Positions 1-32,300 of a stretch of 32,300 bases of DNA are shown in pieces. Within the stretch, counting starts at the first letter, position 1. Every line of letters begins with the position of its first letter. The notes under the pieces are model-generated. The model was given only the letters and a program-made list of their open reading frames with translations. It was not told the origin of the DNA and did no database searches. Source of the DNA: a virus; IMG/VR virus record IMGVR_UViG_3300026136_000012, positions 1 to 32,300 of that record; one strand, given 5' to 3'. A program made the position numbers and the translations under genes.

Positions 1-82
1 TGCTTTAGATGGCGCTATAATGTCAATACAAGATACTATTGATGAATTATCAGAGGCGTTTAACTTGCAAGATTTATTTTAA
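1..82 (+). CDS. C-terminal end of an unidentified protein (partial)
   Basis: An open frame runs in from the left edge (codons from base 2) and stops with TAA at 80-82. The 26 visible residues are acidic and end in EAFNLQDLF. They are too few to assign a family. The next gene starts 5 bases after the stop, so it probably belongs to the same transcription unit as the recombination genes downstream. Confidence 0.55.
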   Translation, partial: ALDGAIMSIQDTIDELSEAFNLQDLF

Positions 83-87
83 AATTT

Positions 88-237
88 ATGAGAACACAAA
101 AAACTGATTTTTTAAAAAAAATCAAAAAACTAGAATCAAGTTTACAAATAGCAATGTTTATGGGTAAACATAAAAAAGCAAAAAAAATAGAAAATAAAAT
201 TCATTTCTATAAGGATTGCATAACACATATGATGTAA
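88..237 (+). CDS. Small basic helical protein, unknown
   Basis: This is a 49-residue frame from ATG at 88 to TAA at 235-237. The product is very lysine-rich (MRTQKTDFLKKIKKLESSL at the start) and predicted helical, with no recognisable domain. Its stop overlaps the next start as TAATG, which implies translational coupling and supports its being real. The A/T-rich leader without a Shine-Dalgarno sequence matches other starts in the window. It could be a nucleic-acid-binding accessory of the ERF/SSB genes, but that is only inferred from position and charge. Confidence 0.5.
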   Translation: MRTQKTDFLKKIKKLESSLQIAMFMGKHKKAKKIENKIHFYKDCITHMM

Positions 238-377
238 TGGAAGGAGTTAGAAGAAATTTTTCAAAAGAAACAACTGATACAGTCATAAAAGAATATGATT
301 GTAAAATTGAAGCATTACAAAATAAAATTGAAATGCTATTAGCTAAAATTCATATATTAGAAATAAACAATAGATAA
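237..377 (+). CDS. Small coiled-coil-like protein, unknown
   Basis: The ATG at 237 shares its A with the preceding stop. The frame closes with TAA at 375-377, giving 46 residues. The second half (about residues 20-42) has spaced Ile/Leu residues consistent with a short coiled coil. I recognise no family. It ends 2 bases before the ERF gene, so the two small genes and ERF/SSB appear to form one operon ending at the terminator near 1270. Confidence 0.5.
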   Translation: MEGVRRNFSKETTDTVIKEYDCKIEALQNKIEMLLAKIHILEINNR

Positions 378-379
378 AA

Positions 380-892
380 ATGGAAAAAAATATTTACAAC
401 AAACTTTATCAAGTCCAAAAAGAAATTGGTACAATTAGTAAGGATTCAAAAAATCCTTTTTATAAATCTAAATACTTTGATATTAATTCTTTAATTAAAC
501 AAGTAACACCTATATTAGATAAACACAATTTACTACTTCTTCAACCTATTAAGGATGGTCATCAATATAGTATAATAATTGATCTAGATGGTGGATCAGT
601 AGAATCATCTTTAGAATTACCTACTGATTTAGATGCACAAAAAATAGGTTCAGCTATTACTTACTATAGAAGATATACATTACAATCATTATTAGCTTTA
701 CAAGCTGTGGATGATGATGGGAATTTAGCATCAAAGGTAAAACCTGCAAAAAAAACATTGCACTTAAATACACCTGATTTTAAAAATGCACAAAAAAAAT
801 TAATGTCTAATGAAATAAATTTAGATGACATTTTAAAGCACTATAAAGTAACTAAGGAAGTACAACAACAATTATTAACAATTAAATCATAA
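380..892 (+). CDS. erf: ERF-family single-strand annealing recombinase
   Basis: This 170-residue protein has the ERF signature: NPFYKSKYFDINSLIKQV near residues 25-42, PILDKHNLLLLQP after it, then QKIGSAITYYRRYTLQSLLA and the acidic VDDDGN near residues 111-116. ERF proteins, as in phage P22, anneal complementary single strands in phage recombination. The C-terminal 50 residues are less conserved and charged. It is followed after 3 bases by an SSB-like gene, a common pairing because the SSB loads or displaces the annealase. The start at 380 follows an A-rich leader. Family assignment is confident; the in vivo role is inferred from the family. Confidence 0.9.
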   Translation: MEKNIYNKLYQVQKEIGTISKDSKNPFYKSKYFDINSLIKQVTPILDKHNLLLLQPIKDGHQYSIIIDLDGGSVESSLELPTDLDAQKIGSAITYYRRYTLQSLLALQAVDDDGNLASKVKPAKKTLHLNTPDFKNAQKKLMSNEINLDDILKHYKVTKEVQQQLLTIKS

Positions 893-895
893 ATT

Positions 896-1219
896 ATGAG
901 TACATTAATCACAGGATCAATTAGGGTTGATAAATTACCTAAAGAAAAATTTATCAAAGGTAAAACTGATGCAGATGGTAATACACCTGTATATTACAAT
1001 TTAACTATTTCTATTCAGGATAATACTAAATTTGGTAACAATGTTTGGTTTACTGATTCACAAACTAAAGAAGAAAGGGAAGCAAAAAAAGAAAAACTTT
1101 CACTTGGAAATGGTAAAGTAGTTTGGACGGATGGAAATGTATCAGTTGCAGAAAAAGAAATTGATATTATATCAGGTACTGAATCTGCATATGTAAAGGA
1201 TGATGGACTACCATTCTAA
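896..1219 (+). CDS. Single-stranded DNA-binding protein-like, acidic C-terminal tail
   Basis: This 107-residue protein has alternating beta-strand-like segments (about residues 3-70) compatible with one OB fold. Its last six residues are DDGLPF, matching the acidic-hydrophobic tip (DDDIPF type) by which bacterial SSBs recruit partners. Position right after ERF supports an SSB role. The body is not close to canonical E. coli SSB, so the call rests on tail, size and context. It is the last gene before a strong intrinsic terminator. Confidence 0.7.
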   Translation: MSTLITGSIRVDKLPKEKFIKGKTDADGNTPVYYNLTISIQDNTKFGNNVWFTDSQTKEEREAKKEKLSLGNGKVVWTDGNVSVAEKEIDIISGTESAYVKDDGLPF

Positions 1220-1246
1220 AAAAAAAATTATGAATTAAATTTTTAG

Positions 1247-1278
1247 GGGTATAGTAATTTTTATTATACCCTTTTTTT
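1247..1278 (+). terminator. Rho-independent terminator after ERF/SSB operon
   Basis: The left arm GGGTATAGTAA (1247-1257) pairs with TTATTATACCC (1261-1271) with one G-T wobble and a TTT loop. Seven T residues follow (1272-1278). It sits 27 bases after the SSB-like stop and just before the next gene's start at 1292. Confidence 0.88.
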
Positions 1279-1291
1279 ATATCTTTATTTA

Positions 1292-2140
1292 ATGGAAAAA
1301 CTTACACAAAAACAAACAGAACATCAATTACTAATGCAATTCATTCAAGATGAATGTTTTGTTGATGCAAAAATAAAAATAGATTATCCCCCTGTTGCAC
1401 TATCAATGGGTGAAAAATTAATTACAACTAAAAGCAGGGATTTACTTCTTCCTATACCTTTGGCAACGTTTGGTAATTTATCAGTTGTTACTGCACCCCC
1501 TAAAACTAAAAAAACATTTTTTATATCACTGTTATCATCAGTATTTCTAAGTGGTTCAAATATGTTTTGTGGTGCTTTAAAAGGTCATAGAAACAAAGGT
1601 TCATTGTTTCATTTCGATACTGAACAAGGCAAATGGCATTGTCAAAAGGTATTCAAAAGACCACTTGATATGGCTGATATAGATGGTTCACAAAACATTT
1701 ATCATACATTTGGATTAAGAACAGTAAATCATAAATCTAGGATTGATTTTATAGAATATTATTTAAAAGAAAATGCTAAAGAACCATCACTCGTTATAAT
1801 TGATGGGATTGCTGATTTAGTTTCTGATGCTAATAATTTACAAGAATCAAATGAAATAGTACAAAAATTAATGAAATGGTCTGCATCTTATAATTGCCAC
1901 ATAATAAATGTAATTCATCAAAATTTTGGCAGTTCAAAACTAGGAACAGGTCATCTAGGATCATTTTTAGAAAAAAAAGCAGAAACAGTAATACAATTAG
2001 AAGCTAATACAGTTAATAAAGAATGGGTTACAGTAAGATGTGGTAGAAGCAGGGGATTTAGTTTTGAAACATTTTCATTTGAAGTCAATGATTATGGATT
2101 ACCTTGTGTAGTTGATGATCTTTATGATCCTTTAAAATAA
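1292..2140 (+). CDS. RepA/RecA-fold ATPase, probable replicative helicase-type protein
   Basis: This 282-residue protein resembles the AAA_25/RepA-like branch of P-loop ATPases. The Walker A region is VVTAPPKTKKTF (residues 66-76), where Ala and Lys replace the usual glycines. The strand FHFDTEQ (107-112) is a Walker A-adjacent acidic site. Walker B is LVIIDGIADL (167-176). INVIHQNFGSSKLGTGHLGSFLEKKAE (205-231) corresponds to the RepA-type sensor and arginine segment. In plasmids and phages this family unwinds DNA at the origin. It follows a terminator, so it needs its own promoter; the TATATCTTTA stretch at 1278-1287 is a candidate. Helicase activity is inferred. Confidence 0.75.
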   Translation: MEKLTQKQTEHQLLMQFIQDECFVDAKIKIDYPPVALSMGEKLITTKSRDLLLPIPLATFGNLSVVTAPPKTKKTFFISLLSSVFLSGSNMFCGALKGHRNKGSLFHFDTEQGKWHCQKVFKRPLDMADIDGSQNIYHTFGLRTVNHKSRIDFIEYYLKENAKEPSLVIIDGIADLVSDANNLQESNEIVQKLMKWSASYNCHIINVIHQNFGSSKLGTGHLGSFLEKKAETVIQLEANTVNKEWVTVRCGRSRGFSFETFSFEVNDYGLPCVVDDLYDPLK

Positions 2141-2141
2141 T

Positions 2142-2156
2142 TTCGTACCTTAGTAT
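2142..2156 (+). promoter_or_regulatory. Promoter-like element TTCGTACCTTAG before sigma-like gene
   Basis: TACCTTAG at 2146-2153 fits the TAnnTT core of the Bacteroidota -7 element, with TTCG before it. It lies 5 bases from the ATG at 2158. Similar TTCGTA elements occur at 28976 and 31608. No good TTG -33 box is evident, so the call is tentative. Confidence 0.35.
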
Positions 2157-2157
2157 T

Positions 2158-2640
2158 ATGAATGATGCAGAAAATCAAATGAAACTAGTAGCAATCAAGA
2201 ATGATGATTGGATTAGAATAGCTATTTCATTTGGTTTAAATAAACAAACTGCAGAAGATTTAGTTCAGGAAATGTACATTAAAATTTTCCTTAAATTAAA
2301 GGATGGAACTGATATAATGTATGATAATAATGAAATAAATTACTATTATATATTTAATACTTTAAGATGGTTGTTTCTTGATCTTAAAAGAAAGCATAAA
2401 AACATATATAAAATTTCTATTGATAATTTACAAATTGAATCATATGATGTTAATTATGATGAAACTGTAAAAAAAGTACAAGAAGCATTATCTAATATGT
2501 ATTGGTATGATAGGAAAGTTTTTGAAGTCATTAATGATGGTGAATCAGTAGCAGAATTTAGCAGGAAATCATTAATTGAATATTATGAATTATATAATAC
2601 ACATAAAAAAGTAAAAAACAAATTAAAAAAACTATTGTGA
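2158..2640 (+). CDS. Sigma-70-like RNA polymerase sigma factor
   Basis: This 160-residue protein has a region-2-like N-terminal half. AEDLVQEMYIKIF (residues 32-44) matches the AEDLVQE motif of ECF sigma factors, and NYYYIFNTLRWLFLDLKRK (61-79) matches the aromatic/basic core and -10 recognition helix. The C-terminal WYDRKVFEVIN...SVAEFSRKSLIEYYELYNT (116-148) resembles a shortened region 4 helix-turn-helix. It may steer host polymerase to phage promoters such as the TACGTTATA sites. Family call is fairly sure; target promoters are unknown. The next gene starts with GTG inside its stop (GTGA). Confidence 0.75.
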   Translation: MNDAENQMKLVAIKNDDWIRIAISFGLNKQTAEDLVQEMYIKIFLKLKDGTDIMYDNNEINYYYIFNTLRWLFLDLKRKHKNIYKISIDNLQIESYDVNYDETVKKVQEALSNMYWYDRKVFEVINDGESVAEFSRKSLIEYYELYNTHKKVKNKLKKLL

Positions 2641-3122
2641 TTGTTGAACTTACATCTGATGAAATAATAAATGCTTATTATATTGGCTACAATAGAAGTA
2701 AATCTGTTAATCATTCTGATACAAAAATTAGTAAAAACCTTCATAAAAACAGACCTAATTGGTGGCGGCATTTTATTGGTGCATTAGGTGAAGTTGCATA
2801 CAGTAAAGTAACAGGTGAAGATGTAGATACAGAAACACTTGGTAAAGGTGATCAAGGATATGATTTTAAAAATGGCATTGATATTAAATCTTCAGATTTA
2901 AATAGAAAGCCAAATTTAATTATTTCTAAACAAGCATTTGATTCTAAAATCTGTAAAACTTATTTATTGGCTTGGGTTAAATTACCTTATGTTGAATTAT
3001 TGGGAACTATAGAAAGGGATCAGGTTTTAAATAATCTAGAAAAAATGTTTTTAAAAAAAACACCATATGGTGAAACTTATATAATTAATAATTCTAAATT
3101 AAAAAAATATGAAGTTAGGTGA
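2637..3122 (+). CDS. PD-(D/E)XK-fold nuclease-like protein
   Basis: This 161-residue protein starts at GTG 2637, overlapping the previous TGA; no in-frame ATG lies near. The motif order fits the PD-(D/E)XK fold: helix Glu in HFIGALGEVAYSKVTG (residues 45-60), Asp in GDQGYDFKNG (70-79), then IDIKSS (80-85) as the (D/E)XK motif. Such phage enzymes include resolvases, exonucleases and restriction-type nucleases. Context with ERF, a 5' exonuclease and a second PD-(D/E)XK protein suggests DNA replication or repair intermediates as substrate. The exact activity is unknown. Confidence 0.6.
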   Translation: MIVELTSDEIINAYYIGYNRSKSVNHSDTKISKNLHKNRPNWWRHFIGALGEVAYSKVTGEDVDTETLGKGDQGYDFKNGIDIKSSDLNRKPNLIISKQAFDSKICKTYLLAWVKLPYVELLGTIERDQVLNNLEKMFLKKTPYGETYIINNSKLKKYEVR

Positions 3123-3267
3123 TATACTTGAAAAAATGATTCATTATGTGACATTTGGTCAAGGTAAAAAAATTGCATCTTGGATAGCAAAAAAATTAGG
3201 ATATGAATCCTGTAATTGTGAAAGCAGAAAAAAAGCATTAAATAATATTAAAATAAAAAGATGGTAA
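3109..3267 (+). CDS. Small CxC protein, unknown
   Basis: The frame from ATG 3109 to TAA 3265-3267 encodes 52 residues and overlaps both neighbours (14 and 7 bases). The middle GKKIASWIAKKLGYESCNCESRKK-type stretch has a CNC pair followed by basic residues. This CxC-xxRxxxLN pattern recurs in small phage proteins I have seen, but I know no function. The nested overlaps argue for coupled translation with the nuclease-like gene upstream. Confidence 0.55.
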   Translation: MKLGDILEKMIHYVTFGQGKKIASWIAKKLGYESCNCESRKKALNNIKIKRW

Positions 3268-3473
3268 AATTAAATGAAAAAGATTTCAAGCAATGGGATA
3301 AATTTAGAAGGTCAAAACGTGACACTCTCACAGGTGCTGAATTTAAAATGGTATCAGACCTGCACAGCAAATACTATAACCATAAATTTTATTTACCCTG
3401 TACCTGCAATCCAAACACAATAAAAAGGTGGATTAAAGATATTAATCTGCTTTTTGATAATGGAACTAAGTAA
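3261..3473 (+). CDS. Small protein with CTC motif, unknown
   Basis: This 70-residue protein is basic at the start and contains HKFYLPCTCNPNTIKRWIKD (residues 41-60). The CxC plus IKRWI segment could be a small DNA-binding or metal-binding unit. Similar short proteins occur in flavobacterial phages without assigned function. It overlaps the upstream gene by 7 bases and the downstream gene by 14, so it belongs to the same coupled operon. Confidence 0.55.
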   Translation: MVKLNEKDFKQWDKFRRSKRDTLTGAEFKMVSDLHSKYYNHKFYLPCTCNPNTIKRWIKDINLLFDNGTK

Positions 3474-3876
3474 AATAAATAAATTTGAACAAGCAGTTGT
3501 TCATTTACTTAATTTTGATGGATGGCAGTTAGTATGGACAGGTGGTGATTTCACAAGATATGACGCTAAAGGTATAACACCTAAAGGTAAAAAATGTGTA
3601 ATTGAAATGAAATTTAGAAATAAATATTATGATAAAAAACTATTAGAAGCAGATAAATATAATGCATTAATGGAATTAGATTCTGATATTGTTAAAATCT
3701 ATTTTGTAGCTGATCCTAAAGGAAATTTTATGTATTGGCTAAACACATTAAAAATGCCTGATAAAGTATTAAAATATTGCCCTGATACTACACTTTGGAC
3801 TAAAAAAAGAATACAAAAAGAAGTGTATCTGCTTGATGAAAATTTAGCAGTTAGAATTAATATAAATAAAAAATAG
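3460..3876 (+). CDS. Second PD-(D/E)XK-like nuclease, resolvase type
   Basis: I prefer ATG 3460 (138 residues) over a TTG 6 bases upstream. WTGGDFTRYDAKGITPKGK (about residues 25-43) supplies an Asp, and VIEMKFRNKYY (46-56) supplies the ExK motif, followed by a helix rich in acids (LLEADKYNALME). This matches small phage PD-(D/E)XK enzymes such as endonuclease VII-unrelated resolvases. It is shorter than and unlike the nuclease at 2637, so it is not a simple duplicate. The substrate is not determinable from sequence. Confidence 0.55.
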   Translation: MELSKINKFEQAVVHLLNFDGWQLVWTGGDFTRYDAKGITPKGKKCVIEMKFRNKYYDKKLLEADKYNALMELDSDIVKIYFVADPKGNFMYWLNTLKMPDKVLKYCPDTTLWTKKRIQKEVYLLDENLAVRININKK

Positions 3877-3888
3877 TTATAAATATTT

Positions 3889-3918
3889 TTGTTGATAACT
3901 TATTTTGATATATATTGC
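3889..3918 (+). promoter_or_regulatory. Host-type Bacteroidota promoter
   Basis: TTG at 3889-3891, a 19-base spacer, and TATATTGC at 3911-3918 match TTG-N19-TAnnTTTG. Upstream AGTTATAAATATTTT resembles the flanks of the promoters at 8606 and 31725. The next ATG is 21 bases downstream at 3940. Confidence 0.7.
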
Positions 3919-3939
3919 ATTAAATTTTAAAACAATAAT

Positions 3940-4068
3940 ATGAATAATCAAAAAAGCAAAGCAGCAAAAGCAGGTAAAGCATTTAAAAAATTAGAAAAAG
4001 CAATTCTAATATTATTTCCTGTATATTTTATTAGTAGATTTTTAATAGGTGTAATTTTTAATATATAA
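3940..4068 (+). CDS. Small membrane protein, unknown
   Basis: This 42-residue protein is expressed directly from a host-type promoter. The first 20 residues are Lys/Ala-rich and likely amphipathic. Residues about 22-40 (ILILFPVYFISRFLIGVIF) form one transmembrane helix. A tiny membrane protein at the head of a promoter is typical of early phage genes that alter the host envelope, but this one has no recognised relatives. It is followed after 4 bases by the next gene. Confidence 0.55.
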   Translation: MNNQKSKAAKAGKAFKKLEKAILILFPVYFISRFLIGVIFNI

Positions 4069-4072
4069 TATT

Positions 4073-4300
4073 ATGGAACAATCTGATTCAATTTATATAC
4101 ACGAAACAACAAATCTTCATTGTTCTGATGGTGAATTATATATTCAGTATGGTAGTATAGAAGAACCAAAACAAGTTGTTTTTAATGTTGAAAATCTTTA
4201 CAAAGATTTGGCTTTTATTGTAAACCAAGTGGTTAAAGAGAACAACAAAATGCAGAAAATGCATTTGGATTCACTAAAAGAAGAATTAAAAGAATTATGA
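4073..4300 (+). CDS. Unknown acidic protein
   Basis: This 75-residue protein has a beta-like N-terminal half (IYIHETTNLHCSDGELYIQ) and a helical C-terminal tail ending LKEELKEL. I recognise no domain. Its stop overlaps the exonuclease start (ATGA at 4297-4300), so it is coupled to that gene. Confidence 0.6.
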   Translation: MEQSDSIYIHETTNLHCSDGELYIQYGSIEEPKQVVFNVENLYKDLAFIVNQVVKENNKMQKMHLDSLKEELKEL

Positions 4301-5010
4301 TTTTACTAGTTGATGCAGATAGTTTAATATTTGCTAGTAATTACAGGAAAAGGGAACAACCTGATGATGATCCATATTACAGTACACTAGCTGAATGTAT
4401 GGATAAATTTGATGAACAGTTTATGCGTATTGTAAATGATTTAGAAGAACAGTACACCATAGACAAAGTAATTACATTTAATGGTAGTAAAGGTAATTTT
4501 AGAAAGTATGTTTCTAAAAACTATAAATTAAATAGGAAAAATATAAAATTACCCCCATTCCTAGATGAAATGCATAGCTATGTTAAAAAAGCATATAATT
4601 CTGTATATGGTTATGGGGTTGAAACTGATGATATGGTAGCTAGATATTGGACTACATTAACTGAAGATTTAGGAAGGAATGAAGTAATGATTGTTTCTAT
4701 TGATAAGGACTACAAACAATTTCCTGCATTAATATACAATTACCATCACAAGCATAGAATTGTGTATGACATAACAAAACAAGAAGCATTGTTCAATTTT
4801 TATTCACAAATGATTGAAGGTGATCAAGCAGATAATGTAAACTTTTTTAAAGGTAAAGGAAGGGCATTTGCAAAAAAATACTATGCAGAATGTGAAACAG
4901 AATACCAATATAGAAAAAAATTATTCTTATTATTTAAAGAAAAATATAAATCAAAAGCTAGGGAAAAATATATTGAATGTTATTCACAGCTTAAATTAAG
5001 AACAAACTAA
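4297..5010 (+). CDS. 5'-3' exonuclease (FEN/T4 RNase H-like)
   Basis: This 237-residue protein has the ordered acidic motifs of the FEN/5'-nuclease family: LLVDADSLIF with D6, VETDDMVARY with E109, D111 and D112, SIDKDYKQFP with D136 and D138, and IEGDQADNV with D176 and D179. A GKGRA element (186-190) follows, where the helix-3-turn-helix lies. These residues bind two metals that cleave 5' ends, flaps or RNA primers. In the phage it would remove primers and resect ends for ERF-mediated recombination. Length is typical of phage forms without an attached polymerase. Confidence 0.85.
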   Translation: MILLVDADSLIFASNYRKREQPDDDPYYSTLAECMDKFDEQFMRIVNDLEEQYTIDKVITFNGSKGNFRKYVSKNYKLNRKNIKLPPFLDEMHSYVKKAYNSVYGYGVETDDMVARYWTTLTEDLGRNEVMIVSIDKDYKQFPALIYNYHHKHRIVYDITKQEALFNFYSQMIEGDQADNVNFFKGKGRAFAKKYYAECETEYQYRKKLFLLFKEKYKSKAREKYIECYSQLKLRTN

Positions 5011-5501
5011 TGAATTTAACACCTACAGAAATAGCTGATAAAATAAAAGAAATATCAGGAATTGATCTATTTAAGAACACAAGAAAAAAAGAATATATAG
5101 AACTTAGATCATTACTAAATCATTTACTTAGAAACAAGTTAAATATGCGATGGGCATATATAGCACAGTTTTTTATTGATAATGGTAAAACATATGATCA
5201 TTCACTAGCAATTCATTCTTGTAATACATATAAACAATTAGCAAAGCATAATCCAAAGCTAAAGGAAATTGAAGATATGTTTACATTTAAATCTAATCTA
5301 ACATATGATCAGATAGATAAATGTTACTACTTAGAAAATAAGATTAAAAATCTTAATAATAAAATATCAAAATTAAAAGGTGAATTAGATAGTCCTGCAT
5401 ATAACTTATTAAAAGATGTTGATGATGAAGATGTTCCTGAACTAGAAGAAAGGCTAGGAATGTGGAAAAAATCTTTAGAATGGAAAAAAAAACTTAATTA
5501 A
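5010..5501 (+). CDS. DnaA C-terminal-domain-like DNA-binding protein
   Basis: This 163-residue protein contains ELRSLLNHLLRNKLNMRWAY (31-50), then IAQFFIDNGKTYDHSLAIHS (51-70). This reproduces the helix-turn-helix and signature of bacterial DnaA domain IV (LR..., IG..FG.RDHSTVLHA). The AAA+ ATPase domain of DnaA is absent. The C-terminal part (about 100-160) is coiled-coil-like and acidic. It could mark the phage origin or bind DnaA boxes of the host. The stop-start overlap with the exonuclease (TAATG) links it to replication genes. The fold call is good; the role is inferred. Confidence 0.65.
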   Translation: MNLTPTEIADKIKEISGIDLFKNTRKKEYIELRSLLNHLLRNKLNMRWAYIAQFFIDNGKTYDHSLAIHSCNTYKQLAKHNPKLKEIEDMFTFKSNLTYDQIDKCYYLENKIKNLNNKISKLKGELDSPAYNLLKDVDDEDVPELEERLGMWKKSLEWKKKLN

Positions 5502-5510
5502 TACGTTATA
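5502..5510 (+). promoter_or_regulatory. TACGTTATA element before parB-like gene
   Basis: TACGTTATA lies 5 bases before the ATG at 5516. The same nonamer occurs at 9604, 16655 and 20216, with a variant at 17455, always just upstream of a gene block. It fits the TAnnTT core of a -7 box, or it could be a translation signal. Confidence 0.45.
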
Positions 5511-5515
5511 CATAT

Positions 5516-6247
5516 ATGATACAAAAGGTTGATATTAGTAAGGTTATTCCTAATCCTGATAATCCTAGATTTATAAAGGACTATAAATTTAAGAAACTTG
5601 TGAAATCTGTAAGAAGATTCCCACAAATGTTAAAACTTAGACCTATTGTAGTAAATAAAGAATGGGTTGTTCTTGGTGGTAATATGAGATTAAAAGCCTG
5701 TATTGATGCAGGACTAAAACAAGTTTGGATATTACAAGCAGATGAATTAACAGAAGATCAGGAAAAAGAATTTGTAATAAAAGATAATGTTGGTTTTGGT
5801 GAATGGGATTGGGATGTGCTTGGTAATGATTGGGAACAACAAGAACTAGAAGATTGGGGTTTAGATGGTTTCCCATTTGAAAAAGAAGCTGAAGAAGAAG
5901 AAAAATACACAAGAAAAATTGAAGCACCCACATACAAGCCAAACAATAAAAAACCAAAAATAAAAGATTTGTATGATGATTCTAAATATCAGGAACTAAT
6001 AAACAACATTAATAAATCTAATATATCAGAAGAAGAAAAAAAGCTACTTATTACTACAGCACAAAGGCATATTGTTTTTGATTATAGTAAGATTGCAGAT
6101 TACTATGCACATTCAGATAAAGATGTTCAATTACTAATGGAAGAATCTGCACTTGTTATTATTGATTTTAATAAAGCAATTGAAAATGGATATGTAAAAC
6201 TAACTAATGAAATAGCTGATTCATTTACAAAAAATGGAATATTATGA
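5516..6247 (+). CDS. ParB/Srx-fold protein with acidic C-terminal extension
   Basis: The N-terminal 90 residues form a ParB-like nuclease/CTPase-fold domain: ISKVIPNPDNPR (7-18), RPIVVNKEWVVLGGNMRLKA (42-61) with the GGNxR motif, and the KDNVGFGEWDWDVLGNDW segment (89-106) usual in phage ParB proteins linked to DNA methylases. Here no methylase is fused. Instead residues 120-243 are a charged linker plus an unrecognised helical domain (TAQRHIVFDYSKIADYYAHS). It overlaps the glycosyltransferase gene by 4 bases. ParB-like domains occur in phage DNA base-modification islands, which is the leading guess. Confidence 0.75.
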   Translation: MIQKVDISKVIPNPDNPRFIKDYKFKKLVKSVRRFPQMLKLRPIVVNKEWVVLGGNMRLKACIDAGLKQVWILQADELTEDQEKEFVIKDNVGFGEWDWDVLGNDWEQQELEDWGLDGFPFEKEAEEEEKYTRKIEAPTYKPNNKKPKIKDLYDDSKYQELINNINKSNISEEEKKLLITTAQRHIVFDYSKIADYYAHSDKDVQLLMEESALVIIDFNKAIENGYVKLTNEIADSFTKNGIL

Positions 6248-7092
6248 ATGATGATTTTGCTGTATTTATATTAACCTATGGTAGACCTGATAATGTTAAG
6301 ACATATAAAACATTAGATAGGTTTGGGTATACAGGTAAAATTTATTTAATATGTTCAACTGATGATAAAAAACTAAATCAATATAAAACCAAATACAAAG
6401 ATCAAGTAATAACATTTAATAAGGATGATATAGAATTTGATACTGCTGATAATTTCAATGATAAAAGGGTTGTTGTCTATGCTAGAAATGCCTGTTTTAA
6501 AATAGCTGAAGATTTAGGTATAACATATTTTTTACAAATGGATGATGATTATACAGATTTCAGTTATAGGTTTGATGATAAATTATCATATCATAAAGGC
6601 AGGGGATATATTAATAAAGTAGATGATATATTTAAATCATTATTAAAATTCTATAAATCTATTCCTGCTAAAAGCATTGCATTATCACAAAATGGGGATT
6701 GGATAGGTGGTGATCAAAGTGGATGGGCAAAAAAATTAAGTTTAAAAAGAAAGTGTATGAATAGCTTTTTCTGTAGCACAAAAAGACCTTTTAAATTTTT
6801 AGGCACAATTAATGAAGATGTTACTACATATACAAGGCTAGGCAGTATTGGTGATTTATTTTTTACAGTTCCAAATGTATCATTAAAGCAAACAGATACA
6901 CAATCTAATAATGGTGGTTTAACAGATTTTTATTTAGATGAAGGTACATACATTAAATCATTCTATAGTGTTTTGTTTAGTCCATCATCAGTAATTGTAT
7001 CTGTTCTAAATACTGAAAATGCTAGACTACATCACAGGGTATCTTGGAATAATACAATCCCAAAAATATTAAATGAACAATATAAAAAATGA
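6244..7092 (+). CDS. GT-A-fold glycosyltransferase, possible DNA-modifying type
   Basis: This 282-residue protein starts with FAVFILTYGRPDNVKTYKTL (5-24), the usual nucleotide-sugar strand of GT-A enzymes. It has FLQMDDDYTDF (96-106) with a DDD metal/sugar-nucleotide motif and INEDVTTYTRLG (about 198-209), resembling the catalytic ED motif. The pattern recalls the TET/JBP-associated glycosyltransferases described computationally in phages, but I cannot confirm membership. No TET/JBP hydroxylase is visible in this window. Coupling to the ParB-like gene and placement before terminase suggest action on DNA before packaging; a glycan on a virion protein is the alternative. Confidence 0.65.
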   Translation: MNDDFAVFILTYGRPDNVKTYKTLDRFGYTGKIYLICSTDDKKLNQYKTKYKDQVITFNKDDIEFDTADNFNDKRVVVYARNACFKIAEDLGITYFLQMDDDYTDFSYRFDDKLSYHKGRGYINKVDDIFKSLLKFYKSIPAKSIALSQNGDWIGGDQSGWAKKLSLKRKCMNSFFCSTKRPFKFLGTINEDVTTYTRLGSIGDLFFTVPNVSLKQTDTQSNNGGLTDFYLDEGTYIKSFYSVLFSPSSVIVSVLNTENARLHHRVSWNNTIPKILNEQYKK

Positions 7093-7448
7093 ACAAAAGT
7101 AGACATATAAAAAAGGAATCACTATTGAAGGCTTTAGAAAAAAGTTTAGGAATAGTTACAGTTGCCTGTAAAAATGCAGATATACCTAGAAGCACATATT
7201 ACAAGTGGATCAATGAAGATGCAGAATTTGCTGCTGCAGTTAGAGATATTGAAAATGTTGCATTGGATTATGCTGAATCTAAACTGCATAAACAGATAGG
7301 TGATAATTCTACAGCAGCTACAATCTTCTATTTAAAGACCAAAGGTAAAAAAAGGGGATATGTTGAAAGGCAGGAAATCACAGGTGCAGATGGTATACCA
7401 ACAAATTTTCAAATAGAAATCATTGACAAAACCCAAGATACAAACTAA
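7089..7448 (+). CDS. terS: Terminase small subunit
   Basis: This 119-residue protein has an N-terminal helix-turn-helix (GIVTVACKNADIPRSTYYKW, 21-40, then INEDAEFAAAV). It continues with the oligomerisation helices and AATIFYLKTKGKKRGYVER (about 76-94), all typical of small terminases of Bacillus phBC6A51-like and flavobacterial phages. It binds the packaging site and stimulates the large subunit. The start overlaps the glycosyltransferase stop by 4 bases, and the large terminase begins 26 bases before its end. Confidence 0.85.
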   Translation: MNKSRHIKKESLLKALEKSLGIVTVACKNADIPRSTYYKWINEDAEFAAAVRDIENVALDYAESKLHKQIGDNSTAATIFYLKTKGKKRGYVERQEITGADGIPTNFQIEIIDKTQDTN

Positions 7449-8586
7449 CATTGTTTACAAGCATTTAGTAAACAACAACAAAAAGATTCTAGTAGAACAG
7501 GGTGGAACTAGATCAGGAAAAACCTATAATATCATATTATGGATTATATTTCATTATTGTGCTAATAACAATGATAAAGTAATAACAATCTGCAGAAAGT
7601 CATTCCCTAGTTTAAGGGCAACAGTTCTAAGGGATTTCATTGACATCTTAAAAACCTATAATATATATAGGGAAATGTATCATAATAAATCCAATTCAGA
7701 ATACAATCTTTTTGGTAATCTAGTTGAATTTATTTCATTAGATCAACCACAAAAAATAAGAGGTAGAAAAAGGGACTTACTATTTATTAACGAAGCCAAT
7801 GAATTATACTTTGAAGATTGGCAGCAATTGATATTTAGAACAATGGATAAAATAGTAATTGATTTTAATCCTTCTGATGAATACCATTGGTTGTATGATA
7901 AAGTCATTACAAGGGATGATTGCAACTTTTACAAAACTACATATCTAGATAACCCTTTTTTAGAACAAAGCCTAATTGATGAAATAGAAAGGCTAAAATA
8001 TACTGATGAACAATATTGGCAAATCTATGGATTAGGTGAAAGGTCTGCAAGTAGAAGCACCATATTTAAATATGAAGAAGTAAATATAATACCTGAAGAT
8101 GCAGAACTAATATCCTATGGTATGGACTTTGGATATTCCAATGATCCAACAACCTTAGTTTCTGTTTACACTAAAGGCATCAACCTATATATAAAAGAAC
8201 ATCTGTACAGAACCCAAATGACTACAAAGGACATTCATACCTTTTTAAAAAATGAACAGCTTAGGAATAAACCTATATATGCCGATTCTGCTGAACCAAG
8301 ATTAATACAAGAACTTAGGACAATGGGACATAATATATTCCCAAGTATTAAAGGCAGGGATTCAGTAAATGCAGGAATTGATTTATTAAAAAGATACAAG
8401 ATTCATATACTAGCAGATTCTAATAATGCTATACAAGAATTTAGAAACTACAAATGGAAGGAAGATAAATCAGGTAGGCTAATTAATACACCTGAAGATA
8501 AACATAACCACATTATTGATCCCTGCAGATACTGCACTTATTCAATCCTGAGTAGACCAAATTTTGGTAAATATCACATTTATTAA
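7423..8586 (+). CDS. terL: Terminase large subunit
   Basis: This 387-residue PBSX/Terminase_3-type motor has Walker A GGTRSGKT (27-34), Walker B LLFINEA (119-125), coupling motif DFNPS (147-151), and nuclease aspartates in YGMDFGYSND (D235), YADSAEP (D288) and HIIDPCRY (D366). It cuts concatemers and pumps DNA into proheads through the portal. No ATG lies near the 5' end, so I use TTG at 7423, inside the small subunit gene. An internal ATT or ATA start closer to 7446 cannot be excluded. Confidence 0.93.
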   Translation: MTKPKIQTNIVYKHLVNNNKKILVEQGGTRSGKTYNIILWIIFHYCANNNDKVITICRKSFPSLRATVLRDFIDILKTYNIYREMYHNKSNSEYNLFGNLVEFISLDQPQKIRGRKRDLLFINEANELYFEDWQQLIFRTMDKIVIDFNPSDEYHWLYDKVITRDDCNFYKTTYLDNPFLEQSLIDEIERLKYTDEQYWQIYGLGERSASRSTIFKYEEVNIIPEDAELISYGMDFGYSNDPTTLVSVYTKGINLYIKEHLYRTQMTTKDIHTFLKNEQLRNKPIYADSAEPRLIQELRTMGHNIFPSIKGRDSVNAGIDLLKRYKIHILADSNNAIQEFRNYKWKEDKSGRLINTPEDKHNHIIDPCRYCTYSILSRPNFGKYHIY

Positions 8587-8605
8587 AAAAAAGTTATAAT
8601 ATTTT

Positions 8606-8635
8606 TTGTTTATAAGTTTATTTGTTATATATTTG
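8606..8635 (+). promoter_or_regulatory. Host-type Bacteroidota promoter, near-consensus
   Basis: TTG at 8606-8608 and TATATTTG at 8628-8635 are separated by 19 bases, an exact TAnnTTTG match. An upstream AAGTTATAATATTTTT tract resembles those of the promoters at 3889 and 31725. It drives the small-gene cassette 8660-9516 after terL. An open frame reading through it from 8606 is an artefact. Confidence 0.78.
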
Positions 8636-8659
8636 TATGGAACAATAAAACAAAACAAA

Positions 8660-8926
8660 ATGGAAATCAAAATTGATAACAGTTACATTGGATGGTTAGA
8701 AGGGGATAAATTTTTATCTAGCTATACTGATGCTATGAATTTTTTATTTGAACAATTAAAAGATGAAGATAAATGGGGTTGGATGCAAAATGAATATCCA
8801 AAATCAGAATTTTCTTTATGGGTACAAGATGGGGTTGATGAATATGGTGATAATATCTATATTAAATTAGAAACATTTAAAGTATCTAAATTAAGAAAAC
8901 TTGCAAAATTAAATGTAAGATTTTAA
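8660..8926 (+). CDS. Unknown small acidic protein
   Basis: This is an 88-residue protein starting at ATG 8660. I reject the in-frame extension to 8606 because it would translate the promoter. The leader AAAACAAAACAAA before the ATG is typical for this genome. The sequence is rich in Trp, Asp and Glu (DEDKWGWMQNEYPKSEFSLW) with a basic C-terminus. No family is recognised. It is the first gene of a cassette of four small proteins between terminase and tail genes, possibly host-interaction factors. Confidence 0.6.
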   Translation: MEIKIDNSYIGWLEGDKFLSSYTDAMNFLFEQLKDEDKWGWMQNEYPKSEFSLWVQDGVDEYGDNIYIKLETFKVSKLRKLAKLNVRF

Positions 8927-8949
8927 TTCAAAAATCATATAAACAACAA

Positions 8950-8969
8950 GGGGGGTAAAACCCCCTTTT
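8950..8969 (+). terminator. G5/C5 hairpin with short T tail
   Basis: GGGGG (8951-8955, one extra G at 8950), loop TAAAA, and CCCCC (8961-8965) are followed by TTTT. The next gene starts 13 bases downstream, so it is more likely an attenuator or mRNA-stabilising hairpin than a full stop. A matching hairpin is at 31948. Confidence 0.55.
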
Positions 8970-8981
8970 AAAACTTACAAA

Positions 8982-9140
8982 ATGGATATAAATATAACTT
9001 TAGAAGAATATAGAAAATTATTAGCAGTTGCATATGCAGCAGAATCTGTAGTCAGATGGCATAAAGAAGATATTGAAGGAATGAAGAAATCATCTATAGT
9101 ACATTTAACTAACAAAGTATCTGAATTGGAATTATTATGA
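8982..9140 (+). CDS. Unknown small helical protein
   Basis: This 52-residue protein (MDINITLEEYRKLLAVAYAA at the start) runs from ATG 8982 to TGA 9138-9140. It looks fully helical. The 18 bases ending six bases into the gene, AAAACTTACAAAATGGAT (8970-8987), recur exactly at 31771-31788 before another small gene. Its stop overlaps the next start. Function is unknown. Confidence 0.5.
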   Translation: MDINITLEEYRKLLAVAYAAESVVRWHKEDIEGMKKSSIVHLTNKVSELELL

Positions 9141-9289
9141 TTAGTAACGCAGCTTGGTCTGATCTAAAGAAACAGATAGAATATCATTTAAAAAAAGATG
9201 ATAATATTACAGACATCCACATTAATTATCAGGTAAAAAAAATTAAAGGGGTTAAGAACTATTTAAAACTAGGGGTAAAAATACAATGA
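9137..9289 (+). CDS. Unknown small basic protein
   Basis: The frame from ATG 9137 (overlapping the previous TGA) to TGA 9287-9289 encodes 50 residues, starting MISNAAWSDLKKQIEYHLKK, with a basic second half. It overlaps the next start as ATGA. The chain of four-base overlaps is the main evidence that this is a gene. No domain is recognised. Confidence 0.5.
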   Translation: MISNAAWSDLKKQIEYHLKKDDNITDIHINYQVKKIKGVKNYLKLGVKIQ

Positions 9290-9516
9290 AAGGACAAAGT
9301 ATAAATATAGAAGTAGAATATGATTTTGAAGTATTTGAAGTAGAAGCAGTTGTTTATGCAGGTGAAATGCAAACCTATGACTATTGTGGTTCTGCACCTG
9401 ATGTAGATATTTGCAAGGTTTATGATGAACAAGGTTGTGAAATTCAAAGGGAACTAGATTACATTACACTTGAATATATTGAAGAACAAATATTAGAATA
9501 TTACAATAATCAATAA
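9286..9516 (+). CDS. Unknown acidic small protein
   Basis: This 76-residue acidic protein has alternating residues suggesting beta strands in the first half (SINIEVEYDFEVFEVEAVVY) and a helical acidic C-terminus (ITLEYIEEQILEYYNN). It has two central cysteines (YDYCGSAP, DICKVY) and one more near residue 51. It is the last gene of the cassette, ending 25 bases before the terminator. Proteins of this look occur in early regions of phages, but I know no function. Confidence 0.55.
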   Translation: MKGQSINIEVEYDFEVFEVEAVVYAGEMQTYDYCGSAPDVDICKVYDEQGCEIQRELDYITLEYIEEQILEYYNNQ

Positions 9517-9540
9517 AAACTGTTTGTTTTGTTTGTTTAA

Positions 9541-9571
9541 AAGGGTGGCTAGAAATAGTCACCTTTTTTTT
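9541..9571 (+). terminator. Rho-independent terminator of the small-gene cassette
   Basis: GGTGGCT (9544-9550) pairs with AGTCACC (9557-9563) with one G-T wobble around AGAAAT, flanked by A's and eight T's (9564-9571). It isolates the cassette from the tail genes. TATATCTTCGATTTA just after it resembles the sequence following the terminator at 1278. Confidence 0.85.
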
Positions 9572-9603
9572 ATATCTTCGATTTATAAAATCAACTATGT
9601 AAA

Positions 9604-9612
9604 TACGTTATA
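9604..9612 (+). promoter_or_regulatory. TACGTTATA element before tail operon
   Basis: The nonamer TACGTTATA abuts the ATG at 9612. If it is a -7 box, transcription would begin inside the first codons, favouring the second ATG at 9618 as the start, or a leaderless message. It is the first promoter-like signal after the terminator and before the long tail gene run. Confidence 0.45.
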
Positions 9613-10277
9613 TGAATATGGATATTAAAATAAACATACCAACTAAACTATCAGATATTACACTAGGGCAATATAAGCACTACTTAAAAATAGAAAAACA
9701 GAATAAAGAATCACATTTCCTGCAATCTAAAATGATTGAAATATTTTGTAATGTTTCATTAAAGGAAGTAATGAGATTAAAGTTAAAAGATACTAAAGAA
9801 ATCATTGATATACTTACACATCTATTTGAAGATAAACCACAGCTTGTTAAAAGTTTCAAAGTAAATAAAGTAAAATTTGGGTTTCATCCTAGTTTAGATG
9901 AATTAACATTTGGTGAATACATTGATCTTGATACTTATATTGGTGATTGGGATAATATAGAAAAAGCAATGAATGTATTATACAGACCTGTGATAGCTAA
10001 TTTAAAAGATAAATATGCAATAGCTGAATATAATACTGAATTACATAAAGACATATTGAATATGCCTATGGATGCTGTAATGTCTGCAATTTTTTTTTTG
10101 TGGAATTTAGGAATAGACTTATCGAAAATTATGATGAAATCTTTGGATCAGGAGGGAACAACCAACCAAGCCTTGACAGATTATCTGTATTCAATAGAAA
10201 ATGGGGATGGTATCAATCACTTTTCACAGGACTCGCTCAGGGTGATATTAGAAGAATTGAAGATATCACTAAATTAA
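9612..10277 (+). CDS. Tail assembly chaperone, short form
   Basis: This 221-residue protein contains FGFHPSLDELTFGEYIDLDTYI (about 95-116 region), then AMNVLYRPVIANLKDKYAIAEYN, a pattern I associate with tail assembly chaperones of flavobacterial phages. These proteins coat the tape measure during tail assembly and are absent from virions. Near residue 160 a ten-T run provides a slip site into the -1 frame. The normal frame continues another 58 residues (WNLGIDLSKIMMKSLDQEG...) to TAA, overlapping a second real frame. Start could be ATG 9612 or 9618. Confidence 0.72.
   Translation: MNMDIKINIPTKLSDITLGQYKHYLKIEKQNKESHFLQSKMIEIFCNVSLKEVMRLKLKDTKEIIDILTHLFEDKPQLVKSFKVNKVKFGFHPSLDELTFGEYIDLDTYIGDWDNIEKAMNVLYRPVIANLKDKYAIAEYNTELHKDILNMPMDAVMSAIFFLWNLGIDLSKIMMKSLDQEGTTNQALTDYLYSIENGDGINHFSQDSLRVILEELKISLN
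10090..10100 (+). other. Probable -1 ribosomal frameshift slip site
   Basis: Ten T residues (10090-10099) then G give the zero-frame codons ATT TTT TTT TTG, containing T-TTT-TTG (10094-10100). Slipping back one base puts the ribosome at GTG 10100 in the downstream frame. Frameshifting at this gene position is well known for G/GT-type tail chaperones. No stimulating structure was identified by eye. Confidence 0.6.
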
Positions 10278-10363
10278 ATTTACATAGTTGCCTATATGCA
10301 TTAGCTTACATAAAAGATAAATCAGAAGTAGAAGCAGCAGCAATGAAAAATAAAATAAAATGA
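10100..10363 (+). CDS. Tail assembly chaperone, -1 frame extension (T-like)
   Basis: This frame is open from 10049 and first offers GTG at 10100, in the -1 frame relative to the upstream chaperone. It ends with TGA 10361-10363. FNRKWGWYQSLFTGLAQGDI (residues about 31-50), then ITKLNLHSCLYALAYIKDKSEVEA match the C-terminal extension of frameshifted tail chaperones, which binds the tape measure. It lacks a good leader, so it is probably made mainly as a fusion through the slip site. For 178 bases both frames appear protein-coding. Confidence 0.7.
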   Translation: MEFRNRLIENYDEIFGSGGNNQPSLDRLSVFNRKWGWYQSLFTGLAQGDIRRIEDITKLNLHSCLYALAYIKDKSEVEAAAMKNKIK

Positions 10364-10488
10364 TGGAAATAATAAAACATTTATTGGGGTTATGTGGTGA
10401 AGGTCATCCAAACCTTATTACTATTTCAGTTCTATTAGTAATAGTAACAACAACTATTAAATTAAGAAAAAAGCATTTAAATGAGTAA
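10360..10488 (+). CDS. Small single-span membrane protein
   Basis: The frame from ATG 10360 (overlapping the previous TGA) to TAA 10486-10488 encodes 42 residues. HLLGLCGEGHPNLITISVLL begins the hydrophobic span and TTTIKLRKKHLNE is a basic tail. Small proteins with a GLCGEGHPNL-like segment followed by one transmembrane helix recur in flavobacterial phages at this place after the tail chaperone. A minor holin or tail-associated role is possible; none is shown. Confidence 0.55.
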   Translation: MMEIIKHLLGLCGEGHPNLITISVLLVIVTTTIKLRKKHLNE

Positions 10489-10951
10489 TACAGGTATTAG
10501 GGGTTTCTATTTATTATCAGAAACTATAAAAGAAGAATTATTAAAAGACCAAAACATTAATACTGTAACAACAGGTGATATTACAAATGTAAACCTAAAC
10601 AAGCAGGATATATTTCCATTAGGACATATTATAATAAATACAGTTACAGATGAAGAAAATGTTTTAAGATTTAGTATTACAGTATTAGCTGCTGATATGG
10701 TAGATCAATCAAAAGATGCAACAGTTGATATATTTAAAGGGAATACCAATGAACAGGACATTCTAAATACACAACTTGCAGTAATTAATAGGCTAATACA
10801 AAGATTAAGAAAGGGACAGCTATACACAGATATGTATCAACTTGATGGTACACCTGTTTGTGAACCTTTTTATGATAGGTTTGAAAATCAATTAGCAGGA
10901 TGGACTGCTACAATGGATATTTTAATTTACAATGATATATACATTTGCTAA
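10481..10951 (+). CDS. Probable tail terminator/tail completion protein
   Basis: This 156-residue protein contains TIKEELLKDQNINTVTTGDI, KQDIFPLGHIIINTV, VLAADMVDQSKDATVDIFKG and NRFENQLAGWTAT-type segments (here RFENQLAGWTATMDILIYND). The alternating strands and size (about 150) fit tail terminator or neck proteins, and close relatives in flavobacterial phages lie between the tail chaperone and tape measure or near the neck genes. The precise role is inferred from size, context and strand pattern only. It overlaps the genes on both sides. Confidence 0.55.
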   Translation: MSNTGIRGFYLLSETIKEELLKDQNINTVTTGDITNVNLNKQDIFPLGHIIINTVTDEENVLRFSITVLAADMVDQSKDATVDIFKGNTNEQDILNTQLAVINRLIQRLRKGQLYTDMYQLDGTPVCEPFYDRFENQLAGWTATMDILIYNDIYIC

Positions 10952-11505
10952 TGGATTCTAAAGAAGATTATACAAATTTAGGAATTGCTATAAATAACTA
11001 TGGTAAATATGTAATTCAACAATCTAAATCCAACCTAACTAAAAATAAAAAAGGTGGTGGTGATTTGTATAATTCATTAAAATATAAAGCTATAAAGACC
11101 AAGAAAGTTGGCAATCCTTATACACTTGAATTTTTTATGGAAAATTATGGTGCATTTGTAGATAAGGGTGTTAAAGGTGTTAATAGCACATACCCTGAAA
11201 CTAGAGCAGCACAATCAAAATTTCAATATGGTACAGGTACAGGTCCGAAGGGTGGATTGACAAAAGGTATTGACAATTGGCTAAAGAAAAAGAATTTCAG
11301 ATGGCGTGATGAATTAGGTAGGTTTATGACCTTTAAATCTATGAGATATTTAATAGTCCAAAAAATATACTTTCAAGGCATTAAGGCTATTATGTTTTTT
11401 TCTAGACCTTTAGAATTAGGTGAAAAAAAATACAGTAAAGAAATAGTTGATGGATTTGTAAAAGACATTGACCTAAAAATAACATTTTCAAAAGAATCAG
11501 AATAA
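10951..11505 (+). CDS. Neck/tail-completion protein, HK97 gp10-like
   Basis: I take ATG 10951 (184 residues), which shares a base with the previous stop, over a TTG six bases upstream. The N-terminal helix (NYGKYVIQQSKSNLTKNKK), GGGDLYNSLKYKAIKT and LEFFMENYGAFVDKGVKGV follow the layout of HK97 gp10-type proteins that seal the head-tail junction. The segment ETRAAQSKFQYGTGTGPKGG is flexible and glycine-rich. The family call is moderate. Confidence 0.55.
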   Translation: MDSKEDYTNLGIAINNYGKYVIQQSKSNLTKNKKGGGDLYNSLKYKAIKTKKVGNPYTLEFFMENYGAFVDKGVKGVNSTYPETRAAQSKFQYGTGTGPKGGLTKGIDNWLKKKNFRWRDELGRFMTFKSMRYLIVQKIYFQGIKAIMFFSRPLELGEKKYSKEIVDGFVKDIDLKITFSKESE

Positions 11506-12527
11506 TGGCAAATATATCTTTAAGAAGTCCACAATATAAAAACCTAGTTGCACCATCAACTGCTAATTCAGTTAGATGTCAATTACTAACAGGTGGTAAT
11601 GTGGTTTATACTTTAATAAAAAACAATCCTGCAACAAATGAAAATGTACAATTTGAAGTTGCTGAATTAATGAGGGATTACATAAATGTAACTTATGCTA
11701 CTAACTATGCACCCCCAACTGTACAGTTTACTACACAAATTAGAGCATATACAGGATTAAATGGAACAGGTAGTTCAGTTGCATCAGTTAATTTTTCTGA
11801 TCTTGGTTTTGAATCATATGGTAAATTTGAAGAAGGTTCTAATCCAATAATATTACCAACAACAACTAAACAGTATATGATTGCACCTGTACCTAATGGT
11901 GTAGATTCATCTTTAACAAATCCAAGATTCAAAATATTTTTACCATATGGTGTAGCTACTACAGTATATTATCAACAAGCAACAACATCTACTATAGTAC
12001 AACAGGCTGTATCACCAACAGATACTGTTGTTGGTAATGTAGGTAGTAATGCTGTAGTATTAGTAATTGATAGAATTGATTGTACAAAATATGGTAATGG
12101 TGTTAAAATTATATTTATTAATAAATATGGTGTACAGCAAGATTTATGGTTCTTTTTAAAACAAACTAAATCATTAAATAGAACTAATGAAAAATTTAAA
12201 TCAAATACTATTGAATATGGTACAAATGCACCTGCTACATATAACATAACTAATGCACCTAATAAAATTTTTAATACACAAGGTAAACAATTACACACAT
12301 TAAGTTCAGGTTTTTATCCTGAATATGCTAATGAATTTTTTGAACAGCTTTTACTTTCAGAATATGTATGGATGGAAAAACCATCAACAACAGGTGGTGC
12401 TAATTATCAAGTTCCTGTAACTGTAAAAACATCAAACATTGATTTTAAAACATCAGTAAATGACAGGCTAATACAATATACAATGCAATTTGAAGAAGCA
12501 TTTGATTACATTAATAATATAAGATAA
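11505..12527 (+). CDS. Tail structural protein, probably tail tip
   Basis: This 340-residue beta-rich protein has NSVRCQLLTGGNVVYTLIKN near its start and LVIDRIDCTKYGNGVKIIFI followed by NKYGVQQDLWFFLKQTKSLN in the middle, and ends VNDRLIQYTMQFEEAFDYIN. Related sequences occur in flavobacterial phages directly before the large tail-tip protein, as here. I place it in the distal tail by context. No enzymatic motif is seen. Start and stop overlap neighbours by one base each. Confidence 0.55.
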   Translation: MANISLRSPQYKNLVAPSTANSVRCQLLTGGNVVYTLIKNNPATNENVQFEVAELMRDYINVTYATNYAPPTVQFTTQIRAYTGLNGTGSSVASVNFSDLGFESYGKFEEGSNPIILPTTTKQYMIAPVPNGVDSSLTNPRFKIFLPYGVATTVYYQQATTSTIVQQAVSPTDTVVGNVGSNAVVLVIDRIDCTKYGNGVKIIFINKYGVQQDLWFFLKQTKSLNRTNEKFKSNTIEYGTNAPATYNITNAPNKIFNTQGKQLHTLSSGFYPEYANEFFEQLLLSEYVWMEKPSTTGGANYQVPVTVKTSNIDFKTSVNDRLIQYTMQFEEAFDYINNIR

Positions 12528-14686
12528 TGCAAAAGGTTCAGCTATATATTATAGATAATAACATTGAAAAAAGGGTTGATTTATTTAAAGATGAAAAAGT
12601 ATCTTTAACACAAACAATTCAAAATGTAAAAGATATTGCTAAAATATTTACAGCATTTTCTAAAACATTTGCTGTACCTGCATCAAAAGCAAACAATATA
12701 TTATTTTCACATTATTATAATTTCAATATTACAGGTGGTTATGATGCAAGGGTAAAAAAACAAGCTAGGCTTTATTTAAACAATATTCCATTTAAAGAAG
12801 GTACTATTAAATTAACAAGTGTAAAATTAAAGAATAATGTAGCACATACATATAATATAACATTTTTTGGTAATACAGTTAATTTAGTTGATCTATTAGG
12901 TGATTTACAATTAGATGCATTAACTGATTTAAATAAATATAATGTAACATATGATAAAGATACTGTTTATGATTATATCAGAAATTTTGATACACCTGCA
13001 TTAAATACCCCTGATAATTTATGTGTTCCTTTAATTAGTCATACAGATAGAATGTTTTACAATTCTGCTGTTTCTAATCAATATGGTAATGTTTATGTTG
13101 GTTCGCCAAGTTCAGGCAATGGTATTAAATGGACTAATTTTAAATATGCAATTAGATTATCTGCTTTTATTGATGCTATACAAGCACAAACATTTCAAGG
13201 GCAAAGTATTACTTTTTCTGATGATTTTTTTAATGATACATCTAATTTGCAATTCCATAATTTATTTATGTGGTTGCATAGAAAAAAAGGTGGTTTAGAT
13301 GCTGATAACCAAATACAAGCATCAACATCAACATTAGATGATTTAGCTTTTGTTTCACAATCAGGTACATTTAACATTCATCCCGGATTTGTATTTGCCA
13401 ATAATGGCACATTAAGATTGCAGAATTCAGGTAATAATCCACAAATACCATTACTAAAATTAGATTTAGCACCAACTAATTCAGCTACTTATACAGTTAG
13501 AATTATAAGTAGTATACAAGGTGAAATATTTAACTTTACAGGATCAGGTACACAATCATTTACAATACCAAATGCACTTCAATATAACTATTCAACATTA
13601 ACAGTTGTATTTGATACTAATGCTATTCTAACATTTGCAGCTAATACTATTACTTGGACTGTAGAAATGACTACAGAAGTAACTACACAAGCAGGTGTTA
13701 TAACAGTAGGTGGTACTGCTATATTTAAAAATGCAAACACTTATGCGACTACATTAGATGTTGATTTTGCTATTAACCAACAAGTTCCTGAAATGAAAAT
13801 AATTGATTTTTTAACAGGTTTATTTAAGATGTTTAATCTTACTGCTTATGTTGATAATCAAGGAACTATTGTAGTACAAAAATTGGATGATTACTATGCT
13901 TTAGGACAGGCTAATCCTACTAAAGTTTTTGATAAATATGTAGATACAACAAAATCAGAAGTAGCTTTAGCATTACCATTTAAAGATATAAAATATGCAT
14001 ATGAAGGATTAGATACATTTTTAGCTAAACAATTTAATCAATTAAATAATGCACAATGGGGTTCTTTAGATTATAGTTTAGATAATGCAATATTTGATGC
14101 ACTTACTGAAAGTTATGCAATTACAATACCATTTGAACATATGATGTTTGAAAGGCTTTATAATGCAACAGGTAGTAGTTCAACTACTATACAATGGGGG
14201 TGGTTTGTTGATGATAATCAAGAATCTTATTTAGGTAAACCATTATTATTTTATCCTATAAGAATTACAAGTGGAACAAATATACAACTATTAGAAACTG
14301 ATGGTGGTAATTTTAATACTACAAATCAATACATTGTTCCATCTAATTCACAAACATTATTAGCACCAACAGCATCAGGTGGTTCAGCTAATAATATACA
14401 TTTCCAAGCTGAATTAAATGAATGGTGGGCAAATGAAGCAGGTAGTACAGCTAGTGAATATACAGGAACATTGTTCAATAATTTCTATACAACATATATT
14501 ACTGATGTATTTAATAGTCAAAGAAGATTAACAAAATTGGATATTAAAATTCCTTTAAGTGAGTTTTTTAATTTGGAATTATATGACATTATAAGCATTA
14601 ATCAAAACACATATAAAATAAATTCTATTACAACAGATTTGCAAACAGGTAAATCAAAAGTTGAACTTTTAAATTCAGTAGTATGA
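12527..14686 (+). CDS. Large tail-tip/baseplate hub protein
   Basis: This 719-residue protein begins VQLYIIDNNIEKRVDLFKDE, then SLTQTIQNVKDIAKIFTAFS and KTFAVPASKANNILFSHYYN, a conserved N-terminal module I associate with Bacteroidota phage tail-tip proteins (Dit/Tal-like place). The middle (about 300-410) is Thr/Asn-rich beta structure, and the C-terminus (LDIKIPLSEFFNLELYDIIS) resembles a hub domain. It likely forms the distal hub to which the fibre attaches. It lies directly upstream of a 47-residue gene and the tape measure. Confidence 0.6.
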   Translation: MQKVQLYIIDNNIEKRVDLFKDEKVSLTQTIQNVKDIAKIFTAFSKTFAVPASKANNILFSHYYNFNITGGYDARVKKQARLYLNNIPFKEGTIKLTSVKLKNNVAHTYNITFFGNTVNLVDLLGDLQLDALTDLNKYNVTYDKDTVYDYIRNFDTPALNTPDNLCVPLISHTDRMFYNSAVSNQYGNVYVGSPSSGNGIKWTNFKYAIRLSAFIDAIQAQTFQGQSITFSDDFFNDTSNLQFHNLFMWLHRKKGGLDADNQIQASTSTLDDLAFVSQSGTFNIHPGFVFANNGTLRLQNSGNNPQIPLLKLDLAPTNSATYTVRIISSIQGEIFNFTGSGTQSFTIPNALQYNYSTLTVVFDTNAILTFAANTITWTVEMTTEVTTQAGVITVGGTAIFKNANTYATTLDVDFAINQQVPEMKIIDFLTGLFKMFNLTAYVDNQGTIVVQKLDDYYALGQANPTKVFDKYVDTTKSEVALALPFKDIKYAYEGLDTFLAKQFNQLNNAQWGSLDYSLDNAIFDALTESYAITIPFEHMMFERLYNATGSSSTTIQWGWFVDDNQESYLGKPLLFYPIRITSGTNIQLLETDGGNFNTTNQYIVPSNSQTLLAPTASGGSANNIHFQAELNEWWANEAGSTASEYTGTLFNNFYTTYITDVFNSQRRLTKLDIKIPLSEFFNLELYDIISINQNTYKINSITTDLQTGKSKVELLNSVV

Positions 14687-14826
14687 TAAAGAACATAATT
14701 GATTTACTTCAGATTGTTGAAGAAGATACAGAAAATATTAAAATAGCAAAAGGTAAATATGCATTGCCTAAGACATTAAAAGAAGGTTTAAAACAAATAA
14801 AAAACAACATTAAATGGCAACAGTAA
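14683..14826 (+). CDS. Small helical protein between tail tip and tape measure
   Basis: The ATG at 14683 overlaps the previous stop (ATGA) and the frame ends with TAA 14824-14826, giving 47 residues. The product is helical and charged (IIDLLQIVEEDTENIKIAKG). Its last 13 bases overlap the tape measure start. Position and overlaps suggest a co-translated tail assembly factor; no homology is recognised. Confidence 0.5.
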   Translation: MIKNIIDLLQIVEEDTENIKIAKGKYALPKTLKEGLKQIKNNIKWQQ

Positions 14827-16634
14827 CAAAAACCTATTCTTTAAAAGTAGAAACACAAGATAAAGAAGTAGATGAACTAAATAAGAAGTTACAAAAAACT
14901 GAAGATGACATTGGTAGTATTGAAGCTGCAGGTGATAAAATGACAGGTGGTCTAATATCAGGGTTTAAAGGTGCTGTTAAAGGTGTCAAGTCTATGGTAA
15001 TAGGTTTAAAAACAATGAGGGGTGCAATCATAGCTACAGGTATTGGTGCATTAGTTGTTTTAGTTGGTTCACTTACTGCTGCATTTACAAGTTCTGAAGA
15101 AGGGCAAAATAAACTTGCAAAAGCAATGGGTATGTTAGGTGCAGTTGTTTCTGTATTTACAGATAAACTAGCTGCACTAGGGCGTGGTCTTATAAACCTA
15201 TTTACTGAACCTGTTGAAACAATTAAAAACTTAGGTACAAGTATTAAAGAATTTGTAATGGATAAAGTAAATCAAGCGATAGAAAGTTTTGGTTTATTAG
15301 GTTCTGCATTAAAAAAATTGTTTTCAGGTGATTTTAAAGGTGCATTAAAAGATGCAGGGAATGGTATAATGGGATTAAATAAAGCCTTAAATCCTGCTGT
15401 AATGCTAACAGATGCATTAGTCAAAGGTACAAAAGAACTTGTAAAAGAAATGAATGAAGAAGCTAAAGCAGCAGGTAGAATAGCAGATCAAAGGGCATTA
15501 GCTGATAAGGTAGAAAGGCAATTAATAATAGATAGAGCAAAAGCAAATAGAGATAGGGCAGATTTATTAAATAAAGCAGTTGATAAAGAAAATTTTACTT
15601 TACAAGAAAGGATTAAATTTTTAGAAGAAGCAGGAAAAAAAGAAGATGAAATTACACAAAAAGAAATTGATGCAGCTAATTTAAGGCTACAAGCTAAGAT
15701 AGCAGAAAATGCATTAGGTGATTCTACAAAAGAAGATTTAGATGAAGAAGCTAATCTAAGGGCAAAACTTATAAACTTAGAACAGGCTAAATTAGCAAAG
15801 GCAAAAGAAGTTACTAGCCAAATTATAGGTCTTAAAAATGAAGAAGCTGCAGCACAAAAGGCTATTGATGACAAAGCAGCAGCAGATAAATTAGAAAGGG
15901 AAAAAGCAGAAGAAGAACGACAGGCTGCAATAGATGCAAAGCAAAAGGAACTTGAACAAATCAAAAAAGATGAAGAAGCTATTACATATGAACAAAAAGT
16001 ATTATTAGCACAAGAAAGGGCATTAGCAGAATTAGATGCATTAAATGCAACTGAAGAACAAAAAGCAGCCACTATATTATATTGGAATGGTAAAGTATTA
16101 GATGCACAGAAAAAAGATGCTAAAGAAAGGGAAAAACTAGAAAAAATAGAAAAAGATGCCAAGTTAAATATGGCTAAAGCTACATTTACAGGAATTGCTA
16201 ATTTATTAGGTGAAAATTCTAAAGCAGGTAAGGCTGCAGCAGCAGCAGCATCTTTGATAAACACATTTCAGGGTATTACAGCAGAACTTGCAACAAAAAC
16301 TGTTACACCTTTTGAATTTGGTATTAAACTTGCAAATATTGCTACTACAGCAGCTATAGGTTTTAAGTCAGTAAAAGATATTTTAGCTACAAATCCTGAT
16401 AATGCTAGTGGTGGTGGTGCTGCTGCTAGTCCTGTGTCAAGTGGTGGTTCAGCACCCCCTGCACCCCCTGCACCCCCTGCATTTAATATAGTAGGTACAA
16501 GTGGAACAGATCAATTAGCTGATGTAATTTCTGCACAAAATCAACAACCTGTACAAGCATTTGTTGTATCTAATGATGTATCAACAGCACAAGAATTAGA
16601 TAGAAACATTATTGAAGGTGCATCTATAGGATAA
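14814..16634 (+). CDS. Tail tape measure protein
   Basis: This 606-residue protein has the tape measure layout. The N-terminus is charged and helical (1-45), a hydrophobic segment lies at 70-91 (GAIIATGIGALVVLVGSLTA), a long Lys/Glu/Ala coiled coil runs about 205-445, and an Ala-rich hydrophobic region follows (about 475-525), with a Gly/Ser/Pro linker near 530-555. By the rule of about 0.15 nm per residue it would set a tail near 90 nm. It is followed by the head protease rather than by tail-tip genes, which lie upstream. Confidence 0.85.
   Translation: MATVTKTYSLKVETQDKEVDELNKKLQKTEDDIGSIEAAGDKMTGGLISGFKGAVKGVKSMVIGLKTMRGAIIATGIGALVVLVGSLTAAFTSSEEGQNKLAKAMGMLGAVVSVFTDKLAALGRGLINLFTEPVETIKNLGTSIKEFVMDKVNQAIESFGLLGSALKKLFSGDFKGALKDAGNGIMGLNKALNPAVMLTDALVKGTKELVKEMNEEAKAAGRIADQRALADKVERQLIIDRAKANRDRADLLNKAVDKENFTLQERIKFLEEAGKKEDEITQKEIDAANLRLQAKIAENALGDSTKEDLDEEANLRAKLINLEQAKLAKAKEVTSQIIGLKNEEAAAQKAIDDKAAADKLEREKAEEERQAAIDAKQKELEQIKKDEEAITYEQKVLLAQERALAELDALNATEEQKAATILYWNGKVLDAQKKDAKEREKLEKIEKDAKLNMAKATFTGIANLLGENSKAGKAAAAAASLINTFQGITAELATKTVTPFEFGIKLANIATTAAIGFKSVKDILATNPDNASGGGAAASPVSSGGSAPPAPPAPPAFNIVGTSGTDQLADVISAQNQQPVQAFVVSNDVSTAQELDRNIIEGASIG
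16452..16478 (+). repeat. Three tandem copies of GCACCCCCT
   Basis: Perfect 9-base units at 16452-16460, 16461-16469 and 16470-16478 encode repeated Ala-Pro-Pro in the tape measure linker. The C5 runs are prone to slippage, so copy number may vary among relatives. Confidence 0.85.
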
Positions 16635-16654
16635 ATACAAAATTATAAATTAAA

Positions 16655-16663
16655 TACGTTATA
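16655..16663 (+). promoter_or_regulatory. TACGTTATA element before head operon
   Basis: TACGTTATA ends 5 bases before the protease ATG at 16669. The preceding AAATTATAAATTAAA resembles the AT tract before the elements at 17455 and 20216. Confidence 0.5.
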
Positions 16664-16668
16664 TAGTT

Positions 16669-17268
16669 ATGAAAATAATAGAATTAGTATTAGGTGATAA
16701 TGAAGAAGTAGAAGAAAGTGGTATTGATGCCATTTCTATCGTTGAATCACCTGCTATAGAATCTGATTTTATAGCACTTAAAAACCAAGAAGTTAAGTTT
16801 GCTGAAATTAGTAAAGAAAAAAAGATACTATTAGGTGCTTTACTTATTCCAAACAAACCTATTTACAGAAATGATGATGGTGATGAATACTACATTTATT
16901 TTTCTCGTGATACAGTTGCGAAAGCAAGTCAAAAATACTTGACTATGGGTAAACAAAGTAATTCAACACTTGAACATTCAGAAGCATTAGAAGGTTTAAC
17001 ATTGGTTGAAAGTTGGTTAGTAGAAGATAAAGTACACGACAAGTCAGTAAAATATGGAATTGATGTTCCATTAGGAACTTGGATGGGTGCTGTAAAAGTT
17101 AATAATGATGAAATTTGGAATGAATATGTTAAAACAAATAAAGTTAGGGGTTTTTCTATTGAAGGCTTTTTTGCAGACAAAATGGAACGCCCTAAAGAGC
17201 AAATTGAAGAAAATTTATCAGAAGATGAAAAACTTATTCAAAAGATCAAGCAAATCTTAACACAATAA
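16669..17268 (+). CDS. Prohead protease, XkdF-like serine protease
   Basis: This 199-residue protein matches the XkdF/HK97-type prohead protease group: STLEHSEALEGLTLVESWLV (99-118) with candidate catalytic H103, a VPLGTWMGAVKVNNDEIW segment (133-150), and VRGFSIEGFFADK (159-171) with candidate Ser163. The enzyme would cleave scaffold and trim capsid protein during head maturation. The C-terminus is acidic and helical. Placement before the scaffold-like, decoration-like and capsid genes supports the call. Confidence 0.82.
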   Translation: MKIIELVLGDNEEVEESGIDAISIVESPAIESDFIALKNQEVKFAEISKEKKILLGALLIPNKPIYRNDDGDEYYIYFSRDTVAKASQKYLTMGKQSNSTLEHSEALEGLTLVESWLVEDKVHDKSVKYGIDVPLGTWMGAVKVNNDEIWNEYVKTNKVRGFSIEGFFADKMERPKEQIEENLSEDEKLIQKIKQILTQ

Positions 17269-17269
17269 A

Positions 17270-17431
17270 ATGCAATCAAATCACAATGATAAAAATTACA
17301 TTCCTAGTAGAAGCAGTCCACAGGGCAGTTCTAGGGGATGCCTTTGTAAAGATAGACCTGTTTATTCAAGGGAATGTTGTACAGGTGATATAATGGCACA
17401 AGGGATAGGTAATATTACTAGAATTACCTAA
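17270..17431 (+). CDS. Small Cys-rich protein with CC and AQGIG motif
   Basis: The frame from ATG 17270 to TAA 17429-17431 encodes 53 residues. RGCLCKDRPVYSRECCTGDI then MAQGIGNITRIT carries four cysteines (CxC and CC) and the AQGIG segment. Short proteins with a CLC...YSxxCC...AQGIG pattern are, from memory, widespread in Bacteroidota phages next to head genes, with no known function. It could be a zinc- or disulfide-stabilised virion component. One base separates it from the protease stop. Confidence 0.65.
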   Translation: MQSNHNDKNYIPSRSSPQGSSRGCLCKDRPVYSRECCTGDIMAQGIGNITRIT

Positions 17432-17453
17432 ATAATGCAAAATTTAAATTAAT

Positions 17454-17463
17454 AATCGTTATA
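17454..17463 (+). promoter_or_regulatory. AATCGTTATA, variant of the TACGTTATA element
   Basis: AATCGTTATA precedes the ATG at 17472 by 8 bases. It shares CGTTATATAA and the upstream AAATTTAAATTAAT tract with the element at 20216. Confidence 0.42.
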
Positions 17464-17471
17464 TAAATAGT

Positions 17472-18083
17472 ATGAAAAACACAGAAATTGTAAACCAAAT
17501 AAAAACCCTTCTAAATATCCAAGTGAATCTTGAAGATATGAAGTTAGAAAACGGAACTGTTGTTTCAGCAGAATCTTTTGAAAAAGGTAAAGAAATTTTT
17601 ATTGTAACTGATGATGAAAGGGTTGCAATGCCTGTAGGCGAATATCTACTTGAAGATGGTAGATTAGTAGTTGTACAAGAAGAAGGAATTATTGCTGATG
17701 TTAGAGAAGTATCTGATGAAGTTCCTGCAAAAGAAACTGCAGAAGGTGAAGAAATCACATCTGATTTAGCTGAAGAAGAAAAAGAAAAAGACAGCTATGA
17801 AGAAGAAGAAAAAGAAGAAGAAAAAATGGCAGATGTAGCTGATTGGGAAGGAATGGAAAAAAGAATCCAAAACCTTGAAGATGCTATTGCTGATTTAAAA
17901 GCAGATAAAGTAGAAGCATCTGTAAAGCCTAAATCAAGAACTGTAAAAGAAGAATTTTCTGAAGCAGCAGCAAAGCCAATTAAACATAATCCTGAAAGCA
18001 AATCTGCACCTACTAGAGTTTATGCAGAAAGTAAGGTAAAAACTACTTTAGATAGAGTATTAACAAAATTAAGTAAAAATTAA
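17472..18083 (+). CDS. Capsid scaffold-like acidic protein
   Basis: This 203-residue protein has a helical N-terminus, a beta-like middle (VVSAESFEKGKEIFIVTDDE, then VAMPVGEYLLEDGRLVVVQE), a very acidic stretch rich in Glu/Lys (about 95-120), and a coiled coil (MEKRIQNLEDAIADLKADKV, about 127-146), ending in a basic tail. Such composition between a prohead protease and the major capsid gene is typical of scaffold proteins, which the protease removes. Function is inferred from composition and context. Confidence 0.65.
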   Translation: MKNTEIVNQIKTLLNIQVNLEDMKLENGTVVSAESFEKGKEIFIVTDDERVAMPVGEYLLEDGRLVVVQEEGIIADVREVSDEVPAKETAEGEEITSDLAEEEKEKDSYEEEEKEEEKMADVADWEGMEKRIQNLEDAIADLKADKVEASVKPKSRTVKEEFSEAAAKPIKHNPESKSAPTRVYAESKVKTTLDRVLTKLSKN

Positions 18084-18094
18084 ATTAAAATAAT

Positions 18095-18514
18095 ATGCCA
18101 ACGTATAACTATTTATCAAATGACATTAGCTACAATCAAGTAGCACAAAAAACAGTTACAGCAACAGGTGATATTCCTGAACAAGATGCATCACAAGATA
18201 TTAATTGTGCAACTGATGGTTTAACATTAGGACTTCCTTTAATTACTTCAGGTAATTTAGGAATGACTGTTACATTCAGAAATACAGGTGCTGATGCAAA
18301 CAATACTGTTGTAGTTTCACCAAAAGCTACAAATAGAATTGTAGGAAGCATTGTAAAAGCATCTTCTGTATTTACAGCAAGTGGTGTTTTAGACAAAGAT
18401 TGCATCAACACAAAAGCAACATCTAAAAAAGGTGATTATGTAACTTTAAGAGCAGTAACACTAACTGATTGGTACATCATAGGTGGTGTAGGAATTTGGG
18501 CATCTGAATCATAA
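18095..18514 (+). CDS. Head decoration-like protein
   Basis: This 139-residue protein is small, beta-rich and mostly uncharged (SGNLGMTVTFRNTGADANNT, VVVSPKATNRIVGSIVKASS) and sits immediately before the major capsid gene. That is the usual place and size of capsid decoration or cement proteins. No specific family motif is recognised. An A-rich leader precedes the ATG. Confidence 0.6.
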   Translation: MPTYNYLSNDISYNQVAQKTVTATGDIPEQDASQDINCATDGLTLGLPLITSGNLGMTVTFRNTGADANNTVVVSPKATNRIVGSIVKASSVFTASGVLDKDCINTKATSKKGDYVTLRAVTLTDWYIIGGVGIWASES

Positions 18515-18538
18515 TATTAATTTATAAAAAAACAAGAA

Positions 18539-19519
18539 ATGAGTAATTTAAGAAAAACTAATCTAGGTACTGCAGTTGCAATTACTACTACGTATGCAGG
18601 TGAATTCGCAGGTGAATATATTGCTGCGGCTTTACTTTCTGCATCAACTATTGATGATGGTGGTTTAACTGTTAAACCTAATATTGCATACAAAGAAGTA
18701 ATCAAAAAACTAGCTACAGGTTCTTTAGTAAGTCCTGCAGGATGTGATTTTGATCCTAATTCATCAGTTACTTTAACTGAAAGAATTATACAGCCTACTG
18801 AACTACAAGTAAATTTGCAGTTATGTAAAAAGGATTTCGTGAACGATTGGGAAGCGCAGTCTATGGGTTATGGAATGGCACAAACTTTACCCCCAAAATT
18901 TAGCGACTTTATGATTGCTCACGTTGCAGCAGAAGTAGCACAATCAACAGAATTTAACATTTGGCAGGGTGATACAACAGCAGCAGTTCATAATTCATAT
19001 GATGGATTTGAAAAACTAATTGCAGCAGCAGCAGCAGCAGGTGATATCCCTGCAAGTCAGCAAATAGCAACAATTGGTGGTGGATTAAATGCAGGTAATA
19101 TTATCGCTGAACTTTCAAAAGTTGTTGATGCTATACCTTCAGCACTTTATGGCAAAGAAGATTTGTTTATTTACATTCCTTCAAGTGCAGCTAAATTTTA
19201 TGTTCAAGCATTAGGAGGATTTGCAGCAAATGGTTTAGGTGCTAATGGTACAAATGCACAAGGAACACAATGGTGGAACAATGGTTCACTTACTGTGAAT
19301 GGTGTAAAAATCTTTGTATGTCCGGGAATGTCTAATGACAAAATGTATGCTGCACAAAGAAGTAACCTATATTTCGGTACAGGATTGCTAAACAATATGC
19401 AAGAAGTTCGTGTTCTAGATATGCAAGATTTAGATGGATCAAACAATGTACGTATGGTGATGCGATTCACAGCAGGGGTACAGTTTGGTGTAGCATCAGA
19501 CATAGTAGAATACGCTTAA
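18539..19519 (+). CDS. Major capsid protein (HK97-like)
   Basis: This 326-residue protein has the look of a flavobacterial phage major capsid: an Ala/Gly-rich N-terminal arm, ERIIQPTELQVNLQLCKKDF (E-loop region), WEAQSMGYGMAQTLPPKFSD, GKEDLFIYIPSSAAKFYVQA, VNGVKIFVCPGMSNDKMYAA and the terminal MRFTAGVQFGVASDIVEYA. The closing P-domain-like strands fit the HK97 fold. CpG dinucleotides are far denser here than in the tail genes. It is followed by a G4 hairpin. The call rests on size, neighbours and pattern. Confidence 0.82.
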   Translation: MSNLRKTNLGTAVAITTTYAGEFAGEYIAAALLSASTIDDGGLTVKPNIAYKEVIKKLATGSLVSPAGCDFDPNSSVTLTERIIQPTELQVNLQLCKKDFVNDWEAQSMGYGMAQTLPPKFSDFMIAHVAAEVAQSTEFNIWQGDTTAAVHNSYDGFEKLIAAAAAAGDIPASQQIATIGGGLNAGNIIAELSKVVDAIPSALYGKEDLFIYIPSSAAKFYVQALGGFAANGLGANGTNAQGTQWWNNGSLTVNGVKIFVCPGMSNDKMYAAQRSNLYFGTGLLNNMQEVRVLDMQDLDGSNNVRMVMRFTAGVQFGVASDIVEYA

Positions 19520-19535
19520 TTAATAATCATCTAAA

Positions 19536-19559
19536 GGGGATTGACATTGTTTAATCCCC
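19536..19559 (+). other. Intergenic hairpin GGGGATT/AATCCCC after capsid gene
   Basis: GGGGATT (19536-19542) and AATCCCC (19553-19559) form a 7-bp stem around a 10-base loop. No T tract follows, so it is more likely a partial terminator or an mRNA 3'-end stabiliser that sets capsid expression above downstream genes. Confidence 0.6.
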
Positions 19560-19581
19560 AATAGAATAAAACATATAATCG

Positions 19582-20133
19582 ATGGCTTGTACATTAACTA
19601 CAGGACGTAAAGTCCCTTGTAAATCAGCATTTGGTGGAATCAAAAGTGTATATTTTGCAGATTTTGCATCATCAGCTACAACAGGAATTACTGCTGTAAC
19701 AATTGATAATACAACAAAAGAAGCAACTATTACAAATGGTTCACCTGCACCGACTTGGTTTGAATATGATGTAAAAGGTAATTCTAGTTTAGAAACTACA
19801 GTAACAAGTAGTCGTGAAAATGGAACAACTTTTTATACACAAACTTTAAATCTTACATTAACTTATTTAGATGCTAAAACACAAGCAGAATTGCAAACTT
19901 TAGCACTAGGTAGACCATATATCATTGTACAAGATTACTATGGAAATCATTTTCTATGTGGTTTTGAAAATGGAATGGAATGTACAGGTGGAACAGTAGT
20001 AACAGGAGCCGCTGCAGGCGATTTGAGCGGCTTTACTTTAGTGTTTGAAGGTATGGAAGAAACTGCACCATATTTCTTGGCACCTGCATCAGTTCCTACA
20101 CCAAGCACTACACAGGTAGATCCAACTGCTTAA
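19582..20133 (+). CDS. Major tail (tube) protein
   Basis: This 183-residue beta-rich protein begins CTLTTGRKVPCKSAFGGIKS and contains TVTSSRENGTTFYTQTLNLT followed by LTYLDAKTQAELQTL, then GRPYIIVQDYYGNHFLCGFE and DLSGFTLVFEGMEETAPYFL. This is the usual pattern of major tail proteins in flavobacterial siphoviruses. It builds the tail tube around the tape measure. It lies after the capsid gene and ends just before a strong terminator. A GC-rich patch at 20008-20032 stands out from the surrounding sequence. Confidence 0.72.
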   Translation: MACTLTTGRKVPCKSAFGGIKSVYFADFASSATTGITAVTIDNTTKEATITNGSPAPTWFEYDVKGNSSLETTVTSSRENGTTFYTQTLNLTLTYLDAKTQAELQTLALGRPYIIVQDYYGNHFLCGFENGMECTGGTVVTGAAAGDLSGFTLVFEGMEETAPYFLAPASVPTPSTTQVDPTA

Positions 20134-20156
20134 TACAATTAACCAAAATAAAAATC

Positions 20157-20184
20157 AAGCATCCTATATGGGTGCTTTTTTTTT
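20157..20184 (+). terminator. Rho-independent terminator after capsid/tail-tube genes
   Basis: AAGCATCC (20157-20164) pairs with GGGTGCTT (20170-20177) with one T-G wobble and loop TATAT, running into nine T's (20176-20184). It closes the head/tail-tube operon. Confidence 0.87.
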
Positions 20185-20215
20185 GCATAAATCTTTTACA
20201 AATTTAAATTAATTC

Positions 20216-20224
20216 TACGTTATA
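20216..20224 (+). promoter_or_regulatory. TACGTTATA element before portal operon
   Basis: TACGTTATA ends 6 bases before the ATG at 20231 and follows AAATTTAAATTAAT, shared with the element at 17455. It is the only promoter-like signal between the terminator and the portal operon. Confidence 0.5.
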
Positions 20225-20230
20225 TAAGTA

Positions 20231-20662
20231 ATGATTGTATTAACCACTTCAGCACAAGAACAACAGTTATCTGTAATCCCTAGAGATTATACAGATGAAT
20301 TTACTTTTGATATTAGGGATGATTCAACTAATGTTACAGTTAAATACAATGTAACTAATGCAGCTACAGTAGGCAACTATTTAAACTTTGGTATTGTTTT
20401 TTCGCCTATCTTAGTGGAAAATCATTTTTATGATTTATCAATGTATATTGATTACAATTATTGGAATACTAATAATAGTTTTTGGAATTTATATGATATA
20501 CTTTGGGAATTAGATTCTAATTATAAAGAAGAAGTTTACAAAGATAGAATATTCTGTACTGATCAGGATATTGACCAATTAAACGACAATGATTATTACC
20601 AATTAAATAAAGGTCAATATATCACATATAATGGTAATGATAACACATATTTAGTAATATGA
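20231..20662 (+). CDS. Unknown virion-associated protein before portal
   Basis: This 143-residue protein is beta-rich with many Tyr, Asn and Asp residues. VENHFYDLSMYIDYNYW and VYKDRIFCTDQDIDQLNDND resemble segments of a conserved flavobacterial phage protein of unknown function found near tail-tube or portal genes. The stop overlaps the portal start (ATGA). A structural role is likely by context only. Confidence 0.6.
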   Translation: MIVLTTSAQEQQLSVIPRDYTDEFTFDIRDDSTNVTVKYNVTNAATVGNYLNFGIVFSPILVENHFYDLSMYIDYNYWNTNNSFWNLYDILWELDSNYKEEVYKDRIFCTDQDIDQLNDNDYYQLNKGQYITYNGNDNTYLVI

Positions 20663-22761
20663 GAAAAAGAGATAATAAAGGCAGGTTTGTTACAAACAAA
20701 AAAGCAGGTCAATATGGATTTGTCAATTTAGCAGCCTATACAAGTCCTGAAATTAAAGAAGTAAAGGGTAAAAAATGGATTGAATACGGTGAAGATAATA
20801 ATTACTTTCAATATTTAATTGATAGATATAATACTTCACCTACTAATAATGCAGCTATAAATGGTGTTTCACAAGCCATATATGGAAAAGGATTAAATGC
20901 TTTAGATTCTAGTACAAAACCTAATGAATATGCACAAATGGTTTCTTTATTTAAAAAAGAAATGGTTAGAAAGTTGTGTTATGATTTAAAATTAATGGGA
21001 CAATGTGCTGTTCAAGTAATTTATTCAAAAGATAGAAAAAAGATAGCACAATTAGAACATTTTCCTGTTGAAACATTAAGAGCAGAAAAAATGAATGATG
21101 AAGGCATTGTTCCTGCTTATTATTATTGGAAAGATTGGGCAACTATTAGAATGGGTGATGAACCCCTTAGAATACCTGCTTTTGGTACTTCTAAAGAAGC
21201 TATAGAAATATATTATATAAGACCATACAAGCCTTCATTTTACTATTATAGTCCTGTTGATTATCAGGGATGTTTACAATACGCTGAACTCGAATCTGAA
21301 ATTAGCAATTATCACATAAATAACATTAAATCAGGTCTTAGTCCTACAATGATGATTTCCTTTAATAACGGAATTCCAAATCAACAAGAAAGACAATTGC
21401 TAGAAAGTAAGATTGCACAGAAATTTACAGGAAGTTCTAACGCAGGGAAATTTATACTTGCATTTAACGATTCAAAAGAACAAGAAGCAACATTAACACC
21501 TGTACAATTAAGTGATGCACATAATCAATATCAGTTTTTATCTGACGAAAGCAGCAATAAAATACTTGTTGGTCATAGAATTGTAAGTCCATTTTTATTA
21601 GGAATAAGAACAGCAACAGGTTTTTCAAGTAATGCTGATGAAATTAAAAATGCATCCATACTTATGGATAATTCAGTTATTCGACCATTCCAAGAATTGT
21701 TGATTGATTGTTTTGACCATTTACTATCATACAATGATATTGCTTTAAAGCTGTATTTTACAACATTACAACCATTAGAATTTACTGATGTAGATACTTC
21801 AATACAAAGCAAAGAAGAAATTGAAGAAGAAACAGGAATTGAAATGTCTAAGGTTCAATTAGATAAAGTAATTGATGGTAAACAAGCCTATGATACTAAA
21901 GAAGAAGCTATTGCAATAGCAGAAGCAAATGGTTGTGGTGGTTATCACGAACACGAAGTAGAAGGTGTAACATATTATATGCCTTGTGAAGATCACGATA
22001 CTGCACTAAAAAAGCCTTGTTGGGATGGCTATGAACAATATGGAACTAAAATAAAAGATGGTAAAGAAGTTCCCAATTGTGTAAAAATGGCTACTACATT
22101 ATCAAAAGAAGAAGAATATAATGTAATTGGTTCATTGCAAGAAAGTGCAAAAGCTATGGGTGATGAATGGGTTGTAGTAGATGAAGTAGATGCAGATCAT
22201 CCTTATAGTAATGAAGATTGGGCAAACTATTTAATTAAAGAAAAACCAAAAAGCATATTATCTAGAATCAGAAAGGCAGTTAGTTTAGTAGGTGCAACTG
22301 ATTATAATGTTGGTAGTGTAAATAATGGTAGTGAACCAAGTAGATTGGATTCAAAAAATGGTTTATACAAGATTAGGTATAAATATGCTAGGGGGATGTC
22401 AGGTGATCCATCTAAATCTAGGGGATTCTGTAAAAAAATGATGCAACTTACACAATTGGGTGTTGTATGGAGAATTGAAGATATAGATAATGCAAGTTAT
22501 GCTGCAGATGTTAATGTACAATTTAGACATAAACCTAGTTTACGTTATGATATTTTTACTTTAAAAGGCGGTATATATTGCCAACATAAATGGGTTAAAG
22601 TTTTATATAGATTAGCTAGTAATACAGAAGTATCTGATAATTTAGGTAATTACAATAAAACTAGAACAATCCCAAAAAGCTATATAAAAAATCCTGTAGG
22701 AAGCAAAAAGGCTGCTATACCAACAGATAAACAATCAGGAAGGGGAAAATATCCAAGTTAA
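20659..22761 (+). CDS. Portal protein with C-terminal Cys/His modules
   Basis: Residues about 1-375 are portal-like (GEDNNYFQYLIDRYNTSPTN, GVSQAIYGKGLNALD, KILVGHRIVSPFLLG, FSSNADEIKNASILMDNSVI). Three added pieces follow. Residues 411-448 hold C426, H430, H432, C443 and H446 (GGYHEHEVEGVTYYMPCEDH). Residues 453-475 read CWDGYEQYG...VPNCV. Residues 567-653 end YDIFTLKGGIYCQHKWVKVL. Such modules recur in phage structural proteins and could bind metal. At 700 residues the protein is much longer than the portal core. The portal forms the DNA gate and terminase docking ring. Confidence 0.8.
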   Translation: MRKRDNKGRFVTNKKAGQYGFVNLAAYTSPEIKEVKGKKWIEYGEDNNYFQYLIDRYNTSPTNNAAINGVSQAIYGKGLNALDSSTKPNEYAQMVSLFKKEMVRKLCYDLKLMGQCAVQVIYSKDRKKIAQLEHFPVETLRAEKMNDEGIVPAYYYWKDWATIRMGDEPLRIPAFGTSKEAIEIYYIRPYKPSFYYYSPVDYQGCLQYAELESEISNYHINNIKSGLSPTMMISFNNGIPNQQERQLLESKIAQKFTGSSNAGKFILAFNDSKEQEATLTPVQLSDAHNQYQFLSDESSNKILVGHRIVSPFLLGIRTATGFSSNADEIKNASILMDNSVIRPFQELLIDCFDHLLSYNDIALKLYFTTLQPLEFTDVDTSIQSKEEIEEETGIEMSKVQLDKVIDGKQAYDTKEEAIAIAEANGCGGYHEHEVEGVTYYMPCEDHDTALKKPCWDGYEQYGTKIKDGKEVPNCVKMATTLSKEEEYNVIGSLQESAKAMGDEWVVVDEVDADHPYSNEDWANYLIKEKPKSILSRIRKAVSLVGATDYNVGSVNNGSEPSRLDSKNGLYKIRYKYARGMSGDPSKSRGFCKKMMQLTQLGVVWRIEDIDNASYAADVNVQFRHKPSLRYDIFTLKGGIYCQHKWVKVLYRLASNTEVSDNLGNYNKTRTIPKSYIKNPVGSKKAAIPTDKQSGRGKYPS

Positions 22762-22771
22762 AAAATAAGAT

Positions 22772-23278
22772 ATGCCAACAACATTATTTATAAATAGAAC
22801 AGATTTAGTTAGAAATTCCATACTCGATGGAAATATTAATACAGATAAATTTTTACAGTTTATAAAAATCGCCCAAGTTATTGATATTCAGCAACTTATG
22901 GGTACAAAATTATATGATGGATTAACTGCTGCAATACCTAACATTGATCAACCTGCTAATGCAAGGTGGAAAACATTGTTAGATGATTATATTGTAGATA
23001 TGTTAATTTGGTATGCTCAGGTTAATTATCTTCCTTTCGCTGCATATCAGGTTAAAAATGGCGGTGTATTTAAACATAGATCAGAAAATAGTGAAACAGT
23101 TAGTAAAGGTGAAATAGATTTCTTAGTTGAAAAAGCAAGAACTAATGCTGAATGGTATTCAAGAAGATTTATTGACTTTATGACATTTAATCAAACTACA
23201 TATCCTGAATATAATTCAAATGTAAATGACGATATATATCCAAGTTATGATTCAACATTTAATGGTTGGGTATTATGA
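22772..23278 (+). CDS. Head-tail connector protein (DUF6712-like)
   Basis: This 168-residue helical protein begins FINRTDLVRNSILDGNINTD, then FLQFIKIAQVIDIQQLMGTK and LYDGL. It continues with a helix-rich core (WKTLLDDYIVDMLIWYAQVN) and an Arg-containing AEWYSRRFIDFM. This is the layout of gp6-type connectors in flavobacterial phages. The gene follows the portal by 10 bases, consistent with building the ring below it. The call is by pattern and context. Confidence 0.7.
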   Translation: MPTTLFINRTDLVRNSILDGNINTDKFLQFIKIAQVIDIQQLMGTKLYDGLTAAIPNIDQPANARWKTLLDDYIVDMLIWYAQVNYLPFAAYQVKNGGVFKHRSENSETVSKGEIDFLVEKARTNAEWYSRRFIDFMTFNQTTYPEYNSNVNDDIYPSYDSTFNGWVL

Positions 23279-23382
23279 AATTAAATCAGAAGTTAAAATA
23301 TAAACTTGAAGAAAGGAAAAGCAAAAAAGAACAAAAGCTAAAAAGCTATTTGAAAAAAGCATTAAAAATAAAAACAATATAA
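23275..23382 (+). CDS. Very small basic protein
   Basis: The ATG at 23275 overlaps the connector stop (ATGA), and TAA is at 23380-23382, giving 35 residues, almost half of them Lys or Arg, predicted to be one helix (KYKLEERKSKKEQKLKSYLK). It ends one base before the fibre gene. Overlap at both ends favours a real gene, but a short leader-type reading frame that couples translation of the giant fibre is equally possible. Confidence 0.45.
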   Translation: MKLNQKLKYKLEERKSKKEQKLKSYLKKALKIKTI

Positions 23383-23383
23383 A

Positions 23384-26300
23384 ATGGCAACATTATTTAA
23401 TACTAAAATATCAGCTACATATGAAGGTTTAATTAAAACCATTGATAATGCAGCTATTGGTACAGCATTAAAAGAATTAACAGATGGTAAAGGACAGCAA
23501 ACAGGCTTGTTTTTAAACACAGCAGGGGATTTTAAAGTATCTGCTATATTGGAATGGGGTTCATTAAAAGATACAGGGACTAATATAACAGTTACAAAGT
23601 TTGTTAATCAAGCTGATGGTATAGATAATAATAATAATGATACTACATTACCTACAAGTGCTGCAGTTAAAGACTATGTTGATACTAAATTTGCAGTTAC
23701 TGATACTTTAAGTGAAGTATTAAGTTTTGGTAATACTACAAGTGGTACTGATATATCTGTTACAGCAGGTGATGATATAAAATTCCATAATCTTAGTAAA
23801 GCTATTTTTGGTGTAAATTCTGAATTACAAATACTATATTCAGGTTCTGCATCATATATACAAAATTTTTCATCTAATTTATTTATAGAATCTGCATCAA
23901 CAATTATTAAAAATCTAGGTGGAAATGAAACATTAGCTCAATTTACAACTAATGGTTCTGTTGATTTATATTATGACAATTCAAAAAAGTTTGAAACTAC
24001 TACTGCAGGTGTTACTATAACAGGTTCTGCTACTATTTCAACAATTGCTAATTCTGTACAAAACAATAATAAATATTTAGTATCTGAATCAGGTGTAATA
24101 AAATACAGAACAAATGCAGAAGTTTTAGCTGATATTGGTGCAGGAACAGGTACAATGTCAAGTTTTAAAATTAGTGATAATGGTTCAGGAACAAGTCCTG
24201 AAACTATTGCACAAGGTGATACAGTAAATATTGCATCATCAACAGGTATATCTACAACAAGAACATCTAAAACAATAACAGTTGAAAATACTGATAGGGG
24301 TTCACAACAAAATGTATTCAAAAACTTTTTAGTACCGGGTCAAACCACATTAACTGCATCTAATAATAATGATAGTATTACATTTGCAAATGGTGGTAAT
24401 GTTACATTAACAACACAAGCAGGTAATATAATAGGAATTGCTGTTCCAAACAATACTAATTACTTTGTCACAGGTGGTTCTTTTAATACAGGTAATGGTG
24501 AATTAACATTAACAGGTAATAATGCAGCAGTTGGTGCTGTAGTGGACTTAGATGGTCGTTATGCACTTGATACTGCACTTGCAGGATATTTACCTTTAAC
24601 AGCAGGAAGTACAAAACCATTAACAGGTTCATTATATTTAAATGATTATGTTGTTCACAATGGTGATGCTAATACCTATTTTGGTTTTTCAGCTAATGAT
24701 AAAATTATATTACACGCAGGTGGTAATGAACAAGTATTAGCAGATTCGCAAAATGTATACTTAAGGTCACAAGGTGTAACAAAATTATCTACACAATCAA
24801 ATGGTATAAAAATAAGTGGTGGTATTTTAGATGTAAATGATCAATTAGGAACAGCAGGGCAATTACTTTCAAGTACAGGTACTGCATTAGATTGGGTTGA
24901 TGCACCAACAGGTGCTACAGTAGGTGGTTCTGATACACAAATACAATACAATAATGGTGGTGCTTTTGGTGGTGTTTCAGGATTTACATTTGATGATGTA
25001 AATAATAGATTATATTTAGATACAACAAGGGTTGTGATAGGTGGTTCATCAAGTTTTCAAAATGGACTTACTGTAAATGATCCTGCTGAATTTAGAAATA
25101 CAGTTGAATTTGCTGATGGTACTGCATCAGCACCAAGTATTACTTTTTGGAATGTAGGTGATAATAATACAGGTATTTTTAGGGTTACTACTGATACTAT
25201 AGGTTTTTCTACTGCAGGTACAGAAAGATTTAGAATTAATGCAAGTGGTGCTTTTGGTTTGTCAGGTGCTAATTATGGTACAGCAGGACAGGTTTTAACA
25301 TCAAATGGTAGTTCTTCTGCACCGACTTGGCAATCAGCAGCAGGTGGTTCAATTGGTGGTTCAGGAACAGCTAATACAGTACCTATTTTTACAGCAGGTA
25401 CTACATTAGGTGATTCAAGAATAACACAACCTAATTCCTATCAAACAGTAATGTCTGCATCAGGTGGTATGACATTAGATGTAAAAGCTAATGATAGCAA
25501 TGAACCTGCAATAAGATTATTAAATTCTAGTAATCAAGGTTGGTATATGCGTTTAGATTCAGGGCCGACTTTTGCAATTAAAAATGTTGGTGGTAATTTA
25601 ACTGCTTTTAGTATTGATGGTAGTAATATTAAATTAAGAAGTTCAAGCAATGCTGATGGGGTTGTTTACAACAGGTCTACAAATGCAGTTCAAACAACAG
25701 GCAGTTTAGGGGTTAAAATGGCTGCATCATATCCATTATCTGTGGATGGTATTATAGCAGCATATGGTAATATTCCTGCAGTTAGATTAGTAGCAAATTT
25801 AGGTAGTCCTGCTATTTATGATATGCGTAATGATAGTGGTGTATTTGAAGTTAGGGATGTAAATAATGGTAAAGAATTATATAATGCTCTCAGTACATCT
25901 TCAGGTTACCATAAATTTTTCATTGATGGTACTGAAAAAATGGAACTTAATAGTTCAGGTAATTTGGCTGTTGATGGTACAATTACAGGAACATCATATA
26001 CATCACCAACAAATACAACATTAAAATTAGACAGCTTTGGTAATACAGTAGCTGAAATAATGGGTAATGCTGCAAATAATAAAGCAGGTGCAATAAGATT
26101 TAATTGTGATCAAAATAGCCACGGAATTACAATAAAAAGTCCACAACATAGTGCAGGTGCAACATATACATTAACATTACCTAATGCTGATGGTACATCA
26201 GGTCAAGTTCTTAGTACAAATGGTAGTGGGCAATTATCATTTATCACAGCAGGTGGTGGTGGTGCTACTTCATTAAATGGTTTATCTGATGTTACAATAG

Positions 26301-28645
26301 ATACAACAAATGATTCTGCGTATTTTATTAGCATACCATCAGGATTATCCAATGCATCTAATAATTTAATTATTGGTGAAGGTGCAGGTAGTTCAATAGT
26401 CAGTTCAGGTGGAAATACTGTTATTGGTCAAAATGCTATGAAAACAGCATCAGATAATTCTAGACAAAATAATGTAATAATTGGCTATCAAGCTGTTGAA
26501 TTAGCTACACAACAAGTTTTTGAAACTGTTATTATTGGTAAACAAGCAGGTTACAATATGGGTAACTGTGGTGAAACTACATTGATTGGTTATCAAGCAG
26601 GTATGGAAGATAATCAATATGGTGTAACTGCTGTTGGTCATATGGCTAGTAGAAGTGGTAATGGTTATAATTCAGAACATTTTGGAAATGGTGCAGGTGA
26701 ACATTCTAATGGTGCATATTGTATTAGTATTGGAACTTCAGCAGGTAGAAATTTAGATGGTAATTATTCTATTGGTATAGGAAACAGAGCAGCAAGTAAC
26801 AATGATGCAGAAGGGCATATATCAATAGGTCGTGATGCAGGTTATAGTAATACATCAGGTATTTATAATACTAATATTGGTTACTATGCAGGTTCTAATA
26901 GTAATACAACAAGTTCAAGAACTAATGTTGGATATGAAGCAGGTAGATATAATACTGCAGATTCTAATACATATATTGGTTCACAATCAGGAACAGGTGT
27001 TTCAGGTTCTTCATCAGGTAGTAATAATGTTGGATTAGGAAGAAAAGCAATGTATAGCCACACCACAGGTTCAAGTAATGTTGGTGTAGGTAGTAGTTCA
27101 TTAGAGCAAATAACAACAGGTAGTTTTAATACTGCTATTGGATTTCAATCAGGATATAATGCAACAACAGGTAGTAATAATACAAGTATTGGATATGGTG
27201 CATCACCAAGTAGTTTAAATGCATCAAACCAAATTACAATAGGTAATTCAAGTGTTAATTTACTTAGAATACCGGGTCTTGGTTCTACAGATGGGCACGT
27301 ACTTACATATAGTTCATCATCAGGTGGTATTGTTTTAGCTGCTGCAGGTGGTGGTGGTGGTGCATCAGACTTAAATGGTCTTTCAGATTGTTTAGTTGAT
27401 ACAACAAACAACAATTCTTTCTTAATAAATGTACCAAGTGGATTAACTAGTGGTGCATTAAGTAATTTAGCTATTGGTCAAGGCGCTGCAAACTCTTTTA
27501 CTTCAGGTGATTACAATGTTATATTGGGCTTTGATGCTATGAAAAATGCAACTTACCCTGAAAATTGTGTTGCTGTTGGATATAAGGCAGCAGAATCAGC
27601 AACGACCCGTTGGGGATATGTGGCTATTGGAAGTCAAGCTGCTCAAAATAATACAAATAATATAACATACGGAACTTTTGTTGGTTGGCAAGCGGGGATG
27701 GGTAGCAGTAATAATGCAGGTTCTACTGTTATCGGAATGCAAGCGGGATTAGTTTCAGCAGGTCCGAATTCTGTTGCTATTGGTAGAAATGCAGGTAGAA
27801 ATAATACTGCTGATGGAACAATATCAGTAGGATATCAAGCAGGATATTTAAATACAACTGCTGTTCAAAATACTTTTATAGGATATGAAGCAGGAAGGAC
27901 ATCTAATACAAATGGATATAATACTGCGCTTGGTTATCAAGCAATGGAAAATTCAGTAGGTTCATACAATACATTTATTGGTATTCAAGCAGGTCAAGGT
28001 TATAATGCAAGTACATCAACAGCAAATTCTAATATTGCTATTGGTTACAAAGCAATGTCACAGAGACGTGCAGGAAGTGGTGAAAATGTGGTTATTGGAA
28101 ACTATGCCTATATGAATACTGATGGTGGTTATGGGAATGTTGTTATAGGTAACAATGCTGTTAATATAGCAACTACAGGAAGAAGAAATGTTGTAGTTGG
28201 TGATAATGCAGATTTAGCAGCAGGTACTGATATTCAATCAGTAGTATTAGGTTATAATGCTACAGGTAATGGTAATTATACTGTTACTTTAGGTAATTCA
28301 AGCACTACAGGTTTACATTGTCAAGTTCAAACAATATCTGCTTTATCAGATAAAAGAGATAAAACAAATATTGAAGATTCAGAATATGGATTAGATTTAA
28401 TCGATTCATTAAAACCTGTTACTTTTGAATGGAATCAAAGGGATGGAAATAGAAAAGGTTTAAAAGATTTAGGATTTATTGCACAAGATTTACAAGAATC
28501 TGATGATGAATTTTTACAATTAGTAAATGATAATAATCCTGATAAACTTCAAGCAAGTTATGGTCGATTGATTCCTGTATTAGTAAAAGCTATTCAAGAA
28601 CTACGACAAGAAATAAGAGATTGTAAAAACTGTAAAAATAATTAA
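23384..28645 (+). CDS. Giant tail fibre with YadA-like repeats and S74 autochaperone
   Basis: This 1753-residue protein starts with a likely virion-anchor segment (about 1-100), then Gly/Ser/Asn/Thr-rich beta-helix-like sequence. From about residue 955 two long blocks carry some 35 repeats of the form x-[VIL]-G-x-x-A (NTAIGYQAG, NVVIGNNAV), resembling the YadA/Hep_Hag left-handed beta roll. Residues 1652-1753 are a Peptidase S74 chaperone (SALSDKRDKTNI, FEWNQRDG, DLGFIAQDLQE) that folds trimers and cleaves itself off before the Ser near 1652-1655. It probably binds the host surface. No enzymatic domain is seen in the shaft. Confidence 0.85.
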   Translation: MATLFNTKISATYEGLIKTIDNAAIGTALKELTDGKGQQTGLFLNTAGDFKVSAILEWGSLKDTGTNITVTKFVNQADGIDNNNNDTTLPTSAAVKDYVDTKFAVTDTLSEVLSFGNTTSGTDISVTAGDDIKFHNLSKAIFGVNSELQILYSGSASYIQNFSSNLFIESASTIIKNLGGNETLAQFTTNGSVDLYYDNSKKFETTTAGVTITGSATISTIANSVQNNNKYLVSESGVIKYRTNAEVLADIGAGTGTMSSFKISDNGSGTSPETIAQGDTVNIASSTGISTTRTSKTITVENTDRGSQQNVFKNFLVPGQTTLTASNNNDSITFANGGNVTLTTQAGNIIGIAVPNNTNYFVTGGSFNTGNGELTLTGNNAAVGAVVDLDGRYALDTALAGYLPLTAGSTKPLTGSLYLNDYVVHNGDANTYFGFSANDKIILHAGGNEQVLADSQNVYLRSQGVTKLSTQSNGIKISGGILDVNDQLGTAGQLLSSTGTALDWVDAPTGATVGGSDTQIQYNNGGAFGGVSGFTFDDVNNRLYLDTTRVVIGGSSSFQNGLTVNDPAEFRNTVEFADGTASAPSITFWNVGDNNTGIFRVTTDTIGFSTAGTERFRINASGAFGLSGANYGTAGQVLTSNGSSSAPTWQSAAGGSIGGSGTANTVPIFTAGTTLGDSRITQPNSYQTVMSASGGMTLDVKANDSNEPAIRLLNSSNQGWYMRLDSGPTFAIKNVGGNLTAFSIDGSNIKLRSSSNADGVVYNRSTNAVQTTGSLGVKMAASYPLSVDGIIAAYGNIPAVRLVANLGSPAIYDMRNDSGVFEVRDVNNGKELYNALSTSSGYHKFFIDGTEKMELNSSGNLAVDGTITGTSYTSPTNTTLKLDSFGNTVAEIMGNAANNKAGAIRFNCDQNSHGITIKSPQHSAGATYTLTLPNADGTSGQVLSTNGSGQLSFITAGGGGATSLNGLSDVTIDTTNDSAYFISIPSGLSNASNNLIIGEGAGSSIVSSGGNTVIGQNAMKTASDNSRQNNVIIGYQAVELATQQVFETVIIGKQAGYNMGNCGETTLIGYQAGMEDNQYGVTAVGHMASRSGNGYNSEHFGNGAGEHSNGAYCISIGTSAGRNLDGNYSIGIGNRAASNNDAEGHISIGRDAGYSNTSGIYNTNIGYYAGSNSNTTSSRTNVGYEAGRYNTADSNTYIGSQSGTGVSGSSSGSNNVGLGRKAMYSHTTGSSNVGVGSSSLEQITTGSFNTAIGFQSGYNATTGSNNTSIGYGASPSSLNASNQITIGNSSVNLLRIPGLGSTDGHVLTYSSSSGGIVLAAAGGGGGASDLNGLSDCLVDTTNNNSFLINVPSGLTSGALSNLAIGQGAANSFTSGDYNVILGFDAMKNATYPENCVAVGYKAAESATTRWGYVAIGSQAAQNNTNNITYGTFVGWQAGMGSSNNAGSTVIGMQAGLVSAGPNSVAIGRNAGRNNTADGTISVGYQAGYLNTTAVQNTFIGYEAGRTSNTNGYNTALGYQAMENSVGSYNTFIGIQAGQGYNASTSTANSNIAIGYKAMSQRRAGSGENVVIGNYAYMNTDGGYGNVVIGNNAVNIATTGRRNVVVGDNADLAAGTDIQSVVLGYNATGNGNYTVTLGNSSTTGLHCQVQTISALSDKRDKTNIEDSEYGLDLIDSLKPVTFEWNQRDGNRKGLKDLGFIAQDLQESDDEFLQLVNDNNPDKLQASYGRLIPVLVKAIQELRQEIRDCKNCKNN
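26250..28320 (+). repeat. Tandem large duplication inside the fibre gene
   Basis: Two blocks begin alike, at about 26250 (GGGATSLNGLSDVTIDTTND, then SAYFISIPSGLSNA) and about 27345 (GGGASDLNGLSDCLVDTTNN, then NSFLINVPSGLTSG). Each continues into IG-type repeats (about 18 and 17 copies). The pair points to internal duplication followed by divergence. Confidence 0.75.
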
Positions 28646-28655
28646 AACCAAAAAA

Positions 28656-28967
28656 ATGAATAAAATATTTAAAAACTCAATTACAGCAGATAATGCAGCA
28701 CCTAATGAAGCAGAAAATGTTGCAGAAGCATTTAATGTTAATTTAGCTACAGCAGAATATTGTGAAAGTTATGTTTATAATGAAGAATCTGATGAAGAAG
28801 ATAAAACAGATTATTGTGCTGAACAATTAGAAAGGGAAAAAATCCACTTTAAATTTATTTTAGCACAAGATTATTATAAAGCTGCACTAACTGATAATCA
28901 ATTAAATAGAGCAGAAAAATTTCTTCCTAGAGATTATGAAGATGATTACAGGGAAATACCTAATTAA
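28656..28967 (+). CDS. Acidic small protein after fibre, unknown
   Basis: This 103-residue, strongly acidic protein (NEESDEEDKTDYCAEQLERE) is mostly helical. It follows the fibre by 10 bases, the usual place for fibre assembly chaperones, but no homology supports that. Cysteines at YCESYVY and DYCAEQ may be incidental. It is probably co-transcribed with the fibre. Confidence 0.55.
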   Translation: MNKIFKNSITADNAAPNEAENVAEAFNVNLATAEYCESYVYNEESDEEDKTDYCAEQLEREKIHFKFILAQDYYKAALTDNQLNRAEKFLPRDYEDDYREIPN

Positions 28968-28976
28968 TAATTTTTT

Positions 28977-28987
28977 TCGTACATTTG
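28977..28987 (+). promoter_or_regulatory. CGTACATTTG promoter-like element before lysis genes
   Basis: TACATTTG (28980-28987) is an exact TAnnTTTG match, preceded by TTTTTTTCG. No clear TTG -33 box lies 19 bases upstream. It would serve the gene at 29014 and the lysis cluster. Confidence 0.5.
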
Positions 28988-29013
28988 ATATATAATCTTA
29001 AATTAAAAATAAA

Positions 29014-29268
29014 ATGTCAAAAGAAAACAAAATTTCAGAAGAAGAATTAAAAACTTTACAAGATCAAGAACAAAAGAAAGGTGCTATATTGCACGATTTA
29101 GGTGTATTAGATACACAAAAATTTTCATTAAACAATTTTTATGCTCAATTAATGTTAGAGCAAAAAAAGGTTAAAGAAGAACTTGAAGAAAAATATGGTA
29201 AAGTAAACATTAATTTGCAGGATGGTTCTTTTGAAGAAATAAAAGAAGAATCAGATGAAGAAAATTAG
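29014..29268 (+). CDS. Coiled-coil acidic small protein
   Basis: This 84-residue protein is helical and charged. DLGVLDTQKFSLNNFYAQLM and the EQKKVKEELEEKYGKVNINL segment resemble a short protein common next to endolysins in flavobacterial phages, of unknown function. Its last 14 bases overlap the endolysin start, indicating coupling. A possible role is tail fibre or lysis regulation; evidence is positional. Confidence 0.6.
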   Translation: MSKENKISEEELKTLQDQEQKKGAILHDLGVLDTQKFSLNNFYAQLMLEQKKVKEELEEKYGKVNINLQDGSFEEIKEESDEEN

Positions 29269-29722
29269 TGATCATATAAGCTATAAAGAAGCTACACATT
29301 CAAATACTGCTATACAATTAGGTATTTCTAATAAACCTTCAGCAAAGGAAATTAAAAATATGGAATTGATTGCAGAAAAGGTGTTTGAACCACTTAGAGA
29401 ATGGGCAGGTGGACCGATAAAAATAAATAGTATGTTCAGGTCTGAAGAAGTTAATCAGGCTGTTAGAGGTTCTGTAAGAAGCAATCATTTGACAGGTAAT
29501 GCTATTGATTTAACCACATTGAATGGAAAATCAAATTCTGAATTATTTTATTATATAAAAGATAATTTAGATTTCCATCAATTAATATGGGAATTTGGTT
29601 CTGAAAATCCACAATGGATTCACGTTTCTTATTTAAGTAAAAAGGACAATAAAAAACAAGTTCTCATTACTAGAAAAAAAGGTAAATATTTCACTTTTGA
29701 TGATTGTAAGGATTGTAAATGA
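29255..29722 (+). CDS. Endolysin, M15-type peptidase
   Basis: This 155-residue protein has the Peptidase_M15_3 layout: INSMFRSEEVNQAVRG (58-73), SNHLTGNAIDLTT (76-88) with zinc ligands H78 and D85, and LIWEFGSENPQWIHVSYLS (110-128) with E113 as probable catalyst and H123 as third ligand. Enzymes of this group cut peptide bonds in peptidoglycan. No signal peptide is seen, so release would need the holin downstream. Length is normal for a complete single-domain enzyme. Cell-wall lysis is the expected role. Confidence 0.88.
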   Translation: MKKISDHISYKEATHSNTAIQLGISNKPSAKEIKNMELIAEKVFEPLREWAGGPIKINSMFRSEEVNQAVRGSVRSNHLTGNAIDLTTLNGKSNSELFYYIKDNLDFHQLIWEFGSENPQWIHVSYLSKKDNKKQVLITRKKGKYFTFDDCKDCK

Positions 29723-29862
29723 ATTGGGAATTTGGCATAATAGATAGGTCATCCATAGGGTTGTTATTAGGTTTTAATTTTTTACCTAAACAACATATAA
29801 ATGATTATAATGAAGTAAATATATATTTATTAATAATAGTGTTACATTTTAAATTTTACTAA
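29719..29862 (+). CDS. Small hydrophobic protein after endolysin
   Basis: The ATG at 29719 overlaps the endolysin TGA and the frame ends with TAA at 29860-29862, giving 47 residues. It has FGIIDRSSIGLLLGFNFLPK and a hydrophobic end (EVNIYLLIIVLHFKFY). Similar short proteins occur in flavobacterial phages next to the endolysin. It might be a membrane-associated lysis helper, but no spanin lipobox or signal is visible. Confidence 0.55.
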   Translation: MNWEFGIIDRSSIGLLLGFNFLPKQHINDYNEVNIYLLIIVLHFKFY

Positions 29863-29863
29863 T

Positions 29864-30328
29864 ATGCCAATACCAACTAAAAAAGTAGGAGAAAAACAAA
29901 GTGATTATATGATTAGATGTGTACCACAGCTAATGAAGTATCACGATAAAGATCAAGCTATTGCAATATGCTACAGGACATTTCAAGGCAAAATGATAAA
30001 TTTAGAAACTTATAATGATTACCCCAAATCTGTTTCTAATAATGCTAAAAAGGTTCTTAGATGGCGTGATAAATATGGTGATGAAGTAAAAGGTATGACT
30101 AGAGTAGGTTGGGTAAGAGCAAACCAACTAGCTAAAAATGAAAAAATTTCAAGGGAAACAATTGCTAGAATGGCATCTTTTAAAAGGCATCAAAAAAATG
30201 CTGAAGTATCTGCTAAATTCAAAGATACACCGTGGAAGGATAAAGGATATGTTGCTTGGTTAGGTTGGGGTGGTACTACAGGCATAAATTGGGCAATTAA
30301 AAAACTTGAACAAATTGACAAAAAATGA
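29864..30328 (+). CDS. DUF5824-like phage protein
   Basis: The first 40 residues form a separate small unit (KKVGEKQSDYMIRCVPQLMK, then IAICYRTF) found at the ends of several phage structural proteins. The rest (RWRDKYGDEVKGMTRVGWVR, then ARMASFKRHQKN and KGYVAWLGWGGTTGINWA) matches the DUF5824 pattern common in phages, of unknown biochemical role, often near or fused to head genes. Here it stands alone among lysis genes. Confidence 0.7.
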   Translation: MPIPTKKVGEKQSDYMIRCVPQLMKYHDKDQAIAICYRTFQGKMINLETYNDYPKSVSNNAKKVLRWRDKYGDEVKGMTRVGWVRANQLAKNEKISRETIARMASFKRHQKNAEVSAKFKDTPWKDKGYVAWLGWGGTTGINWAIKKLEQIDKK

Positions 30329-30474
30329 TTGATGAAAAACTTATAGCAATAAATGCAGGAACTTTTGTATTTACAATGAGCGATATAGATGTAATATTAA
30401 AAATTACATTATTAATTGTAACAATAGGATATACTATACATAAATGGGCATTACTTAATAAAAAGAAAAAGTAG
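30325..30474 (+). CDS. Small single-span membrane protein, possible holin partner
   Basis: The ATG at 30325 overlaps the previous stop and TAG is at 30472-30474, giving 49 residues. The sequence has an N-terminal polar part, a single helix (DVILKITLLIVTIGYTIHKW) and a lysine tail. It is a form common in flavobacterial phages just before the holin-like protein. It may be an antiholin or a second holin, inferred from topology and the overlapping start of the next gene. Confidence 0.6.
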   Translation: MIDEKLIAINAGTFVFTMSDIDVILKITLLIVTIGYTIHKWALLNKKKK

Positions 30475-30932
30475 TGAAAAAAAAGAAAAAATTTTCTGAA
30501 ACTAAAGTAGGTCAATTTTTAAAAAAAGTAGCACCTAAAATTCTACAAACAGCAGGGGATTTAGTTCCTGATGCAGGGGTGTTGGGATTGGTTAAACAAC
30601 TAATCATAAAAGATAAAGATATTCCACAACAAGATAAAGAACAAGCAATGAAGCTATTGGAATTAGATATGATTGAAATGCAGGAAATATCTAAAAGATG
30701 GGATAGTGATATGATGTCTGATAGTTGGTTAAGTAAAAACACTAGACCAATGACCTTAATATTTTTGACAGTATCAATGGTGTTTTTAATACTGTTAGAT
30801 TCTTTAGATATAGATTTTGGTGTTTCAGTAGAATGGATTGATCTACTTAAATCACTATTGATTACAGTTTATGTAGCTTATTTTGGTAGCAGGGGTGTTG
30901 AAAAATTTAAAAATATTGGTTCTAAATTATAG
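30474..30932 (+). CDS. Holin-like protein (3TM-type family)
   Basis: This 152-residue protein starts at GTG 30474, one base into the preceding TAG. The N-terminal 80 residues are basic then amphipathic (FLKKVAPKILQTAGDLVPDA). WLSKNTRPMTLIFLTVSMVF, then LILLDSL and LLKSLLITVYVAYFGSRGVE, form two transmembrane segments with a short acidic loop, and the R-G-x-E-K end is typical. This is the HP1/3TM holin-like family often paired with endolysins. It would open the membrane for the M15 endolysin. Confidence 0.75.
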   Translation: MKKKKKFSETKVGQFLKKVAPKILQTAGDLVPDAGVLGLVKQLIIKDKDIPQQDKEQAMKLLELDMIEMQEISKRWDSDMMSDSWLSKNTRPMTLIFLTVSMVFLILLDSLDIDFGVSVEWIDLLKSLLITVYVAYFGSRGVEKFKNIGSKL

Positions 30933-31024
30933 AATATACCCCCTAAATCATTATCTATATATTTATAAAAGTATTATTTTATGCTTTTTTTATAAAAAAT
31001 TTAAATTTATTACTTTTATTTTTA
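30933..31024 (+). other. Intergenic A/T-rich spacer between lysis and NinG regions
   Basis: This 92-base stretch has no gene. It contains an all-A/T hairpin (ATAAAA 30965-30970, TTTTAT 30977-30982) followed by GC and seven T's, which may be a weak terminator, and a TATATTTA that could be a poor -7 box. Nothing is convincing. Confidence 0.4.
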
Positions 31025-31222
31025 ATGAAAAAATATTTTAACACAAATTATACAAAAATGAATTTTGATTTAGAAGTTAATCATCTTTATAAAAAAGATA
31101 AAAAAGAAGAAAAAGATATTTATTCTTTAAGGCTAGAAACTTATAATGGTAAAGTTGAAGGTAAATTTGAAAGGTCTGAAATTAGACATATAATTCAAAT
31201 TCTAGACAATGCCATCATCTAA
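31025..31222 (+). CDS. Small protein before NinG-like gene, unknown
   Basis: This 65-residue protein starts at ATG 31025; an inner ATG at 31058 is possible. The sequence is charged with a beta-like middle (DIYSLRLETYNGKVEGKFER) and a helical end. It overlaps the NinG-like gene by 14 bases. No domain is recognised. Confidence 0.5.
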   Translation: MKKYFNTNYTKMNFDLEVNHLYKKDKKEEKDIYSLRLETYNGKVEGKFERSEIRHIIQILDNAII

Positions 31223-31607
31223 AAAAATAAGCAGAAGCAAATTAATTAAAAAACTAGATTCTGTATTTAGTCAATATATAAGATTAAAAGCAGCTAGTAA
31301 TGGTATAGCAGAATGTTTTACCTGTAATAAAAAAGATCATTGGAAAAAACTTCAGAATGGTCACTTTCAAAGTCGCAAACATTATTCAACAAGATGGGAT
31401 GAAATAAATTGCCAAGTGCAATGTGCAGGTTGCAATGTGTTCAGGGCAGGTGAACAATATAAATTTTCAGTAAATTTAGATGCTAAATATGGTGAAGGTA
31501 CAGCTAGAAGATTACATATAAAATCACAAAAAACAGTTAAGTTTGCAAATTTTGAAATAGAAGATATGATAAAAAAATATAAAAAGTTTGTTGATTTAAT
31601 GATTTAA
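31209..31607 (+). CDS. NinG/Rap-like recombination nuclease
   Basis: This 132-residue protein contains LDSVFSQYIRLKAASNGIAE then CFTC (C36, C39), KKDHWKKLQNGHFQSRKHYS with H52, NCQVQCAGCN with C72 and C75, and GEQYKFSVNLDAKYGEGTAR. This matches lambda NinG (Rap), a zinc-binding HNH-type protein that cuts branched recombination intermediates and aids ERF or Red recombination. Presence of ERF at the window start fits one recombination system. The start overlaps the preceding small gene. Confidence 0.85.
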   Translation: MPSSKKISRSKLIKKLDSVFSQYIRLKAASNGIAECFTCNKKDHWKKLQNGHFQSRKHYSTRWDEINCQVQCAGCNVFRAGEQYKFSVNLDAKYGEGTARRLHIKSQKTVKFANFEIEDMIKKYKKFVDLMI

Positions 31608-31619
31608 TTCGTATATTGT
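31591..31619 (+). promoter_or_regulatory. Possible promoter TTG-N18-TATATTGT
   Basis: TTG at 31591-31593 and TATATTGT at 31612-31619 are 18 bases apart, close to the host-type spacing, with TTCG before the -7 box. It lies at the end of the NinG-like gene and points into the short intergenic segment that ends with a terminator. Confidence 0.45.
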
Positions 31620-31625
31620 AGTTGT

Positions 31626-31697
31626 AAGTTTTTTACCAATAATATATTGGTTGTCTATTATTGAAAAAAGGGTGGTTTAATTATCATCCTTTTTATT
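31626..31697 (+). ncRNA. Candidate short noncoding RNA
   Basis: Between a promoter-like sequence (31591-31619) and a strong terminator (31665-31697) there is no open frame of useful size. A perfect 7-bp hairpin, ACCAATA (31635-31641) with TATTGGT (31645-31651), lies in front of the terminator stem. A 70-base transcript with two stems would result. This is inference from layout only. Alternatively the whole piece is just the 3' end of the NinG-like transcript. Confidence 0.3.
31665..31694 (+). terminator. Rho-independent terminator after NinG-like gene
   Basis: AAAAAGGGTGGT (31665-31676) pairs with ATCATCCTTTTT (31683-31694) with two G-T wobbles and a short loop. The T-rich right arm is the tail. 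It precedes a host-type promoter, separating two transcription units. Confidence 0.8.
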
Positions 31698-31724
31698 TTA
31701 TTTAAAAAAAAGTTATTAAATATT

Positions 31725-31754
31725 TTGTGTATAACTAAAATAGTTTTATATTGC
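31725..31754 (+). promoter_or_regulatory. Host-type Bacteroidota promoter
   Basis: TTG at 31725-31727, a 19-base spacer and TATATTGC at 31747-31754 form a promoter. The upstream AAGTTATTAAATATTTTG aligns with the promoters at 3889 and 8606. The first gene starts at 31783. Confidence 0.72.
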
Positions 31755-31782
31755 AGCATATTAATCATTAAAAACTTACAAA

Positions 31783-31935
31783 ATGGATTATTTATCAAAT
31801 TACACAATTTCAGAAATATTAAAAAAATTCAAATTGCCTTTTAACTCTTTGAAGGCTGATATATTTCTTATAGGATTAGGTCAAGGATATACAGCTTTAC
31901 AATCTTATAAAATGATGAAAATAGTAACTAAATAA
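31783..31935 (+). CDS. Small protein, unknown
   Basis: This 50-residue protein (MDYLSNYTISEILKKFKLPF at the start) runs from ATG 31783 to TAA 31933-31935, with a host-type promoter just upstream. The 18 bases AAAACTTACAAAATGGAT that span its start recur at 8970-8987. The predicted fold is helical, and the middle (LKADIFLIGLGQGYTALQSY) resembles a small helix-turn-helix only weakly. Function is unknown; early expression is likely. Confidence 0.5.
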   Translation: MDYLSNYTISEILKKFKLPFNSLKADIFLIGLGQGYTALQSYKMMKIVTK

Positions 31936-31947
31936 TAAAAATTAAAT

Positions 31948-31968
31948 GGGGGTGTAAAAACCCCCTTT
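31948..31968 (+). terminator. G5/C5 hairpin after small gene
   Basis: GGGGG (31948-31952), loop TGTAAAAA and CCCCC (31961-31965) are followed by only three T's. It resembles the hairpin at 8950-8969 and is probably an attenuator, since the next gene begins 23 bases later. Confidence 0.5.
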
Positions 31969-31990
31969 AAAACAATAAACAAAAACAATT

Positions 31991-32197
31991 ATGAATATTT
32001 ATTTATTACAAAACGGAAACACAGTAAAAATAGAAAACAATTATTGTTGGTCTGATACTGATAGCACAAAAGTTACATTTGATGTTGTTCAAATACAAAA
32101 AGATGGCTATTGGATAGACAGACAAACTAAAACAATAAACCTTTCTTATTATAGTAGTGTAGATGACTACATAAAAACTAATTACAAAACAATATAA
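31991..32197 (+). CDS. Small protein, unknown
   Basis: This 68-residue protein is beta-like (NIYLLQNGNTVKIENNYCWS, then VTFDVVQIQKDGYWID) with an acidic-to-neutral helical end. The A-rich leader AACAAAAACAATT precedes the ATG. It belongs to the unit led by the promoter at 31725. No relatives are recognised. Confidence 0.5.
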   Translation: MNIYLLQNGNTVKIENNYCWSDTDSTKVTFDVVQIQKDGYWIDRQTKTINLSYYSSVDDYIKTNYKTI

Positions 32198-32211
32198 CAA
32201 TAACAATTATT

Positions 32212-32300
32212 ATGAAAGCAAATTTAACTAAACTAAACAACTTAAAAGAAAAGCTTGAAGAAAAGTTAGAAGCAATGGAATGGGCAATGGACGAAAGGTC
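32212..32300 (+). CDS. Start of a helical protein (partial)
   Basis: An ATG at 32212 opens a frame that runs off the right edge. The visible 29 residues (LTKLNNLKEKLEEKLEAMEW) are a heptad-like charged helix, suggesting a coiled coil. The rest lies outside the window. Confidence 0.5.
   Translation, partial: MKANLTKLNNLKEKLEEKLEAMEWAMDER

Follow-up and report, generated by a model that had tools for sequence, protein, structure and literature searches.

The viral DNA analysed here (the window, an entire viral record of 32.3 kb) contains two overlapping genes, encoding a protein with a ParB-like N-terminal domain and a glycosyltransferase of the TAGT family. We find that the conserved unit is the C-terminal domain (CTD) of the first protein with the TAGT, not the ParB-like domain with the TAGT. 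The CTD is the obligate partner, and the ParB-like domain is optional and replaceable. The pair is probably a two-component glycosyltransferase tethered to DNA. The TAGT, with its GT-A fold, would be the catalytic subunit, and the CTD would act as its dedicated adaptor or subunit. The section ahead of the CTD would be a swappable DNA tether, a ParB-like domain in this phage and a short beta-clamp-binding peptide elsewhere, and with either tether the enzyme would be held on viral DNA, close to where replication or packaging takes place. The sugar would most likely be added to DNA, as a shield against nucleases.

Two overlapping genes ahead of the terminase

The original prediction placed a gene pair with a four-base overlap between replication genes and the terminase, and this arrangement is correct. 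The key features are summarized in Table 1. The two genes share an ATGA, and the TAGT gene overlaps that of the terminase small subunit by four bases as well. Upstream are ORFs for a 5'-3' exonuclease (4297-5010, PF02739 E = 5e-11) and a DnaA-C-like protein (5010-5501, score under the Pfam cut-off). A Pfam scan of 38 other ORFs of the window yielded families with head, tail, recombination or packaging functions; none resembled a base hydroxylase, a hydroxymethylase or a DNA methylase. The pair is also present in phages that infect Escherichia, Salmonella, Lactobacillus, Haloarcula and Porphyromonas, and given this recurrence it is not a chance juxtaposition. It lies upstream of the terminase in Rac-like E. 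coli phages, Lactobacillus phages jlb1 and c5 and Porphyromonas phage005a. Archaeal HHTV-2 has it as well, and in the circular record of Nocardia phage NTR1 it comes at the beginning, directly ahead of TerL. Hosts of the module range from haloarchaea to many bacterial phyla.

Table 1. Features of the gene pair and its surroundings in the window
Feature	Position	Strand	Basis
Protein with ParB-like domain and putative TAGT-adaptor C-terminal domain, 243 aa	5516..6247	+	PHROG 620 E = 1.2e-32
ParB-like N-terminal domain, residues 2-120	5519..5875	+	PHROG and ParB profile matches
GGNMR, ParB Box II (P motif)-like, Arg58	5675..5689	+	read from sequence
KDNVGFGEWDWD segment common to phage ParB-methylases, residues 89-100	5780..5815	+	sequence; phrog_498 alignment 2-126
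CTD, residues 131-243, conserved helical putative adaptor domain accompanying TAGT	5906..6244	+	homologue linkage; no PDB fold match
ATGA overlap of the two genes, 4 bases	6244..6247	+	read in sequence
TAGT-family GT-A glycosyltransferase, 282 aa	6244..7092	+	PF20691 E = 3.5e-35; predicted fold
DDD, residues 100-102, DXD-type metal/nucleotide-sugar motif	6541..6549	+	homologue alignment
NED, residues 190-192, candidate catalytic region	6811..6819	+	homologue alignment
Terminase small subunit (context)	7089..7448	+	phrog_309 E = 5.5e-8; 4-base overlap with TAGT gene
Terminase large subunit (TerL, context)	7423..8586	+	Terminase_3 E = 3.7e-24

The first protein matches the PHROG 620 'ParB-like' profile, and its residues 2-126 match the ParB portion of the ParB-methyltransferases found in phages (phrog_498, E = 1.8e-23). 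The Pfam ParB_N match is below the cut-off (E = 1.4e-4, 22.3 bits vs 26.3). The G[HN]xR sequence of Box II, GGNMR in the window, is kept in 149 of 164 ParB-fused homologues. According to PMC12704722, the Box II arginine is required for NTP binding in ParB folds, and ParB with CTP forms a DNA clamp; the domain in the window may similarly bind CTP. The protein does not have the makeup of a canonical ParABS component, given that it has no helix-turn-helix match and that no ParA family was found among the window ORFs. Nor is it a ParB-fused DNA methyltransferase, as Pfam and PHROG show no methylase domain in its C-terminus, and it lacks a beta-clamp-binding motif resembling QL(S/D)LF. For residues 131-243 no Pfam family gives a confident match. 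The earlier description of a ParB domain, a KDNVGFGEWDWD segment and a C-terminus outside known families is therefore accurate.

The second protein is a TAGT by profile (PF20691, 122.3 bits vs a cut-off of 27.5, residues 5-224), and matches PHROG 842 with E = 1.6e-69. D101, D102 and D192 are invariant among 83 homologues, and N190 is present in at least 90% of them. An AlphaFold model (pLDDT 91) has the GT-A fold, with matches to GT-A structures in the PDB at E-values down to 1.8e-5. The assignment as a glycosyltransferase resembling those associated with TET/JBP, made from the DDD and NEDV motifs, thus stands. Profile searches and structure prediction had been put forward as its check; they agree on the TAGT family and the GT-A fold, and many of the PDB structures with a matching fold are transferases that act on proteins or glycans. 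In public records homologous TAGTs are called 'beta-glucosyl-HMC-alpha-glucosyltransferase' or 'GREB1-related', names that imply an hmC pathway or a role with proteins, neither of which is evident.

Linkage of the CTD to the TAGT and exchange of its N-termini

Vibrio T4-like phages have, ahead of the TAGT, a 139-aa protein corresponding to the C-terminal domain only, with ~50% identity to that of the window. Viral contigs and genomes were therefore searched with the CTD alone. A TAGT lies no more than 1.2 kb downstream in 274 of 279 unique CTD ORFs found with CTD-only queries, where the best 80 homologues were taken per query so that the counts are no unbiased census. Three of the other five are cut at a contig end; in L088 the TAGT is 2.4 kb downstream, and in L253 it is just upstream. 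In the reverse search with TAGT queries, the CTD was missing only where the contig started at the TAGT. T6 and Vibrio 1.124.O, whose TAGTs belong to other branches, have no CTD anywhere in the genome. It is because the linkage holds in both searches, and the CTD is absent from these two phages, that we regard the CTD and not the ParB-like domain as obligate. Some loci have unusual arrangements. In L088 (2646-6388) genes of sugar-donor type, CofD-like/HAD and MobA-like nucleotidyltransferase, lie between CTD and TAGT; L084 (6194-9291) has one CTD with three TAGT-like ORFs around it, and L069 (6658-9168) has two complete CTD and TAGT pairs in tandem.

Most records label the first protein a 'ParB partition protein', which would fit a regulator or partition protein with the TAGT as an unrelated neighbour. 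We consider this very unlikely, since the window has no match to a ParA family, the CTD still accompanies the TAGT when ParB is absent, and the CTD is missing from TAGT phages without the module.

The CTD probably serves as an adaptor by which the TAGT is held on DNA, in a putative physical complex of the two. The conserved peptide YTxKIxxPxYEP at its N-terminal end is predicted to be flexible, and is likely to be the docking element.

Two enzymatic identities for the CTD were considered and rejected. As a known enzyme, it has no sequence relative in the PDB at a meaningful E-value and no PDB fold match with E < 1; its only fold matches with E < 0.001 are two uncharacterised viral models. As for a metal-dependent hydroxylase, the Porphyromonas homologue has other residues in place of the conserved H55 and H69, and the c5 homologue in place of H69, so that a shared metal site is unlikely.

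Among 326 CTD ORFs, 164 (about half) have a long ParB-like N-terminus and 143 have only a short one. A ParB profile, itself built from a subset of the long N-termini, matches all 164 of them. The short N-termini typically start MKQINLF, MKQFNMF, MKQYDLF or MQQDLF. The canonical bacterial beta-sliding-clamp-binding pentapeptide of QxNLF type, Q-x-[DNSTEAKG]-[LM]-F, is present in 77 of 131 unique short N-termini. Among background ORFs of the same contigs this strict pattern is found at 6 of 3440 N-termini; it is found in about 1 of 131 shuffled short N-termini and in none of 161 ParB-fused proteins. The corresponding Fisher p-values are ~1e-114 against the background and ~1e-35 against the ParB-fused proteins, although these overstate independence because the pattern was defined after the first examples had been seen and the sequences are related. 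Within the motif Q and F are invariant and the fourth position is L or M, while the flanks vary. QL(S/D)LF is the consensus of bacterial beta-clamp binders (PMC9690074), and the short N-termini would be expected to bind the clamp.

The strict motif is missing from 54 of the 131. Many of these belong to phages with a PolA and a sliding clamp of their own encoded next to the module, where adaptor and PolA frequently start alike (MDLFDMDI and MDLFTIPG, MSLIEV and MPLISI), a likeness of modest significance (permutation p = 0.012). The PolA ORF of the L257 phage begins MPQIDLFGDIV, a canonical clamp-binding peptide akin to those of the adaptors.

The tethers have been swapped repeatedly along the TAGT tree. 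The presence or absence of ParB requires 20 changes, at least 10 of which supported branches make unavoidable; the label for the clamp motif requires 12, of which 8 are forced. The genomic setting differs with the tether. At loci with 3 kb of room, TerL lies within ~6 kb of 79/92 ParB-type modules vs 15/56 without ParB (p = 5e-13), while a phage sliding-clamp gene is nearby in 19/56 ParB-less and 0/92 ParB-type modules, often with an adjoining PolA gene. The ParB-less forms are thus often beside replication genes, and the ParB forms beside the terminase. ParB-fused DNA methylases also lie upstream of the terminase in the two phages examined (Javan174 and vB_Gva_AB1), with a SAM synthetase adjoining one of them.

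Around 30 of 188 loci have a nearby gene for UDP-galactopyranose mutase, a cytidylyltransferase-like protein or a radical SAM protein, often overlapping the TAGT. The window has none of these beside the module, and its enzyme would use a host nucleotide sugar. A gene fusing histidine-phosphatase and cytidylyltransferase is found between CTD and TAGT in L042 (2942-3895), L021, L049, L053, L067 and others, and in L025 the ParB-CTD ORF itself has both domains fused to it. In L259 (7219-8316), L360, L389, L321 and L325 the UDP-galactopyranose mutase gene overlaps the end of the TAGT by a few bases, which suggests a galactofuranose donor. Eight loci in all have a radical SAM gene near the TAGT, including L402 (10014-10973), L399, L411, L414 and L392.

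The acceptor of the sugar

The nature of the tethers, the gene neighbours and the TAGT family suggest DNA as the probable acceptor. Description of the two genes as a DNA-modification pair gains indirect support from the similar placement of ParB-methylases upstream of the terminase, the clamp motif and the replication genes, but needs amendment in that the obligate partner of the glycosyltransferase is the CTD and not ParB. Phage DNA glycosylation is not known to take place without a hydroxylated base. The original prediction saw no base hydroxylase in the window, in agreement with our Pfam scan, and proposed that one might lie elsewhere in the genome. For the known families this is disfavoured, as searches of four complete relatives (c5, jlb1, HHTV-2 and NTR1) and of 23 other viral records, which may be fragments, found none.

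The families Tet_JBP, DNA_methylase, 2OG-FeII_Oxy_3 and alpha-GT gave no match in the tested module-bearing records. Tet_JBP was absent from 30 related records and from the window scan, although that search is weak alone as no control genome matched. Thymidylat_synt, for which T6 was the positive control, was found in one Vibrio T4-like phage among the 30 records and was absent from the window scan. PF00303 and PF11440 both match in T6; among module records PF00303 matches only in the Vibrio T4-like phage and PF11440 in none. The proposed search for a TET/JBP or hydroxymethylase gene thus drew a blank in the window record, and in the relatives gave only this one Thymidylat_synt match. No Pfam match to the T-even hmC glucosylation system (dCMP hydroxymethylase with alpha- and beta-GT) was found in the window. 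No acceptor-forming enzyme is among the 25 of 34 families listed for 41 proteins of c5, and within 6 kb of 188 loci no gene for such an enzyme recurs as a third member. We found no report in the open literature on the restriction sensitivity of c5 or HHTV-2 DNA.

Conventional glycosylation of hmC or hmU, with a base hydroxylase coming from an undetected phage gene or from the host, is the way in which the T6 TAGT works, and every genome retains ORFs without an assigned function. Yet the five families searched have no match outside the T4-like phage, and the c5 scan, the 188 loci and the wide span of hosts, which takes in haloarchaea and many phyla of bacteria, all weigh against this route, which we judge improbable. 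The remaining choices are that the acceptor comes from an enzyme not yet recognised or from the module itself, that an atom of a canonical base is used, or that the target is a protein. The boldest form of DNA glycosylation would have the clamp- or ParB-tethered TAGT act directly on a canonical unhydroxylated base, for example at an exocyclic amine. The two-protein module alone would then hypermodify DNA, with the sugar set by the optional donor genes (UDP-galactopyranose mutase, cytidylyltransferase). We offer this tentatively, as a possibility that is less likely than not.

Alternatively the TAGT might transfer sugar to a replisome, terminase or capsid protein, or to the adaptor itself, with the tether only positioning it nearby. 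This would accord with the lack of a base hydroxylase in the records searched, and with closest PDB folds that include SunS, GalNAc-T2, COLGALT1 and glycogenin. Relatives of the GT-A/TAGT type are able to modify proteins, the E. coli homologue is named 'GREB1-related' in RefSeq, and the invariant CTD tyrosines Y1 and Y10 could be acceptors. But two unrelated DNA-directed tethers in two genomic settings fit DNA better than one common protein, and the characterised phage TAGT, that of T6, acts on DNA. We therefore think a protein target rather unlikely, and favour DNA.

Relationship to known systems

The component families are already known, and earlier comparative work on TET-associated operons reportedly exists. 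In a search mostly of the open literature, the available sections of PMC12704722, PMC13216743 and PMC12783734 make no mention of the CTD-TAGT unit or of the exchange between ParB and clamp tethers. In PMC13216743, a TAGT-type enzyme accompanied by neither T-even glycosyltransferase, and of unexplained function, is given for 288 of 753 phage genomes. One large TAGT group, including the module of E. coli prophages, is now tied to a single adaptor and two alternative DNA tethers, and the role of solitary TAGTs becomes testable in E. coli. The occurrence of phage ParB domains with DNA-modifying enzymes might be explained if they are tethers interchangeable with binding to the replication clamp. 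New DNA sugars are possible, from furanose or cytidylyl-activated donors.

The TAGT of T6 (beta-glucosyl-HMC-alpha-glucosyltransferase) belongs to the same PF20691 family as that of the window, although it scores only 37 bits against the profile compared with 122. This comparison is by Pfam scores, since aligning the TAGT profile to the lone T6 sequence with hhalign yielded no usable result. The T6 gene adjoins a thymidylate-synthase-family gene, which we take to be the dCMP hydroxymethylase, in a genome without the CTD, whereas the window phage has no such partner. Like the window TAGT, the T6 enzyme has a GT-A fold in an AlphaFold3 model, and the alpha-glucosyltransferase of T4 binds the gp45 sliding clamp (both from PMC13216743). 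The T4 enzyme and the module would both couple a phage glycosyltransferase to the sliding clamp. However, the T4 protein has a GT-B fold and is of another family, contacts the clamp without a separate adaptor, and needs hmC.

The ParB-fused DNA methyltransferases (phrog_498) share with the module a related ParB-like N-terminus and a position upstream of the terminase, and the SAM synthetase beside one of them parallels the donor genes near the module. They differ in that the methylase is fused to ParB, where the module has the CTD and a separate TAGT. In the carboxymethylcytosine modules a ParB-domain protein is encoded near the phage DNA-modifying enzyme CmoX, which uses Cx-SAM; the accessible description mentions neither TAGT nor CTD (PMC12783734). 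Lastly, ynaK of the E. coli Rac prophage is the ParB half of the module. In K-12 (ynaK/ydaY, L426:3001-3604) only the first ~250 bp of this half is left, followed by ydaY, and the CTD and TAGT have been lost. At least 80% of the ParB-CTD-TAGT DNA is present in 885 of 5426 complete E. coli genomes (~16%).
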